From the NCBI RefSeq assembly GCF_900112105.1, contig NZ_FOKV01000007.1, forward strand, positions 124,001-188,000: a stretch of DNA of 64,000 nucleotides, read 5' to 3'. Shown here one piece after another: positions 1 to 64,000 of this stretch; positions within the stretch are counted from its first letter, which is position 1, and the number at the start of each line of letters is the position of its first letter. The translations under genes were made by a program, and so were the position numbers. Source of the DNA: Zunongwangia mangrovi. Its GTDB lineage: Bacteria; Bacteroidota; Bacteroidia; Flavobacteriales; Flavobacteriaceae. The notes beneath the pieces were generated by a model. That model worked only from the letters and a program-made list of their open reading frames with translations. It was not told the DNA's origin and did not search any database.

Positions 1-638
1 TGAGTCTCTAGAATTTTAGCTTCAGGGTTCAACGCTTTTATAATCCTTTGAACATGTTGCAATTCCTGTTTTGATACCAGATCAGTTTTATTCAGGACGA
101 TAACATTAGCAAATTCAATTTGGTCTGTAAGTAAATTAACTATACTTCGATGATCTTCTTCATCATTAGCCATTTCACGATCCTCAAGAAGTTCTGCACT
201 AGAAAAATCATTCAAAAAATTAAACGCGTCGACTACAGTTAACATACAGTCGATATAGCTAAAATCTTTCAGATTATACAAACCTTCGTAATCTTCAAAG
301 CTAAAGGTTTGTGCTACAGGTATGGGTTCAGAAATTCCAGTACTTTCAATAATTAGATAATCGAAGCGGTTCTCTTTTGCAAGTCGTTGTACCTCTATCA
401 TGAGGTCTTCACGTAATGTGCAACATATGCAACCATTGCTCATTTCGACTAATTTCTCTTCTGTTTTTGAAAGGGTATGTTGATTTTCTACAAATTGCGC
501 ATCGATATTAATTTCGCTCATATCGTTTACAATGACAGCTAGTTTCATTCCTTCTCTGTTATGAAGAAGGTGATTAAGCAAGGTCGTTTTTCCTGCTCCT
601 AGAAAACCACTAAGTACGGTAACCGGAAGTTTGCGCAT
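1..638 (-). CDS. CobW/COG0523-family zinc GTPase, C-terminus outside the window
   Basis: The gene starts at the ATG at 638 on the minus strand and runs off the left edge, so only about 212 residues are visible. The N-terminus carries a Walker A motif (GFLGAGKTT), followed by the metal-binding GCICC motif about 60 residues later, then a STGISEP stretch and the NKTD guanine-specificity motif. These are the hallmarks of COG0523 G3E GTPases, which load or chaperone metals such as zinc. A Fur/Zur-type regulator lies 103 nt upstream on the same strand and a 13-bp palindrome sits 50 nt before the start, so a role in zinc limitation is the most likely one (inference). A cobalamin-related CobW role is less likely because no B12 genes are seen nearby. 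Confidence 0.9.
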
Positions 639-688
639 ATCTTTATATTTTGATATGCGTCAAAAGTATGAAAAGCTTTTTAATAAAA

Positions 689-701
689 GCAACAAAGTTG
701 C
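689..701. promoter_or_regulatory. Putative Zur operator (perfect palindrome GCAAC-AAA-GTTGC)
   Basis: A perfect 5-3-5 inverted repeat lies 50 nt upstream of the CobW-type GTPase and just downstream of the Fur-family gene. A near-identical copy with one mismatch precedes the lipoprotein gene at 2506. Placement and repetition suggest an operator; assignment to the neighbouring Fur/Zur protein is inference. Confidence 0.5.
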
Positions 702-741
702 GTTAAAAATAAAAAATAATAGCTAAGCTTCTAGTTTAGAT

Positions 742-1152
742 TTAATTAGTTGAGTTGATGCAACGCTTACAAGTCCCAATGATAAGCAGTTGGGTTTCTC
801 TAATATTATATCCGGGCAGTTGAGGAACTTTTACAGTATTTGGTAAACACTCTACATTACCACATACTTCACATTGAAAATGTAAGTGATTATGAATATG
901 CTGCGGAGGCTCTTCATTACAAGTTTTACAAAGCGCGAAAAAAGATTTGCCGTTTTGTCCCGTTACAAAATGAATTTTACCGGCTTCAACAAATCGATCT
1001 AACATTCGATATACTGTTGTTTTATTGATATGATCTTCTAATTGCTCTCTAATTTCATCAGCAGTTAAAGCCTTTTCAGCATTTTTCAAGAGGTCTAAAA
1101 CCGCTTTTTGATGTTTTGTGTTTCTTGTTTTTTTACTCTCCGTAGTTTTCAT
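742..1152 (-). CDS. Fur-family transcriptional regulator, probably Zur-like
   Basis: A 136-residue protein with the Fur fold: an N-terminal winged helix (about 10-80, with INKTTVYRMLDRF as the recognition region) and a C-terminal metal and dimerisation domain. It has CKTC, a His-rich stretch (HIHNHLHF), CEVC and a terminal CKRC; the last two CxxC pairs form the structural zinc site of the family. It sits directly before the COG0523 GTPase gene and close to a lipoprotein gene, and both carry a matching palindrome. That context favours a zinc sensor over an iron (Fur) or peroxide (PerR) sensor, but the sequence alone does not settle the metal. No such palindrome is seen before its own start. 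Confidence 0.85.
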   Translation of the reverse strand: MKTTESKKTRNTKHQKAVLDLLKNAEKALTADEIREQLEDHINKTTVYRMLDRFVEAGKIHFVTGQNGKSFFALCKTCNEEPPQHIHNHLHFQCEVCGNVECLPNTVKVPQLPGYNIRETQLLIIGTCKRCINSTN

Positions 1153-1220
1153 AATCCTCCCTTTTATTACGTAAATGTAAGCTTTATCAAAAAAACTAAA
1201 AAATCACCTATTTTTCGTTT

Positions 1221-1252
1221 AAAACTAAAAGCAGGCCATTAAAGCCTGCTTT
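1221..1252 (-). terminator. Rho-independent terminator of the lipoprotein gene
   Basis: A 9-bp perfect stem (AAAGCAGGC / GCCTGCTTT, loop 7 nt) is followed on the minus strand by TTTTAGTTTT. It lies 48 nt past the stop of the lipoprotein gene and before the Fur-family gene. Confidence 0.75.
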
Positions 1253-1299
1253 CGAATCAAAATTTGAAAAATGAAAAATATAAAAAATAAAACTACTTA

Positions 1300-2466
1300 T
1301 TAGTGTTCATGTGCATCTTCCGAGGCCTGCGACATTACAAGAGTAATATCGGTTTCAAAAGTTAAACCTACAGTGGTTTCCGCTTGTACTTTAATTAAAT
1401 ATTCTCCTGCTGTAAGACTATGGTTATGGGCCACAGCTATTTGTCCTGTTTTCTTGTCGATACTTATAGTACCGGCTTCATTCGTAAAGGCTGCACCATC
1501 TTTTTGTATATTCAGAATTGAAAATGATTTTTTGTATTGAGCAGGATAGACGTTAGGAGCTGGTGATTGATAGTTTTCATGTAATGCGATATGCAAACGG
1601 TTTGTTAGAATAGTAAGATCAAGGTCAGGATAAAAGGTGCCATACAGAAATTTGATTTCAGGGATAAATCGCACACGAAATTGTCTTGTTGCCAAAGTGA
1701 AACCATCTCTGCTTAAGGAGGCTATAAGATCATTGGTCCATTCTGCCTCCTGATCGGGATCACCTGCGTTTTCATCAAATGAAATTTGGTTATTTTCTAT
1801 GAAAACCTTCCCGTCCGGTCGTCCGTTTTGGTGTAATTCCCACTGAGTGTTTTCAAGATCTAAATCTGGGGTAGAAAGATGGTAGGTTATGCTATCACTT
1901 GTTCCGTACATTTGATATGCAAATGGAATACGTAATTCATTATCCATTTCGTCTATATCAATTTGTGCAGGAGCAATTTTTACAAAGAATGTTTTACTTA
2001 CCGGTAAGAATGTTGGATAGGCACTTGCGGTAAGTGTAATTTCGTAAGCTTCTGGTAGTCTTTTTCCAGTTATGGACGAGCTAAAATTATTGGGATATAG
2101 TTCCTGACTTTGAATTGAAAATTGGTTATTCAATGTGTCTATAACAATACCTGTATCTAAAACATCCTCTAAGTTTTTATTATCAGTGATATTTATATTC
2201 TCATGGTTAAATAGCATTTCAAAACTTACATTTTGATCTTTATAATCTTCTGGCAGTTCAGCATAGAAGTCTTCCCCATAAGTTAGCTTAATCGTATCTG
2301 GTAAAGTGATAGGGGCCAGATAACCTGTGGGCTCGATTTCTGGTGGAGGTTCAGGTGTTTCTTCTACATCAGTGTCAATCATGAAATCATCAGAGCTATC
2401 GCAGGCGCTTACTAAAAATAGTAATATGGCTAGTTGCCATAATCTGGTAAAATAAAATTTGGTCAT
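1300..2466 (-). CDS. Surface lipoprotein, function unknown, possibly zinc-regulated
   Basis: The protein of 388 residues starts at the ATG at 2466; a TTG at 2481 would add five residues and is less likely. It has a lipoprotein signal peptide ending LVSAC. The residues after the cysteine (DSSDDF) are acidic and resemble the flavobacterial lipoprotein export signal, so surface exposure is likely. The rest looks like a row of beta-sandwich domains of cadherin or immunoglobulin type, without a catalytic motif I recognise. The C-terminus is EDAHEH, a possible metal-binding tail. A palindrome matching the one before the COG0523 GTPase lies 39 nt upstream of the start. A surface zinc-binding or scavenging role is inference only. 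Confidence 0.75.
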   Translation of the reverse strand: MTKFYFTRLWQLAILLFLVSACDSSDDFMIDTDVEETPEPPPEIEPTGYLAPITLPDTIKLTYGEDFYAELPEDYKDQNVSFEMLFNHENINITDNKNLEDVLDTGIVIDTLNNQFSIQSQELYPNNFSSSITGKRLPEAYEITLTASAYPTFLPVSKTFFVKIAPAQIDIDEMDNELRIPFAYQMYGTSDSITYHLSTPDLDLENTQWELHQNGRPDGKVFIENNQISFDENAGDPDQEAEWTNDLIASLSRDGFTLATRQFRVRFIPEIKFLYGTFYPDLDLTILTNRLHIALHENYQSPAPNVYPAQYKKSFSILNIQKDGAAFTNEAGTISIDKKTGQIAVAHNHSLTAGEYLIKVQAETTVGLTFETDITLVMSQASEDAHEH

Positions 2467-2505
2467 TGTTTTTTTGTGCAAGAATAGCAGTTTTTATAAT
2501 TAAAA

Positions 2506-2518
2506 GCAACCTTATTGC
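2506..2518. promoter_or_regulatory. Second putative Zur operator (GCAAC-CTT-ATTGC)
   Basis: This has the same 5-3-5 architecture as the palindrome at 689-701 with one arm mismatch. It lies 39 nt upstream of the lipoprotein ATG, where a repressor would overlap a promoter. Confidence 0.42.
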
Positions 2519-2700
2519 ATTAAATATATTTTACCGATTAATCTTCCACTGCTTGTACGATCTAGTTCAGGATTTTATAGTACCCAAATCGTTTTTTAAG
2601 TCATAAAAAATAAGAATTAGAAACAGAAACTTAAGAAGCTTCACTATTAAAATTGAATGATAATTTATCTAATTTCTAAAGCCTTCGCTTAAAATTTTAA

Positions 2701-2708
2701 TAATTTTG
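2701..2708 (+). promoter_or_regulatory. Bacteroidota -7 element TAATTTTG
   Basis: It matches the TAnnTTTG consensus and ends 21 nt before the ATG of the sensor kinase gene. No TTG at the usual -33 spacing is present, so support is limited. Confidence 0.3.
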
Positions 2709-2729
2709 TACATCGCCCAACTAATCAAC

Positions 2730-4445
2730 ATGCAACTTTCTTTAAGGACAATATTAGTGCTTTTAGGCATTCTTTTTTCGCTTAATCTTAGCAGTCAGTC
2801 TCAAAAGTCTTTTGAATTTCAAACTATAGATTCTTTATTACAGGAGCAAAATTATGCCTTAGCTAAAACTAAAGTTTCTAAACTGCTAACAACCCAAAAT
2901 GACGATTCTTTAAGCGCTAAAGTGCATTTGTATTTAGGCAAAATAGAATTACTTACCGGGAATATAGATACAGCACTTGCTGAATATTTTAAAGCTAAAG
3001 CACATCAAAATTATTTAAGCCTTCAGGATAAAGTCAATTTGTTTTCAGGCGTAGGAGTTATATATTCTAAATCTCAGAATTTTGAAGATGCCATTATAAA
3101 TTTTGAAGAAGCTTTAAATTATGCTGAAACTGATTTAGATCGTTTAAAAATCCTGGTAAATCTTGGCAGTGTTTCTATGGAAGCTGACAAAGAGCAGGTA
3201 AGCAAAATTTACAACGAAGCACTGGCAATCACTAGAAAGCTTGAAGAATACGGCGTAGAAGCCATTGTTTATACCAATCTTAGTAATTATTATCTTAAAG
3301 AACGCAACTGGAAAAAAGCGGAAGAAAGCGCAAAAAAAAGTCTACATTTAAGAGATTCCTTAAAAATGCCGGTTTCAGTAATTACTTTAAATAATCTTGG
3401 CTATGCACAGGTAAATAGCGGAAATATAGAAGACGGAATCAAAAACTACAATAAAGCTTTAAAGGATGCTAATTTGCAGGAAAAAATTCAGCTTTTATAC
3501 AATTTAACAAGCGCAAATATTGCTGCGGGAGATTACCAGACAGCATTACGATATTACGACCAATATGATAGTGTAAAGGATATTGCTGCCAGTAAAAACT
3601 ACGAACAAAAAATTGCCGATATCAGGACGGCTTATGAAACCGTAGAGAAAGAGAAAAAAATAGCCTTACTGGAAGCCGAAAATAAGATTAGAAAACGCGA
3701 ATTGATTTGGATTATCATAACCGGACTCGTTTTATTATTAGTATTAGGGATTGGTGGCTATTTTAGGATGAAACATATTAAGATTCGGCAAAGGTTAGAG
3801 CAATCTCATTTAAGAAGTAAATTTTTAAGATTGCAGCTTAATCCTCATTTTTTGTTTAATGCCCTGCAACAGGTTCAGTTCTATATTTATAAAAACGAGC
3901 GTGAAACGTCTATGCATTATCTGGATAATTTTGGAAAACTTATAAGATCGGTTTTAGAACATTCAGATTCAGATTTTATTAAAGTAAGTGAGGAAATTGC
4001 GATGCTTCATAATTATTTAAGTTTACAGGAAAATGCTATTGCAACAGATTTTTCGTTTCTAATTAAATGTGATGCTGCAATTTCTGCGGAAGAAATAAGG
4101 ATACCCGCAATGCTATTGCAGCCATTTGTAGAAAATGCGGTTATTCATGGCGCTAAAGGAAGACCAAATAATCCCAAAGTTGAGGTTTTATTTAAAACAA
4201 CAGAAGCTAAGCATAAAATAAGCGTTGAAATTATCGATAATGGCCTGGGAATTCAGCAAAAACAAAGAAATATTCAGCATGATAAATTACATCGATCTAT
4301 GGGGCAGGATATTCTTAAAAAGAGAATGCAAGAGCTAAATACAATAAATCAAATTAAAATAGATTTAGAAATTAGCAATGCTACCAAAGATGAAAAATAC
4401 CCGGGAACAAGGGTGAAACTTATTATCCCTTTTATTGACGTTTAA
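2730..4445 (+). CDS. LytS-type sensor histidine kinase with TPR domain
   Basis: The ATG at 2730 starts a signal-like hydrophobic segment; a TTG at 2706 would only add eight residues. In the 571-residue protein, tetratricopeptide repeats span roughly residues 30-290 in the periplasm. A short coiled coil follows, then one membrane helix near 326-347 (LIWIIITGLVLLLVLGIG). The cytoplasmic kinase is of the His_kinase/LytS type, with PHFLFNALQQ carrying the phospho-accepting histidine and an ATP-binding N box (QPFVENAVIHG). The response regulator gene begins 2 nt after the stop, so the two form a cognate pair. The signal sensed is unknown. Proteins of this layout are common in Flavobacteriia. Confidence 0.92.
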   Translation: MQLSLRTILVLLGILFSLNLSSQSQKSFEFQTIDSLLQEQNYALAKTKVSKLLTTQNDDSLSAKVHLYLGKIELLTGNIDTALAEYFKAKAHQNYLSLQDKVNLFSGVGVIYSKSQNFEDAIINFEEALNYAETDLDRLKILVNLGSVSMEADKEQVSKIYNEALAITRKLEEYGVEAIVYTNLSNYYLKERNWKKAEESAKKSLHLRDSLKMPVSVITLNNLGYAQVNSGNIEDGIKNYNKALKDANLQEKIQLLYNLTSANIAAGDYQTALRYYDQYDSVKDIAASKNYEQKIADIRTAYETVEKEKKIALLEAENKIRKRELIWIIITGLVLLLVLGIGGYFRMKHIKIRQRLEQSHLRSKFLRLQLNPHFLFNALQQVQFYIYKNERETSMHYLDNFGKLIRSVLEHSDSDFIKVSEEIAMLHNYLSLQENAIATDFSFLIKCDAAISAEEIRIPAMLLQPFVENAVIHGAKGRPNNPKVEVLFKTTEAKHKISVEIIDNGLGIQQKQRNIQHDKLHRSMGQDILKKRMQELNTINQIKIDLEISNATKDEKYPGTRVKLIIPFIDV

Positions 4446-4447
4446 AT

Positions 4448-5224
4448 ATGCTGCAGATGGATTTAGAAAGTAAAAAGGATTATTTACGAGTGCTTATTGT
4501 AGAAGATAACTATGCATCTTTGGCAATGCTTAGCGATATTCTTAAAACAAATTTTGGTTTCGAAATTTGTGCTGTAAGTACTTTAAAAGAAGCTAGTGAT
4601 AAAGTGGTTTCTTTTTTACCAGAATTGCTGATTTTAGATATTAATTTACCCGACGGGAATTCTATAGATTTTCTTGAAAACCTGTATCAACAGGGTTATC
4701 CAGAATTTAAGGTTATTTTTACCACTGCCTATGCCAACTACGCTGTAGATGCTTTTAAACTGAGTGCTTTAGATTTTTTACTGAAGCCCATAGCGCCACA
4801 AAACCTTATAAAATCTGTAGAAAAGGTCTTGAAAAATATTTCTGCTGAAAATTATAGAAAACAGCTGGAAACTTTATTTCTTAACGAAAGGCAAAAACAG
4901 AATAAAAAGATCGTTTTGAAAACGCAGGATGATATTCATATTGTAAGCTTAAAAGATATTATCCAGGCACAATCTGATAACAATTATACTTTATTTCATC
5001 TGGCGAATACTAAAAATGTTTTAGTTTCTAAATCGCTAAAGAAATTTGAAAATGAACTCTCAAAATATGGATTCTTAAGAGTTCATCAATCACACCTAAT
5101 AAATAGTGCACATATTGCTTCTTATAATCGAAAAAAGCAATTTGTGCTTTTAAGCGAGGGGGTAGAAGTGCCGGTTTCTCAAAATAAAAAGCATTTGTTA
5201 CTCAACTTTTTTAACGAATTCTAA
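4448..5224 (+). CDS. LytTR-family response regulator
   Basis: A 258-residue protein with an N-terminal receiver domain (about 13-130; phospho-acceptor D64 in LILDINLPDG, and a lysine in LLKPIAP) and a C-terminal LytTR DNA-binding domain (about 150-255, with FLRVHQSHLIN typical of the family). It is translationally adjacent to the LytS-type kinase (2 nt gap) and is its likely partner. An ATG at 4457 is an alternative start. No LytTR operator could be assigned by eye. Confidence 0.93.
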   Translation: MLQMDLESKKDYLRVLIVEDNYASLAMLSDILKTNFGFEICAVSTLKEASDKVVSFLPELLILDINLPDGNSIDFLENLYQQGYPEFKVIFTTAYANYAVDAFKLSALDFLLKPIAPQNLIKSVEKVLKNISAENYRKQLETLFLNERQKQNKKIVLKTQDDIHIVSLKDIIQAQSDNNYTLFHLANTKNVLVSKSLKKFENELSKYGFLRVHQSHLINSAHIASYNRKKQFVLLSEGVEVPVSQNKKHLLLNFFNEF

Positions 5225-5305
5225 CCAAATAGCAGTAAATTCTAACACACACGCTGCAGTTACTAAAGCCTTTTAAATTCTGAAGAACAGGTGTTTTTTG
5301 AGATG

Positions 5306-5313
5306 TATATTTG
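5306..5313 (+). promoter_or_regulatory. Bacteroidota -7 element TATATTTG
   Basis: A perfect TAnnTTTG match ends 24 nt before the ATG at 5338. No TTG at ideal spacing is seen. The same octamer precedes the tRNA gene at 35770. Confidence 0.42.
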
Positions 5314-5337
5314 AACTTGAATCGCAATAAATATCTC

Positions 5338-6153
5338 ATGAAAACAAAGCTTTATATTTTTGTACTTGGCTTTTTTATGATTTCCAGTGGTCTTCAGGCA
5401 CAATTATTCAATAAGATTAAAGGTAAAATTGAAGATAAAGCAGCAGAAGTTGTAGAAGAAGGACTAAACGCTGGGAAAAAGAATAAAAATACGAAGTCTA
5501 GATCTGGTAGAATTCAGTTAGGAGAAGTCATGGATTTTAATCCGGCAGATTCGATAATTTATGCTACTAATTTTTCAAGAACTAAAGTAGGTTCAATGCC
5601 GCAAGACTGGAAAACAACAGGATCTGGATCTGTAATTCCTGTAAGCCAGATAGGAGGGAACTGGTTAAAAATGTCTGAGCGTACATCATATAAATTAAAT
5701 AAATCTTTATACTATCCAGAAGATTTTACGGTAGAATTTGATCTTTTGGTAGCAGCAGATAAAGTAGATGATCTTTCGTCTTTATACTTTGGTTTCACTA
5801 AAGATAATAGTTTAAGCAGATGGATTTCTTCAAATAATATTTGGTATACAGAATTGCAGTATATGAATAATAATGATGTTGTTGTTAGCAGTCCTTCAGC
5901 AGATATTTACCAGGCTTTAAATTACGATTTAGAAACCTATGCAAATCAGGTAATGCATATAGCGATTGAAGTGCACCAAGACAAGGTAAAGATATTTTTA
6001 GATGGGAATAAGATAGCCGATACAAAATTATTTAACAGAGAGAAAGCAAAGCATTTCTTTATTAGTAGTCCGCTGCGCCAAAATCATAATTCAACAACTT
6101 TAATCAGTAATTTTAAAATTAGCGTTTATAAAGATTTGCTTGGGAAGTTGTAA
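5338..6153 (+). CDS. Secreted protein with jelly-roll/LamG-like domain
   Basis: The ATG at 5338 opens a good signal peptide (MKTKLYIFVLGFFMISSGLQ, then AQ); nine earlier residues in frame are not needed. The mature part (about 250 residues) begins with a Lys/Glu-rich amphipathic stretch (NKIKGKIEDKAAEVVEEG). A beta-rich domain starting near FNPADSIIYATNFSRTKVG follows, which resembles the concanavalin-like domains found ahead of OmpA domains in other flavobacterial proteins. No OmpA domain is present. Periplasmic or extracellular location is likely and the ligand is unknown. It follows the LytS/LytTR pair by 113 nt with its own -7 box and could be a target of that pair (inference). Confidence 0.7.
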   Translation: MKTKLYIFVLGFFMISSGLQAQLFNKIKGKIEDKAAEVVEEGLNAGKKNKNTKSRSGRIQLGEVMDFNPADSIIYATNFSRTKVGSMPQDWKTTGSGSVIPVSQIGGNWLKMSERTSYKLNKSLYYPEDFTVEFDLLVAADKVDDLSSLYFGFTKDNSLSRWISSNNIWYTELQYMNNNDVVVSSPSADIYQALNYDLETYANQVMHIAIEVHQDKVKIFLDGNKIADTKLFNREKAKHFFISSPLRQNHNSTTLISNFKISVYKDLLGKL

Positions 6154-6171
6154 AAAGTAGCAGAATCATAC

Positions 6172-6217
6172 AGCTGATATTCGATAAAAATTAAGTTTTT
6201 TTTATCGAATATCAGCT
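6172..6217 (+). terminator. Strong terminator with 19-bp perfect stem
   Basis: Positions 6172-6190 pair without mismatch with 6199-6217. The arms end in A-runs and T-runs, so the hairpin should act on both strands, between two convergent genes. Repeat copy A begins 8 nt further on, in the following T-rich tract. Confidence 0.85.
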
Positions 6218-6224
6218 ATTCTTT

Positions 6225-6268
6225 TTATTGGCACCGCTAAAGGCTATAATACCCCGAAGTAGTTTACT
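6225..6268 (+). repeat. Interspersed palindromic repeat, copy A (short form)
   Basis: This 44-nt unit begins TTATTGGCACCGC, has a central near-palindrome (GGCTATAATACCCC) and ends TAGTTTACT. It is nearly identical to the units at 7367 and 45691 and matches both ends of the longer units at 47691 and 48394. It lies between a terminator and the 3' end of the acetyltransferase gene. Confidence 0.85.
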
Positions 6269-6283
6269 GTTGGGAATTATTGC

Positions 6284-6778
6284 TTAACAATTACCAACCA
6301 CGCTTGCTAAGACAATAGATGTTTCTACTTGTCTCTCAGGAATATTCCAATAAAATTTTAAAAGTTTATTCTTCTCGGTTTCGGGTAAAACTTTAAAGCC
6401 GTTCTTGGTGTAAAAACTAATTGCCCAGGATGCACTGGCCCAGGTTCCAATCAAAATAGGTATTTTAGACATTTGGATGAGATGTCTAAGTAATTTACCT
6501 CCTATCCCTTTTTGTCTTTCTGAAGTTCGAACATAAGCATGCCTAATTAAAGTGACCTCGTTTTTAAATTGTATTCCCATAACGCCCAATATCTTATTAT
6601 TTTCTTCGAAGTTCCAGAATTCTACACCTTCAATAATCTGTTCTTGCAATTCTTCTTCAGTCATGTATGGTTCTTTCCATCGATCGCTGGGGATTACGCC
6701 TTTATAGGCTATTGAAGCATCGTTTATGATTTCATGTATTGTTGCAAATTCTTTCTTAGGATCACTTTTAATAATCAT
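6284..6778 (-). CDS. GNAT-family N-acetyltransferase
   Basis: A 164-residue protein with the GNAT fold. The acetyl-CoA-binding motif A is visible as RQKGIGGKLLRHL (about 88-100), preceded by a strand ending IRHAYVRTS and followed by the ASWAISFYTKNGFKVL motif typical of the family's last helix and strand. The substrate cannot be predicted. It lies 21 nt downstream of the tautomerase gene on the same strand and probably forms an operon with it. Its C-terminal tail (ETSIVLASVVGNC) is close to repeat copy A (16 nt away) and may have been reshaped by that insertion, which is speculative. Confidence 0.85.
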   Translation of the reverse strand: MIIKSDPKKEFATIHEIINDASIAYKGVIPSDRWKEPYMTEEELQEQIIEGVEFWNFEENNKILGVMGIQFKNEVTLIRHAYVRTSERQKGIGGKLLRHLIQMSKIPILIGTWASASWAISFYTKNGFKVLPETEKNKLLKFYWNIPERQVETSIVLASVVGNC

Positions 6779-6799
6779 ATAATTTAAATTCGGTTTAAT

Positions 6800-7189
6800 T
6801 TAGACTTCAATTTTATAATTTAAAGAAACCTCGTCGCCCGTCATTCCTCCAAATCCCCAATTTGATGCCGGACTTTCTAGTATAACAATCTCAATATCTG
6901 TTGTAGAAATATTCAATTGTTCATGGATTTCTTTAAACAACATTTTAATAAGATTCTTTTTGGTTGTGACGGTTCTTCCGGCAATCATCATTATTTCTAT
7001 GATGATGTATTTATCTGTTCTTCCCTCGGGATAATAAAAATCTTCTTTTTCAAGATTTATAAATCTATGAGCCCTTTTGTTTTTGGGAAAACTCAAGGTT
7101 TTAACCACACACTGATGAATAATATCTGATAGTTGAGATTTGATATTTTTCAGGTTTGTTTTTAATCCGTAAACTTTTATTTGTGACAT
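6800..7189 (-). CDS. Tautomerase-family protein
   Basis: A 129-residue protein that belongs by its motifs to the tautomerase superfamily. The C-terminal ESPASNWGFGGMTGDE stretch and the central RTVTTKKNLIKMLFKEI helix are characteristic of the single-domain tautomerase-like proteins seen in many bacteria. The classical catalytic proline after the initiator methionine is not there (MSQIK), so either the N-terminus has diverged or chemistry differs; annotated relatives also often lack a known substrate. It heads a probable two-gene operon with the downstream acetyltransferase. Confidence 0.75.
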   Translation of the reverse strand: MSQIKVYGLKTNLKNIKSQLSDIIHQCVVKTLSFPKNKRAHRFINLEKEDFYYPEGRTDKYIIIEIMMIAGRTVTTKKNLIKMLFKEIHEQLNISTTDIEIVILESPASNWGFGGMTGDEVSLNYKIEV

Positions 7190-7366
7190 CCTGATCTTAT
7201 TAGGTTGGGAAATAACTATAACGGTTTTGTATAGGGATTAGTACAATTTCAATAAATTTATCTAAAAAACATCGAATATAGGCTAGATGCCGGTTATAAA
7301 TTATTGCGATACGGTCTCTACTAAATTTTTTCAGTTTTGCTGATGAAAAGAGATTGTAGGTTTTAT

Positions 7367-7410
7367 TTATTGGCACCGCCAAAGGGTATAATACTCCGAG
7401 GTAGTTTACT
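7367..7410 (+). repeat. Interspersed palindromic repeat, copy B (short form)
   Basis: This 44-nt unit differs from copy A at only a few positions (CGCCAAAGGGTATAATACTCCGAGG in two adjacent pieces: CGCCAAAGGG and TATAATACTCCGAGG). It sits upstream of the tautomerase and downstream of GH43, in the same orientation as all other copies, and again follows a T-rich tract (TTTTATTTATTGG). Confidence 0.85.
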
Positions 7411-7441
7411 GCAGAAGAATTTAAAGCGACCTAAAATTAAT

Positions 7442-7464
7442 AAACCCCGCTAAAAGCGAGGTTT
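7442..7464 (-). terminator. Terminator of GH43, identical to the tRNA-Arg terminator
   Basis: A 10-bp stem, AAACCCCGCT pairing with AGCGAGGTTT around a 3-nt loop, is best paired on the minus strand where the one mismatch becomes G-T. It lies about 115 nt beyond the GH43 stop. The same 23 bp recur exactly at 35653-35675, in the same orientation, at the other end of the polysaccharide locus. Confidence 0.7.
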
Positions 7465-7577
7465 TATTTTTAGTAATCAATATAATTTAAGCTGTAAATT
7501 GAGCTATTATAACCAATTTTCTCTATTTGTCTCCTTTGGATAAAAGATCGATTTGTAATGTATAAAATTGATTAAAT

Positions 7578-9095
7578 TTAGTTCTTATCTTGATCATTTT
7601 CGACTGGGGTGTATTTGAAATCTTTAAATTTCACCATTCCTTCTCCCATAGATACAAGTCCTATTCTTAAGCTTAAGAAACCACTTAGTACATTATGGTG
7701 GTAAGCTGATACTTCTGCAGAATTTTCTATTTTATTCCAGTTTTCTCCATCTTTACTGTAATACATATCTACCGTTCCCTTGACGTTTTTAATTTTCAAG
7801 AAGACATGAGAATCTATTATATTTTCTTCAGTAACAAACTGCCATCCTCGTAAATTGGCCAAAATATCTTTCGAACTACTTAAAATTCCAGATCCTGCTT
7901 TTTCGTTATAAAATAAAACTAAGCCACCTTTAGCTTCTCCTTCGATTTCCATTTCTACTTCAGCTTCATAAGAATGGCTGTAAGGAACTGTAAGTAATGG
8001 AGAACTCTCGGCCAGTGAATTTCCTTTAGCTTTTAGGTTCAATGAGTTTCCTGTAAACTCGAATCTGGAGCTATCTATTTTTTTGTAAAATTTCCATTGA
8101 GCTCCTAATTCTTTAGCAGAAAAATCATCGTTCAAAGAATAATTATTAGTTTGTCCTTTTTCTAGTGGAAGTTTATAAGCTTCGGTTAGATTGAAATCTT
8201 CTGGCACTTTAAACCAACCGTCTTCTGTCCACTCCAATGGAGCTAAAATAGATTGTCTTCCTCTATTGTAATAATCTTTTTCGTAAGCATGTAAGATCAT
8301 CCACCAATTATCGTCGCTAGCTTCAAAAACCGTAGCATGTCCTACAGACCACCATTGGTCCTCTTTACTTTCGGCTCTTTTTATTGGATTATGAGGAGAG
8401 TTTTCCCAAGGACCGGTAGGAGATTTGGACCTTGCAGAAACAACCATATGACCAGTGGCTGGACCAGCAGTTCCTCCTTCTGCAACGGTTAGATAATAAT
8501 AATCCCCTTTTTTGAATAATTTTGGCCCTTCCATGCAAAAACATTCGATTGTCCAATCTTCTGGGATAGGCCAGCCATCATAGGATTTTTCAAATTCGCC
8601 GGTTATAGAGAGTCCGTCTTTGGCTAATGGAACATAACCCCCATTACTAAAATACAGGTATCTATTGCCTTTATCATCTGCGATATGTCCGGGATCAATA
8701 TTTCCAATTTCTAAATCTATAGGTTCACTCCAAGGACCATTAATATCATCTGCTACGATTACGTAATTTGTATCATTTGCTGGGAAATAGATATAGTATT
8801 TTCCGTTATACTTCACCAGGTCTGGAGCCCATATTGATCCTAAATAAGTGGTAAGCGCATTGGTAACAGGTTTCCAGTTAATAAGATCTTTAGAATGCCA
8901 GATCGTTAAGCCTGGATAATATTCAAATGAAGAATGAACTACATAAAAATCTTCGCCATCTACTAGTAAACTTGGGTCTGGATAATCTCCTTTAAAAATA
9001 GGGTTCTCAAAAGTACCTTCTTTAACCTGATCATTTTGGAATTGAGCCTGAACCAATAGAGGAAAAGCTAAAATTAGTATTAAAAGTTTTTTCAT
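7578..9095 (-). CDS. GH43 beta-xylosidase / alpha-L-arabinofuranosidase
   Basis: A 505-residue protein with a type I signal peptide (MKKLLILILAFPLLVQAQ). Residues about 30-320 form the five-bladed GH43 propeller: the base aspartate is in GDYPDPSLLV, the pKa-modulating aspartate in SIWAPDLVKY and the general acid in FCMEGPKLFK. Residues about 325-495 form the concanavalin-like C-terminal module seen in beta-xylosidase-type GH43 enzymes. It should release xylose or arabinose from oligosaccharides in the periplasm. It is transcribed divergently from the regulator gene at 9447 but borders the locus. In a xyloglucan locus an arabinofuranosidase role would fit; a beta-xylosidase role is equally possible from sequence. 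Confidence 0.9.
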   Translation of the reverse strand: MKKLLILILAFPLLVQAQFQNDQVKEGTFENPIFKGDYPDPSLLVDGEDFYVVHSSFEYYPGLTIWHSKDLINWKPVTNALTTYLGSIWAPDLVKYNGKYYIYFPANDTNYVIVADDINGPWSEPIDLEIGNIDPGHIADDKGNRYLYFSNGGYVPLAKDGLSITGEFEKSYDGWPIPEDWTIECFCMEGPKLFKKGDYYYLTVAEGGTAGPATGHMVVSARSKSPTGPWENSPHNPIKRAESKEDQWWSVGHATVFEASDDNWWMILHAYEKDYYNRGRQSILAPLEWTEDGWFKVPEDFNLTEAYKLPLEKGQTNNYSLNDDFSAKELGAQWKFYKKIDSSRFEFTGNSLNLKAKGNSLAESSPLLTVPYSHSYEAEVEMEIEGEAKGGLVLFYNEKAGSGILSSSKDILANLRGWQFVTEENIIDSHVFLKIKNVKGTVDMYYSKDGENWNKIENSAEVSAYHHNVLSGFLSLRIGLVSMGEGMVKFKDFKYTPVENDQDKN

Positions 9096-9446
9096 TGTAT
9101 GTTGTATAGTTAGAGTATTATTTTTTGTAAAATGAATTATTAAAATATATTTGAGATGCTAAAGCACTATTTTTAATGTATTGATAAAATAATTCCATTT
9201 AATTTGGTCACAAGATAAGTTGAATTTAAACTTGTAGTCATCAAAACTATTAGTAATTTGGCAAAAATCTAAGAAAAATCACTAAAATTTTTGTCTTGTT
9301 TTTTTAGTTGTTATCAATTCAAATTACGTAATCAGTTCCATATTGAAGCGCTTAGTGAATTCAGGATTAAAGAATAGAAGTTATTTTAATTGGGGCAGTG
9401 TAGATCAAGTTCAATTTAAAATATTAATTAAAAGGAAGGATTTTAG
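9096..9446. other. 351-nt divergent intergenic region (GH43 / HTCS promoters)
   Basis: No gene is seen. It must hold the promoters of GH43 (leftward) and the sensor-regulator (rightward). A minus-strand TAGTTTTG at 9242-9249 fits the -7 consensus but lies about 147 nt from the GH43 start and lacks a -33 partner. Confidence 0.55.
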
Positions 9447-12400
9447 ATGAGAGGTATTTACTTCTTATATGTTTTTATCATATTTTCTTTTTGTAGTTAT
9501 TCGCAAGAGGATAGTGCTATAAATGCATTAAATCCAGAATACCGCTTTGCGCATAAAGGAGTGGCAGATGGATTGTCACCTGGGGCTGTTAACGATTTTT
9601 ATAAGGAAGAAAACGGTTTTCTATGGATCGCAACTACTTCTGGCCTTAACCGTTACGATGGTTACGAATTCCAGCATTACAGTCCTAAATCTTCAAATCC
9701 TTCTGCAATTCAATCTAGAAATTTTAGAAGAGTTTTTAAAGGTCCTCTTGGTAATATTTGGTGTGAAACTCCAGAAGGAATAAATATTTTCGATCCTATA
9801 GATCAAAGTTTTACCAGTGATCAAAATACTATTCTGCGATCTTTTCAGATTTCTGATAGTCCGGTAGAAAATATTGTTTCAATTGAAGATGATTTTTTAT
9901 TGATCCATAAGGATGCTTCAGTAACAAGAGTAAATGAAAAAAACAGTAAGGATGATCTGAAAGACTATAATGCATATTTAAAGCAAAAAGGTCTTAGACC
10001 GGCTTCAGTAGTTGTTTCAAATAAAAATGGGCTATGGGTAATATATACAAACGGATTAATTCATAAACTTGATATTAGTTCTTTTTCAATTATTTCTGAA
10101 TACGAACAATTAAAAGAAAGTTTTGGTGAAGAAGAGCATGATTTTAGGTTAGTTATTGATGAAAACGGTGATTTATGGATTCATCTATTTCAAGATTACG
10201 GAGTCTTCTATTATCAAATTGAAAACGATCAACTAAATAATTATACTAAAGAGTCTACAGAACTTCAATTAAGCAGTAATCTAATAAGTGCTATAGAGAA
10301 AGATGTAAATGGAAATATCTGGATAGGATCTGATCTTGGCGGAATCAATGTAGTTGATGTTAACGATCTATCTGTTAGATATATAAAAAATAATGCTGAA
10401 ATAGGTAATACCCTTTCCCATAATAGTATTACTTCACTTTATGCCGATCAGGACGGTATACTTTGGATCGGAACTTTTAAAAACGGAATTGATTATTATC
10501 ATCCTAATATTATACGTTTTCCGTTACAAAAAAAGGTGCTTTCGAATCCTGAAAGTTTACCTTTTAACGATGTAAATGTATTTACAGAGGATAATAAAGG
10601 AAATTTATATATCGGTACTAATGGTGGAGGTCTTCTAAAATTAGATCAGGAAACCGGAAAATATCAGCAGTTCCTCCACGATGCAGAAGATCCAAATAGT
10701 ATTTCGAGCGATGTAATTGTTAGTCTGCTTTTTGATAGTAAAAATCGATTATGGGCCGGAACTTATTTAGGAGGTTTAAATCTATTAACTAAGGATGGTT
10801 TTAAGCATTTTCGCCATAATCCCGAAGATAGCACGAGTATAGCAGGTGATAATATTTGGGAACTATTTGAAGATTCTAAGGGACGTCTTTGGATAGGAAC
10901 TTTAACCGGAGGTGTAGATATCTATGATGAAGAAAATAACAGGTTTATACATTCTTTTGAAGGTGGCGGTAAATTTCCTATTCATGCCAATTATATATCT
11001 TCTATAAATGAAGACCAAAATGGTAAAATCTGGATAGGAACTTCTTACGGGATAGATATCATAGATCCTTTAAAAAATGTGGTAAAGCATCTTTATCATA
11101 TTCCTGAGGATAGTACAAGTTTGAGTGATGATAACATTCTGGCTATCTATAAGGATAAACAAGAAAATATGTGGGTTGGATCTCATAGAGGGTTAAATCT
11201 TTACAGTGGGAATGATGATGTTTTTTATCACTACGGAAAAGAAGACGGTTTACCGGGTGAAAAAATAATAGGAATTGTAGAAGATGATGAGGGCGATCTT
11301 TGGATAACCTCTTCCTTTGGAATAGCTCAATTTAAAAAAGGAGATATTGGTGAAATGAACGGAAGAATATCTCCAGATTTTAAGATTTATAATGATCTGG
11401 ATGGTTTGCAAGGGAATTTGTTCAATGAAAATTCTATTTATAAAAACAAAGACGGAGAGATATTAGTTGGTGGATTACACGGATTTAATGTATTTAAGCC
11501 ACAAGAATTTGAATACAATCAAAAAAAGCCTAAAATCATTTTTACTGAATTTAGTCTTTTTAATGAAGATATTTCAGTAGGTGAGAAAATAGGAAATAAG
11601 ATATTACTAAATAAACCAGTTTATAAAACTGAAAAGATCACCTTAAAGCATGATCAAAACTTCTTTTCAATTGAATTTGCCGCCTTGGACTTTTTTCAGC
11701 CTTCAAAAAATAATTATCGATATAAACTTGAAGGGGTCGATTATGGGTGGCAGAGCCTGAGTAATTCACAAAGAGTTGCTTCATATACGAATATAGACCC
11801 TGGAACATATAATTTTAGAGTGCAGGCTTCTAATAATGATCAGGTTTGGAATCGAGAAGGAGCGATGCTTAGTATAGAAATTTTACCGCCATTCTATAAA
11901 ACGATTTATGCCTACATCGGCTATGTGATCTTTATTCTAGGACTGCTTTACCTGGGAAGAAGAAGAATTATTCAGAAACAACGAAAAAACTTTGAAATTC
12001 AACAAGAAAAGAGAGAAGCAGCGCATTTGCACAAAATGGATTTAATGAAGATTCGTTTTTTTACGAATATTAGTCATGAGTTTAAAACTCCGCTGTCTAT
12101 GATCTTATCACCGGTTTCAAGATTAAATCAGCAGCATCTTGGTCCACATGTTAAAGAACAAATCAATATTATAAACGATAACGCCCAACGCTTACTGAAC
12201 TTAATTAACCAAGTGCTAGATTTGGGTAACGTAAAAAATGATACCTTATTAACTTCGTCAAAAGCTAATATTGTTGATTTTATCAATGATATAGTAAATG
12301 GTTTTAAAGACTATGCTGAAAGTAAAGAAGTGAAGTTATTCTTTGTTAGTGAAGAATCGAAATTCTTTACCATATTCGATATGGATAAACTAGACAAAAT

Positions 12401-13577
12401 CGTCTACAACTTACTATCTAATGCGGTAAAATTTACACCAGAGGGAGGGGAAATACATGTTAGTCTAGAAGTTGGAGAAAGTATATTAGATCCTAAAGAC
12501 CATATCGAAAAGAAAATTTTTATCATTAAAGTAAAGGATACTGGTGTTGGAATTGCCGAGAAAGACAGGCCACAGATATTTGATAGATTTTATAAAGCAG
12601 ATCTAGACAACGATTTAAATAAAACTGGTAGCGGGATTGGTCTTGCTTTAGTACAGGAATACGTTAAATTGTATTCTGGCGAGATAAATGTTGATAGTAA
12701 AGAAGGCAGTGGTTCCTTATTTACAATTAAGTTACCACTTCAAAAGATTCCGCCTATAAAGATTGCTTCTGATAAAGAAAAAATTTCTAATAAGATCCTG
12801 GGTGAGAATGATTCTTTACCTACAGTTCTAATAATTGATGATTCCAGAGAGTTTTTAAATTATCTAGGAAAAACACTTAGAGAAAGCTATAACTTATTTA
12901 TTGCTGTAGACGGTGAAGCCGGTTGGAAGAAAACACTTTCTATTGTACCAGATCTAATAATTTGCGATTGGGAGATGCCGGGAATGAAAGGTACAGACCT
13001 TTGTCTTAAGATTAGAAATGATGCTCGTACTAAACATATTCCATTTATTTTGCTTTCGGGTAATCAAAGCGAAGAAAATAAACTTGCTGGATTAAAAGCC
13101 GGAGCCAATGATTATATAACAAAACCTTTTAAGTTAGAAGTCTTAAAATCTAGAATCGATAATTTGATAGAACAAAGAAAGTCTTTCCAAGAAGCTTATA
13201 GAAAGAAAATTGAGGTTCCTAAAGTAACGAATCAGGTTACGATCGAGACAGAGGATGAAAAATTGATGAGAAAGGTGCTTCAGATAATCAAAAGCAATTA
13301 CCAGAATCCAGATTTTGGTGTGGAACGCTTAGCGGTGGATCTAGGAGTTAGTCGATCTTTCTTATATAATAAAACCTTGAGTTTATTCGAGAAAACACCT
13401 TCAGAATTAATCACTGATATTCGTTTAGAAAAGGGTAAGGAATTATTAGCAAAAAGTCAGTTAACCATATCAGAAATTGCATTCAAAACAGGCTTTAATA
13501 ACCCTAAGTATTTTACTAAAAACTTCAAGAAGAAATACGATATTCTTCCTTCTGCTTATAAGAAGAAGCATTCCTAG
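9447..13577 (+). CDS. Hybrid two-component system regulator (HTCS) of the polysaccharide locus
   Basis: This 1376-residue protein fuses sensor, kinase, receiver and DNA-binding parts. A signal peptide (1-20) precedes about 14 two-component propeller repeats (GLWIATTSGLNRYD, LWIGTFKNGIDYY and others, to about 690) and a Y_Y_Y domain (about 735-815), all periplasmic. A membrane helix follows (about 822-842). In the cytoplasm come HisKA (H877 in NISHEFKTPL), an ATPase domain (NLLSNAVKFTPEGG, GSGIGLALV), a receiver (D1174 in IICDWEMPGM) and an AraC-type helix-turn-helix domain (about 1270-1376). HTCS proteins bind an imported oligosaccharide and activate the adjacent susCD operon. The start is preceded by AAGGAAGG, an unusually good Shine-Dalgarno site for this phylum. 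Confidence 0.96.
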   Translation: MRGIYFLYVFIIFSFCSYSQEDSAINALNPEYRFAHKGVADGLSPGAVNDFYKEENGFLWIATTSGLNRYDGYEFQHYSPKSSNPSAIQSRNFRRVFKGPLGNIWCETPEGINIFDPIDQSFTSDQNTILRSFQISDSPVENIVSIEDDFLLIHKDASVTRVNEKNSKDDLKDYNAYLKQKGLRPASVVVSNKNGLWVIYTNGLIHKLDISSFSIISEYEQLKESFGEEEHDFRLVIDENGDLWIHLFQDYGVFYYQIENDQLNNYTKESTELQLSSNLISAIEKDVNGNIWIGSDLGGINVVDVNDLSVRYIKNNAEIGNTLSHNSITSLYADQDGILWIGTFKNGIDYYHPNIIRFPLQKKVLSNPESLPFNDVNVFTEDNKGNLYIGTNGGGLLKLDQETGKYQQFLHDAEDPNSISSDVIVSLLFDSKNRLWAGTYLGGLNLLTKDGFKHFRHNPEDSTSIAGDNIWELFEDSKGRLWIGTLTGGVDIYDEENNRFIHSFEGGGKFPIHANYISSINEDQNGKIWIGTSYGIDIIDPLKNVVKHLYHIPEDSTSLSDDNILAIYKDKQENMWVGSHRGLNLYSGNDDVFYHYGKEDGLPGEKIIGIVEDDEGDLWITSSFGIAQFKKGDIGEMNGRISPDFKIYNDLDGLQGNLFNENSIYKNKDGEILVGGLHGFNVFKPQEFEYNQKKPKIIFTEFSLFNEDISVGEKIGNKILLNKPVYKTEKITLKHDQNFFSIEFAALDFFQPSKNNYRYKLEGVDYGWQSLSNSQRVASYTNIDPGTYNFRVQASNNDQVWNREGAMLSIEILPPFYKTIYAYIGYVIFILGLLYLGRRRIIQKQRKNFEIQQEKREAAHLHKMDLMKIRFFTNISHEFKTPLSMILSPVSRLNQQHLGPHVKEQINIINDNAQRLLNLINQVLDLGNVKNDTLLTSSKANIVDFINDIVNGFKDYAESKEVKLFFVSEESKFFTIFDMDKLDKIVYNLLSNAVKFTPEGGEIHVSLEVGESILDPKDHIEKKIFIIKVKDTGVGIAEKDRPQIFDRFYKADLDNDLNKTGSGIGLALVQEYVKLYSGEINVDSKEGSGSLFTIKLPLQKIPPIKIASDKEKISNKILGENDSLPTVLIIDDSREFLNYLGKTLRESYNLFIAVDGEAGWKKTLSIVPDLIICDWEMPGMKGTDLCLKIRNDARTKHIPFILLSGNQSEENKLAGLKAGANDYITKPFKLEVLKSRIDNLIEQRKSFQEAYRKKIEVPKVTNQVTIETEDEKLMRKVLQIIKSNYQNPDFGVERLAVDLGVSRSFLYNKTLSLFEKTPSELITDIRLEKGKELLAKSQLTISEIAFKTGFNNPKYFTKNFKKKYDILPSAYKKKHS

Positions 13578-13883
13578 TTTATAAAATTGGATAAAAAGCG
13601 ATTCAATTTTTCTTGCTCACAGCTAAACTTTTTAGATTTTATAATTATCTATGTGGTTTTAATGTTAAAATTCAGCGAGACTAGTGTTACTGGCGCCTAC
13701 CAGACTAGACAAAAACATTTTATCCCTTTATAAAACGATTTGATACCCTTGTTAAGGAGTGCAATTTGATAATTTCGTTCTTGTTACTACAACGTTTGAA
13801 TTATTTACTATTCATTTTGAAGGGTGTTTAATTTTTAAATCAAAAAATTTCGAGGATTATATTTTTAAATCCTCATTAAAGAA
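13578..13883. other. 306-nt leader/promoter region upstream of susC
   Basis: No gene is seen. This is the expected HTCS-controlled promoter region. TTG (13749-13751), 18 nt, then TAATTTCG (13770-13777) is a candidate core promoter with one -7 mismatch; it would leave a leader of about 100 nt. No clear operator repeat was recognised. Confidence 0.45.
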
Positions 13884-16800
13884 ATGTATATGAAACAACA
13901 AACTATTTTAAAAATGAGGATCAAACCTTATTTATTAGCAATGATTTTTTGCGTGTTTGGTGTAACCGGTTGGGCACAGCAAAAAGAAATTAGCGGAACC
14001 GTGACCTCTGCAGATGATGGTTTACCAATTCCGGGAGTTAGCGTTATCGTAGAAGGAACAAGTAGAGGAACTACGACAGATTTTGATGGTAATTATTTGA
14101 TTGAAGCGGAAGCTTCAGAAAGTTTGTCTTTCAGCTACATCGGTTTCGAAACACAAACCGTTGCTGTAGGCACTCAAAATGAGATCAATATTAGTCTACA
14201 GGTTTCTACGGCAGAACTTGATGAAATTGTGGTTGTAGGTTACGGTACTCAGCGTAAAAAGGTATCTACAGCAGCAACTTCGATGGTAGAATCTGATGAT
14301 TTAATTCAAACAGCCAGTATCGATGCAACAAGTGCACTACAGGGACAAACTTCTGGAGTTAATATCACATCAACTTCAGGGCAGCCAGGTGCAAACATGA
14401 CCGTAAACATCCGTGGAGTAGGAACTGCTGGTAACAATTCTCCACTTTATGTTGTAGACGGAGTTGTAGTTGAAAATGGTATAGGATATTTAGACCCGTC
14501 CGTTATCGAGCGAGTAGATATTCTAAAAGATGCTTCAGCGGCTTCTATTTATGGGGCCAGAGCAGCGAATGGTGTTGTTTTAGTGACTACCAAAAAAGGA
14601 AAGAAAGGGGTAACCAGTGTTTCTATAAACAGTTACATAGGTTTTCAGGAAGTTGCCAGAACTTTAGACTTATTGAATAGTCGTGAATATGGTATTATAA
14701 TGAATGAAGCCCGAGTAAACTCGGGTTACGCACCTCTTTATTCTCAGCAGGAATTAGAAAATCTTCCAAATACCGATTGGCAAGATGAGCTTTTTAATGA
14801 CGGAGCTATTAAACAAAATTACTCAGCTTTAATATCTGGAGGAACAGATAAAGTAAATTATTCTACCGGACTCTCTTATTTTGGACAGGAAGGTATAATT
14901 GGTAGTCAAACAGATCAGTCTCAATACGATCGTATAACTTTTAACACCAATATCACCTACGATATTATCGAAGATCATTTAAAGATCGGTGAAAACTTTT
15001 CTTTTGCTAACGAGTATAATAAAGGTGTTTCTGATGCGGGTATCTATAGTAACAATATTAGAGGTTTTTTAAATGCTCCACCAAGCATGCCGGTATATAA
15101 TGAAGATGGAAGTTATGCAGGCTCAGATATAAGTTCTGATATTACTAACCCTCTAGGGTCTTTGTATTACGGAAATTTTAATGAAAGTAAAACAAATCGT
15201 GCTGTAGGAAATATTTTTGCTGAGGCTTCACATAGCGACTTTACTTTTAGAACTAGTTTTGGTGTAGATATCAATGATAACAATTATCGTGCTTTTAACC
15301 CACTTTACGAACTTTCTAATGTAGCCTACAATAGCACATCTCAGGTAACACAAAGTTCAAGTAGAACAGTATCGTGGATTTGGGAGAATACGCTTAATTA
15401 TAAAACGACGATTGCAGATGTACATAATATTGATTTTTTATTAGGTACTTCAGCTAGGCAAAATGTATATGAAAATCAGTCTGCCACTGGTAGAGATCTA
15501 ATATTCAATGATTTTGAACATGCTTATTTATCTAATGCTACAGATCCTACGCAAAACACCGTAAGTGGAAGTAGAGTAGATTATAGTATTCAATCTTATT
15601 TCACCAGATTGCTTTATGACTATGATAGTAAATATTTATTTACTGCAACTTTAAGAAGAGATGGGTCATCAGAATTCGGTAGCAATAATAAATATGCCTA
15701 TTTTCCTGCATTTTCAGTAGGTTGGAATATCGATAGAGAAAACTTCTTTCCAGAAGATTCCTTCATCAATTCCTTAAAATTAAGAGGAAGTTGGGGACAA
15801 AACGGAAATGATCAGTTTAGTCAACAATTCGCTTATATTTCTACCATTAGTTCTTACAATAAAAACTATCACTTCGGTACGGGGGATAATGAAATGCCTT
15901 TGGAAGTAGGATCCAGTCCAGACGATTTATCTAACCCAGATCTAAAATGGGAAACTTCAGAACAGTTTGATATTGGTTTTGATGCCAGAATTTTTTCAGA
16001 CATTACACTTACGTTCGATTACTATAGAAAAGAAACTAAAGACTGGCTTGTACAAGCTTCGGTTCCATTAATTGCTGGTGCCAATGCTCCTTTTATTAAT
16101 GGAGGTGATATTCGTAACGAAGGGGTAGAATTTAATGCTGGTTATAGCACTGATTTTGGAGAAGATTGGAGCTTTAATTTAAACGCGAATGTATCTTACA
16201 ATAAGAATGAAGTATTAAGAATTGCAAATTCCGAAGGTATTATTCACGGAGAAAGTAATCTACTTTTCCAGGGATTAGACGAGATGAATAGAGTTGAAGT
16301 TGGGCATCCAATTGGATATTTCTACGGATTAAAAACTGATGGGATATTCCAAAATCAGTCTGAAATTCAGCAGTATTCGCAAAACGGTCAACTTATCCAG
16401 CCTAATGCTCAACCCGGGGATGTAAGATTCGTAGACCTTAATGGCGACGGTCAAATTAATCAGGATGATAAGACAGAAATTGGAAATCCAAATCCAAACT
16501 TAAATTTCGGATTTAATATCCAACTTCAGTATAAAGCATTTGATTTCTCGGTTTACACTTATGGTATGGCCGGCTTCCAAAATGTTTACGGAGTAAGAGA
16601 TTATTCAAGACCTTTTTACAACTATACAACAGAGATCGTTAAAAGATGGACTGCAGAAGGTAGTTCTAATAGTTTACCTAGAGCAACATGGGGAACAACC
16701 TCGAATGGTAACTATACTCGCTTTTCTGATTTATATATAGAAGACGCAGATTTCTTAAGAATTAAAACCGTAAATCTTGGGGTAGATCTAACGAAGCTTA

Positions 16801-16994
16801 CCGATCAACTTGATGCATTTTCAAGATTTAGAATCTACGTGACCAGTAACAACCTTTACACTTTTACCAATTACAAGGGAATGGATCCAGAAATTGGTTT
16901 TGGTAACGTAAATCAATCCTGGGCTCGAGGAATCGATGTTGGATACTATCCACAGCCTAGAACATACATGGTTGGTCTAAATGTAAATTTCTAA
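13884..16994 (+). CDS. susC: SusC/RagA-family TonB-dependent oligosaccharide transporter
   Basis: A 1036-residue outer-membrane transporter. A signal peptide (to about residue 32, ending GWAQQ) is followed by a carboxypeptidase-regulatory-like domain (about 35-110, EISGTVTSADDGLPIPGVSV). Then come the ELDEIVVVGYGTQRKK linker, a plug domain (VYVVDG-type LYVVDGVVVENG, DILKDASAASIYGARAANGVV, about 115-225) and a 22-strand barrel to the C-terminal aromatic residue (NVNF). It imports the glycan fragments captured by SusD and cut by the surface GH5. The ATG at 13890 and an internal one at 13914 are alternative starts; the first two are hard to separate. susD follows after 10 nt. Confidence 0.97.
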   Translation: MYMKQQTILKMRIKPYLLAMIFCVFGVTGWAQQKEISGTVTSADDGLPIPGVSVIVEGTSRGTTTDFDGNYLIEAEASESLSFSYIGFETQTVAVGTQNEINISLQVSTAELDEIVVVGYGTQRKKVSTAATSMVESDDLIQTASIDATSALQGQTSGVNITSTSGQPGANMTVNIRGVGTAGNNSPLYVVDGVVVENGIGYLDPSVIERVDILKDASAASIYGARAANGVVLVTTKKGKKGVTSVSINSYIGFQEVARTLDLLNSREYGIIMNEARVNSGYAPLYSQQELENLPNTDWQDELFNDGAIKQNYSALISGGTDKVNYSTGLSYFGQEGIIGSQTDQSQYDRITFNTNITYDIIEDHLKIGENFSFANEYNKGVSDAGIYSNNIRGFLNAPPSMPVYNEDGSYAGSDISSDITNPLGSLYYGNFNESKTNRAVGNIFAEASHSDFTFRTSFGVDINDNNYRAFNPLYELSNVAYNSTSQVTQSSSRTVSWIWENTLNYKTTIADVHNIDFLLGTSARQNVYENQSATGRDLIFNDFEHAYLSNATDPTQNTVSGSRVDYSIQSYFTRLLYDYDSKYLFTATLRRDGSSEFGSNNKYAYFPAFSVGWNIDRENFFPEDSFINSLKLRGSWGQNGNDQFSQQFAYISTISSYNKNYHFGTGDNEMPLEVGSSPDDLSNPDLKWETSEQFDIGFDARIFSDITLTFDYYRKETKDWLVQASVPLIAGANAPFINGGDIRNEGVEFNAGYSTDFGEDWSFNLNANVSYNKNEVLRIANSEGIIHGESNLLFQGLDEMNRVEVGHPIGYFYGLKTDGIFQNQSEIQQYSQNGQLIQPNAQPGDVRFVDLNGDGQINQDDKTEIGNPNPNLNFGFNIQLQYKAFDFSVYTYGMAGFQNVYGVRDYSRPFYNYTTEIVKRWTAEGSSNSLPRATWGTTSNGNYTRFSDLYIEDADFLRIKTVNLGVDLTKLTDQLDAFSRFRIYVTSNNLYTFTNYKGMDPEIGFGNVNQSWARGIDVGYYPQPRTYMVGLNVNF

Positions 16995-17004
16995 AAAAAG
17001 AATT

Positions 17005-18582
17005 ATGAAAAAATATATAAAAATACTCGGGATAGCTTCTTTAGGATTGGTAGCCTCCTGTACAGACGATTTTATTGAAAACGATCCTTATACAGAAAGA
17101 ACAGAAGATAACTTCTATCAAACCCCAGAAGATGCTTTTGAAGGTTTGGTAGCTGCTTACGATATATTACAAAGAGAAGGTTACGGTGGGTTTTTGCTTA
17201 CTTCTGAAATTGCATCAGACAATTGCTTTGGTGGTTTTGGAACTGCAGATAACCAGGTTTCCTTAGAATGGGATAGATTTCAGTTTGGATCTGATCTAGA
17301 GATGAATCGTCCTGTTTGGGAGATTTGTTATACTGGGATCTATAGAGCAAATATTTTATTAGAGAATCTAGAAGGTATCAATTGGGAAGGCAACGAAGAT
17401 CTTAGAACGCAATATGAAGCTGAAGCTAAATTTTTAAGAGCTCATTATCATTTTGAATTGGCTAGGATGTTTGGTGATATTGTTCCTTTAGATCATACTT
17501 TAAGTCCTGAAGAGTTTGAAAGTCCCAGAGCGCCAGCTGAGGAAACTTATGCATTAATCGCTGAGGACTTTAGGTTCGCAGCAGAAAATTTGGGAGATGA
17601 AAATTACAGTTTAAATAACAGCGCAGATTATGGTAGAGTAACCAAGTGGGCAGCAGAAGCATACCTAGCAAAAGCATTTCTTTTCTATACAGATTATTAT
17701 GAGGCTTCAGATTTGGCCGGAGTTGTTTCTAGACAAGAGGCAACTGCATATATCAATGATGTAGTAAATAATAGCGGACACGAATTAATAGATGATTTCT
17801 CCAGACTGTGGCTTGCAGCTTCTATGGAAAATTATGTAGGTGAAGGTAATGCCGAGATGGTTTGGGCTATTCGATATAATAGTTCAGGAAATGGAAACTG
17901 GGATTTAAATGAAGGAAACCGTTTTCAGGTAAATATAGCAACTCGTGGAAGTAATTTAGGGCCATACGCTTATGGATGGGGAGGAGCTCCTGTAAACCCA
18001 GAGCTATATAATGCCTATGCAGTAGGCGATACTCGTCGTGATGCTACGATCATTAATTACGACGAAGAAGGATTAGAGTTTGACAATGATTCTAGAGGAC
18101 AACGTCAACACACAGGATTATCATGGAAAAAATACGCTCCTATAACCAACGAAGCAGGTGAAGCAGTAGTTGCCGCAAATGGTGGAGATATCCAGATCGA
18201 TGGATTTGAAGATTATGCTGTTATTCGTTTTTCTGAAGTATTATTAATGGCTGCAGAATTAAATATGGACAGCGATCAGGGATTTGCTCAGGAATGTCTG
18301 GATCGTGTTAGAGCAAGAGCATTTCAGGATGATGCACATTCAATTGCTGTCACCAAAGAAAATATAATGGAAGAAAGAAGACTTGAGCTTGCCTTAGAGG
18401 GTAAACGTTACTTCGATCTTATTCGTTGGAGTTTGCAACGCGCTAAAGAGGCTATTGATAACTCTGGCGACGGTTCGCAATTTGATGTGACCTTTAGAAC
18501 CGAAACTAATGGATGGTTTCCAATTCCTCAATCTCAGATTTTATTGTCTAATGGGGCTATAGAACAAAACCCAGGTTGGTAA
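17005..18582 (+). CDS. susD: SusD/RagB-family surface glycan-binding lipoprotein
   Basis: A 525-residue lipoprotein whose signal peptide ends LVASC. TDDFI after the cysteine resembles the flavobacterial surface export signal. The fold is the SusD tetratricopeptide scaffold: N-terminal NDPYTERTEDNFYQTPEDAF, the AEAKFLRAHYHFELARMFGD helix, and C-terminal ERRLELALEGKRYFDLIRW with FPIPQSQILLSNGAIEQNPGW at the end, all diagnostic of RagB/SusD. It forms the lid on the SusC barrel and binds the polysaccharide. It is co-transcribed with susC (10 nt gap) and the next lipoprotein gene (23 nt gap). Confidence 0.97.
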   Translation: MKKYIKILGIASLGLVASCTDDFIENDPYTERTEDNFYQTPEDAFEGLVAAYDILQREGYGGFLLTSEIASDNCFGGFGTADNQVSLEWDRFQFGSDLEMNRPVWEICYTGIYRANILLENLEGINWEGNEDLRTQYEAEAKFLRAHYHFELARMFGDIVPLDHTLSPEEFESPRAPAEETYALIAEDFRFAAENLGDENYSLNNSADYGRVTKWAAEAYLAKAFLFYTDYYEASDLAGVVSRQEATAYINDVVNNSGHELIDDFSRLWLAASMENYVGEGNAEMVWAIRYNSSGNGNWDLNEGNRFQVNIATRGSNLGPYAYGWGGAPVNPELYNAYAVGDTRRDATIINYDEEGLEFDNDSRGQRQHTGLSWKKYAPITNEAGEAVVAANGGDIQIDGFEDYAVIRFSEVLLMAAELNMDSDQGFAQECLDRVRARAFQDDAHSIAVTKENIMEERRLELALEGKRYFDLIRWSLQRAKEAIDNSGDGSQFDVTFRTETNGWFPIPQSQILLSNGAIEQNPGW

Positions 18583-18605
18583 TACAAACTTAAAACTTAT
18601 AAAAG

Positions 18606-19451
18606 ATGAAACATATAAATTACATACTTATAGCTTTGTTTGGCCTGTTGCTAACTTCTTGCCAGGATGAATATAGTTTCCCTGATGTAGAATTGCAGGG
18701 CGATCAATTAAACTTTATGGTAACCCAGGCTGACGGGAATGATAACGAAGTTATTCTGCAAAGCATGGAACCAGATTACATTTCTTACTGGAGCTATACT
18801 GATGCCAATGGCAGCCAGATTGGTACCTCCAATGAAGATAGTCTAAGAGTCACTTTACCTTTCGCGGGTAGTTATAATGTTTATTACACTGCATATACCA
18901 AAGGTGGAGCAGTAGAGGCAGATCCTGTAAGTGTAGAAGTATCTTCAAATGATGAAGAATATTTTAGCGAAGAAGAGTGGGCTATGCTTACTAACGGAGT
19001 TGAAGGTAAGACTTGGGTTTTAGATATGACTAGCCCTGTTGGATGGGCCGGCTTAGATTATCCATACAACGAAAGTGGTTCAGATTACTGGAACTGGTTT
19101 CCTGATTATGCAGGAAACGAGTGGGTAATGGAGAATAAAGACTGGGGCGAAATGACGTTTGACCTTGATGGAGGATATAATGTTGAGGTAACCCAAACCG
19201 CTATAAACTCTGATAGTCAAACGACTTCTACTGGTTCTTTTAATTACAATATCGATAATCATACTATCCGATTTAATGGAGGAGTAGATGTACTTTTTGG
19301 AGGTGATTATTATGGAGACGTTAGTAATTGGACATCTGTAAATGTTGTAGAGATTTCAGAAAACTCTTTGAGACTTGCAGTAATAAGAGATCAATCCAGA
19401 ACAGGAGAAGGTGTTGCCCAAATAGTTTTTCATTACAGACCTAAAGAATAA
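18606..19451 (+). CDS. Surface glycan-binding lipoprotein with PKD-like domain (SGBP)
   Basis: A 281-residue lipoprotein (signal peptide ending LLTSC, then QDEYSF, acidic and surface-type). An N-terminal PKD/Ig-like domain spans about 25-115 (WSYTDANGSQIGTS, YNVYYTAYTKGG). The C-terminal domain (about 120-280) is rich in Trp and Tyr (WAGLDYPY, DYWNWFPDYAGNEWV), suited to stacking on sugar rings. Its position directly after susD is where surface glycan-binding proteins are coded in such loci. It has no catalytic motif. A terminator-like hairpin follows at once, so it probably marks the end of the highly expressed binding/import segment. Confidence 0.8.
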   Translation: MKHINYILIALFGLLLTSCQDEYSFPDVELQGDQLNFMVTQADGNDNEVILQSMEPDYISYWSYTDANGSQIGTSNEDSLRVTLPFAGSYNVYYTAYTKGGAVEADPVSVEVSSNDEEYFSEEEWAMLTNGVEGKTWVLDMTSPVGWAGLDYPYNESGSDYWNWFPDYAGNEWVMENKDWGEMTFDLDGGYNVEVTQTAINSDSQTTSTGSFNYNIDNHTIRFNGGVDVLFGGDYYGDVSNWTSVNVVEISENSLRLAVIRDQSRTGEGVAQIVFHYRPKE

Positions 19452-19459
19452 GAATATTA

Positions 19460-19489
19460 GCCGGTAGCAAATTGCTGCCGGCATTTTTA
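19460..19489 (+). terminator. Hairpin between binding genes and enzyme genes
   Basis: A 9-bp stem (GCCGGTAGC / GCTGCCGGC with one G-T pair, loop 5 nt) is followed by ATTTTTAT. It lies 9 nt past the SGBP stop and 35 nt before the GH2 start, and no new promoter is evident. Partial termination here would lower enzyme expression relative to susCD. Confidence 0.8.
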
Positions 19490-19523
19490 TACATCACCCA
19501 TGATTGCTTATAAACAGTACATT

Positions 19524-22001
19524 ATGAATAAGTCATCCATTGGCATAGTTGCTATACTATCTTTTATTCTTTTTGCTTGCCAGAAAAAGGAGGAAGCTTC
19601 AAAATTATCAGATCGTAAACAACTATTTACTGAGAATTGGAAATTCTATAAGAACGATACAATTAAGAGCCTTAATGATGCTTTAAATGCTAATGCTTGG
19701 CAGGCTATAGATTTGCCTCATGACTGGAGTATTTATCAGGAATTTGATAAAAATAGTTTGGCAGGGATAGGCGGAGGAGCGCTTTCTGGTGGTGTAGGCT
19801 ATTATAAAAAATCATTTAAGATTCCAGCTCAAGACAGCACTCATTTGCATAAGATTCAATTCGACGGAGTGTATCAAAATAGTGAAGTTTGGATAAATGG
19901 CAGTTATTTGGGAAAACGTCCTAATGGGTATATAGGATTTGAATATGATCTTACCCCTTATCTTAATTTCGGATCTAAAGATAATACGATCGTAGTAAAA
20001 GCAGATAATAGTGATCAGCCTAATTCCAGGTGGTATTCAGGAAGTGGAATTTATCGAAATGTATGGTTAAAGAAACTCAGTAAAATTCATATACCAAATT
20101 GGGGAACTTTTATTACAACACCTAATATTTCAGAGGAGAAAGCTCTGGTAAATATTACTGCTGAAATTAAAAATGAGTTTGCTAAAGATAAAGAAATTGA
20201 AGTTCAGGTAACTATATTTCAGGGTGACCAGGAAATAGTTAAGTCCGAAACTTCAGCTTTAAGCATAACCGCCAATTCAGCAATTAATTTTAATAAAGAG
20301 CTTAAAATCCTTAATCCCAAGCTATGGTCAATAGATTCTCCTTTGTTGTATAAGGCTCAAATAGATATTATTCAGAATAAAAACCGAATAGATCGTTTCG
20401 AAACCAGCTTTGGTATTCGTGATTTTGAATTCGATCTCGAAAAAGGATTTATACTGAATGGAAAATCTCAAAAAATCCGTGGTGTTTGCATGCATCATGA
20501 TCTTGGTCCTTTAGGAGCAGCAATTAATATTAGGGCAATAGAAAGACAATTAGAGATTTTGAAAGAAATGGGTGTAAACGGAATTCGTACAGCTCATAAC
20601 CCTCCAGCGCCAGAATTATTGGATCTATGTGATCAAATGGGATTTATTGTAATGGATGAAGCCTTTGATATCTGGACTACTGCCAAAACAAAGCACGATT
20701 ATAGCCAATATTGGGACAAATGGCATGAGCAGGATCTTAGTGATCTAATCAAAAGAGATAGAAATCATCCCAGTGTTTTTATGTGGAGTATCGGGAACGA
20801 AATTCAGGAACAATGGAGTAATAAAGGAGCAAAAATTGGTGTAGAATTATCTAATATCGTTAAAGGCTTAGATAGTACTCGTCCGGTAACCGCAGGGATG
20901 AATCCTCCAGTTCATGTTTCAGATAAAGAAGTTACAATTCAATTTGAAGAAACTGCAGATAAACCTAATTCGTTAGCAGGATCTGGTGCTTTAGATTTGA
21001 TAGGTTATAATTATGCCCATCAAACCTGGGAAAAACATCAGTTAAACTTTCCAAATACCCCTTTTATTGCTACAGAAACTACTTCTGGCCTACAAACCAG
21101 AGGTTATTATGAGTTTCCATCGGATACTACAAAGATCTGGCCGGTACGCTGGGATAAGGTTTTTACAGGCGGCAATCCAGATCAAACAATTTCAGCATTC
21201 GATCAGGTTAGAACACCTTGGGGATCATTACACGAAACAAGCTGGAAGATCATTAAAAAGAACGACTTTCTATCTGGATTTTTTATCTGGACCGGTTTTG
21301 ATTATATCGGAGAACCAACACCATATGAATGGCCTTCAAGAAGTTCGTATTTCGGAATTGTAGATTTGGCAGGTTTTCCAAAAGACGTGTATTATATGTA
21401 CAAAAGTGAATGGACAGATGAAGATGTGCTTCACCTTTTACCCCACTGGAATTGGGAACAAGGCCAAACAGTTGATGTTTGGGCATATTATAACAATGCA
21501 GATGAGGTAGAATTATTTCTTAATGGAGAGTCTAAGGGATCCAAATCTAAAAAAGGTGAGGAGCTTCATGTAATGTGGCGATTTCCATTTCAACCAGGAA
21601 CTTTAAAAGCGGTTTCCAGAAAAAACGGAAGAGTTGTAAAAGAGACTGAAATAAAAACAGCTTCAAAACCTGCTAAAATAGAGTTATCTCCAGATCGAAA
21701 AGAACTTCAAGCAAACGGATTAGACCTTTCATTTGTTATGGTGAATATAACTGATGGCAAAGGAATATTAGCGCCCAGAGCAAATAATCAAATTGATTTC
21801 GAAATCGAGGGCCCAGGAAAAATTGTTGGTGTTGCCAGTGGTGATCCAACTAATCATGAATCTTTCAAGGGTAAATCACATCGTGCACTTAATGGAAAAT
21901 GTTTGGTAATTGTTCAATCCACAAAACAGGCTGGAGAAATTAAAATTTCCGCTCGTTCAGCAGGATTAGAAAGTAAAAGCACAGTATTAACATCCAATTA
22001 G
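19524..22001 (+). CDS. GH2 family glycosidase, probable beta-galactosidase
   Basis: The ATG at 19524 starts a lipoprotein signal (SFILFAC); an ATG at 19500 adds eight residues. The 825-residue enzyme has the GH2 order: sugar-binding jelly roll (about 35-200), Ig-like domain (about 205-310) and TIM barrel (about 310-600). The general acid/base glutamate is in MWSIGNEIQEQW and the nucleophile glutamate in FIATETTSG. GVNGIRTAHNPPAPELLDLCDQMGF is the usual barrel signature, seen here in two adjacent pieces. C-terminal Ig-like domains follow (DUF4982-like, about 610-825). In this locus it would remove beta-galactose from xyloglucan side chains; a beta-glucuronidase or other GH2 activity is not excluded. 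Confidence 0.88.
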   Translation: MNKSSIGIVAILSFILFACQKKEEASKLSDRKQLFTENWKFYKNDTIKSLNDALNANAWQAIDLPHDWSIYQEFDKNSLAGIGGGALSGGVGYYKKSFKIPAQDSTHLHKIQFDGVYQNSEVWINGSYLGKRPNGYIGFEYDLTPYLNFGSKDNTIVVKADNSDQPNSRWYSGSGIYRNVWLKKLSKIHIPNWGTFITTPNISEEKALVNITAEIKNEFAKDKEIEVQVTIFQGDQEIVKSETSALSITANSAINFNKELKILNPKLWSIDSPLLYKAQIDIIQNKNRIDRFETSFGIRDFEFDLEKGFILNGKSQKIRGVCMHHDLGPLGAAINIRAIERQLEILKEMGVNGIRTAHNPPAPELLDLCDQMGFIVMDEAFDIWTTAKTKHDYSQYWDKWHEQDLSDLIKRDRNHPSVFMWSIGNEIQEQWSNKGAKIGVELSNIVKGLDSTRPVTAGMNPPVHVSDKEVTIQFEETADKPNSLAGSGALDLIGYNYAHQTWEKHQLNFPNTPFIATETTSGLQTRGYYEFPSDTTKIWPVRWDKVFTGGNPDQTISAFDQVRTPWGSLHETSWKIIKKNDFLSGFFIWTGFDYIGEPTPYEWPSRSSYFGIVDLAGFPKDVYYMYKSEWTDEDVLHLLPHWNWEQGQTVDVWAYYNNADEVELFLNGESKGSKSKKGEELHVMWRFPFQPGTLKAVSRKNGRVVKETEIKTASKPAKIELSPDRKELQANGLDLSFVMVNITDGKGILAPRANNQIDFEIEGPGKIVGVASGDPTNHESFKGKSHRALNGKCLVIVQSTKQAGEIKISARSAGLESKSTVLTSN

Positions 22002-22016
22002 AATAGCAACGATAAA

Positions 22017-23579
22017 ATGAGAAAGCTAGAATTCATATTTACGATAGTTTTTGGATGTTTTGCCATAACATTTCAAGCTCAAAATCGAAAGATCAATATC
22101 GATTATGACAAAGAATTGGGTGAACTCAATACCATGTTTAAAGAATGTATTGGTGCTGGCAGAGCTAACGAAGGACTTCGTGCAGATTGGCAACAACAAT
22201 TAGCCGAAATAAAAAAAGATTGTGATTTCAAATACATAAGAATGCATGGTTTGTTGACAGACGATATGGGGGTGTACAGATTAGATGATGAAGGAAATCC
22301 ACAATACAATTATCAGTATATCGATGCTCTATACGATTACATTTTAGAAATTGGGATGAAACCCTTCGTGGAGATTAGCTTTATGCCAAATTATTTAGCC
22401 AGTGGTGATGAGACGATCTTTTGGTGGAAGGGAAATATAACACCTCCTAATGATTATGATAAATGGAAAGATCTGGTAGAGAATCTTTTAAGACATTGGA
22501 CCGATCGCTATGGAGAAGAAGAGCTGAAAACCTGGTATTTCGAAGTATGGAACGAACCTAACTTAGATGGATTCTGGGCAGGAACACAAGAGGAATATTT
22601 CAAATTATATAAGTATACAGCAGAGGCAGTTAAAAATGTTAGTAAAGATTATAGGATTGGAGGTCCGGCGACAGCGGGAAATGCCTGGGTAGATGAGACT
22701 ATTGAATTTACTGATAAAAATGAGGTGCCTATCGATTATATTTCAACTCATTCTTATGGTGTAAAACAGGGGTATTTAGATGAATTTGGCACTTCTGGTA
22801 CTATTCTGAATGAAGATGAGTGGAGTGTTAGTGGAGATGTAATTGATGTACGTAAAAAGATGGATAGTCTTTCTAAAGAAAATTTAGAATTACATTACAC
22901 CGAATGGAGTTCTTCTTATACTCCTGCAGATCCTATTCACGATAGTTATCATCAGGCAGCTTATATTCTTCAAAAGCTAAAGCAAATTGGTGATGCGGCA
23001 AATTCAATGTCCTATTGGGTTTTTACTGATATTTTTGAAGAAGCCGGTCCAAGATTCGAACCGTTTCATGGTGGTTTCGGGCTTATGAATACTCAAGGAA
23101 TCAAGAAATCAGCTTATTACGCCTATGAATTTCTGAACAAATTAGGTGAAACCGAATTAATTAATAACGACCAGCAGTCTTATGTAGCCAAAGACGAAAA
23201 TGGAGATTTTCAAGTACTATTTTGGGATTTCACTTATACGCTTCCAAAAGATTCAGAATTAAACCAAACCTATTATTCGCAACGCCTACCAGCTAAAGAA
23301 AAAGGAGAAATTATTCTAGACCTGAAGCATATTCCGAAAGGAAACTATGAAGTGACTAAATATCAGGTCGGCTTTCAAAAAAATGATCCTTACACAAGAT
23401 ATTTAGAGATGGGAGCTCCAAAGCAGTTATCTAAAGATCAGGTAAAACAACTAAAATCTTTAAGTAGTGGAGAACCAGAAAATACTCAGACTATATTAAT
23501 TGACAAAACAGAAGCGCATTCGATGAAAATTTCCATTCGTGAGAATGACGTTTTTCTTCTTGAATTCAAAAAACTTTAA
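22017..23579 (+). CDS. GH39 family glycosidase (beta-xylosidase-like)
   Basis: A 520-residue secreted enzyme with a type I signal peptide (ending ITFQAQ). The GH39 barrel shows the general acid/base in FEVWNEPNLDGFW and the nucleophile in LHYTEWSSSY; FKYIRMHGLLTDDMGVY near residue 80 is also typical. A small beta domain lies at the C-terminus. Known GH39 activities include beta-xylosidase and alpha-L-iduronidase, and others are known in Bacteroidota loci. GH39 is unusual in a xyloglucan locus, so its substrate here is an open question. It is separated from GH2 by 15 nt and from GH31 by 18 nt, clearly within the operon. Confidence 0.88.
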   Translation: MRKLEFIFTIVFGCFAITFQAQNRKINIDYDKELGELNTMFKECIGAGRANEGLRADWQQQLAEIKKDCDFKYIRMHGLLTDDMGVYRLDDEGNPQYNYQYIDALYDYILEIGMKPFVEISFMPNYLASGDETIFWWKGNITPPNDYDKWKDLVENLLRHWTDRYGEEELKTWYFEVWNEPNLDGFWAGTQEEYFKLYKYTAEAVKNVSKDYRIGGPATAGNAWVDETIEFTDKNEVPIDYISTHSYGVKQGYLDEFGTSGTILNEDEWSVSGDVIDVRKKMDSLSKENLELHYTEWSSSYTPADPIHDSYHQAAYILQKLKQIGDAANSMSYWVFTDIFEEAGPRFEPFHGGFGLMNTQGIKKSAYYAYEFLNKLGETELINNDQQSYVAKDENGDFQVLFWDFTYTLPKDSELNQTYYSQRLPAKEKGEIILDLKHIPKGNYEVTKYQVGFQKNDPYTRYLEMGAPKQLSKDQVKQLKSLSSGEPENTQTILIDKTEAHSMKISIRENDVFLLEFKKL

Positions 23580-23597
23580 ACACAGATGACCAGCTAT

Positions 23598-25997
23598 ATG
23601 AAAAAACTAAAAATAATTCAGCTTGTTTTCGCTATTCTGGGCTTAGGTAGCTTTTGGACTATAAGCGCACAAATTCAAAATAGCCAAACGCTAAATGAGC
23701 CGATCGATATTAGCAAGGATTTCGAAAATTATGAAAATACGTTTTACTTTGCCGATGAGCTTGTTTCATTCGATCCTGAAACAGGTAAGGGAACACTTAA
23801 ATATAAACGTTACGAGTACCAGACCAGGCAGGCATTTAACAATATGCTGATGAAGCCAGATAACGTACCTGCTAATGAATTTCCTGCTACAGAATATGCT
23901 GAATCTCCTGAGCTTCCTTTTCAAATTCAGTTTGTTTCAGATAGAACAATACGATTAAAAATGACATCGGGTCCGCAGTTCAATCAGCCTAAGGAATCCT
24001 TAATGCTGGTTGAAGGTACAGCTCCTAATCATCCAGAGTTATGGGATTATACCACAATTGAAGGCGGACATCAATTCAGTAGTGATCATGGAAGGGTAGA
24101 GATCATTTCTAATCCATGGCATGTCAATATTTATGACGAGAATGGTAAACTGTTAACAAGCACTTTACATAACTCAGATGTTCAAAATACTTATACGCCT
24201 GTACTTCCATTTTCATACGTAAGGCGAAATAGTGACTATTCCCGCAGTTTTAGTCCGGTGTTTAGTTTACAACCTGGAGAAAAGATTTTTGGTTGTGGAG
24301 AATCCTTTACTCAATTTAATAAAAGAGGGCAAAAAGTAGTCTTGTATACAGACGATGCCAACGGTGTTCAAAATGAAACGATGTATAAGCCTATACCTTT
24401 TTATATGAGTAACCGTGGTTACGGTGTATTTATGCACACCTCTTCACCAATTACCGTAGATTTTGGAAAGTATTTTAATGCTGCAAACAAGATGATGCTC
24501 GGCGATGATGTTGCAGATCTATTTTTCTTTTTGGGAGATCCCAAAGATATTTTGGATGAATACACCAATTTAACCGGAAAAGCAGCAATGCCACCACTTT
24601 GGTCATTCGGATTTTGGATGAGTAGAATTACTTATTTTTCTGAAAAAGAGGGTCGCGAAATTGCAAAGAATCTAAGAGATTATAAGATACCTAGTGATGT
24701 TATCCATTTTGATACCGGCTGGTTTGAAGTCGACTGGAGAAACAATTATGAATTTGCAAAAGAACGTTTTGATGATCCTGTAGGAATGATGGCAGATATG
24801 AAGGAAGATGGCTTTCATGTTAGCCTTTGGCAATTGCCTTATTTCACACCAAAAAACACGCTTTTTAATGAGATCGTTGATAATGAATATGCGGTAAAAG
24901 ATCGCAAGGGAAATATTCCTTTTGAAGATGCCGTCCTCGATTTTTCGAATCCTGAAACTGTAGAATGGTATCAGGGGAAACTGAAACATTTATTAGACCA
25001 TGGAGTAGGCGTTTTTAAAGTAGATTTTGGTGAAGCAGCACCTTATAACGGAATTTATCATTCTGGAAGAACAGGTTTCTATGAGCATAATCTATTCCCG
25101 CTACGTTACAATAAAGCGGTTGCTGAAATTACACAAAAAGAAAAAGGATACACTTTAATTTGGGCAAGAAGTACCTGGGCGGGTAGCCAACGTTATCCTT
25201 TGCATTGGGGAGGCGATGCTGCAACTACCAATACAGCTATGTCTGCTACACTTCGCGGCGGATTATCTTTAGGGCTTAGTGGTTTTAGTTTTTGGAGTCA
25301 TGATGTTGGAGGTTTCGTAACCAAATCTCCAGAAAATATTTATAGAAGATGGACTCCGTTCGGAATGCTTTCCTCACACGTAAGAAGCCATGGGGAACCA
25401 CCAACAGAACCTTGGGAATACAGCAAAGAATTCTTGAAAGACTTTAGAAAAGCTGATAATATGAGGTATGAGTTGATGCCTTATATCTATGCACAGGCCA
25501 AGGAAAGTTCAGAAAAAGGATTACCAATGATGCGTGCCTTATTCGTAGAATTTCCTGATGATAAAGGATCCTGGCTAATCGATGATGAATATCTCTTTGG
25601 TGAAAATATGCTTGTCGCCCCATTGTTTGAGGAACAAAACGCACGCGAAGTTTATTTACCTGAAGGAACCTGGATAGACTATCAAACGCATAAAGTATAC
25701 GGAAAAGGTTGGCATACCATCGAGGCAGGAGAAATTCCTATTATCGCCTTAGTTAAGAATGGTACCCTTATACCGCATATTAAACTAGCGCAGTCTACTC
25801 GGGATATGGATTGGACAAAATTGGAACTTCAGGTTTTTGCAGACTCAAATACAAATACCGCAAGTGGTAAGGTTTACCTTCCCGACGGTGAAAAAATTGA
25901 AAATATTTCAGTCAAAAAAGAAGGAAAAGAATTTCAGCTAAACGGCAATCCACTAAGCGGAAAAACGAGTTTTAAAATTGAAACTGCCTTAAAATAA
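23598..25997 (+). CDS. GH31 alpha-xylosidase-type enzyme
   Basis: The ATG at 23598 gives a clean signal peptide (to TISAQ); an ATG at 23586 adds four residues. The 799-residue enzyme has an N-terminal beta-sandwich (about 40-290), a TIM barrel (about 310-640) and C-terminal beta domains. The nucleophile aspartate is in GVFKVDFGEAAPYNG, a motif close to that of the E. coli alpha-xylosidase YicI, and SWWSHDVGGF-type FWSHDVGGF and WARSTWAGSQRYPLHWGGD follow. It would strip alpha-1,6-xylose from xyloglucan oligosaccharides in the periplasm. This gene is the strongest pointer to xyloglucan as substrate. Confidence 0.92.
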   Translation: MKKLKIIQLVFAILGLGSFWTISAQIQNSQTLNEPIDISKDFENYENTFYFADELVSFDPETGKGTLKYKRYEYQTRQAFNNMLMKPDNVPANEFPATEYAESPELPFQIQFVSDRTIRLKMTSGPQFNQPKESLMLVEGTAPNHPELWDYTTIEGGHQFSSDHGRVEIISNPWHVNIYDENGKLLTSTLHNSDVQNTYTPVLPFSYVRRNSDYSRSFSPVFSLQPGEKIFGCGESFTQFNKRGQKVVLYTDDANGVQNETMYKPIPFYMSNRGYGVFMHTSSPITVDFGKYFNAANKMMLGDDVADLFFFLGDPKDILDEYTNLTGKAAMPPLWSFGFWMSRITYFSEKEGREIAKNLRDYKIPSDVIHFDTGWFEVDWRNNYEFAKERFDDPVGMMADMKEDGFHVSLWQLPYFTPKNTLFNEIVDNEYAVKDRKGNIPFEDAVLDFSNPETVEWYQGKLKHLLDHGVGVFKVDFGEAAPYNGIYHSGRTGFYEHNLFPLRYNKAVAEITQKEKGYTLIWARSTWAGSQRYPLHWGGDAATTNTAMSATLRGGLSLGLSGFSFWSHDVGGFVTKSPENIYRRWTPFGMLSSHVRSHGEPPTEPWEYSKEFLKDFRKADNMRYELMPYIYAQAKESSEKGLPMMRALFVEFPDDKGSWLIDDEYLFGENMLVAPLFEEQNAREVYLPEGTWIDYQTHKVYGKGWHTIEAGEIPIIALVKNGTLIPHIKLAQSTRDMDWTKLELQVFADSNTNTASGKVYLPDGEKIENISVKKEGKEFQLNGNPLSGKTSFKIETALK

Positions 25998-26022
25998 ATT
26001 TGAACTCCAAATTATAGAATTT

Positions 26023-26046
26023 CGGGATTCTTTATTTGGAATCCCG
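26023..26046 (+). promoter_or_regulatory. Intercistronic hairpin between GH31 and GH97
   Basis: A perfect 8-bp stem (CGGGATTC / GAATCCCG, loop 8 nt) with no T-tract after it sits in the 82-nt gap. It may be a processing or mRNA-stability element rather than a terminator. Confidence 0.45.
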
Positions 26047-26079
26047 CATCACTTCGAATTATAAATCAACTTTAAAAAT

Positions 26080-28086
26080 ATGTATAAGAAAATACCCCTT
26101 TTAGTAGCTGTGCAACTGCTAATTTTCAGTTGTTCTTCTGAAAAAGAGTCTGAGTCCTATACTTTAAGTTCTCCTGAAGGAAAAAATAGTATTGAATTTG
26201 ATATTAACGGAGGTTCCCCACAATATTCCGTAAATCATGGAGATACCAAAGTGATTTTACCATCAAGCATGGGGTTTGTCTTTAAAAATAAGGATACTCT
26301 TCAAAACGGCTTGGAAGTAATTAATATTGAAGAATCATCTGAAGACTCCACCTGGGAGCAGGTTTGGGGAGAAAAAAAAGAGATCAGAAATAACTATAAT
26401 CAGCTTACAGTTCATTTAAAAGAAAAAACCAATAAAGAGCGAAAGTTAGATATCCAATTTAGAGCCTATGATGATGGAATCGCATTTAGATATGTTTTTC
26501 CAGAACAGGGAATTAAAGATAGTATTTTCATTATGGACGAGCTAACCACTTTTAATCTGGCAAAAGATGGTAAAGCCTGGTGGATTCCAGCTTATGATGA
26601 ACAACGTTATGAAAACCTTTTTACTGCTTCCCCTGTTAGCACATTGGATACCGTGCATACTCCGTTAACTATTGAAAGTAATGATGGATTAGCGATAAGT
26701 TTTCATGAAGCTAATTTAGTAGATTTTGCCAGTACTACTTTGGCTCATACCAATGGCACGACTTTAAAAACAGATTTAGTGCCTTGGGCAGATGGTGTAA
26801 AAGTTAGAACTGTTGATACTTTTACTACACCTTGGCGAACATTACAAATAGCAGATAAACCTACAGATTTAATCACCTCATATCTAATTTTAAATTTAAA
26901 TGAACCTAATAAGCTTGAAGATACCAGCTGGATCAAGACGTTTAAATATTTAGGTATTTGGTGGGGAATGCACATAGGAAAATATACTTTTTGGGAAGGT
27001 GATAAACAAGGAGCAACTACAAAAAATGCTCGGAAATATATCGATTATGCCAATGATTTGGGTATAGATTATTTATTGATCGAAGGCTGGAACAAAGGAT
27101 GGACACCTGCATGGTACGAGAACGCTATGCACCAGTTCAGCTTTACTGAAGAAGCAGATAATTTTAGCCTGAAAGAAGTTACAGATTATGCTGCAGAAAA
27201 CGATGTTGAAATCGTAGGATATCACGAAACGGGTTCCAATCTTCATAATTATTTGAAACAAATTGATTCGGCTTTTGCACTTTACAAAAAGAGAGGAATC
27301 ACTACTGTGAAAATTGGGCAGGTAGGTTCTAAATTAAATATGAAGGAATGGCATCATGGTCAATTTGGTGTAAATTATTACAGGTATGTTGTTAAAAAAG
27401 CAGCAGAATATGGATTAGAAATCTATTTCCACGAGCCTATTAAAGATACTGGTGAGCGTAGAACTTATCCCAATATGATGGCAAGGGAAGGAGCAAGAGG
27501 TCAGGAATATAATGCTTGGAGTGAAGGAAATCCTCCAGATTATACCGCAACCTTACCTTTTACAAGATTACTGGCTGGCCCAATGGATTTCACTCCGGCT
27601 GTTTTTGATGTAGAGGTAAAAGAAGGATATCCCGGTAAACGAGTTCATACTACCACTGCAAAGCAACTTGCTCTAATGGTTGTATTGTATTCTCCTTTAC
27701 AAATGTTAGCAGACCTACCAGAAAATTATGTGGATAAACCAGCTTTTCAATTTCTGAAGGATGTTCCTACAGATTGGGAAGATACTAAGGTGCTAAATGG
27801 AGAAATAGGGAAATATATTACGACGGTAAGAAAAGATATTGAAAGTGAAGACTGGTACCTGGGGGCTATTACTAACGAAAAAGCTAGAGATATCAATATT
27901 CAATTAGACTTTTTGGATGATGGAGCTACATATGAAGCTCAAATTTACGCAGATGCTCCGGGAACCGGTCATGAAAATAATCCAACAGCCGTAGATATTT
28001 CTAAAAAAGAAGTTACCGCTACAGATTCACTTAGTCTTTTGCTAGGAGAAAGTGGAGGCGCTGCTATACGTTTCAAGAAATTATAA
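26080..28086 (+). CDS. GH97 glycosidase, inverting (SusB-like) subtype
   Basis: A 668-residue lipoprotein (LLIFSCSSEKESE). GH97 layout: N-terminal beta-supersandwich (about 25-290), TIM barrel (about 290-560) and a C-terminal beta domain. Subtype can be read from key positions: VKIGQVG carries glycine where retaining members have the nucleophile aspartate, and IYFHEPIKDTGERRTYPN keeps the catalytic glutamate of inverting SusB-like enzymes, followed by EGARGQEYNAW. That predicts an inverting alpha-glucosidase-type activity rather than alpha-galactosidase. Alpha-glucosyl linkages are not part of canonical xyloglucan, so its role is not obvious. The retaining counterpart is the GH97 at 59864. 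Confidence 0.92.
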   Translation: MYKKIPLLVAVQLLIFSCSSEKESESYTLSSPEGKNSIEFDINGGSPQYSVNHGDTKVILPSSMGFVFKNKDTLQNGLEVINIEESSEDSTWEQVWGEKKEIRNNYNQLTVHLKEKTNKERKLDIQFRAYDDGIAFRYVFPEQGIKDSIFIMDELTTFNLAKDGKAWWIPAYDEQRYENLFTASPVSTLDTVHTPLTIESNDGLAISFHEANLVDFASTTLAHTNGTTLKTDLVPWADGVKVRTVDTFTTPWRTLQIADKPTDLITSYLILNLNEPNKLEDTSWIKTFKYLGIWWGMHIGKYTFWEGDKQGATTKNARKYIDYANDLGIDYLLIEGWNKGWTPAWYENAMHQFSFTEEADNFSLKEVTDYAAENDVEIVGYHETGSNLHNYLKQIDSAFALYKKRGITTVKIGQVGSKLNMKEWHHGQFGVNYYRYVVKKAAEYGLEIYFHEPIKDTGERRTYPNMMAREGARGQEYNAWSEGNPPDYTATLPFTRLLAGPMDFTPAVFDVEVKEGYPGKRVHTTTAKQLALMVVLYSPLQMLADLPENYVDKPAFQFLKDVPTDWEDTKVLNGEIGKYITTVRKDIESEDWYLGAITNEKARDINIQLDFLDDGATYEAQIYADAPGTGHENNPTAVDISKKEVTATDSLSLLLGESGGAAIRFKKL

Positions 28087-28096
28087 ATATGAATGT

Positions 28097-30283
28097 ATGC
28101 AATTAAGTTGCACTAAAATATATTTAGTCCTATTACTGCTTGTTTCTAATGTTCAGTTCAATCATGCTCAGGAAACAAATAAAGCCGCTTTTAAATCCAG
28201 CAAATTATCTTTAGAGGAGCGCATTGATAATTTATTGAACTCAATGACCTTAGAGGAAAAGGTAAATGCCCTGAGTACTAATCCAGAAGTGCCACGTTTG
28301 GGTGTTGAAGGAACAGGCCATGTGGAAGGTTTACATGGGTTAGCGCTTGGTGGTCCTGCAGAATGGGGAGGAAAAGACAGGCCGCCACTACCCACAACCA
28401 CCTTTCCGCAGGCTTATGGACTGGGAGAAACCTGGGATACTAATTTATTAGAAAGAGTAGCAAGGGCAGAAGGAAAGGAAGCGAGGTTTGCTAAACAATT
28501 TTTTAATCGTGGTGCTTTAGTGGTAAGAGCTCCCAATGCAGATCTTGCTAGAGATCCGAGATGGGGAAGAACTGAAGAAAGCTTTGGTGAAGATCCATTT
28601 CTTACAGGATCTTTAACTGTGGCATTTGCAAAAGGGCTGCAATCTGAAAAAAATGGATATTGGCAGACTGCCTCACTAATGAAACACTTCTTGGCAAATT
28701 CTAATGAAGATGGAAGAACTTATACATCTTCAGACTTTGATGATCGATTGATGCATGAGTATTATGCTGTACCCTTCAGAATGGGAATTACCAAAGGTGG
28801 AAGCAATGCATATATGGCAGCTTATAATAAAATAAATGGAGTTCCTGCTATGGTGCATCCTATTCTTGAAGAACTTAGCCAGAAGACTTGGGGACAAAAT
28901 GGAATTATCTGTACAGATGGGGGTGCTTTCAAATTATTGCTTTCAGATCATAAATATTATGAAGATAAATATAAAGCAGCGGCAGCAGCTATTAAAGCTG
29001 GAATTAGTCAGTTTTTAGATGAATACTCTGAAGCTGTTTATGGTGCTTTGGCTAATGGATATTTAACTGAAAAAGATCTGGATAATGTACTTAGAGGGAA
29101 TTATCGTGTCATGATCAAATTAGGTTTAATGGATAGTGATCAAAGTCAAAATCCATATGCAGAAATAGGTACAGGCGAAGATAGCATAGCTCCCTGGAAA
29201 ATGAAGGAACATCGTCAATTAGCTCTAGAAGCTACTAGAAAATCTATTGTGTTATTGAAAAATGATTCAGAAAAGCAGCTGTTACCTTTAAATGAAAATG
29301 AGATCACTAAAATCGCAGTTATTGGTAGTAAAGCAGATAAAGTTTTATTGGATTGGTATAGCGGTACTCCTCCTTACACCATCTCTGTACTACAAGCTTT
29401 AAAAGACCGATTAAAAAACAAAGTAGAACTAACCTACGCGAAAAATAATGCTGATGGAAAAGCAGTAAAGATTGCAAGTGAAGCAGATGTAGCCCTGTTA
29501 ATTGTTGGAAATGAACCAACTTGTGGTGCTGGTTGGGCAGATTGCCCTGTGGCCGGTGAAGGTAAAGAAGCCGTAGATCGCCAATCATTGCAATTGCAGG
29601 AAGAAGACCTTATAAAATTGGTATATAAAGCAAATCCAAATACAATCGTAGGACTAATTAGTAGTTTTCCTTATGCAATTAACTGGACGCAGGAGAATGT
29701 GCCTGCAATTTTACATCTAACTCAGAATTCTCAGGAATTAGGGACCGCCTTTACAGATGTTCTATTCGGCGATTACAATCCTGCTGGAAGATTAACACAA
29801 ACCTGGGTAAAAGACGTTACTGATCTTCCTCCATTGATGGATTACAATATAAGAAATGGACGTACTTACCGCTATTTTGAAGGAGAACCTTTGTACGTTT
29901 TTGGTCACGGACTAAGCTACTCTAATTTTGAATATAAAAACCTTCAAATTTCAAGAGAAACTTTAAGTGACGGAGAAACTATTTATATAAACTTTCAATT
30001 AACGAATAAAAGCGATAGGCAAGGAGAAGAAGTTGCTCAATTGTATATCTCTCATCTAAATTCAGCAATAGATCGGCCTTTAAAAGAACTTAAAGCCTTC
30101 CGAAGAATAGATCTTAGACCTGGCGAAACTAAAAAGATTACATTGAGTCTTAAGGCTGAAGATCTGGAGTATTGGAATACAAAAAGCAATTCATTTAAGC
30201 TGGAAGAAAATCAAATTGAAATTCAGATAGGAAGTGCTTCCAATCGGATTTACTTAACCAAACCTCTCAACATAAAAAACTAA
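28097..30283 (+). CDS. GH3 glycosidase (beta-glucosidase/beta-xylosidase type), first copy
   Basis: The ATG at 28097 gives a signal peptide (ending NHAQE) and a 10-nt gap from GH97; earlier in-frame starts overlap GH97. The 728-residue enzyme has the GH3 barrel (about 30-360), alpha/beta sandwich (about 390-590) and C-terminal fibronectin-like domain (about 620-715). The nucleophile aspartate is in GIICTDGGAF; KHFLANSNEDGR and RDPRWGRTEESFGEDPF are family signatures. The TDGGA context differs from the SDW of ordinary beta-glucosidases and leans towards beta-xylosidase-like members. It is one of two tandem, clearly non-identical GH3 genes. Confidence 0.92.
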   Translation: MQLSCTKIYLVLLLLVSNVQFNHAQETNKAAFKSSKLSLEERIDNLLNSMTLEEKVNALSTNPEVPRLGVEGTGHVEGLHGLALGGPAEWGGKDRPPLPTTTFPQAYGLGETWDTNLLERVARAEGKEARFAKQFFNRGALVVRAPNADLARDPRWGRTEESFGEDPFLTGSLTVAFAKGLQSEKNGYWQTASLMKHFLANSNEDGRTYTSSDFDDRLMHEYYAVPFRMGITKGGSNAYMAAYNKINGVPAMVHPILEELSQKTWGQNGIICTDGGAFKLLLSDHKYYEDKYKAAAAAIKAGISQFLDEYSEAVYGALANGYLTEKDLDNVLRGNYRVMIKLGLMDSDQSQNPYAEIGTGEDSIAPWKMKEHRQLALEATRKSIVLLKNDSEKQLLPLNENEITKIAVIGSKADKVLLDWYSGTPPYTISVLQALKDRLKNKVELTYAKNNADGKAVKIASEADVALLIVGNEPTCGAGWADCPVAGEGKEAVDRQSLQLQEEDLIKLVYKANPNTIVGLISSFPYAINWTQENVPAILHLTQNSQELGTAFTDVLFGDYNPAGRLTQTWVKDVTDLPPLMDYNIRNGRTYRYFEGEPLYVFGHGLSYSNFEYKNLQISRETLSDGETIYINFQLTNKSDRQGEEVAQLYISHLNSAIDRPLKELKAFRRIDLRPGETKKITLSLKAEDLEYWNTKSNSFKLEENQIEIQIGSASNRIYLTKPLNIKN

Positions 30284-30290
30284 TCTAAAG

Positions 30291-32546
30291 ATGAATATCA
30301 GATCAAAAATAGTATCATTAGCATGCCTGATACTTATTATCGGGCTTAGCTCCTGTAAAAAAGAAAAGCAGTCTGAAATCGATAATATTGGCCAAAATAC
30401 CAAGCAGAAAATCTATAAAGGCAAACCAATCTCTAAAGATTTTGATAGCAAGATCGATAGCCTTATTGCTGAAATGACCTTAGAAGAAAAAACAGGCTTA
30501 CTGCATGGTAATAGCATGTTCGCTACTAAAGCTGTGGAACGTTTGGGCATTCCTGAGTTGAAAATGGCCGATGGGCCTTTGGGAGTAAGAGAAGAGTTAG
30601 AAAAAGATTCATGGGCACCTTTAGGATTAGAGGACGATTATGCCACGTATTACCCGGCAGGAGCAGGATTGTCTGCTACCTGGAACCCTAATCTAGCTTA
30701 TACTTTTGGAAACAGTGTAGGGGAAGAAACAAGAGCTAGAGGTAAAGATGTTTTGCTTTCTCCCGCTATTAATATTATTAGAACTCCGTTAGGAGGAAGA
30801 ACTTACGAATACTTTACAGAAGATCCTTTTCTAAACAAAAAACTGGCAGTTCCTTTTGTGGTAGGTATTCAGGATAATGATGTTGCAGCATGCGTAAAGC
30901 ATTTTGCAGCGAACAATCAGGAAACGCACCGTGATTATGTGAACGTTAAAATTGCCGAACGTCCTTTGCGCGAAATTTACCTACCTGCTTTTGAAGCTAC
31001 AGTAAAAGAAGCGCATGCTTATGCAATGATGGGCGCTTATAACAAGTTTCGAGGAGAATATTTATGTGAAAATGATTTTATGCTGAATCAACTACTAAAA
31101 GAAGAATGGGGGTTTGAAGGAGTTGTAATTTCAGATTGGGCTGCAGTTCATAGTTCTGTAAATTCTTTAAAAAGCGGACTTGATATTGAAATGGGAACTC
31201 CTAAAGATTTTGATGAATACTTTTTGGCACAGCCACTTATTGATTCAGCTAAAGCAGGAAAAATTTCAGAAACAGAAATTGATAAGCACGTAAAACGAGT
31301 TTTGCGAGTGATGTATTCTGTAAAAAGTATGGGTCCAGGCGATCGTAAGGAGGGAAGTATTAGCACTGAAGCACATTTTAAAGATGCTTATAATATTGCA
31401 GCAGAATCTGTAGTGTTGCTAAAGAATGATAAAAATTTACTGCCTTTGGATCCCAGCGAAATAAAAAGTCTTGCTGTAATTGGCGATAATGCCACTAAGA
31501 AAAATGCACTCGGTGGATTTGGCGCGGGAGTTAAAACGAAGCGAGAGATCACTCCGCTTGAAGGTTTAAAAAACAGACTTCCAGAATCTGTAAATATCAA
31601 ATTTGCTCAAGGTTACGAAGAAAAATATTCTAAGACTGAAAAAGCCAAACTAGGAGATGTTACTCTAAATGGTCCTGTTACTATAGATGAGTTAGACCCA
31701 AAACTAGTTGAAGAAGCTGTTGAAGCTGCGAAAAATGCAGATGCGGCAATTATTTTTGCAGGATCTAATCGAGATTATGAAACTGAAGCATCAGATAGAG
31801 CAAGTTTAGAATTACCATTTGGCCAGGAAGAACTTGTCAAAAAAGTATTAGAAGCGAACCCTAATACGATCGTAGTGATGATCGCGGGAGCTCCTTATGA
31901 AATAGATGAAATTAGTGAGAAGTCCTCTGCTTTAGTATGGAGTTGGTTTAATGGCTCAGAAGGAGGTAATGCTTTAGCAGATGTTCTTTTAGGTGAAGTA
32001 AATCCTTCAGGAAAACTTCCCTGGACGATGCCTAAAAAACTTGAAGATTCTCCCGCCCATGCGACTAATAGCTTTCCAGGAGACAAAACGGTTAGTTATG
32101 ATGAAGGAATTTTGGTTGGATATCGATGGTTTGATACAAAAGACATAGCACCATTATATCCATTTGGTTATGGCCTGTCTTACACTGATTTTGCAATTTC
32201 TGAAGCAAAAACGAATAAGAAAACTTTTACGGATAATGATACTATAAAATTAAATCTGAAAGTCAGCAATATCGGTGAATTTGAAGGGAAAGAGGTGATA
32301 CAAGTCTACGCATCCAAACCTAATAGTAAAGTAGAAAGAGCTGATAAAGAACTAAAAGCTTTTAAAAAGATTGAAGTGAATACAGGCGAATCTGTTTCAG
32401 TTGATATTGAATTACCGATAAAAGAATTGGCTTATTACAAGGTTTCTTCTAAACAATGGGTGGTAGAACCCGGAACATACCAATTGAAATTAGGAAATAG
32501 TTCTAGAAATATTATGAGCGAGCTAGAAATCCAAATTCAGGAATAA
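30291..32546 (+). CDS. GH3 beta-glucosidase lipoprotein, second copy
   Basis: A 751-residue lipoprotein (LIIGLSSCKKEK; the basic residues after cysteine argue for a periplasm-facing anchor). The GH3 signatures are all present: KMADGPLGVR, KHFAANNQETHR, and the nucleophile aspartate in GVVISDWAAVH, with the sandwich domain and a fibronectin III-like domain at the C-terminus. An insertion of about 40 residues in the sandwich domain (around YSKTEKAKLGDVTLNG) holds a PA14-less variable loop. It would cleave glucose from the non-reducing end of debranched oligosaccharides. It is 7 nt after the first GH3 and its stop overlaps the GH29 start. Confidence 0.93.
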   Translation: MNIRSKIVSLACLILIIGLSSCKKEKQSEIDNIGQNTKQKIYKGKPISKDFDSKIDSLIAEMTLEEKTGLLHGNSMFATKAVERLGIPELKMADGPLGVREELEKDSWAPLGLEDDYATYYPAGAGLSATWNPNLAYTFGNSVGEETRARGKDVLLSPAINIIRTPLGGRTYEYFTEDPFLNKKLAVPFVVGIQDNDVAACVKHFAANNQETHRDYVNVKIAERPLREIYLPAFEATVKEAHAYAMMGAYNKFRGEYLCENDFMLNQLLKEEWGFEGVVISDWAAVHSSVNSLKSGLDIEMGTPKDFDEYFLAQPLIDSAKAGKISETEIDKHVKRVLRVMYSVKSMGPGDRKEGSISTEAHFKDAYNIAAESVVLLKNDKNLLPLDPSEIKSLAVIGDNATKKNALGGFGAGVKTKREITPLEGLKNRLPESVNIKFAQGYEEKYSKTEKAKLGDVTLNGPVTIDELDPKLVEEAVEAAKNADAAIIFAGSNRDYETEASDRASLELPFGQEELVKKVLEANPNTIVVMIAGAPYEIDEISEKSSALVWSWFNGSEGGNALADVLLGEVNPSGKLPWTMPKKLEDSPAHATNSFPGDKTVSYDEGILVGYRWFDTKDIAPLYPFGYGLSYTDFAISEAKTNKKTFTDNDTIKLNLKVSNIGEFEGKEVIQVYASKPNSKVERADKELKAFKKIEVNTGESVSVDIELPIKELAYYKVSSKQWVVEPGTYQLKLGNSSRNIMSELEIQIQE

Positions 32547-34051
32547 TGAAAATTAATAAACTTACATATCTCTTAATTATTCTATTTGTTTCTATGATAT
32601 CCTGTAAGCAACAGGGAAAAAGTGATTTGGCTACAACAAAAAAACAAAAGTATGTAGCGAATTGGGATTCTCTTGCTAAATACGAGGAAACAGCAAACTG
32701 GTTTAAAGAAGCTAAGTTTGGTATCTATGCGCATTGGGGTGTTTTATCGGTGCCTGCCTATGCCAACGACTGGTATCCCAGAAATATGCATATAAAGGGC
32801 AGTAAAGAATATCAGCATCATGTAAAGACTTATGGTGAACCTTCAGAATTTGGCTATCACGATTTTGTGCCAATGTTTAAAGCTGAAAAATTCAATGCCG
32901 AGGACTGGGCAAGTTTATTTCAACGATCGGGAGCAAAATTTGCGGGTATCGTTGCAGAGCATCATGATGGATGGAGTAATTGGGACAGTAAAACCAACCC
33001 GTGGAATTCTGTAGATATGGGGCCCCATCGTGACATTGTTGGCGAGTTAGAAAAAGCTATTCATGAAAAAGGGATGAAATTTGTAACCTCATTTCATAAA
33101 GCAAGAACATTACAGGTATTTCAAAAGGATTCTTCAAAATGGTTGGATGATACTTCTTATTTTCCTTATGATCCAGATATGCCAACTTCCTCATCAGACT
33201 CTTTATTAAGTATTTTGTATGGTAATATTCCGAAGGAAAAATTTTACGAAAACTGGCTTTCAGAATTACATGAAGTAATACATCAATATGGCCCAGACCT
33301 TATTTATTTTGACAGTAAACTGGATAAAATTCCAGATTCTATAAAAGCAAAATTTGTAGCAGATTATTTTAATTATGCTGAAGAAAATGATAAAGAGGTC
33401 GTTATAACCCATAAAGAAGGTGAGCTACCAAAATCTGTTAGTCTTGAAGATCTTGAAAAAGGAAGAATGAATACCAAAACCGAAGAATATTGGCTTACTG
33501 ATGAAACAGTATCTGTAGGTAGCTGGAGTTACACAAATGATCTGGGACTTAAAACAGCCGACGAAATTATAGATGTTTTAGTAGATATTGTAAGTAAAAA
33601 TGGAGCTCTTATGCTCAACGTCTCTCCCAAAGCAAATGGTATTATCCCTGAAGATCAGCAAAAGATTTTGTTAGAAATAGGAAAGTGGCTCGAAGTTAAT
33701 GGAGAAGCCATTTATGGTACAAATACCTGGAAAGTATTTGGAGAAGGCCCTACGATACAAGAAAAATCTGGGATGTTTTTAGATAAAATAACCTATACGC
33801 CCCAGGATATTCGTTACACGCAAAAAGGAAATAATATCTACGTTATTTTTCTTGGTTGGCCCGGAGAGAGTAAAGAGATTTTGCTAAAATCTTTTTCCAA
33901 TAATCAATTTTCGATAACTGAGGTAGAGTTTTTAGGGAGTGATGAAAAAGCAAATTATGAGTTAAAAGCTGAGGGTTTAAGCATTTTAACTCCCTCCGAA
34001 ATTGTTGATGAAAATGCGTGGGTAATAAAAATAACTACAAGTGAGAACTAA
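32546..34051 (+). CDS. GH29 alpha-L-fucosidase
   Basis: A 501-residue lipoprotein (signal ends VSMISC, followed by KQQGK, so probably periplasm-facing). GH29 features: WFKEAKFGIYAHWGVLSVPAY at the N-terminus of the barrel (two adjacent pieces), FAGIVAEHHDGWSNWDS, and the nucleophile aspartate in PDLIYFDSKLD; SKNGALMLNVSPKANG and the linker into the C-terminal beta domain follow. It would remove terminal alpha-L-fucose, present in fucosylated xyloglucan. Its ATG overlaps the GH3 stop (TAATG), indicating translational coupling. A strong hairpin follows 9 nt after the stop. Confidence 0.95.
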   Translation: MKINKLTYLLIILFVSMISCKQQGKSDLATTKKQKYVANWDSLAKYEETANWFKEAKFGIYAHWGVLSVPAYANDWYPRNMHIKGSKEYQHHVKTYGEPSEFGYHDFVPMFKAEKFNAEDWASLFQRSGAKFAGIVAEHHDGWSNWDSKTNPWNSVDMGPHRDIVGELEKAIHEKGMKFVTSFHKARTLQVFQKDSSKWLDDTSYFPYDPDMPTSSSDSLLSILYGNIPKEKFYENWLSELHEVIHQYGPDLIYFDSKLDKIPDSIKAKFVADYFNYAEENDKEVVITHKEGELPKSVSLEDLEKGRMNTKTEEYWLTDETVSVGSWSYTNDLGLKTADEIIDVLVDIVSKNGALMLNVSPKANGIIPEDQQKILLEIGKWLEVNGEAIYGTNTWKVFGEGPTIQEKSGMFLDKITYTPQDIRYTQKGNNIYVIFLGWPGESKEILLKSFSNNQFSITEVEFLGSDEKANYELKAEGLSILTPSEIVDENAWVIKITTSEN

Positions 34052-34059
34052 TAAATAGT

Positions 34060-34099
34060 AAACCAATGACCAGATACTAAAATCTGGTTATTGGTTTTA
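34060..34099 (+). terminator. 16-bp-stem terminator between GH29 and GH5
   Basis: Positions 34060-34075 pair with 34082-34097 with a single G-T pair, loop ACTAAA, then TTAA. It should end the exo-enzyme transcript, leaving GH5 on read-through or its own promoter 22 nt further on. Confidence 0.85.
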
Positions 34100-34121
34100 A
34101 CCTAAACCTAAAATTTTATTT

Positions 34122-35570
34122 ATGCAATTACTAAAATTACCATTGAGTTTTTTAATGATGTTTTTCGTTTTTTTGACGATATCATGCTCAGAAGATGAGG
34201 AGGTTATAGCTTCCAAAAACTTAGAATTTTCTGTCTATCCTAACGAAATCGATTTCGGTTCTTCAGGCGGAAATAATATTCTAAATGTTAATAGCAGTGA
34301 ACCCTGGACTATCGAGGGTGAAGGCGGTTGGATCGATCTTTCTGAAAATGCCTCGGAAGGAAGTGATAAGGTGAATATTATGGCTTCAGCAAATCAGGAT
34401 ACTATCGCTCGATCTACTACGATCACAATAAATTCTGGTGATCAATCTTATGAAGTAAACATTTCTCAGGCAGGAATGATTCCTGAACCATCAGATGAAA
34501 TTGTATTTGCTATAGAGCCAGATAGTACAAATATGGGCGATCTAAGCGCGGTGCAGTTTGCAACCCAAATGGATATAGGCTGGAATTTAGGAAATTCCCT
34601 TGAAGCTATCGGTGGAGAAACAGCATGGGGTAATCCTATGGTTACTCAGCGATTAATAGACTCGGTTAAAGCAGCAGGTTTCGATGCGATTAGAATTCCC
34701 GTTGCCTGGAGTAAATTTTCAGACGCCGAAAACTATGTAATTCAGCAAGATTGGATAAATAGAGTAGAAGAAGTTGTAAACTACGTTTTGTCGAACGATA
34801 TGTATGCTATTGTAAACATTCACTGGGATGGTGGATGGATGCAACCCACTTATGAAGAGCAGGATGAAGTTAATACTCGTTTAGATACTATGTGGACTCA
34901 AATAGCTACCAATTTTAGAGATTATGGCCCAAAATTATTATTTGCCGGGACTAACGAAGTAATGGTAGAAGGTAACTATGATACGCCTACAGAAGAGTAC
35001 TATAGTGTTCAAAATAGTTTTAATCAGACTTTTGTTGATGCTGTTCGATCTACAGGAGGAAAAAATGTTTATAGATATTTAGTTGTTCAAGGTTTTAATA
35101 CCAATATTAATCATACTGTAAATTTTGCTGAAATTCCCGAGGATGTAGTCGATCAAAGATTAATGATGGAAGTTCACTATTATGACCCCTATAATTTCGC
35201 TCTAAATGCAGATAGTGATCTAACACAATGGGGATCTATAGCTACTGATCCTTCTAAAACTGAAGACTGGGCTAATGAAAGCTATGTCGATGATCAATTT
35301 CAAAAAATGAAAACCAACTTTATAGATGAAGGTATAGCTGTTATTCTGGGAGAATATGGAGCAATAGCCAGAACAAACATAGCTGAGCACGAGCAGTATA
35401 GAGAATATTATTTAGATTATGTAACCGAATCTGCTCAGTCTGCTGGTCTAGTACCTTTTTATTGGGATAATGGAGATCAGGGACAAAACGGTTTTGCCAT
35501 TTTTGAGCGATCTACTGGCGAAATTCTATATCCAGAAATGGTTGAAGCTCTTACAGGAAACGATAATTAA
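34122..35570 (+). CDS. Surface GH5 endo-glucanase with BACON domain (probable xyloglucanase)
   Basis: A 482-residue lipoprotein (LTISC then SEDEEV, a strongly acidic surface-type export signal). An N-terminal BACON domain (about 33-120; LEFSVYPNEIDFGSSGGNN, WTIEGEGGWIDLS) is followed by a GH5 catalytic domain (about 140-478). GWNLGNSLEAIGG, DAIRIPVAWSKF, the acid/base in FAGTNEVMVEG and the nucleophile in VILGEYGAIA place it near subfamily 4. The same BACON-GH5 layout is found in the surface endo-xyloglucanase of the Bacteroides ovatus xyloglucan locus. It should start degradation by cutting the glucan backbone outside the cell. Other beta-1,4-glucans are possible substrates. Confidence 0.93.
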   Translation: MQLLKLPLSFLMMFFVFLTISCSEDEEVIASKNLEFSVYPNEIDFGSSGGNNILNVNSSEPWTIEGEGGWIDLSENASEGSDKVNIMASANQDTIARSTTITINSGDQSYEVNISQAGMIPEPSDEIVFAIEPDSTNMGDLSAVQFATQMDIGWNLGNSLEAIGGETAWGNPMVTQRLIDSVKAAGFDAIRIPVAWSKFSDAENYVIQQDWINRVEEVVNYVLSNDMYAIVNIHWDGGWMQPTYEEQDEVNTRLDTMWTQIATNFRDYGPKLLFAGTNEVMVEGNYDTPTEEYYSVQNSFNQTFVDAVRSTGGKNVYRYLVVQGFNTNINHTVNFAEIPEDVVDQRLMMEVHYYDPYNFALNADSDLTQWGSIATDPSKTEDWANESYVDDQFQKMKTNFIDEGIAVILGEYGAIARTNIAEHEQYREYYLDYVTESAQSAGLVPFYWDNGDQGQNGFAIFERSTGEILYPEMVEALTGNDN

Positions 35571-35601
35571 TTTATACGCTTAGTTTTTTGTTAATTTGAT
35601 T

Positions 35602-35631
35602 AGGGGAATCTTTTTTGGATTTCCCTTTTTT
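35602..35631 (+). terminator. Terminator of GH5
   Basis: An imperfect stem (GGGGAATC / GATTTCCC with G-T pairing, loop of T residues) runs into TTTTTT 32 nt past the GH5 stop. It closes the polysaccharide locus. Confidence 0.7.
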
Positions 35632-35652
35632 AATTTTGGCCCTAAAACAACA

Positions 35653-35675
35653 AAACCCCGCTAAAAGCGAGGTTT
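35653..35675 (-). terminator. Terminator of tRNA-Arg, right copy of the 23-bp direct repeat
   Basis: On the minus strand a 10-bp stem (AAACCTCGCT / AGCGGGGTTT) is followed by TTGTTGTTTTAG, 7 nt after the tRNA 3' end. The 23 bp equal those at 7442-7464. Confidence 0.8.
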
Positions 35676-35682
35676 GATGTTG

Positions 35683-35756
35683 TGATCGCGACAGGATTCG
35701 AACCTGTGACCGTCTGCTTAGAAGGCAGATGCTCTATCCAGCTGAGCTACGCGACC
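35683..35756 (-). tRNA. tRNA-Arg (anticodon TCT)
   Basis: A 74-nt cloverleaf can be drawn by hand on the minus strand. The acceptor GGTCGCG pairs with CGCGATC (one G-T pair) and the discriminator is A. The D arm is GCTC-AGCTGGATA-GAGC, the anticodon stem TCTGC/GCAGA with loop CTTCTAA (anticodon TCT at 35720-35722), and the T arm ACAGG-TTCGAAT-CCTGT. CCA is not encoded. It reads AGA codons, which are common in this AT-rich sequence. It is flanked by a consensus promoter and a terminator, so it is a single-gene unit. Confidence 0.96.
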
Positions 35757-35769
35757 ATTTTTGCGGTTG

Positions 35770-35799
35770 CAAATATAATCTCTTTTTGTTTTAAAACAA
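35770..35799 (-). promoter_or_regulatory. Consensus Bacteroidota promoter of tRNA-Arg
   Basis: On the minus strand TTG is followed after 19 nt by TATATTTG, matching TTG-N(17-23)-TAnnTTTG exactly. The -7 box ends 13 nt before the tRNA 5' end. Confidence 0.8.
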
Positions 35800-35979
35800 G
35801 GCTTTTTTTAAGAAAAATGAGTTTTTATTTTTTATTAATTTTTTAAATACTGATAAGCAATAGTTTAGTGTTTTTTTGAACTTTAAAAAAAATATAAATA
35901 GCAGCAGTCATGAGATACCTGCCGTCTTAAAGTTTTTACTTATTTTTAACCTCAATTTTAATCCTAACAATTAATTAAA

Positions 35980-36954
35980 ATGCTCAATTACCCAATCAAA
36001 TTTACACCTATCCTAAAAGAAAAAATTTGGGGAGGTGAAAAATTAGCAAGCATCTTAAATAAAGAATCAGATGCAAAAAATCTAGGCGAAAGCTGGGAAA
36101 TCTCTGGTGTTAAAGGAGATATCTCTGTTGTAGAAAATGGAGCACTTAAAGGAAAGACCTTAAACGAACTTTTAGAAGAATATAAGGGTAAGTTTTTGGG
36201 AGAGAAGATCTATGCCGATTTTGGAGCTGAATTTCCACTGCTTATAAAATATATCGATGCTAAAACAGCACTTTCTGTACAATTGCATCCTCACGATGAT
36301 CTTGCCAAAGAGCGCCACAATAGCCTTGGGAAAACTGAAATGTGGTTTATTATGCAAGCTGATGAAAATGCAGACATCAATGTTGGCTTTAAAGAGACTA
36401 TTACCAAAGAAGATTATATAAAACACCTTGAAGAAGGCAAGATCACTGAGGTCTTAAATTTTGAGCAGGTAAAAAAAGGCGACAGCTTTTTTATCAATAC
36501 CGGGAAAGTTCATGCCATTGGAGCCGGAGTCCTTTTAGCTGAAATTCAGCAAACTTCAGATATTACCTATAGAATTTATGACTGGGATCGTGTAGACGAC
36601 CAGGGAAATTCACGTGAATTACATACCGCACTCGCTATCGATGCAATAGATTTTGAGAAGAAAGATGATTTTAAAATGGAGTATGAAAAAACTCCAAATC
36701 AGTCTTCAAATATTGCAGATTGTGAATATTTTACTACCAACTATTTACCGGTAAAAGGGAGTATTACCAAAGATTATTCGGCTATAGATAGTTTTATTAT
36801 TTATATGGCGGTAAGCGGTAAAGCTACAGTTGGTGTGGCTGGTAATACCGAAGAAATAGAGCAGGGGCAAACTCTTCTAATTCCTGCTGAAAATAAAGAA
36901 GTAGAAATTAGCTCTGACGATTGTGAACTTCTTGAAGTTTCTGTAACTCGATAG
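35980..36954 (+). CDS. manA: Mannose-6-phosphate isomerase, class I
   Basis: A 324-residue cytosolic enzyme that interconverts mannose 6-phosphate and fructose 6-phosphate. The cupin metal site is visible: QLHPHDD supplies Gln and His, the glutamate is in GKTEMWFIMQ and the last histidine in NTGKVHAIGAG. KEKIWGGEKL near the N-terminus and SWEISGV are family signatures. The length fits the short bacterial class I form. It lies 223 nt after the tRNA promoter region with no shared operon, and a bidirectional terminator follows. Its closeness to the polysaccharide locus is probably incidental because xyloglucan contains no mannose. Confidence 0.93.
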   Translation: MLNYPIKFTPILKEKIWGGEKLASILNKESDAKNLGESWEISGVKGDISVVENGALKGKTLNELLEEYKGKFLGEKIYADFGAEFPLLIKYIDAKTALSVQLHPHDDLAKERHNSLGKTEMWFIMQADENADINVGFKETITKEDYIKHLEEGKITEVLNFEQVKKGDSFFINTGKVHAIGAGVLLAEIQQTSDITYRIYDWDRVDDQGNSRELHTALAIDAIDFEKKDDFKMEYEKTPNQSSNIADCEYFTTNYLPVKGSITKDYSAIDSFIIYMAVSGKATVGVAGNTEEIEQGQTLLIPAENKEVEISSDDCELLEVSVTR

Positions 36955-36981
36955 TGTTTAGAATTCAATAAAATATAGAAT

Positions 36982-37009
36982 AAAAAAGCCGGTTTAACCG
37001 GCTTTTTTT
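36982..37009. terminator. Bidirectional terminator between manA and the Coa1-like gene
   Basis: A perfect palindrome, AAAAAAGCCGG-TTTAA-CCGGCTTTTTT, lies between the two convergent genes and gives a T-tract on either strand. Confidence 0.88.
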
Positions 37010-37024
37010 ATCTTGAAATGTTCG

Positions 37025-37411
37025 TTATTCAATTTCAATTCTTAAAGAATCCTTTCCTCTAAGATGAATTCGATCATACTCCCAAATTTCAGCGTTTCGA
37101 TGCGCCATTACATCCATAACGCCATTTTCTTTTGTACCTTTAAACTTAAAAGTAAGCTCAACCTTTTTGTGATCTTCGCTATACTGAACGTCTCCATTCA
37201 ACAGTGATAAATTATCTTTCAAATTAATCTTTCCGAAGATATTAGAAACCTCTTCATTTTTATTGGCTAAGGCAATAGCATCTTTATGCAACGCATCATC
37301 GGCGTAAACTTCAGTAAAATTTGAAATGTGTGTACCAAGATTTGTGGTAGAAAATACCAGAATTAGAAGCACACAAATAACTCCCAGGCTAATTAATAAC
37401 CATTTTTTCAT
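37025..37411 (-). CDS. Coa1-like membrane-anchored protein
   Basis: A 128-residue protein with one N-terminal membrane helix (about 3-22) and a small soluble domain. The pattern (a helix, HKDAIALANKNEEVSNIFG, then beta strands including GDVQYSEDHKKVELTFKFKGTK in two adjacent pieces) resembles the Coa1 family, small proteins related to a mitochondrial cytochrome oxidase assembly factor. A role in oxidase assembly in bacteria is not established. The ATG directly follows the stop codon of the upstream membrane protein, so they are co-translated. Confidence 0.6.
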   Translation of the reverse strand: MKKWLLISLGVICVLLILVFSTTNLGTHISNFTEVYADDALHKDAIALANKNEEVSNIFGKINLKDNLSLLNGDVQYSEDHKKVELTFKFKGTKENGVMDVMAHRNAEIWEYDRIHLRGKDSLRIEIE

Positions 37412-37834
37412 TTATTTATTTTTAGTTCTATTTGCCTCAAAAAGAGCCCTAACTTCAGGTTTCTGAATTTCAATGATCGCAAATATACCAAGCACGATCC
37501 CTAACACTCCGGTTAAGCAATTTATTATCGATATTACGATGATAAAAGTAGCGTTTCTACGTTCACCAATATATTTAGCAGCTAAAAACGTAAGTACAGC
37601 CATAATAATGGCAAAGAGTATAAATATACTTCCAAAAATTACCAATATAATGCTTATGATATTAAATGGCGTATAGCCGGGAAAATCAGTCATTGTTGGA
37701 GCTGGAATTATAAAACCCATTACCACATACACTAATCCAAATAAACTAATAAGTAAATTTAGAACACCTTTAATAATGAATAATATTCTATAGGTATCTA
37801 AATTTCTTCCTGGCGCGACTTTTGCTGTTTCCAT
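37412..37834 (-). CDS. Four-helix membrane protein of unknown function (DUF4064-like)
   Basis: A 140-residue protein with four predicted membrane helices (about 18-45, 55-80, 83-100 and 103-125) and short loops. LLISLFGLVYVVMGF and GIVLGIFAIIEIQKPEVRALF resemble small DUF4064-like membrane proteins. The terminal motif (I..QKPEV..LF) is frequent in flavobacterial proteins of this type. It precedes the Coa1-like gene with stop and start codons abutting, indicating one operon. No function can be assigned. Confidence 0.65.
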   Translation of the reverse strand: METAKVAPGRNLDTYRILFIIKGVLNLLISLFGLVYVVMGFIIPAPTMTDFPGYTPFNIISIILVIFGSIFILFAIIMAVLTFLAAKYIGERRNATFIIVISIINCLTGVLGIVLGIFAIIEIQKPEVRALFEANRTKNK

Positions 37835-37953
37835 TTTATTGATCGATGCTTAGATTAGCAATTTACTAATAATAGTGAAGCTTTATGCGATCACGAGCAA
37901 ATGTATTTTCAGAAATTATGACTATTTTTAAGAATGCTCATAAAAAGTAAAGG

Positions 37954-38313
37954 ATGGAAAATAGTAAGGAAAAACTTTTAGTACAGTTTAATAAAGCATT
38001 TGCCAATTGTAATAGTCAGTTTATTCTAGAGCAGGTGACCGATAGTTTTCAATGGATCATGATTGGGAAGAAAGAAGTTAAAGGTAAAGAGGAATTTGCT
38101 GAAACACTAAAGGAAATGGAAGGTTACGAAACCAGCGAGCTCGAGATCGTAGATGTGATCACACATGGTAAAAAAGGTTGTGTAAACGGAAATATGAAAA
38201 TGAAGAGTCCTAAGGGTGATCCTATTAGTTTTTCATTTTGTGATGTGTATGAGTTTGAAAATTCAGAAGATTTAAAGATCAGCCGAATGACCTCTTATGT
38301 TGTAGATCGCTAA
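37954..38313 (+). CDS. SnoaL/NTF2-like protein
   Basis: A 119-residue protein with the NTF2-like cone fold pattern: LLVQFNKAFANCNSQFILEQV helix (about 7-28, two adjacent pieces), FQWIMIGKKEVKGKEEFAETL, then strands ISFSFCDVYEFE and ISRMTSYVV. Members are small ligand-binding or polyketide-cyclase-like proteins, often of unknown function. It is 74 nt before a secreted DinB-like protein in the same direction and may be co-expressed with it. Confidence 0.75.
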   Translation: MENSKEKLLVQFNKAFANCNSQFILEQVTDSFQWIMIGKKEVKGKEEFAETLKEMEGYETSELEIVDVITHGKKGCVNGNMKMKSPKGDPISFSFCDVYEFENSEDLKISRMTSYVVDR

Positions 38314-38387
38314 ATTTTTTCTGCGGAAAAAAATAAATATGACAGAATAATAAAAAACTAAAATTTATATAAATAACTACTACTACT

Positions 38388-39029
38388 ATGAAAAAAGTGA
38401 TTATACCAATGTGTGCTTTGGTCGCCATGTCTTTTACCACTATTCCGGAAGCTGATGTTTCTAAAGAAGTGATTTCTGAAGTATCCGTTAAGGAAACCAT
38501 TAAGGTAGAATTAAAAGAGTATTTTAAAAAGACCAGGGAAACATTAGAAGATCATATCGAAGGACTTTCTGATAAACAGCTAAGTTTTAAACCTTCACCA
38601 AACGTCTGGTCGGTTAGCCAGTGTTTAGAGCACATCATTAAAACCGAAGAAATGTTGTTTGGAATGACCAAAACTGCGTTAGAAGGTGAGCCTAATCCAG
38701 AGCGAAAAGACGAAGTGAAAATGAGCGACGAAGATATTATCGCGGGTATTACCGATAGATCGAGTAAAGCACAGGCAAGCGAATCTTTAATGCCTAACGG
38801 AACCTATGATTCTCCTGAAGCCGCTTTAGAAGCTTTTGATGAGCAACGTGAGGAAATAATGGACTTTATTGATGACACCTCTGAAGAGGATTTACGCAAC
38901 TATATCTCAGATTCTCCATTTGGTGCAGTCGATGCTCACCAATCACTATTGTTTATCGCCGGTCATACCGCAAGACATACTTTACAGATCGAAGAGGTAA
39001 TGAAAGACGCAAATTTCCCGGAAAAATAG
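38388..39029 (+). CDS. DinB-superfamily protein with N-terminal signal/anchor
   Basis: A 213-residue protein. The first 20 residues (MKKVIIPMCALVAMSFTTIP) look like a signal peptide, unusual because most DinB four-helix proteins are cytosolic. The DinB bundle spans about 40-205, with the metal-ligand histidines in CLEHIIKTEE and GHTARHTLQIEEV and the WSVSQCLEHI signature. DinB proteins are divalent-metal-dependent, often thiol-linked, enzymes; the substrate is not predictable. A run of ACT trinucleotides precedes the start. It ends at a terminator shared with a convergent acetyltransferase gene. Confidence 0.85.
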   Translation: MKKVIIPMCALVAMSFTTIPEADVSKEVISEVSVKETIKVELKEYFKKTRETLEDHIEGLSDKQLSFKPSPNVWSVSQCLEHIIKTEEMLFGMTKTALEGEPNPERKDEVKMSDEDIIAGITDRSSKAQASESLMPNGTYDSPEAALEAFDEQREEIMDFIDDTSEEDLRNYISDSPFGAVDAHQSLLFIAGHTARHTLQIEEVMKDANFPEK

Positions 39030-39068
39030 AAAACTGATTTTCGATAAAATTCAATTAGATTTTTTACA

Positions 39069-39097
39069 AAAGCCATCCAACTTTGGGTGGCTTTTTT
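39069..39097. terminator. Terminator between DinB and acetyltransferase genes
   Basis: AAAGCCATCC pairs with GGGTGGCTTT (one T-G pair, loop AACTTT) and is followed by TTTT. It lies in the gap between the two convergent genes and overlaps the last codon region of the minus-strand gene. Confidence 0.8.
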
Positions 39098-39626
39098 AAA
39101 TGTGAAATTCTTCAGGATACACCACGATCCCACAAATATGCTTTGCCGCATCAGGAACTAATTCCTTCAGCATAAAATTCTTTTTCGGAACTTCAAAAGG
39201 AGCCTGAATATCAAAATTAATTGCAGGCTCATATTCAAATCTTGGGTAATACTCTTCATGCCCTAAAACAACGACAAGTTCGTAACCCATTTCTTTAGCT
39301 TTTTGATGTACACGATTTAAAAGCTGAGAGCCAATGCCATTTGATTGAAATTCGGGCAAAACCGCAACCGGAGCTAAAGCCAGCGCCGGGAATTTATTTT
39401 TATCGTTTTGAATGGTGATTTCACTAAGCAGCACATAACCTACGAGCTTTTGATCAACTTCAGCAACCATAGAAAGTTCAGGAATAAAAGCATAGGATTT
39501 TCGAAGTCGATCCACAAGAAACTGCTCCTGGTGATCACTATTTGATTCATTTAAAAACGCTGCCTTAATAAGATTAAAGACATCTTCGTGATCCTCGGGT
39601 TTTTCCTGCCTAATGTGTACTTCCAT
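39096..39626 (-). CDS. GNAT-family N-acetyltransferase (YhbS-like)
   Basis: A 176-residue GNAT protein: VHIRQEKPEDHEDVFNLIKAAF at the N-terminus (two adjacent pieces), the acetyl-CoA-binding motif FQSNGIGSQLLNRVHQKAKEMG (about 108-128, two adjacent pieces) and VVVLGHEEYYPRFEYEPA, which is typical of the YhbS branch. The LALAPVAVLPE strand precedes motif A. The substrate is unknown. It may share transcription with the broken nitrilase gene 48 nt upstream. Confidence 0.87.
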   Translation of the reverse strand: MEVHIRQEKPEDHEDVFNLIKAAFLNESNSDHQEQFLVDRLRKSYAFIPELSMVAEVDQKLVGYVLLSEITIQNDKNKFPALALAPVAVLPEFQSNGIGSQLLNRVHQKAKEMGYELVVVLGHEEYYPRFEYEPAINFDIQAPFEVPKKNFMLKELVPDAAKHICGIVVYPEEFHI

Positions 39627-39674
39627 CTGTTATAAAAATAAAAGCAATGTAAGTAAATTTAATCCATCTTACCA

Positions 39675-40373
39675 CTATTCGAGATTAATTATCAAAAGAG
39701 ATTCTTCGGTATTTAATTGCGCAATCTTTTTTGCGGAAGAATTAAATGCAAAACTATTTCCGCAGCAATTCATACCGTCTGCCAAGCCTGTATTGTTAAC
39801 AAGCAGCACCGGAATTTTATAGTTTTTTGAAATATACTGAAGTCGATTTTCGGCAATTTTCATCCCTTTTTTATGCTTTGCTACACTAGCGATAAAAAGA
39901 TCTGGTTTTTCTGAATTAAGGTCTTCTAAATGCTCATCTACAGAAATTTCATAGCAAACAGCCAGTTTGATTGTTTTTTGCTGAAATTGGATAATTGAAG
40001 CATTCTTTTTTGGCTGAAAAAACGGAACTTCATCTTCATGCAAATACCGTTTGCAGTAATATTGAATTTCTTTTTCTGGTTGAAAGATCGCCATCGCGAT
40101 ATGTAGGTCATGATCCATTTTTAAAGGTAATCCTAGCAGGATCATCAACTTATATTATTTGCTGTATTCTTTAAAAATATCAAACCTTGCATCATTTTTT
40201 TCAAATGCGAGTTCTTTCGCTAGCCTAGGTTCATAATTGGTTAAAGAAAGCTCAGGAAAAACGACAATATTAGCTTTAGCTTTGGCCGCTTTTGTAATAA
40301 AATTGAGGTGTTTTTGAATGTTTACTTCAACTTTTCCCGATTCAGATTTTAGTTGTGCTAAAGCGATTTTCAT
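39675..40373 (-). pseudogene. Nitrilase-superfamily carbon-nitrogen hydrolase, interrupted by one in-frame stop
   Basis: Two open segments (40373-40155 and 40154-39675) are in the same frame, separated only by a TAA at 40155-40157. Read through, the product has about 232 residues and all three catalytic residues: Glu in VFPELSLT, Lys in CKRYLHEDE and Cys in LAVCYEIS. The join reads EYSK-stop-YKLMILLGLPLK, which continues the family pattern. The first fragment alone has only the Glu. A single base change (for example CAA to TAA) explains the break. The start overlaps the stop of the upstream DUF418 gene (ATGA). A TTG just after the stop could start the second fragment, but that piece would lack the Glu. 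Sequencing error must be excluded. Confidence 0.8.
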
Positions 40374-41584
40374 TGTGATTTTTCTTTTTTGATGCTGAAT
40401 AGTTTTCCGTAGCTAAGACAGCGCCAGCACCATTCCAACGGACCAAATTTAAAATGCTGAAGCCAAATTTTGCTTAAGATCAACTGAAATATAAAGACAC
40501 TAATGACTGTAAAAAAACATTGTACAAGATTCAGTTTTTGATACATCGAAAATCCAATTCCGTTAAAAATGATCACGCCAATAAAACTTTGAAGGATGTA
40601 ATTGCTAAGTGCCATTTTTCCCACCGATGCCAATGGTTTTAAAGCTTTGATTAGTTTCCCCGTAAACCATAACCAGGCAATAAACCACATATAAAATAAG
40701 CCAAAGAGTGTATCGCAGATTATCATTAATTTTAGCCAAATAGGACCCAAAAAATCGTCCCGATAAATATCGAAATTCGGTAATATAAAGAGAAAAATTA
40801 TTCGGTATACATTGGTAATGATCGCTAACCAGATAAATGTATTTTTATTCTTTAGAATAAATTCTCTTAGTTTTAAAATTTTTCCAGATCGTACGAAAGA
40901 TGTCCCCAAAAGCATCATAGAGAATGCCATTGGTGCTAAAAAAACAAATAAAACCTGCACATTAGAGAAATATTCCAGGATTCTAAATTTTAAAGCTTCA
41001 GTATAACTTCCATTTCTTAAAACTTTAGTTACAGTATCATAATTATAGGTTTTCAAAATATTTTCAGGAGAGAAACCTATCCAGGAAAAGATATATTCAG
41101 CAACAATATCATAAAAAGGAAATAACAAAAAATAACAAGCTAAAAGTAATAAACACCTACTGTAAAGCTTGTATAAAATGCTTATTAAAACACCCAAAAT
41201 TGCATAAAGATGTATCACATCGCCACCCCAAATTAATGTAATATGAAGTATGCCAATAATGAACAAAATAAGCATACGTTTAAGGATAAAAGAACGGCTT
41301 TTTTTCTTTAATTTTAGTTTTTCCAGCTGCATGGCAATTCCTAACCCGAACAAAAAGGAAAAAATGGGAAAGAATTTGTTGTAAAAAAACAGCTGCGAAA
41401 GTCGTATAATTATAGAATCAAGAGGACCTATCATTTCCTCGTAATACAAATCCTGGTTGATAAAAACCGAATTCATGATCTCGATATTCACCATAAAGAT
41501 CCCAAATACCGCAAAACCTCTCCAAATATCAAGAATTTCGATTCTGTTTGTTGTTTTAACGGGACTTAGGTTTGGTGATTTCAT
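40370..41584 (-). CDS. DUF418-family membrane protein
   Basis: A 404-residue protein. I chose the ATG at 41584, because upstream frames overlap the phosphoesterase gene and the family starts shortly before NRIEILDIWRGFAVFGIFMVN. About ten membrane helices follow, with the RGFAVFGIFMVNIE opening, FFPIFSFLFGLGIA and the C-terminal DUF418 block (GKMALSNYILQSFIG, FGPLEWCWRCLSYG). This family is related to acyltransferase-like membrane proteins; substrates are unknown. Its stop overlaps the nitrilase-type gene start and it begins 1 nt after the phosphoesterase stop, so all three form an operon. Confidence 0.88.
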   Translation of the reverse strand: MKSPNLSPVKTTNRIEILDIWRGFAVFGIFMVNIEIMNSVFINQDLYYEEMIGPLDSIIIRLSQLFFYNKFFPIFSFLFGLGIAMQLEKLKLKKKSRSFILKRMLILFIIGILHITLIWGGDVIHLYAILGVLISILYKLYSRCLLLLACYFLLFPFYDIVAEYIFSWIGFSPENILKTYNYDTVTKVLRNGSYTEALKFRILEYFSNVQVLFVFLAPMAFSMMLLGTSFVRSGKILKLREFILKNKNTFIWLAIITNVYRIIFLFILPNFDIYRDDFLGPIWLKLMIICDTLFGLFYMWFIAWLWFTGKLIKALKPLASVGKMALSNYILQSFIGVIIFNGIGFSMYQKLNLVQCFFTVISVFIFQLILSKIWLQHFKFGPLEWCWRCLSYGKLFSIKKEKSQ

Positions 41585-41585
41585 G

Positions 41586-42425
41586 TTAAACCGATTCCAG
41601 TTCGAAAATGGTAATTTCTGGGCGCACATTAAAACGCATTTGTCGCAAACAACCTAAAGCGCGATTTATGTAAAGCATTCTACCATCGTAAAGATCGATA
41701 ATCCCAGCATCGTAACGCTTATTTTCTACCGGTAAAATAGGAGCTCTTAAAAATGGTGGTTTACATTGCCCGCCATGGGTGTGGCCACTTAAGATCCAGC
41801 CTTTATAATCATTCCATACATTAAGATCACAAACATCTGGATTATGGCATAGGGCGATATTCGCTATTTTTGGATCATAATTTTTTGTGGCTTCTTCTGG
41901 ATTAAAATTAATTCCCCAATAATCATCGATGCCTAAAAAGTTTAAACCTTCGATTTGCTGAGATTGATTCCGAAGAATTTTGATGTCTCGTGATGCTAAC
42001 TGATCTATGATATTTTGCGCTACATGTTCTTCTTTGTACCCAATACCGTAATCGTGATTTCCTAAAATCCCTACACTGCCTAATTTTCCGGTAGGGAAGT
42101 GCGGAATAACTTCAGCCAGTTGTTCCAGATTCTTTGGTTCATGATAAGTTACAAAATCACCGGTGTAGACTACAAAATCTGGATCAAATGCCTGCGCTTC
42201 TAAAAATGAATCGATAATGTACTGGTAGTCGAAAAAGTCACCTATATGCACATCACTTATTTGCATCAAGGTTTTGCCATTTAGATGTTTAGGTAAATTT
42301 TTTACGGACATTTTATGTTTTACAAATTCTAACCAAAAAGGCTCTACCTGCCAGGCGTAGATTCCGGGAATGGCAGAAATTCCGCCCAGCACCGCTAATC
42401 CTTTTAAAAACTTTTTTCGGTTCAT
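41586..42425 (-). CDS. Membrane-anchored calcineurin-like metallophosphoesterase
   Basis: A 279-residue protein with an N-terminal membrane anchor (about 7-25). The metallophosphoesterase motifs are complete: QISDVHIGDFF (Asp, His), VYTGDFVTYHE (Asp), GILGNHDYG (Asn, His, Asp), LCHNPD and LSGHTHGGQCKPP. This pattern is that of the YkuE-type enzymes thought to act on lipid or nucleotide phosphates at the membrane. It is the first gene of a three-gene operon with the DUF418 protein and the broken carbon-nitrogen hydrolase. Confidence 0.92.
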   Translation of the reverse strand: MNRKKFLKGLAVLGGISAIPGIYAWQVEPFWLEFVKHKMSVKNLPKHLNGKTLMQISDVHIGDFFDYQYIIDSFLEAQAFDPDFVVYTGDFVTYHEPKNLEQLAEVIPHFPTGKLGSVGILGNHDYGIGYKEEHVAQNIIDQLASRDIKILRNQSQQIEGLNFLGIDDYWGINFNPEEATKNYDPKIANIALCHNPDVCDLNVWNDYKGWILSGHTHGGQCKPPFLRAPILPVENKRYDAGIIDLYDGRMLYINRALGCLRQMRFNVRPEITIFELESV

Positions 42426-42574
42426 GTAAATTATTTTAAGCTCATAATGGCAATTTTTATAATTAAAATGAATGCTTTTTTACGCAACCTTTTAGAACAA
42501 ATAACATCTAAAGAATAAACGATTTCAGAAGAGGATGAGTCATTCAATTTCTATTATTCAGTAAATATAAACAA

Positions 42575-43081
42575 ATGAAAAAACTATACATTTTATTTTT
42601 ATTACTTAGCTTTTTATCCTGTAGTAATGATGATGATAACGGCAACGAAGATTGCGATCCAGAAATGAATGTTGGTTTTTTCCTAGAAAATAGCTCCATC
42701 GCTGTTTCAGAATCAGATCCTGTGCAGTACGCTATAGAGGATGGGGAAGATCTTGTATTTATTTATTCATTCATTGGTGCGCAGTGTGATCATATTGCAG
42801 ACGATGAATATGGAGAAAATGTGATTTTTCAAATTGATCCTGAAATCGACGAGTTTAGTTATGAAGATGAAGAACTTTCAGAAATAAAAGCGCATTTCAA
42901 GCCGGTTAGTGCATGGATTTCTCGTGTTGCTATCCCGATTGAGAACGGAGTGATATCTGGAGAACGTTTAAATTCGACTCTTTATCATGTGAATATAGAT
43001 GTGAATGTAGAACTTGGAAATGATGAAATTCGGGAGATTGCTTATGAAGCCGATTTCCAGGTGCAAACCTTAGAACAATAA
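42575..43081 (+). CDS. Small surface lipoprotein of unknown function
   Basis: A 168-residue lipoprotein (signal peptide ending LLSFLSC). SNDDDNGNED directly after the cysteine is a strong acidic surface-export-like signal. The mature part is beta-rich (YAIEDGEDLVFIYSFIGAQC, YEADFQVQTLEQ) and contains two cysteines that could pair. I recognise no family or catalytic motif. It stands alone between a divergent phosphoesterase and a GH3 gene 200 nt downstream. Confidence 0.72.
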   Translation: MKKLYILFLLLSFLSCSNDDDNGNEDCDPEMNVGFFLENSSIAVSESDPVQYAIEDGEDLVFIYSFIGAQCDHIADDEYGENVIFQIDPEIDEFSYEDEELSEIKAHFKPVSAWISRVAIPIENGVISGERLNSTLYHVNIDVNVELGNDEIREIAYEADFQVQTLEQ

Positions 43082-43281
43082 AAAAATTCTTATTTCATTT
43101 CTACAAATAGCTTGTCATTAATTTTATCTTAATCTAGGTTTCGCTTAGTTGCGATATTATCGAAATTTAGCGCTAATTTTTATTAAATATTAAAAATTAG
43201 TTGCATAATTCATTTTTTAGATTTATCATTGCTTCATACTTAAACATTTAGCTTTCGTTTTTTTGAAAGGCAAAATGTAAG

Positions 43282-45609
43282 ATGAAGAATGGTATGAAAA
43301 AGTATATTCCTAATTTTCTAAAACTTTCGGTTTGCCTGCTTGGCCTGCAATCTTCCGCGCAAACAAATATGGATTATATTGCTAATGAAAACGGACCAAT
43401 ACTTGGTTACAGTAAAGAATCTGGAGTTAAGATTTTAAAAGTTGATGGTCATTTTTTTAAAGATCTTAATCAAAACGGAAAACTAGATCCTTATGAAGAT
43501 TGGAGACTTCCGGTAGAAGAGCGCGCAAAAGATCTGGCTTCTAAAATGTCTGTAGAGCAAATTGCAGGTTTAATGTTGTATAGTCAGCATCAATCTATTC
43601 CTGCTAGAGAAGTTGGTTTTGGCGCCGGGACTTACAATGAGAAACCTTTTTCTGAAAGTGGAGCAGAGGCTTCAGCAATTTCAGATCAGCAAAAGAAATT
43701 TTTAAAAGAAGACGATCTTCGTCACGTACTATTAACCGCGGTACAATCTCCTGAAGTTGCCGCAAAATGGAATAACAACGTCCAGGCTTATGTAGAAGGT
43801 TTAGGTTTGGGAATTCCTGCAAATAATAGTTCAGATCCTAGAAATACCGCTACGGTAACTTCAGAATTTAATGCCGGGGCAGGAGGGACGATTTCTCTAT
43901 GGCCAGATGGTTTGGCAATGGGCGCAACCTTCGATCCAGCATTGGTAAAGCAATTTGGAGAAATGGCCGCTAAAGAATATCGCGCTTTGGGAATTACTAC
44001 AGCACTTTCACCGCAAATAGATTTAGGAACCGAACCTCGATGGTACCGCATCGCTTATGTTTTTAGTGAATCTCCAGAATTGGTAAAAGCGATGGGTAAA
44101 GCCTATGTTGAAGGTTTCCAAACCTCTGGTAAAGAAGCCGAGATCAATGATGGATGGGGTTACGAAAGTGTAAATGCAATGGTAAAACACTGGCCTGGTG
44201 GTGGTCCTGAAGAAGGAGGAAGAGATGGACACTGGGCGATGGGGAAATTTGCAGTTTACCCGGGTGATAATTTTAAAGATCACATCAAACCATTTACAGA
44301 AGGTGCTTTTAAATTAGATGGCGGAACCAAAAAAGCAGCGGCGGTAATGCCTTATTACACGATTAGTTTTGATCGTGATGATATTTACAATGAAAATGTT
44401 GGTAATGGTTTTAGTAAATATATAATTACTGAACTGCTTCGCGATAAATATGGTTATGATGGTGTGGTGTGCACCGATTGGCTAATCACTGCCGATGAAG
44501 GGGAAACACCGGGAACTTTTGCCGGAAAACCCTGGGGAACTGAAGCTATGAGTGTTGCTGAAAGACATTATAAAGTGCTAATGGCTGGTGTAGATCAGTT
44601 TGGTGGGAATAATGAAAAAGCACCAGTTTTAGAAGCTTACCAAATGGGTGTAGAAGAATTTGGTGAGGATTTTATGCGTGCGCGTTTTGAGCGTTCTGCA
44701 GTAAGATTGCTTAAAAACATCTTTAGAACAGGATTATTCGAAAATCCTTATTTAGATACTGAAAAAACCAAAGAAATAGTTGGTAATGCTGAATTTATGA
44801 AAGTGGGTTATGAAGCACAGGTAAAATCTGTGGTGATGCTTAAAAATAAAGAAGCAGCTTTACCAATCAAGGAAAAGAAAACTGTTTATATCCCGAAGAT
44901 CTATACACCGGTTTCAACCGACTGGTGGGGAATTCCTACTCCGGCGAAATTCGAATATCCGGTAGATCTGGAATTGATCAAGAAATATTACAAGGTAACT
45001 GATAATGCTGCTGAAGCAGATTTTGCGATGGTTTTTGTTAGAAATCCGCAGTCTAAAGAAGCAGGTTACAGTGAAACAGATCGTAAAAATGGCGGAAATG
45101 GTTATGTGCCAATTTCTCTTCAATATGAAACTTATACTGCTACAACGGCTAGAGAACATAGTATAGCGGCCGGAGATCCTGTGATCGATCCTGAAATTAA
45201 AGATCGCTCCTATAAAGGGAAATCTTCAACGGCTTCGAATATTATGGATTTAAGAACCATTGAAGATACTAAAATGTTGATGGGAGATAAACCAGTGATC
45301 GTTTCCGTAACGGCAGATAAACCAATGATTTTTGCTGAATTTGAAAATCTAGTTGATGGGATTGTACTCAACTTCGGAGTTTCAACGCAGGCGGTTATGG
45401 ATATTGTTTCAGGAAATGCAGAGCCTTCAGGGTTATTGCCATTGCAAATGCCGGCAAATATGGAAACAGTTGAAGCACAACAGGAAGATGTGCCTTTCGA
45501 TATGATCCCTTATCAGGATTCAGAAGGAAATACGTATGATTTCGGTTTCGGTTTAGATTGGAACGGAGTGATAAAGGATAAAAGAACAGAGCGATTCAAA
45601 AAAGAATAA
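43282..45609 (+). CDS. Secreted GH3 beta-glucosidase-type enzyme outside the main locus
   Basis: A 775-residue protein with a type I signal peptide (ending LQSSAQ). NQNGKLDPYEDWRLPVEERAKDL (two adjacent pieces) is a Ca-loop-like linker typical of one GH3 branch with long N-terminal extensions. The barrel contains SPQIDLGTEPRW, KHWPGGGPEEGGRDGH and the nucleophile aspartate in GVVCTDWLIT. Sandwich and C-terminal regions follow, but no clear fibronectin III domain is seen. It differs from the two GH3 enzymes of the polysaccharide locus in both signature and layout, so it is not a recent copy. No transporter lies beside it. Confidence 0.9.
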   Translation: MKNGMKKYIPNFLKLSVCLLGLQSSAQTNMDYIANENGPILGYSKESGVKILKVDGHFFKDLNQNGKLDPYEDWRLPVEERAKDLASKMSVEQIAGLMLYSQHQSIPAREVGFGAGTYNEKPFSESGAEASAISDQQKKFLKEDDLRHVLLTAVQSPEVAAKWNNNVQAYVEGLGLGIPANNSSDPRNTATVTSEFNAGAGGTISLWPDGLAMGATFDPALVKQFGEMAAKEYRALGITTALSPQIDLGTEPRWYRIAYVFSESPELVKAMGKAYVEGFQTSGKEAEINDGWGYESVNAMVKHWPGGGPEEGGRDGHWAMGKFAVYPGDNFKDHIKPFTEGAFKLDGGTKKAAAVMPYYTISFDRDDIYNENVGNGFSKYIITELLRDKYGYDGVVCTDWLITADEGETPGTFAGKPWGTEAMSVAERHYKVLMAGVDQFGGNNEKAPVLEAYQMGVEEFGEDFMRARFERSAVRLLKNIFRTGLFENPYLDTEKTKEIVGNAEFMKVGYEAQVKSVVMLKNKEAALPIKEKKTVYIPKIYTPVSTDWWGIPTPAKFEYPVDLELIKKYYKVTDNAAEADFAMVFVRNPQSKEAGYSETDRKNGGNGYVPISLQYETYTATTAREHSIAAGDPVIDPEIKDRSYKGKSSTASNIMDLRTIEDTKMLMGDKPVIVSVTADKPMIFAEFENLVDGIVLNFGVSTQAVMDIVSGNAEPSGLLPLQMPANMETVEAQQEDVPFDMIPYQDSEGNTYDFGFGLDWNGVIKDKRTERFKKE

Positions 45610-45662
45610 CCTGAAAAATATAAAGATTTAAGCTATCCCAAAATAACTTAGAGAACGAAAGA

Positions 45663-45692
45663 GCCCTGAAATTCAATTTTCAGGGTTTTTTT
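45663..45692 (+). terminator. Terminator of the isolated GH3
   Basis: CCCTGAAA pairs with TTTCAGGG (loop TTCAAT) and is followed by seven T residues. Repeat copy C begins inside this T-tract. Confidence 0.85.
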
Positions 45693-45734
45693 ATTGGCAC
45701 CGCCAAAGGCTATAATATTCCGAAGTCCTTTACT
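45691..45734 (+). repeat. Interspersed palindromic repeat, copy C (short form)
   Basis: A 44-nt unit (TTATTGGCACCGCCAAAGG, then CTATAATATTCCGAAG, ending CTTTACT) in the T-tract of a terminator. The stop codon TAA of the convergent thioredoxin gene (45730-45732) lies inside the repeat end. Confidence 0.85.
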
Positions 45735-47214
45735 TTAAAAATGTCAAATTATTAACCTGATGATTTTCTGTATATTCTTCTAGCTCTTTAAAATTTGCAT
45801 TTAATAAAGCAATCTTGCCATTTGCATCTATTACGATGTAACAAGGAATAGCAGAAATATTATAATTAACCGCAAAATCGCTTTTAAAAGCTTTCTCTCC
45901 TGCATATAATTTTAAACCTTCTAATTGATGTTTTTCGAGTCCGTTTTTCCATAATTCTGTTTTCTTGTCTAAAGAAACCGTCAAAAATTCAAAGTTTTTA
46001 TTATCCTTATACTTTTCGGCTAATGCATTCCACTTAGGGAAAGAAGCAATACAGGGAGCGCACCAACTTGCCCAAACATCAATAACAATCGTTTTGTTAG
46101 GCATTTCGGAAAGCTTATAGATTTTACCATTTTCATCTGTTAAACTGAAATCAGGAGCTCTTTTTCCAACCGCTACTTTCGATAAAATTTCAACTAAATC
46201 ATCTAAGTTTTTATCTAAAATCGAAACATAATCTTTAGAATACTCACTTTTTTCTAGCTCATCTATTTTGTTTCTAAAGGCTTCAACATCAATCTCTGCA
46301 TTGAAAATCTTAGCATCGTTTATCAAAGTATTTAAGAAAATAGTTTTTTCTATAGCATTGGTTTCCGCATCAATAAACCATTTATCTATTATTGGAAAGC
46401 CGTTATTAAGTAAGAAATCGTAGGTTATTTTTGTATCTGGGTTGGTTAGCATGATATCCTTTTTAATAAACGCGTAGATAAACTTGTTGTAATAAGCATT
46501 TTCAAATAAAATAGGATTTGAAAAATTTATATGTTCTGAATAGGTTATTGGTGTATCTGAAAGCGAATCCCCATAAATATCAAGCCTTTTTATAAACTCA
46601 GGAGACGCTGTATTTACTTTATCATATAAATTTACATATATAAGCTTGTTTCTTTCTAGCTCAACAAAATCTTTTTGATTTTCAAGATCAGCGTCTTTAA
46701 AATAATCATCTAAAAACTGTAATCTCAGTTGCGTTATGGAATCTTGAATTAAGAAAAAATCTTTGCTATCGAGTTTCATGAGACCTGAATATTTTTCATC
46801 GAAATCATAATATATTTTATACCAATATTTATTTTGATCTAATTGATATTCGATAAATTTTGCCTGTTTTCCTTCAACAATTATAGAATCAGGTTTTTGC
46901 AGATCTAATTTTATAGAAATAGGTTGATTTATATATTTGGAAAATGCTAAAGTAAATTGATCATCATCTTTAAATTTTAAAATTGAATTTGCATTCGCGA
47001 GAAGTTCTTCGTTTAAGCTAATCTTTTCTCCAGACGGTATTTTGATGGAATCTAATTTGGAGTTTAGAGAGAAATCTGATGTATACTGCAATAATAACGC
47101 AAAATTTTCAGCGTAATTTGAAACTTCCAGATTTATCGTTTTTGGTTCATTTTTGTTCGATTGACAGCTGGATAAAGCAAATAATAGTAGGAAGAAAAAA
47201 TAAAAATTTTTCAT
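45730..47214 (-). CDS. TlpA-type thiol-disulfide lipoprotein
   Basis: A 494-residue lipoprotein (ALSSCQSNK). A long N-terminal region (about 25-350), partly beta and partly helical as in other Bacteroidota TlpA-like proteins (DUF4369-like in part), precedes a thioredoxin domain (about 355-490). The active site is WASWCAPCIASFP, preceded by KTIVIDVW, and the cis-proline is in ISAIPCYIVID. It should reduce disulfides in the periplasm. The last coding bases and stop codon fall in repeat copy C, so its C-terminus (NNLTFLK) may have been set by that insertion. Confidence 0.88.
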   Translation of the reverse strand: MKNFYFFFLLLFALSSCQSNKNEPKTINLEVSNYAENFALLLQYTSDFSLNSKLDSIKIPSGEKISLNEELLANANSILKFKDDDQFTLAFSKYINQPISIKLDLQKPDSIIVEGKQAKFIEYQLDQNKYWYKIYYDFDEKYSGLMKLDSKDFFLIQDSITQLRLQFLDDYFKDADLENQKDFVELERNKLIYVNLYDKVNTASPEFIKRLDIYGDSLSDTPITYSEHINFSNPILFENAYYNKFIYAFIKKDIMLTNPDTKITYDFLLNNGFPIIDKWFIDAETNAIEKTIFLNTLINDAKIFNAEIDVEAFRNKIDELEKSEYSKDYVSILDKNLDDLVEILSKVAVGKRAPDFSLTDENGKIYKLSEMPNKTIVIDVWASWCAPCIASFPKWNALAEKYKDNKNFEFLTVSLDKKTELWKNGLEKHQLEGLKLYAGEKAFKSDFAVNYNISAIPCYIVIDANGKIALLNANFKELEEYTENHQVNNLTFLK

Positions 47215-47278
47215 TCTGAAATTTGATGGTTTTGGATAGATTTTTCTTTGAAACTCTGTGCTGCTTAATTACAAACCC

Positions 47279-47626
47279 TTATTTATAAGGATCGCCGCTG
47301 GCTGCAGTAATAATGCAGATTAGGTGTAGAATAAGTCCCGGGAAAATAAATAAAAAGTAACCTATAGTAACGAATATTAGCCACAAAATTCCTGCAGCTA
47401 CTTCACCTTTATAAATATGCCCAACGCCAGGAAAAAATACACTAAGTAAAATGGCCAAACCTGCATTCCATTTTGGGTAATTATTAATAACGGTTACAGG
47501 TGCCTGAGCCTGTTGTGAAGAATAGTTTTGGCTGCCATCAAAACGCTCACCACAATGCCAGCATTTAATCGCTTCAGATTTAATGGTTTCTGCACAATAG
47601 GGACATTTCTTGGTTTGATAATCCAT
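47279..47626 (-). CDS. Zinc-ribbon plus TM2-like small membrane protein
   Basis: A 115-residue protein. The N-terminus has a double CxxC zinc ribbon (CPYCAETIKSEAIKCWHCGERF). After a Gln/Pro-rich linker, two or three membrane segments follow (GLAILLSVFFPGVGHIYKGE, then AAGILWLIFVTIGYFLFIFP). FFPGVGHIYKG is typical of TM2-like proteins. Function is unknown; such proteins are often stress-linked. An ECF-like promoter (TGTAAC-N16-CGTC) ends 24 nt before the ATG, and the same element precedes the next two minus-strand genes. Confidence 0.85.
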   Translation of the reverse strand: MDYQTKKCPYCAETIKSEAIKCWHCGERFDGSQNYSSQQAQAPVTVINNYPKWNAGLAILLSVFFPGVGHIYKGEVAAGILWLIFVTIGYFLFIFPGLILHLICIITAASGDPYK

Positions 47627-47650
47627 AATTTCTTGATTGATTGATTGTAA

Positions 47651-47676
47651 GACGCAAATAACTGAAATTCGTTACA
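47651..47676 (-). promoter_or_regulatory. ECF-sigma-like promoter 1: TGTAAC-N16-CGTC
   Basis: On the minus strand TGTAAC (47676-47671) and CGTC (47654-47651) are 16 nt apart and 24 nt upstream of the zinc-ribbon ATG. This matches the AAC/CGT pattern and spacing known for ECF promoters in other phyla. Two further copies lie at 48058 and 49297. Confidence 0.65.
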
Positions 47677-47690
47677 TAGGGTTCACATTT

Positions 47691-47790
47691 TTATTTGTAT
47701 CGCAAAAGGATATAGTACACCGGAACTTGCTTCGAAATTAAAAATTATTTTCCAACCAATCTTTGTGAGCACGTCCCGAGTAAGTTTACT
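47691..47790 (+). repeat. Interspersed palindromic repeat, copy D (long form, decayed)
   Basis: A 100-nt unit with diverged ends (TTATTTGTATCGCAAAAGG ... TAAGTTTACT). Its inner segment matches that of copy E: CTTGCTTCGAAATTAAAAATT and a relic of the second hairpin (GAGCACGTCCCGAG). It starts 15 nt upstream of the ECF-like promoter of the zinc-ribbon gene. Confidence 0.75.
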
Positions 47791-47947
47791 TGTTAAGCCT
47801 TAAAACACAAAAAATCCATTCTGAAAAAATTATCTATAAAAGCTTCAAATTTCTTACAAAGTAGAATCTTACTCTAACATATCGATCTAGTTTAAAGGCT
47901 TGATGGTACGAATTTGTTATCTGGAAAAGCTTATGCAATTTAGATCT

Positions 47948-48031
47948 TTACTCTTTCTTTTTAAAGATTTTGAGAAGCACAAATAGTCCTACAAAAAAGC
48001 CAATAATGAAAATTAAAAATGTGTTTTCCAT
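47948..48031 (-). CDS. 27-residue single-helix membrane peptide
   Basis: A short frame starting at the ATG at 48031 codes MENTFLIFIIGFFVGLFVLL followed by KIFKKKE and TAA. It has one hydrophobic helix with a GxxxG-like pattern (IIGFFVGLF) and a lysine-rich cytoplasmic end, the classic form of a small membrane protein. A complete ECF-like promoter ends 26 nt upstream, which makes it more than a chance frame. It was too short for usual gene finders. Function is unknown; partners could be an envelope enzyme or the zinc-ribbon protein under the same promoter type. Confidence 0.5.
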   Translation of the reverse strand: MENTFLIFIIGFFVGLFVLLKIFKKKE

Positions 48032-48057
48032 AATTTTTTTTGATTAGTTATTTATCT

Positions 48058-48083
48058 GACGTAAAAAGCTAAGATTTGTTACA
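48058..48083 (-). promoter_or_regulatory. ECF-sigma-like promoter 2: TGTAAC-N16-CGTC
   Basis: TGTAAC (48083-48078) and CGTC (48061-48058) have exactly the same spacing as promoter 1, and the spacer and flanks are also similar (RAATYTNAG in the spacer). It lies 26 nt before the ATG of the 27-residue peptide. Confidence 0.65.
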
Positions 48084-48143
48084 TAAGAGTTTGATTTTTA
48101 GTTTTTATATCAGATACCAATAAGATATCCCTGCATTATAGAC

Positions 48144-49271
48144 TTATAATCGATCATCAAACCATTTGGTCATAAGCTTCTGTAATTCTTGTTTCTTGTC
48201 TGAGAAACTATGATCTGTATCAAATTCTTTTAGCTGAAAATCATAATCGATATTAGATAATTTCTGAGCAATTTTTTTAGCCTGGTTAGGATTTACCTGC
48301 TGGTCTCTGGTTCCGCATAAAATTAGAAGACTGGCATTTTTATCTAATTCTTCAGGCCAATAATAAACGGAACGTTTCTTTAATTCTGAAGTTTTATTAG
48401 CGCCGCCAAAGGGTATAATACTCCTAGGCTTACCTCGAAATTAAAAAATTGTTTCTAGTGAATGCCTCGTGGGCTTGCCCCGAGATAGTTTACTTTCTTC
48501 ATAATTTTGGATCAATTTTGCACAAACTCTGCTTTCCATTTCAGGATGTTCTTCGATTAGTGGAAAAAGATCTGAAGGTCCGTTTCCAACAATAGCAGTT
48601 TTGATGTCTTTAGAATGCTTAAGCGCTAAGTAAGTCATTATCCCGCCTCGTGACCAACCAATCATACCAATTCTATTGGCGTCGGCTTTTTCAATCTTCT
48701 TAACTGTTTGGGTTAAATAAAGCACATCGTTGATGTCTTTTCCGCCAAATTCATCATTTTCCCTATAGCAGCTGGCGACTAAAACATAACCTTCTTTCAC
48801 TAAATTCGAAAATTGAAGAAGCGGATAAAAACCTTTGCTTTGTGAAGAAACGCCTTCCTCTTTGTTTCCACCTCTGTTTACTATAATTACGGGAAACTTT
48901 CCTTTCTTTTTAGGTTCAGCAATAAAACCGTTTATTAACAACGAATCACTTTTATAAACGATCTGGTAGAAATTCACTTCTTTTAAATAGTCAAATTCCT
49001 TCAGCAATTTATCGTCTTTCGAAACTCGTTCCCAAATGGGAGGAATCTCTGAAATTTCAAATTGCTTTTTCGATAAGATATCTCCGTTTTCTAGATTTTT
49101 AGCTTCTTTATAATCAGCTTCACTAAAGCTAGTGTCGAAAGCCGTATTAGATAATCCTTTTTCAAATTGATACTTCTTGTAAAGCGTTCCGCCAAATTTA
49201 AAACCAAAAAACAAAAAGACGATGATAAATAAGGTTCCTAGTACTAAGAAGATACGTTTGAAGATTTTCAT
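48144..49271 (-). pseudogene. Alpha/beta hydrolase (prolyl-oligopeptidase-like), disrupted by repeat copy E
   Basis: From the ATG at 49271 (a TTG at 49313 is upstream) the protein has a membrane anchor (about 4-24) and a hydrolase domain with PVIIVNRGGNKEEG and the nucleophile elbow GWSRGGIM. After NYEES the frame enters repeat copy E and stops at 48443. Beyond the repeat the same frame continues with TSELKKRSVYYWPEELDKN, the catalytic Asp in ILCGTRDQQVNP and His in DTDHSFSDKK, to a TAA at 48144. Removing 102 nt (48392-48493) rejoins NYEE-TSELKKR without change of frame, giving about 341 residues. The truncated product lacks Asp and His and should be inactive. An ECF-like promoter precedes it. 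Confidence 0.85.
48394..48494 (+). repeat. Interspersed palindromic repeat, copy E (long form, inside a gene)
   Basis: A 101-nt unit: TTATTAGCGCCGCCAAAGG at the left end, TAGTTTACT at the right end. Inside are two hairpin-forming segments, CCTAGGCTTACCTCG and CTCGTGGGCTTGCCCCGAG; the second is a strong stem with one bulged T and a 2-nt loop. It splits a hydrolase gene. The flanks allow a 3-bp TTT target duplication. Confidence 0.85.
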
Positions 49272-49296
49272 GATGATCGATGGTTTATATAAATAA

Positions 49297-49322
49297 GACG
49301 GGGAGGTCTTCAAATTGGTACA
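49297..49322 (-). promoter_or_regulatory. ECF-sigma-like promoter 3: TGTACC-N16-CGTC
   Basis: TGTACC (49322-49317, one change from TGTAAC) and CGTC (49300-49297) with a 16-nt spacer lie 25 nt before the hydrolase ATG. Spacing and distance to the start match the other two copies. Confidence 0.55.
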
Positions 49323-49496
49323 AACACTGGCTAATTGGAGCTACCAAATGATTTTAAAAGCCTATAAATATTTAGTCTCAGTTTAGTTGTTCTTTTATTT
49401 TAACTTTAACTTATACTATATTAACCATAAATACTGTTTTCGTTGGTTATTGCACAAATATTTTACAACTTTACGCTAAACTCTCTGCTTATACTT

Positions 49497-51170
49497 ATGA
49501 ATAGAAAATTATATTTCCTGATTTTATTGATTTTTACGGCACTTTCTTTAAAAGCTCAGGAAACCCAATTTAATCATGCCGATACTCTTAGAGGAAGTAT
49601 AACTCCTGAAAGAGCCTGGTGGGACGTGATGCGCTACGATATTTCAGTAACACCAGATTTTGATAAAAAATATACTTCAGGATTTAACAATATCACCTAT
49701 AAAGTGGTAGAGGCTAATCATCCAGATGTAATGCAGATCGATCTTCAGCAACCTTTAGTGATCGATAGTATTATTTACGACAAAAAACAATCCTTAAGTT
49801 TTAGTAGAGAAGACGATGTATACTTTGTAAAAACTTCTTCTCAAAACATCAATTCTGAACATTCAGTAAAAATATATTTTAGCGGAAAACCACACGAAGC
49901 GATTCGTGCGCCATGGGATGGCGGTTGGACGTTTACTAAAGATGAAAAAGGCAGACCTTGGATGACGGTGACCTGCCAGGGACTTGGAGCTTCAATCTGG
50001 TATCCTAACAAAGATCACCAAAGTGACGAGCCAGATCGCGGAGCTTCTTTAACAATGAGAGTTCCAAAAGAATTAATGGCGGTGGCAAATGGCCGAATGT
50101 TAGCTAAAACCGAACATAAAGACGGAACGATTTCTTATAAATGGGGTGTAGAAAATCCTATTAGTAATTATACAATTATACCTTATATAGGGCATTATAA
50201 AAATTTCTCTGAAGTGTACACCGGTATTAAAGGTGATTTAGATCTTGATTATTGGGTAATGGATTACAATTTAGAGAAAGCTAAAGATTACATGCCGCCA
50301 GAAGTTCATAATCTTTTAGATGCTTTTGAATATTGGTTTGGACCTTACCCATTTTACGAAGATGGCTATAAATTGGTGGAGACAGAGCATACCGGGATGG
50401 AACATCAATCTAATGTTTCTTACGGTAACTGGTACGCCGGTGGATATCGCGGTAGAGATGGATCGGGTACCGGTCTTGGATTAACCTGGGATTTTATCAT
50501 TATTCACGAGAGTGGGCACGAGTGGTTTGGAAATAATATCACCACTAACGATCTGGCCGATATGTATATTCACGAGAGTTTTACTAATTACAGTGAAACA
50601 TTATTTCTGGATTATGTTTATGGCGAAGAAGCTGCCAATGATTATAACTACGGAATTAGAAGTGGTATCCAAAATGAAGCACCGGTAATTCCGGCTTATG
50701 GCGTAAACGCACAGGGTAGTGGCGATATGTATCCAAAAGGTGGAAATATGCTACATAGCATTCGTCACAGTATGGAAGATGATAAATTGTTCAAGAATAT
50801 TCTAACCGGTTTAAATATGACTTTTCATAATAAAACGGTAGACGGTTCAGAAATTCAGGAATATATTTCAGATAAAGCGGGATATGACTATTCGAAGGTT
50901 TTCGAGCAATATTTAACCACCACTAAAATTCCGAAACTTCAGTTGTACATCGATGCGCCAAACAGCAAGATGTTTTATAAATATACCAATATTGTTGATG
51001 GTTTCAATTTACCATTGGTGCTAAAAGGCAGCGAAGAAAAAATAAAGATCATCCCTTCAGCAGAATGGCAAAGTGTAGATATTCAGCATAAAAATCAGTA
51101 TTTATTTACACCCTGGAGGATAGAGCATATGTATTATGTTGATGTAGAATTACTTAAAAGCAAAGATTAA
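49497..51170 (+). CDS. M1-family (gluzincin) metallopeptidase
   Basis: The ATG at 49497 begins a signal peptide (ending LSLKAQ); 18 earlier residues in frame are not needed. The 557-residue protein has an N-terminal beta domain (about 35-235) and a thermolysin-like catalytic domain. The zinc site is HESGHEWFGNN with the third ligand in YIHESFTNYSE, and TEHTGMEHQSN corresponds to the GxMEN exopeptidase motif in modified form. It is shorter than full aminopeptidase N because the long C-terminal helical domain is missing. It should release N-terminal amino acids from peptides in the periplasm or outside. Other peptidases (M24, S9) lie downstream. Confidence 0.93.
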   Translation: MNRKLYFLILLIFTALSLKAQETQFNHADTLRGSITPERAWWDVMRYDISVTPDFDKKYTSGFNNITYKVVEANHPDVMQIDLQQPLVIDSIIYDKKQSLSFSREDDVYFVKTSSQNINSEHSVKIYFSGKPHEAIRAPWDGGWTFTKDEKGRPWMTVTCQGLGASIWYPNKDHQSDEPDRGASLTMRVPKELMAVANGRMLAKTEHKDGTISYKWGVENPISNYTIIPYIGHYKNFSEVYTGIKGDLDLDYWVMDYNLEKAKDYMPPEVHNLLDAFEYWFGPYPFYEDGYKLVETEHTGMEHQSNVSYGNWYAGGYRGRDGSGTGLGLTWDFIIIHESGHEWFGNNITTNDLADMYIHESFTNYSETLFLDYVYGEEAANDYNYGIRSGIQNEAPVIPAYGVNAQGSGDMYPKGGNMLHSIRHSMEDDKLFKNILTGLNMTFHNKTVDGSEIQEYISDKAGYDYSKVFEQYLTTTKIPKLQLYIDAPNSKMFYKYTNIVDGFNLPLVLKGSEEKIKIIPSAEWQSVDIQHKNQYLFTPWRIEHMYYVDVELLKSKD

Positions 51171-51245
51171 ATATTTAGAGGTTTGCCTCCAAAAAATACC
51201 TAGCGATTTTAGCTCTAGGTTGTTCACTAAAAAATGGAAGAATAG

Positions 51246-52634
51246 ATGTTTTCAAAAGAAACTTATGTAGCGCGAAGAGAGAGCTTAAAGAAAAAAATGG
51301 GATCCGGACTCTTAATTTTCCCAGGAAATAAGGAAACCGGAATGAATTACAAAGATAACTGGTATCCGTTTAGACAGGATAGTACTTTTTTATATTACTT
51401 CGGAATTAACCTTCCAGATCTTTATGTACTTATCGATTTAGATAGTAATAAAGAGATCCTTTTTGGAGACGACCTAACTCCTGAAGATTTTGTGTGGGTT
51501 GGTGCTGTTGAACCTTTATCAACTTATGCTGAAAAATGTGGTGTTGCTGAAGTGCAACCAATGGCGAAACTGGAAGCCTACATTAAAAATGCGCAGCAAA
51601 AAGGCCAAAATCTACATTATTTACCACCCTATAGAAATAAAGTAACGATTGAAATTAGCAATCTTACCGGGATTCCTGTAAATGAAGTTGATGCTAATAA
51701 ATCTGAAGATTTTACCAAAGCCGTTATCGCACAACGTTCTATAAAATCTGCTGAAGAAATTGCAGAAATTCACAAAGCAGTAAATATTACGGCGGCTATG
51801 CATCGCCATGCTATAAAATGGACAAAACATGGTGTTACCGAAAAACAGATCGCAGGAGAATTACAAGCGATCGCTGTTGCCGGTGGTGGGAATATTTCTT
51901 TCCCAATAATTCTAACTAAAAATGGCCAATATCTGCATAATCACGCTACACAAGCTGTGGTGGAAAACGGAGATATCGTTTTATGTGATTGTGGGGCAGA
52001 AACCGCTATGAATTATGCCGGGGATATGACCCGTACTTTTCCGGTAGCTGAGAGATTTACAGATATTCAGCGACAAATTTATTCGATCGTTTTAGATGCT
52101 CACGAATCTTCATCTGCAGCATTAAAGCCGGGTTATCGTTTCAAAGATGCACATTTATTGGCCTGTAGCCGAATTGTTGAAGGCCTAAAAGGTCTTGGCC
52201 TAATGAAAGGTGATACTCAGGATGCTGTAAATGCCGGTGCACATACGTTGTTTTTCCAATGTGGTTTAGGACATTTTATGGGAATGGATGTGCACGATAT
52301 GGAAAACTTTGGCGAACAATTAGTCGGTTATAACGATGATCTTAAAAAGAGTACCGAATTTGGACTAAAATCGCTTCGATTAGGAAAAGAACTGGAAGAA
52401 GGAAATGTTCTAACCGTAGAACCGGGAATTTATTTCAATCCGTTTTTGATCGACTCCTGGAAAGCGCAGGGCAAATACACCGATTTTGTGAATTACGACG
52501 AGGTCGAAAAATTCAAAACTTTTGGCGGGATGCGAGTTGAAGAAGACTTTTTGATCACCGCAAACGGTAAAGAGTTACTGGGCGATCCTTTAGCCAAAAC
52601 CATAAAAGAAATAGAAGAACTTAAAAACTCCTAA
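51246..52634 (+). CDS. M24B aminopeptidase P (Xaa-Pro aminopeptidase)
   Basis: A 462-residue cytosolic enzyme. The N-terminal aminopeptidase P domain (about 3-140) precedes the pita-bread catalytic domain (about 175-440). Metal ligands are visible: two Asp in LCDCGAETAMNYAGDMTRTF, His in CGLGHFMGMDVHD, Glu in LTVEPGIYF and Glu in MRVEEDFLIT. It removes an N-terminal residue preceding proline and would complement the DPP IV-type peptidase at 56279. No signal peptide is present. Confidence 0.95.
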   Translation: MFSKETYVARRESLKKKMGSGLLIFPGNKETGMNYKDNWYPFRQDSTFLYYFGINLPDLYVLIDLDSNKEILFGDDLTPEDFVWVGAVEPLSTYAEKCGVAEVQPMAKLEAYIKNAQQKGQNLHYLPPYRNKVTIEISNLTGIPVNEVDANKSEDFTKAVIAQRSIKSAEEIAEIHKAVNITAAMHRHAIKWTKHGVTEKQIAGELQAIAVAGGGNISFPIILTKNGQYLHNHATQAVVENGDIVLCDCGAETAMNYAGDMTRTFPVAERFTDIQRQIYSIVLDAHESSSAALKPGYRFKDAHLLACSRIVEGLKGLGLMKGDTQDAVNAGAHTLFFQCGLGHFMGMDVHDMENFGEQLVGYNDDLKKSTEFGLKSLRLGKELEEGNVLTVEPGIYFNPFLIDSWKAQGKYTDFVNYDEVEKFKTFGGMRVEEDFLITANGKELLGDPLAKTIKEIEELKNS

Positions 52635-52642
52635 CAATTTAA

Positions 52643-55786
<3,144 letters not shown>

Positions 55787-56278
55787 TTAGAATTGAGTAT
55801 TGAGAAGTTAGAACGCTTCGCTGTTAGAATTTAGAGAATAGACTAGAGATTTATTTTGAATGCTGAATTTTGAATGTTGAATTTTTTTAATCGAAATAAA
55901 ATGTCACTTCGAGTGATTTCGAGGCACGAGAAATTGTATCGAGAAGTGCTTTGGAGTTCAAATAAGTAGTTAGAATTGAGATTTATGTTGAATGCTGAAT
56001 TTTAAATTTTAAATGTTCTTATGAAACGTCAGCCTGAACCAACCCATCCGGAAGGCAGGCTCGTTTCAGGATCTCATCATATGAATCCACCAAGCTTTAT
56101 GAGATTCTGAGTCAAGCTCAGAATGACCTAACGAAGTCGAAAAATCTAAATTGATCTTGGAGAAAGGAATCAAAAACGAGGACTGGATAATTTGATAATG
56201 ATTTTCGATTTAAAAATTCTAAAAATTAAAAGCTACCAGCTATACGCTGTGAACTGTTAACAGTAAACTATAGACAAA
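55787..56278. repeat. 492-nt mosaic of dispersed intergenic repeats
   Basis: No gene is present. A 16-bp direct repeat (AGTAGTTAGAATTGAG) occurs at 55782-55797 and 55965-55980, each followed by a related TTGAATGCTGAATTTT block. Between them lies a TCACTTCGAGTGATTTCGAG...TCGAGAAGTGC segment. A nested hairpin (GAAACG, GCCTG / CAGGC, CGTTTC) spans 56023-56067, and a perfect 8-bp hairpin (ATTCTGAG / CTCAGAAT) spans 56104-56124. An AAAAGCTACCAGCTATACGC / GTTAACAGTAAAC tract precedes the next gene. Such blocks are typical of multi-copy intergenic repeats in Bacteroidota. Confidence 0.75.
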
Positions 56279-58525
56279 ATGGCCAAAAATCACCTTTTAA
56301 GAATCGCGATAGTGCTTTTCTTTTCTTCTTCGATAATTGCACAGGAAGATCCTTCGCTTTTAAGCTTAGAGCGCATTTATTCTTCTTCAGAATTTAGTAG
56401 CGACTATCAACGTACTATTTTCTGGATAGAAGATGGTGATGCTTTTGTAAGTATCGAAAAAGATGATGCGGGTAATGATGAGCTTATTAGATACGAGAGT
56501 AAAAATTATAAATCAAGTACATATTTAGCAGCCAATAATCTTAGTGTAAATGGAAAAAACCTGGCAATAGAAGATTTTTCGTTATCACCAGATGCTAGCA
56601 AGGTGCTTATTTTTACAAATTCTAGCAGAGTTTGGCGTTCCAACACCAAAGGTGATTTTTGGGTTTATGATTTTGATACCAAAGAATTAAAGCAGCTAGG
56701 GAAAGATTTTCCGGCTTCTTCATTGATGTTTGCTAAGTTTTCTGAAGACAATCAATTTGTGGCTTATGTGCATAATTTCAATATTTATAAAGAGAATTTT
56801 AAAACAGGAGAACTTAGCCAATTAACCAAAGATGGCACCGGAGATATCATCAACGGAACTTTTGATTGGGTTTATGAAGAAGAATTTGGAATGCGTGACG
56901 GATTTATGTGGAATCCCGATGCTTCAAAGATCGCGTTCTGGCAATTAGATGCTTCAGAAATTGGGACTTTTTACATGATCAATACTACAGATTCGGTATA
57001 TTCTGAACCTATTCCGCTTCAATATCCAAAAGCAGGATTTAATCCTTCTTCAGCCAAAGTTGGTATTGTAGATACAAAAACTTCCGAAGTAAAATGGATT
57101 CCGATGCCGGGAGATCCAGTTCAGCATTATTTACCGGCCATGCAATGGATTGATGAAGATATGTTACTAATTCAGCAAATGAATAGAAAGCAGAATGAGC
57201 TTGATATTTTCACTTATAAACCTTCAACTTCTACCTTAAAAAAAGTATATACTGAAACTGAAGACACCTGGGTAGATTTACGCTATCCTGATATTTCTTC
57301 GAACCAATGGGGAAATAACGATCAGTTAATTGTAGACAACGGAAAGTCATTTTTGCGAATGACAGAAAATGATGGCTGGCGCCATATTTACAAAGTTAAC
57401 CTGGAATCTGGCGAGAAAACATTGCTTACACCTGGCGATTACGACGTAGCGACGTATTACAAAACCGATGATAAGAATTTATATATCGTTGCATCACCAG
57501 AGAATGCAACGCAGCGTTATTTATACAGCGTGCCTTTAAATGGAAGCGGAAAATTAACTAAAGTTACTCCGAAAGAATTTCAGGGAGTAAATACGTATGA
57601 TGTTTCTCCAAACGGAGAATATGCGATTCATAAATTCACAAATGTTAGCACGCCAAATACGGTAAGTTTGGTGAGTTTGCCTAAGCATAAGTCGGTTATA
57701 AGTTTAGTTGATAACGAGCGATTAAAAAACAAGCTAAGCACTTTAGCTTTACCAGAAACCTCATTTTTTACGGTCGAAGCAGATAACGGAATTGAAATGG
57801 ATGCCAGAATGACCAAGCCATTAAATTTTGATTCGGCTAAAAAATACCCGGTACTTTTTCATGTATATGGAGAACCCTGGGGCGTTGTCGCGACAGATCA
57901 ATGGGTTGGTTTATACGAGATTTTTATGGCGCAACAGGGATTTGTAGTGATTAGTATCGATAATCGCGGTACGCCGACTTTAAAGGGCAGCGATTGGAGA
58001 AAAAGTATTTACCAGAATATGGGAGTGATCAATACGAACGATCAAGCCGCGGCAGCTAAAAAAGTGCTTGCAACCTACGATTTTCTGGATGAAAATAGAG
58101 TGAATGTTTGGGGTTGGAGCGGTGGAGGCTCTATGACGCAGAATTTGTTGTTCAGATATCCTGAAGTATATCAAACAGGAGTTGCAGTGGCCGGGGTTGC
58201 TAATCAGTTATTCTACGATAATATTTATCAGGAGCGTTATATGGGATTGCCGAGTGAAGATAAGAAGAAGTTTATTGAAGGTTCGCCTGTTACCTATGCT
58301 AAAAATCTGGAAGGGAATTTATTGCTGATTCATGGTACCGGCGATGATAATGTGCATTACCAGAACATGGAGTTTTTAGTGAACGAATTAATACGAAATA
58401 ACAAGCAATTCGATATGATGTCGTACCCAAACAGGGCGCATCATATCTACGAAGGGAAGAACACTTCGATTCATCTGTATACTTTGATTACTAATTATTT
58501 CTTAGAACATAACGGACTAAAATAA
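56279..58525 (+). CDS. S9 dipeptidyl peptidase IV
   Basis: A 748-residue secreted serine peptidase (signal peptide ending SSSIIAQ). The eight-bladed propeller (about 40-480) carries the Glu-Glu dipeptide in FDWVYEEEFGMRDG that anchors the substrate N-terminus. The hydrolase domain (about 490-745) has the serine in GWSGGGSM, aspartate in HGTGDDNVHY and histidine in NRAHHIYEG. It cleaves Xaa-Pro dipeptides from peptide N-termini in the periplasm. It stands after the mosaic repeat tract and 8 nt before the next gene. Confidence 0.95.
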   Translation: MAKNHLLRIAIVLFFSSSIIAQEDPSLLSLERIYSSSEFSSDYQRTIFWIEDGDAFVSIEKDDAGNDELIRYESKNYKSSTYLAANNLSVNGKNLAIEDFSLSPDASKVLIFTNSSRVWRSNTKGDFWVYDFDTKELKQLGKDFPASSLMFAKFSEDNQFVAYVHNFNIYKENFKTGELSQLTKDGTGDIINGTFDWVYEEEFGMRDGFMWNPDASKIAFWQLDASEIGTFYMINTTDSVYSEPIPLQYPKAGFNPSSAKVGIVDTKTSEVKWIPMPGDPVQHYLPAMQWIDEDMLLIQQMNRKQNELDIFTYKPSTSTLKKVYTETEDTWVDLRYPDISSNQWGNNDQLIVDNGKSFLRMTENDGWRHIYKVNLESGEKTLLTPGDYDVATYYKTDDKNLYIVASPENATQRYLYSVPLNGSGKLTKVTPKEFQGVNTYDVSPNGEYAIHKFTNVSTPNTVSLVSLPKHKSVISLVDNERLKNKLSTLALPETSFFTVEADNGIEMDARMTKPLNFDSAKKYPVLFHVYGEPWGVVATDQWVGLYEIFMAQQGFVVISIDNRGTPTLKGSDWRKSIYQNMGVINTNDQAAAAKKVLATYDFLDENRVNVWGWSGGGSMTQNLLFRYPEVYQTGVAVAGVANQLFYDNIYQERYMGLPSEDKKKFIEGSPVTYAKNLEGNLLLIHGTGDDNVHYQNMEFLVNELIRNNKQFDMMSYPNRAHHIYEGKNTSIHLYTLITNYFLEHNGLK

Positions 58526-58533
58526 TCTTAAGG

Positions 58534-59874
58534 ATGAAAAAACTAACCAGTATTTTAGGATTATCGCTTTTGGCAATGGCTTGTAAAAACATTGCCGAAA
58601 AAACTAAGGAAGAATCTGTTATGATCGAAAAACAACTGAAAATTCCTGAGAAAGTTTGGATGGTTCCAGATTCTAACGACTATGATGATCCAGAAAGTGT
58701 GTACAGTTTTTCAAGATTTAGAACATCTAATGATTTCGCTATTTTTTGGGATAAAGAATATGGCGAAGATCCTTCTAAGAACGAAAACGAAATAAAAACT
58801 TTTAATGTTGATTCCCTTATCATAGAGGGAGAGCGCTTTTTCAATTATTATGTAGATGAGCTTCAGTTTTTAGAAAAAGGAAAATCTACTACAGATAGCA
58901 CCAAGATATTAATGTACGTTTTTGGTGGGGATGATGGTACTGCCTACGGGGCAGGAAAAGATAGTATCGGGATGTTATGGTCGCCCGCGGTACGAATCCA
59001 TAAACCACCTTATGGCGCTTTGGCGCACGAGCTTGGACATTCATTTCAGTATTTAACGGGAGCCGATGGGCATTTTGGGTTTAAAAATGGCGGTAGTATT
59101 TGGGAAATGACGTCGCAATGGATGCTATGGCAGGTTTATCCTGACTGGATCGAGTTTGAAAATTATCATTTACAGGCATTTTTAGACAATACATATCGAG
59201 CATTTCTACACGAAGAAAATATGTATCATTCGCCTTTTGTTTTAGAATACTGGTCTAATAAACATGGTAAAACCTTTATTGGTGAGCTTTGGAGAAATTC
59301 TAAAAAAGGCGAAGATCCTGTGTTAACGTATCAGCGATTAACCAATATTGATCAGAAAACTTTTAATGATGAAATTTTTGACGCTTCCAGAAGATTTTTG
59401 ACCTGGGATATGCCAAGAATAGAAGAAATAAGTAGTGAATATACGAATATCCATCATACCAAATTAGATAAAATCGAAGATGATTAGTTTCAGATTTCAG
59501 CAAAAGAAGCGCCGCAAAATAATAGCTATAATACCATTCCTTTGGAAGTGCCAACATCTGGAAAAGTAAAATTGAAATTTGAAGGCATAACCAAAAGTAA
59601 AGAATTCAATATTCTTCAACCTGAAATTGCAGGTTGGAGGTATGGATTTTTAGCGGTGAGCGAAAATGGAGAACGTCACTACGGAAAGATGTACAGCCAG
59701 GCTAAGAATGAAATTAGTTTTGAAATTCCACAAAATACAGCGCATTTATGGTTTGTAGTAAGTGGTGCTCCAACAGAACATTCCATTCATAAGATTGATG
59801 GTAATCCAGATAATGATGAACAATGGCCTTACAAGCTAAAATTTGAAAATACGTATCCAAAGAATGAAAACTAA
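58534..59874 (+). pseudogene. Zinc-peptidase-like lipoprotein (DUF6055-like), interrupted by a TAG
   Basis: The gene opens with a lipoprotein signal (LLAMAC) and a domain with HELGHSFQY (a zinc-peptidase-type HExxH) near residue 167, WEMTSQWMLWQVYPDW and LWRNSKKGEDP. At 59485-59487 a TAG interrupts the frame after KIEDD. The same frame then continues uninterrupted with FQISAKEAPQNNSYNTIPLE, a beta-sandwich-like tail, to a TAA at 59874. Read through, the product has 446 codons. The next gene's ATG overlaps the tail by 11 nt, which suggests the tail used to be translated. CAG to TAG, or a change of TGG, would explain it. The first 317 residues might still fold. Confidence 0.72.
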
Positions 59875-61813
59875 GATCCTTTTTATAGCCATATTAGGTG
59901 TTTTTACTAATGTTTTTTCTCAGGAGGAAATCACATCACCAAATAATCATATAAAGATTGAAATTGAGCATGATAACGAACTTTATTTAAAAGTTTACTT
60001 GAATAATGAAGAGCTTATCGAAAAGGTAAATCCCAAAATGGAGTTTACTGGCGGTATATCTTTTGGAGCTGGTGATAAAATAAAAAATCCAAGCACTAAA
60101 ACCGTAGATGAAGAGATCGAGGCTGTTGTACCTGTGAAATCGAAACTCATTAGAGATCACTACAATCTTTTAAAAATGAGTTTCAAAAATTACGATTTTG
60201 AAGTTAGGGTTTATAACAATGGCTGGGCGTATCGATTTGTTTCTAAACTGAAAGGTGAAATAGAAGTTTTAGATGAACAAATGAATCTTCAGTTAGGTAA
60301 AGATTATACCTGCTACTTACCTGAAGAAGAAAGTTTAATCTCTCATTTTGAAAATTATTACGAAAAACTTCCAACTTCAGTAATAGAAAACGGAACGATC
60401 GCGGCTTTGCCAACTTTATTTACGAATGAAAAAGGCATCAGTTTTTCGGTAACCGAATCGAATTTGTATGATTATCCTAATCTTTTTTTAGAGAAAACTG
60501 AAAACGGATTCAAGAGTAAATTTCCGAAGTATGTATTAAAAACTCAGGAATTAAAAGCGGGACAGGATCGTTTGGAAGCTATAGAAGAAGCAGCGCCGTT
60601 TATCGCAAAAACCAAAGGAAAAAGAGAATTCCCATGGAGAGTTTTTATGATTGCTGAAAATGATAAGGAAATCATCGAAAATAATTTGGTGTATCAATTA
60701 GCTAGTCCGCTTAAATTAAAAGATCCATCCTGGATAAAACCGGGAAAAGTGGCTTGGGATTGGTGGAATGCGAACAATGTTTATAATGTTGATTTTGAAA
60801 GCGGAATTAATACTGAAACTTATAAGTATTATATCGATTTTGCTTCGGAATTTGGTTTAGAATATATCATTTTGGATGAAGGCTGGTCTAAATCTACACT
60901 GAATGTGATGGAACCCAATGAAGATATCAACATGGAAGAATTAACCGCTTACGCTGAAGCAAAAAATGTGGGAATTATTCTGTGGAGCTTATGGCGACCA
61001 TTAGACGAAAATATGGAAGGGCTTTTATCTAAATATGAAGCCTGGGGCATTAAAGGAGTGAAAGTAGATTTTATTCAGCGAGCAGATCAATATGTTACCA
61101 ATTTCTATGAAAGGCTTGCAAAAAGTGCTGCAGATCATCACTTACTGGTAGATTATCATGGTGGGATGAAACCATCGGGAATGCGAAGAGCTTATCCAAA
61201 TATCATAAATTATGAAGCGGTAAAAGGTTTAGAAAACGATAAATGGGAAGATTTCATTACTCCAGAGCATGATCTTACAATTCCTTTTACCAGAATGACC
61301 GCCGGAATTTTAGATTATACTCCGGGTGGTATGGATAATGCGCACAAAGAAAACTTTGCAGTGCGTTTTGATCGCCCAATGACTTTGGGAACCAGGGCAC
61401 ATCAAATTGCTTTGTACACTATTTTTGAAGCACCATTGCAAATGTTGGCTGATACACCTTCCAGTTATTACGAAAATCGAGAATCGGCCGAATTTATTTC
61501 AAAAATCCCGGTGGTTTGGGAAGAAACTAAAGTGCTTGATGCTAAGATTGGAGATTATTTAATAATTGCTCGTAAAAATGGGGATTCCTGGTATGTAGGA
61601 GCGATAACAGATGATTCTGCCAGAACTTTTGAAATCGATCTTTCGTTTTTAGATGGAAATAGAAGTTATCAATTAGAATGGATCGAAGATGGTATAAATT
61701 CAGATAAAGTAGCTAAAGATTATGCTAAGAAATCAGCAAAATTAACTTCAGAAGATAAGATAGAGATCAAAATGAATAAAGGTGGAGGATGGATAGGAAT
61801 TTTTACGCGATAA
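59864..61813 (+). CDS. GH97 glycosidase, retaining (alpha-galactosidase) subtype
   Basis: The ATG at 59864 begins a signal peptide (ending NVFSQ); the frame is open seven codons further upstream. The 649-residue enzyme has the GH97 layout. Subtype residues differ from the GH97 at 26080: KGVKVDFIQRADQY carries the nucleophile aspartate of retaining members, and LLVDYHGGMKPSGMRRAYPN has glycine where inverting members have the catalytic glutamate. An alpha-galactosidase is therefore predicted. Together with LacZ-type GH2 and the following SusC it may form part of a second locus for a galactose-containing glycan. Confidence 0.92.
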   Translation: MKTKILFIAILGVFTNVFSQEEITSPNNHIKIEIEHDNELYLKVYLNNEELIEKVNPKMEFTGGISFGAGDKIKNPSTKTVDEEIEAVVPVKSKLIRDHYNLLKMSFKNYDFEVRVYNNGWAYRFVSKLKGEIEVLDEQMNLQLGKDYTCYLPEEESLISHFENYYEKLPTSVIENGTIAALPTLFTNEKGISFSVTESNLYDYPNLFLEKTENGFKSKFPKYVLKTQELKAGQDRLEAIEEAAPFIAKTKGKREFPWRVFMIAENDKEIIENNLVYQLASPLKLKDPSWIKPGKVAWDWWNANNVYNVDFESGINTETYKYYIDFASEFGLEYIILDEGWSKSTLNVMEPNEDINMEELTAYAEAKNVGIILWSLWRPLDENMEGLLSKYEAWGIKGVKVDFIQRADQYVTNFYERLAKSAADHHLLVDYHGGMKPSGMRRAYPNIINYEAVKGLENDKWEDFITPEHDLTIPFTRMTAGILDYTPGGMDNAHKENFAVRFDRPMTLGTRAHQIALYTIFEAPLQMLADTPSSYYENRESAEFISKIPVVWEETKVLDAKIGDYLIIARKNGDSWYVGAITDDSARTFEIDLSFLDGNRSYQLEWIEDGINSDKVAKDYAKKSAKLTSEDKIEIKMNKGGGWIGIFTR

Positions 61814-61833
61814 TCTGAATTCCTCATCCAAAA

Positions 61834-61879
61834 TTTCAACTAAAAAATAGTGTAATTTTTATGTAGTTGAAATCTTTTT
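61834..61879 (+). terminator. Terminator of the retaining GH97
   Basis: TTTCAACTA (61834-61842) pairs with TAGTTGAAA (61864-61872), the inner A-rich and T-rich arms extend the stem, and TCTTTTTT follows, 21 nt past the GH97 stop. Confidence 0.65.
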
Positions 61880-61981
61880 TCAAGCTTAAATTTTAATAAC
61901 AGATGACTGAAAATTTTGAATTTATAAGATTCGATATTAGATAAAAATAGCCCCATTTTATAATCGAAATGAACTAAAAAG

Positions 61982-62009
61982 ATCTGGTAAATACTACCAG
62001 ATTTTTTTA
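61982..62009 (+). terminator. Second terminator before the second susC
   Basis: ATCTGGTA pairs with TACCAGAT (loop AATAC) and runs into seven T residues. With the upstream hairpin it insulates the second susC from GH97. Confidence 0.8.
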
Positions 62010-62257
62010 TGTCTAAACCCTAAAACAAAAAATTCTTTAAAAGTTAATTTATTATTAAAAATTCGCATAATATATGATAAGCTTGTGTTAATATACTATC
62101 AAAGTTGGAGTGATATTATACCTAATATTGTTACTGTTTATTATTCATTATTTTATGTTTTTAACCGTTTTGCTTGTTTTTAATGCATATAAAATGTTAA
62201 AAAATATTATAAAATGAATTTTATTTCAAAAGTTAATTATCAAACAGTTTTGTTAAA

Positions 62258-64000
62258 ATGAAAATCACTCTTAGTAAGAAAAATCGATTAAAATTTCTAC
62301 TATTAATTTGTGCTTTCATACCCATTTTTGGTTTCTCGCAAAGCGGGAATACGATAACGGGTGTGGTTAAAGATGGCAATGGTTTAGGCTTGCCTGGCGT
62401 AAATGTACAAGTTGAAGGAACAAATGTTGGAGCCGCTACCAATTGGGAAGGAGAATTCTCTATTGAAGCCGAAAGCGGTGATGTTTTGGTCTTTTCGTTT
62501 ATTGGACTAAAAACAAAAAAAATTACAGTAGGCAGTGATACCGTTTTAGACGTACAAATGGAAGAAGATTCTGGCGCTCTTGAAGAAGTCGTGATCGTTG
62601 GATTTGGAGTCCAAAAGAAAGAATCTGTAGTAGGGGCAATTTCTCAGGTATCTGGAGAAACGCTTCAAAAAGTAAAAATGGGAGGGAGTTTAGAAAACTC
62701 ACTTCAGGGTAATCTACCTGGTTTAACCGTAGTGAGTACAGACCCTACTCCGGGTGAAGAAGCCATTGGGGGACTATCAATGACGATTAGGGGAACTTCC
62801 TCTATGGGATCTAACGGCCCGCTTTATATCGTAGATGGTGTAGAACGACCAATTTCAAATATCGATCCTAACGATATTGCATCGATCTCGATATTAAAGG
62901 ATGCCTCGGCAACTGCCGTTTACGGTGTTAAAGGTGCAAACGGGGTCGTAATTGTAAATACGAAAAGAGGTGCATCAGGCGCACTTCAGCTAAATTTTAA
63001 TTCTCAGCTTTCAATCAAAACTCCAACAGAATTACCGGAGTATATGAACGCTTACCAAACAATGCTCTTAAGAAATGAAGCGTATCGTAACGACGGTATG
63101 TGGAATAACTTAATTAGTGATGAAGAGCTGGCACATTATAGAGATCAGGATCTGCCTTATTTATATCCAGATTTTGATTGGATGGATTATTATTTTAAAC
63201 CTGGTTTTGATCAGAATTATAATCTAAATGCTCGTGGAGGAACAGATTTCGTAAAGTATTTTGTTTCCGTAGGGTATTTGGAAGAAGGCGATGTTTTTGA
63301 TGTAGGGAATGTTTTTCCTTACGATTATGACGATAGAAATGCACATTACTGGCACCAGCGTTATAACTTCAGAAATAATTTAGATTTTACTTTAACCGAA
63401 TCTACTCAGTTAACACTAAATGTTGGTGGTAATTTAAAGGTTTGGAATAAACCTATCGATGATTATACGCAGGAAAACTGGTATCAATCTGTTACGGCAT
63501 TACCATTTTATCCTGCCGATGCTTTAAATGCATATCCAGATGGGTTAATCCCTTATAACCAGTCGGGTATTCGTCCTTATATCAATCCAGATATGGGTGA
63601 AGTTCGTTTAAACTGGCAAGGAGGTCAGGGATTCCAGAGATTAAAGTCTAATGAATTGAACGTTGATGTAAAATTCAATCAAAAATTAGATTTTATTACT
63701 GAAGGTTTATCGGCTAATATACTGTATTCGTATAATACTTTACAACAATATAGAAAGTACTATAGATTACCCTTATACTTTGGATATTACTTAAATCCAA
63801 ATACTCAGGAATGGTCTCGTTATGATAACTGGGGAACAGAAGATCTTGATACACCTCAGCCTCCATTAAATATTTCAGAAACAGAAAATATTTCAGATGC
63901 TTACAGGTCTCATTTTTATCAGGGACAGTTAAATTATAACAGAAGCTTTGGAAAACATAATGTAGGATTAACAGGAGTATTTACTAGAAGAGAATCCAGA
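62258..64000 (+). CDS. SusC/RagA-family TonB-dependent transporter, C-terminus outside the window
   Basis: The ATG at 62258 starts a frame open to the window edge (581 codons). It has a signal peptide (ending FGFSQ), a carboxypeptidase-regulatory-like domain (TITGVVKDGNGLGLPGVNV), the linker LEEVVIVGFGVQKKESVVGA and a plug domain (LYIVDGVERPISNIDPND, SILKDASATAVYGVKGANGV). The first barrel strands follow. It differs clearly from the SusC at 13884 and probably opens a second polysaccharide locus continuing to the right. Confidence 0.95.
   Translation, partial: MKITLSKKNRLKFLLLICAFIPIFGFSQSGNTITGVVKDGNGLGLPGVNVQVEGTNVGAATNWEGEFSIEAESGDVLVFSFIGLKTKKITVGSDTVLDVQMEEDSGALEEVVIVGFGVQKKESVVGAISQVSGETLQKVKMGGSLENSLQGNLPGLTVVSTDPTPGEEAIGGLSMTIRGTSSMGSNGPLYIVDGVERPISNIDPNDIASISILKDASATAVYGVKGANGVVIVNTKRGASGALQLNFNSQLSIKTPTELPEYMNAYQTMLLRNEAYRNDGMWNNLISDEELAHYRDQDLPYLYPDFDWMDYYFKPGFDQNYNLNARGGTDFVKYFVSVGYLEEGDVFDVGNVFPYDYDDRNAHYWHQRYNFRNNLDFTLTESTQLTLNVGGNLKVWNKPIDDYTQENWYQSVTALPFYPADALNAYPDGLIPYNQSGIRPYINPDMGEVRLNWQGGQGFQRLKSNELNVDVKFNQKLDFITEGLSANILYSYNTLQQYRKYYRLPLYFGYYLNPNTQEWSRYDNWGTEDLDTPQPPLNISETENISDAYRSHFYQGQLNYNRSFGKHNVGLTGVFTRRESR

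Follow-up and report, generated by a model that had tools for sequence, protein, structure and literature searches.

Less is known about promoter signals in Bacteroidota than in model bacteria. ECF-type promoters carry an AAC-containing -35 element and a CGT-containing -10 element at a fixed spacing, and the promoter of SigW is TGAAAC-N16-CGTA. In Flavobacterium psychrophilum a motif designated SM6, with an ECF-like -10 element that includes a CGT box, has been mapped (Guerin et al. 2021, PMC9723704); in the sections of that report drawn on here, the genes behind it comprise, among others, those of an ABC ATPase and of an ECF factor paired with an anti-sigma factor, its promoters gain activity in freshwater or when the medium is very poor, and the authors leave open which of the seven F. 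psychrophilum ECF factors reads it. In Porphyromonas gingivalis the genes PG_0214-PG_0218 rose together under peroxide in FLL361, by context the PG_0686 mutant, according to the available portion of the study (PMC10101095), and in Bacteroides and Phocaeicola the ECF/anti-sigma pair EcfO-Reo is tied to envelope stress in the excerpts at hand (PMC9308784, PMC13114119).

Here we describe a 64-kb stretch of DNA from Zunongwangia mangrovi (the window) together with its source genome (G000; 4.13 Mb, 32 contigs). An initial annotation had placed three ECF promoters of the form TGTAMC-N16-CGTC in this window, and their letters, spacing and placement before an ATG are borne out (Table 1): these are the only three matches in the window, all on the minus strand, with CGTC-to-ATG gaps of 24, 26 and 25 nt for the zinc-ribbon gene, the 27-residue ORF and the hydrolase respectively, and the mean chance expectation is 0.03 (100 dinucleotide shuffles, in which three matches never occurred). 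The claim of three ECF promoters stands for the first two sites, in which AAC in the -35 element, CGT in the -10 element and the fixed spacing are all found, and falls for the hydrolase site, in which TGTACC is without the AAC, an invariant base being changed, and the gene behind it is interrupted. Two of the three window promoters therefore look sound, and the third would be a decayed copy. Our main reading, to which we assign a probability of about 0.85, is that the two TGTAAC-N16-CGTC sites are probably promoters read by an ECF sigma factor of the GFO_1088 family, which would drive its own operon and an envelope regulon; it draws on sequence evidence, namely a motif of defined spacing and position that is conserved before both the sigma gene and an ABC ATPase gene and that is associated with the sigma orthologue across genomes.

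Table 1. Coordinates of the features discussed; positions refer to the window unless a contig is given.
Feature	Position	Strand	Remarks
Candidate ECF-type promoter TGTAAC-N16-CGTC, zinc-ribbon gene	47651-47676	minus	TGTAACGAATTTCAGTTATTTGCGTC; 24 nt before ATG
Candidate ECF-type promoter TGTAAC-N16-CGTC, 27-residue ORF	48058-48083	minus	TGTAACAAATCTTAGCTTTTTACGTC; 26 nt before ATG
Variant TGTACC-N16-CGTC, hydrolase	49297-49322	minus	TGTACCAATTTGAAGACCTCCCCGTC; 25 nt before ATG
Zinc-ribbon (PF13248) protein, 115 aa, hydrophobic C-terminal half	47279..47626	minus	
27-residue hydrophobic peptide ORF, lysine-rich tail	47948..48031	minus	
Anchored hydrolase, first part (276 aa)	48441..49271	minus	ends at stop inside inserted repeat
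Insert in hydrolase frame, 96 nt	48399..48494	minus	boundaries read from alignment; in-frame stop
Remaining hydrolase coding sequence beyond insert	48144..48398	minus	
GFO_1088-family ECF sigma gene	G000:C21:293048-293554	minus	outside window; exact motif 41 nt before ATG

When the window was scored with a matrix trained on 101 ECF-gene promoters from outside its genus, the three sites ranked 1st, 2nd and 3rd of 127,940 positions (the hydrolase site being the 3rd), a ranking that is only partly independent because the core letters of the matrix are shared with those by which the sites had been chosen in the first place. The absolute score is not decisive either, since the best window scores obtained with 12 column-shuffled matrices ranged from 5.3 to 17.3, against 14.1 for the real one.

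Across the source genome TGTAMC-N16-CGTC has 16 sites, compared with 4 for the pattern read backward. Genome-wide enrichment, the first check named for the motif, is found for TGTAAC...CGTC as a peak at N16: the sites listed by spacer from 13 to 19 number 5, 2, 0, 12, 2, 0 and 0, that is, 12 at N16 and 9 at the six other spacers together, in a list that seems to give one spacer for some left ends (possibly undercounting the other spacers slightly) and from which the N17 reading before the locus L018 is absent. Because the backward control pooled over spacers 13-19 reaches 23 sites against 21 for the forward motif, the excess is confined to N16 and does not extend to the motif overall. Two of the 12 TGTAAC-N16 sites fall within ORFs, and the other ten are intergenic, each oriented towards a start. 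These starts are those of the 27-residue ORF and of genes for two ABC ATPases (the second of them, locus L005, counted here on a TTG start judged from alignment), a PF00144 hydrolase, an outer-membrane barrel that has plug and CarboxypepD domains, the zinc-ribbon protein, a DUF4870 protein, an ECF sigma factor, a MacB/FtsX permease and an M13 peptidase.

The two forms of the motif differ in where they lie. In six genomes of the genus, 69 TGTAAC sites were examined and 60 of them lie clear of any ORF of at least 100 aa (a fraction possibly as low as 60/72, as 8 of the 88 genus sites, three TGTAAC and five TGTACC, were left out for resembling coding sequence), whereas a single one of the 11 TGTACC sites examined, the window's own, is outside such an ORF and the other 10 are inside. 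TGTACC sites thus behave like background, TGTAMC was rejected as a consensus, and the degenerate M of the initial annotation finds no support.

The window's hydrolase gene is matched at E 1e-10 in only 4 of 60 genomes (here, in the congeneric genome G120 with 97% identity, and in two that are more distant), and G120 has it as an intact 343-aa gene without the 96-nt insert, preceded by TGTAAC where the window has TGTACC. The base changed in TGTACC is A in 103 of 103 ECF-gene promoters, and it is because this otherwise invariant A is altered, while G120 retains both TGTAAC and an intact gene, that promoter and gene alike look to be decaying here. It could be argued that the site is still active and gives rise to a short anchored protein, or to a transcript running into the downstream ORFs, its spacer, CGTC and leader length being intact and its score the third best in the window, but with the invariant base lost, the gene interrupted and TGTACC sites in the genus otherwise situated inside ORFs, we regard such activity as doubtful and retain decay as the reading of this site.

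The insert is part of a repeat of about 100 nt that occurs in two copies in the window (47689-47791 and 48392-48495, 73-78% alike); a GC-rich hairpin is present in one copy, the copy at 48392-48495 sits in the hydrolase frame, and the repeat may be a REP- or MITE-like element. An 88-nt insert whose beginning is like that of this repeat was also observed 5 nt after the CGTC of the promoter of the second ABC ATPase (L005, G000:C11:101850-101875, minus strand), where it has no counterpart in G120 and sits about where transcription should start.

It had also been proposed to look for an ECF gene carrying the motif upstream of itself, and such a gene was found: of the 23 genes with sigma-70 region 2 in the source genome, one has the exact N16 motif just upstream. 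The 169-aa product falls within group 4 (ECF), with PF04542 and PF08281 both over their cut-offs and no region-3 model matched, and it scores 224.3 bits (cut-off 130) with the NCBIfam model NF058625 (model name sigma_PG0214; GFO_1088 family ECF-type sigma factor). The operon consists of the sigma gene, a putative anti-sigma gene and two DUF4252 genes, whose products match NF058626 and NF058619.

An orthologue of the sigma protein is present in 104 of 120 genomes of the family (E 1e-20, best match per genome, G000 included; the second, weaker match in three genomes was left out of the counts). Upstream of these 104 orthologues the motif is exact in 92 cases, within one mismatch in 103 and within two in all 104, against 0 exact and 0.48 one-mismatch occurrences per 104 in mononucleotide-shuffled upstream sequences. 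Other spacers gave one exact match (N12), two exact and 33 one-mismatch matches (N13) and 73 one-mismatch matches (N19), those at N13 and N19 being, on inspection of the column counts, largely the same sites shifted by three bases, with C-GTA after CGTC. The consensus of the sigma-gene promoter is TGTAACAAAW-N11-TCGTC-KTAAT. Among the best 80 of 389 relatives, taken from named loci that include Christiangramia, Salegentibacter, Flavobacterium, Kordia, Polaribacter and Zobellia, the motif is exact in 70 and has one mismatch in 10, and the layout is likewise kept: the putative anti-sigma ORF starts before the sigma stop in 80 of these 80, a DUF4252 gene comes next in 79 and a second one in 76.

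The putative anti-sigma protein (153 aa) has no Pfam or NCBIfam match. Its predicted model (mean pLDDT 69.6, confident mainly over the first 50 residues) has three helices within the first 53 residues, mostly confident, and an outer part of low confidence; a helix at residues 76-96 is the only one predicted to fit a membrane span. Searching the PDB by sequence with its alignment gave no match up to E 1, a Foldseek comparison of its fold with the PDB returned two matches only (E 5.5 and 6.3), neither convincing, and a second structure comparison aligned eight chains, one of them at a weak Z of 2.5. As no known anti-sigma family or fold was matched, the anti-sigma role is assigned from gene order.

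Related elements were observed before other sigma genes of the source genome. Another ECF gene, L018, is preceded by TGTAAC-N14/N17-CGTC (G000:C11:129951-129974, plus strand) at a distance of 36 nt from the start, and TGTAAC-N17-CGTA lies upstream of a longer sigma gene, L017, which we take to be that of the primary sigma factor; by eye, TGTAAC is found within 150 nt upstream of four other region-2 genes (L017, L018, L020 and L023).

Across the family the motif tracks the sigma orthologue. The 104 genomes with the orthologue hold 981 motif sites against 356 for the backward control (motif above control in 92 genomes, below in 8), while the 16 genomes without it, which are mostly small, hold 25 against 32 (above in 6, below in 8), the seven of at least 2.2 Mb summing to 22 against 21. 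A Mann-Whitney test on the motif-control differences gives p 2e-7, with the genomes treated as independent, which they are not. A profile search of the 16 genomes, G031 among them, found no orthologue-like score, the best being 72 bits compared with 289 for the source genome's own protein. G031 has 6 motif sites against 2 for the control and an exact motif upstream of its ABC ATPase gene; since G031 keeps the motif and the control is exceeded in 6 of the 16 genomes in all, another ECF factor may read the motif there, or some of the losses may be recent.

These observations bear on the possibility that the main reader of the window promoters is another ECF factor, or that several factors whose specificities overlap share them. 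Such a reading would be in keeping with the 23 region-2 genes of the source genome, with the elements upstream of L018 and L017, with the motif kept in G031 and with the F. psychrophilum study, which in its available sections allows SM6 to be read by several factors (PMC9723704), but we consider it unlikely, given that the exact N16 motif is found just upstream of no other region-2 gene and that motif enrichment follows the orthologue across 120 genomes. The GFO_1088-family factor is thus kept as the probable reader.

The targets of this factor appear to include a conserved core. In the six genus genomes the motif recurs upstream of the ECF gene, the ABC ATPase, the FtsX permease, the second ABC ATPase (for which no ORF is listed in G121), the barrel and the DUF4870 gene in all six, of the M13 peptidase in five, and of the PF00144 hydrolase and of a 133- or 134-residue protein in four each, a recurrence that is biased because the targets were found by the motif. 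The ABC ATPase was examined in a way anchored by the protein and not by the motif: 40 of 120 genomes were matched at E 1e-95, 30 of which had loci, and the exact motif lies within 200 nt upstream in 27 of these 30, the remaining three having one mismatch, two mismatches and no motif, respectively. The targets are largely envelope proteins, and "envelope stress", which we infer from the target list, fits that list.

The zinc-ribbon gene is present in six of the six genus genomes and in 3 of the 120 family genomes (E 1e-8), and was rejected as a core target on the latter count. Its promoter is exact in two of the six, this genome and G120. The G121 copy departs by one base (AGTC), G122 and G123 have no more than a -35-like stretch, and in G100 the promoter is absent; none was seen, among the output listed, in G119, the single match outside the genus. 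The G100 orthologue (L084) has a stop codon inside the match and is missing the upstream sequence in which G121 (L083) carries its near-promoter, and both gene and promoter may be decaying in G100. Going upstream from the zinc-ribbon gene, the close similarity of the window to G120 (which holds from 47659 down) ends within the promoter, in the spacer that separates -35 from -10; beyond this break the two sequences differ, yet each has TGTAAC at an unchanged spacing.

For the 27-residue peptide no convincing relative was found in 59 other genomes, the best other match having E 0.009 (self 1.3e-11); at E up to 1, matches occur in 22 of 60 genomes including its own, most of them stretches of longer frames. 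It is accordingly not supported as a conserved gene, and since no convincing relative was found, its promoter and leader are what suggest that it is a gene. Between the hydrolase and zinc-ribbon genes the window genome has about 0.46 kb holding this ORF, whereas the corresponding interval of G120 (L135, 3085-5045) is occupied by three different genes, which run on the opposite strand.

That the three window sites are chance matches, their genes being transcribed from housekeeping promoters or by read-through, might be suggested by the accessory nature of these genes, by a zinc-ribbon promoter not kept in all relatives and by a peptide without a convincing relative, but is highly improbable with 0.03 matches expected, all three sites facing a start at 24-26 nt, no exact TAnnTTTG in the roughly 150 nt upstream of the three starts, and TGTAAC retained at the same spacing in G120 beyond the break in similarity. 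Chance was likewise rejected as the origin of the motif overall, on the basis of the shuffles, the N16 peak, the family-wide enrichment and the conservation upstream of the ECF gene.

Taken together, the view that these are ECF-sigma promoters forming a regulon, as the initial annotation had suggested, is strongly supported by sequence comparison: it agrees with the N16 enrichment, with the ECF gene that the motif itself precedes, with conservation within one mismatch in 103 of 104 cases and with an enrichment seen in the genomes that have the orthologue and not in the 16 without it. The mechanism that we envisage is one in which RNA polymerase carrying the sigma factor would bind at the motif and start transcription shortly before each target gene, the sigma factor would drive its own operon from the same motif, and its one-helix membrane neighbour would most likely hold it inactive. 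The two DUF4252 proteins of the operon are probably exported. An envelope-side cue would relieve the anti-sigma protein, upon which the sigma factor would amplify itself and, once released, switch on mainly envelope genes, including ABC transporter parts, the MacB/FtsX-type permease, the outer-membrane barrel, the M13 peptidase, the DUF4870 gene and others. The zinc-ribbon gene and the short hydrophobic ORF would be accessory targets in this genome, and the third window site a decayed version of the same promoter before a broken hydrolase gene. A wider picture, which we put forward as possible and no more than tentatively, is that a conserved envelope regulon of the Flavobacteriaceae is run by one ancient ECF switch that amplifies itself (genes for sigma, anti-sigma and two DUF4252 proteins behind TGTAACAAAW-N11-TCGTC), and that each genus gains and loses small membrane genes through this promoter; here these might be the zinc-ribbon gene, a membrane peptide of 27 residues that is specific to the species and arose under an ECF promoter, and a hydrolase with both promoter and frame decaying.

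Sequence evidence hereby links a widely conserved motif with a single sigma family and with a core list of targets, which reduces the question of which ECF factor reads it to one mutant. For annotation we suggest a rule: where a genome encodes an NF058625 protein, look for TGTAAC-N16-CGTC oriented towards a start. Among the open-access matches listed, and in those parts of them that were available, TGTAAC-N16-CGTC is not stated for this sigma family.

At E 1e-10 the sigma family has four solved relatives, which include SigW and sigma-E, factors from a different phylum than the one described here. EcfO-Reo resembles the present pair in being a Bacteroidota ECF/anti-sigma pair, although, as the accessible text describes it, Reo spans both membranes and has a C-terminal barrel, whereas the protein here has 153 aa and a single predicted membrane-span helix (PMC9308784, PMC13114119). 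In the portion of the P. gingivalis study considered, the PG_0214-PG_0218 operon begins with sigma, putative anti-sigma and DUF4252 genes, like the operon here, and no promoter motif or regulon is given for PG_0214; PG_0985-PG_0987 is a second operon of the same layout, so layout alone does not mark the GFO_1088 family (PMC10101095). With SM6, compared by its text description in the sections available, the present motif shares the CGT box and two target types by name, the ECF/anti-sigma pair and the ABC ATPase, while no T9SS target of SM6 (GldN, PorU) was recognised behind the sites observed in this analysis (PMC9723704). On that description, the present motif is likely SM6: an ECF motif of this kind is then already known, and what is new is a candidate for the sigma factor that reads it.
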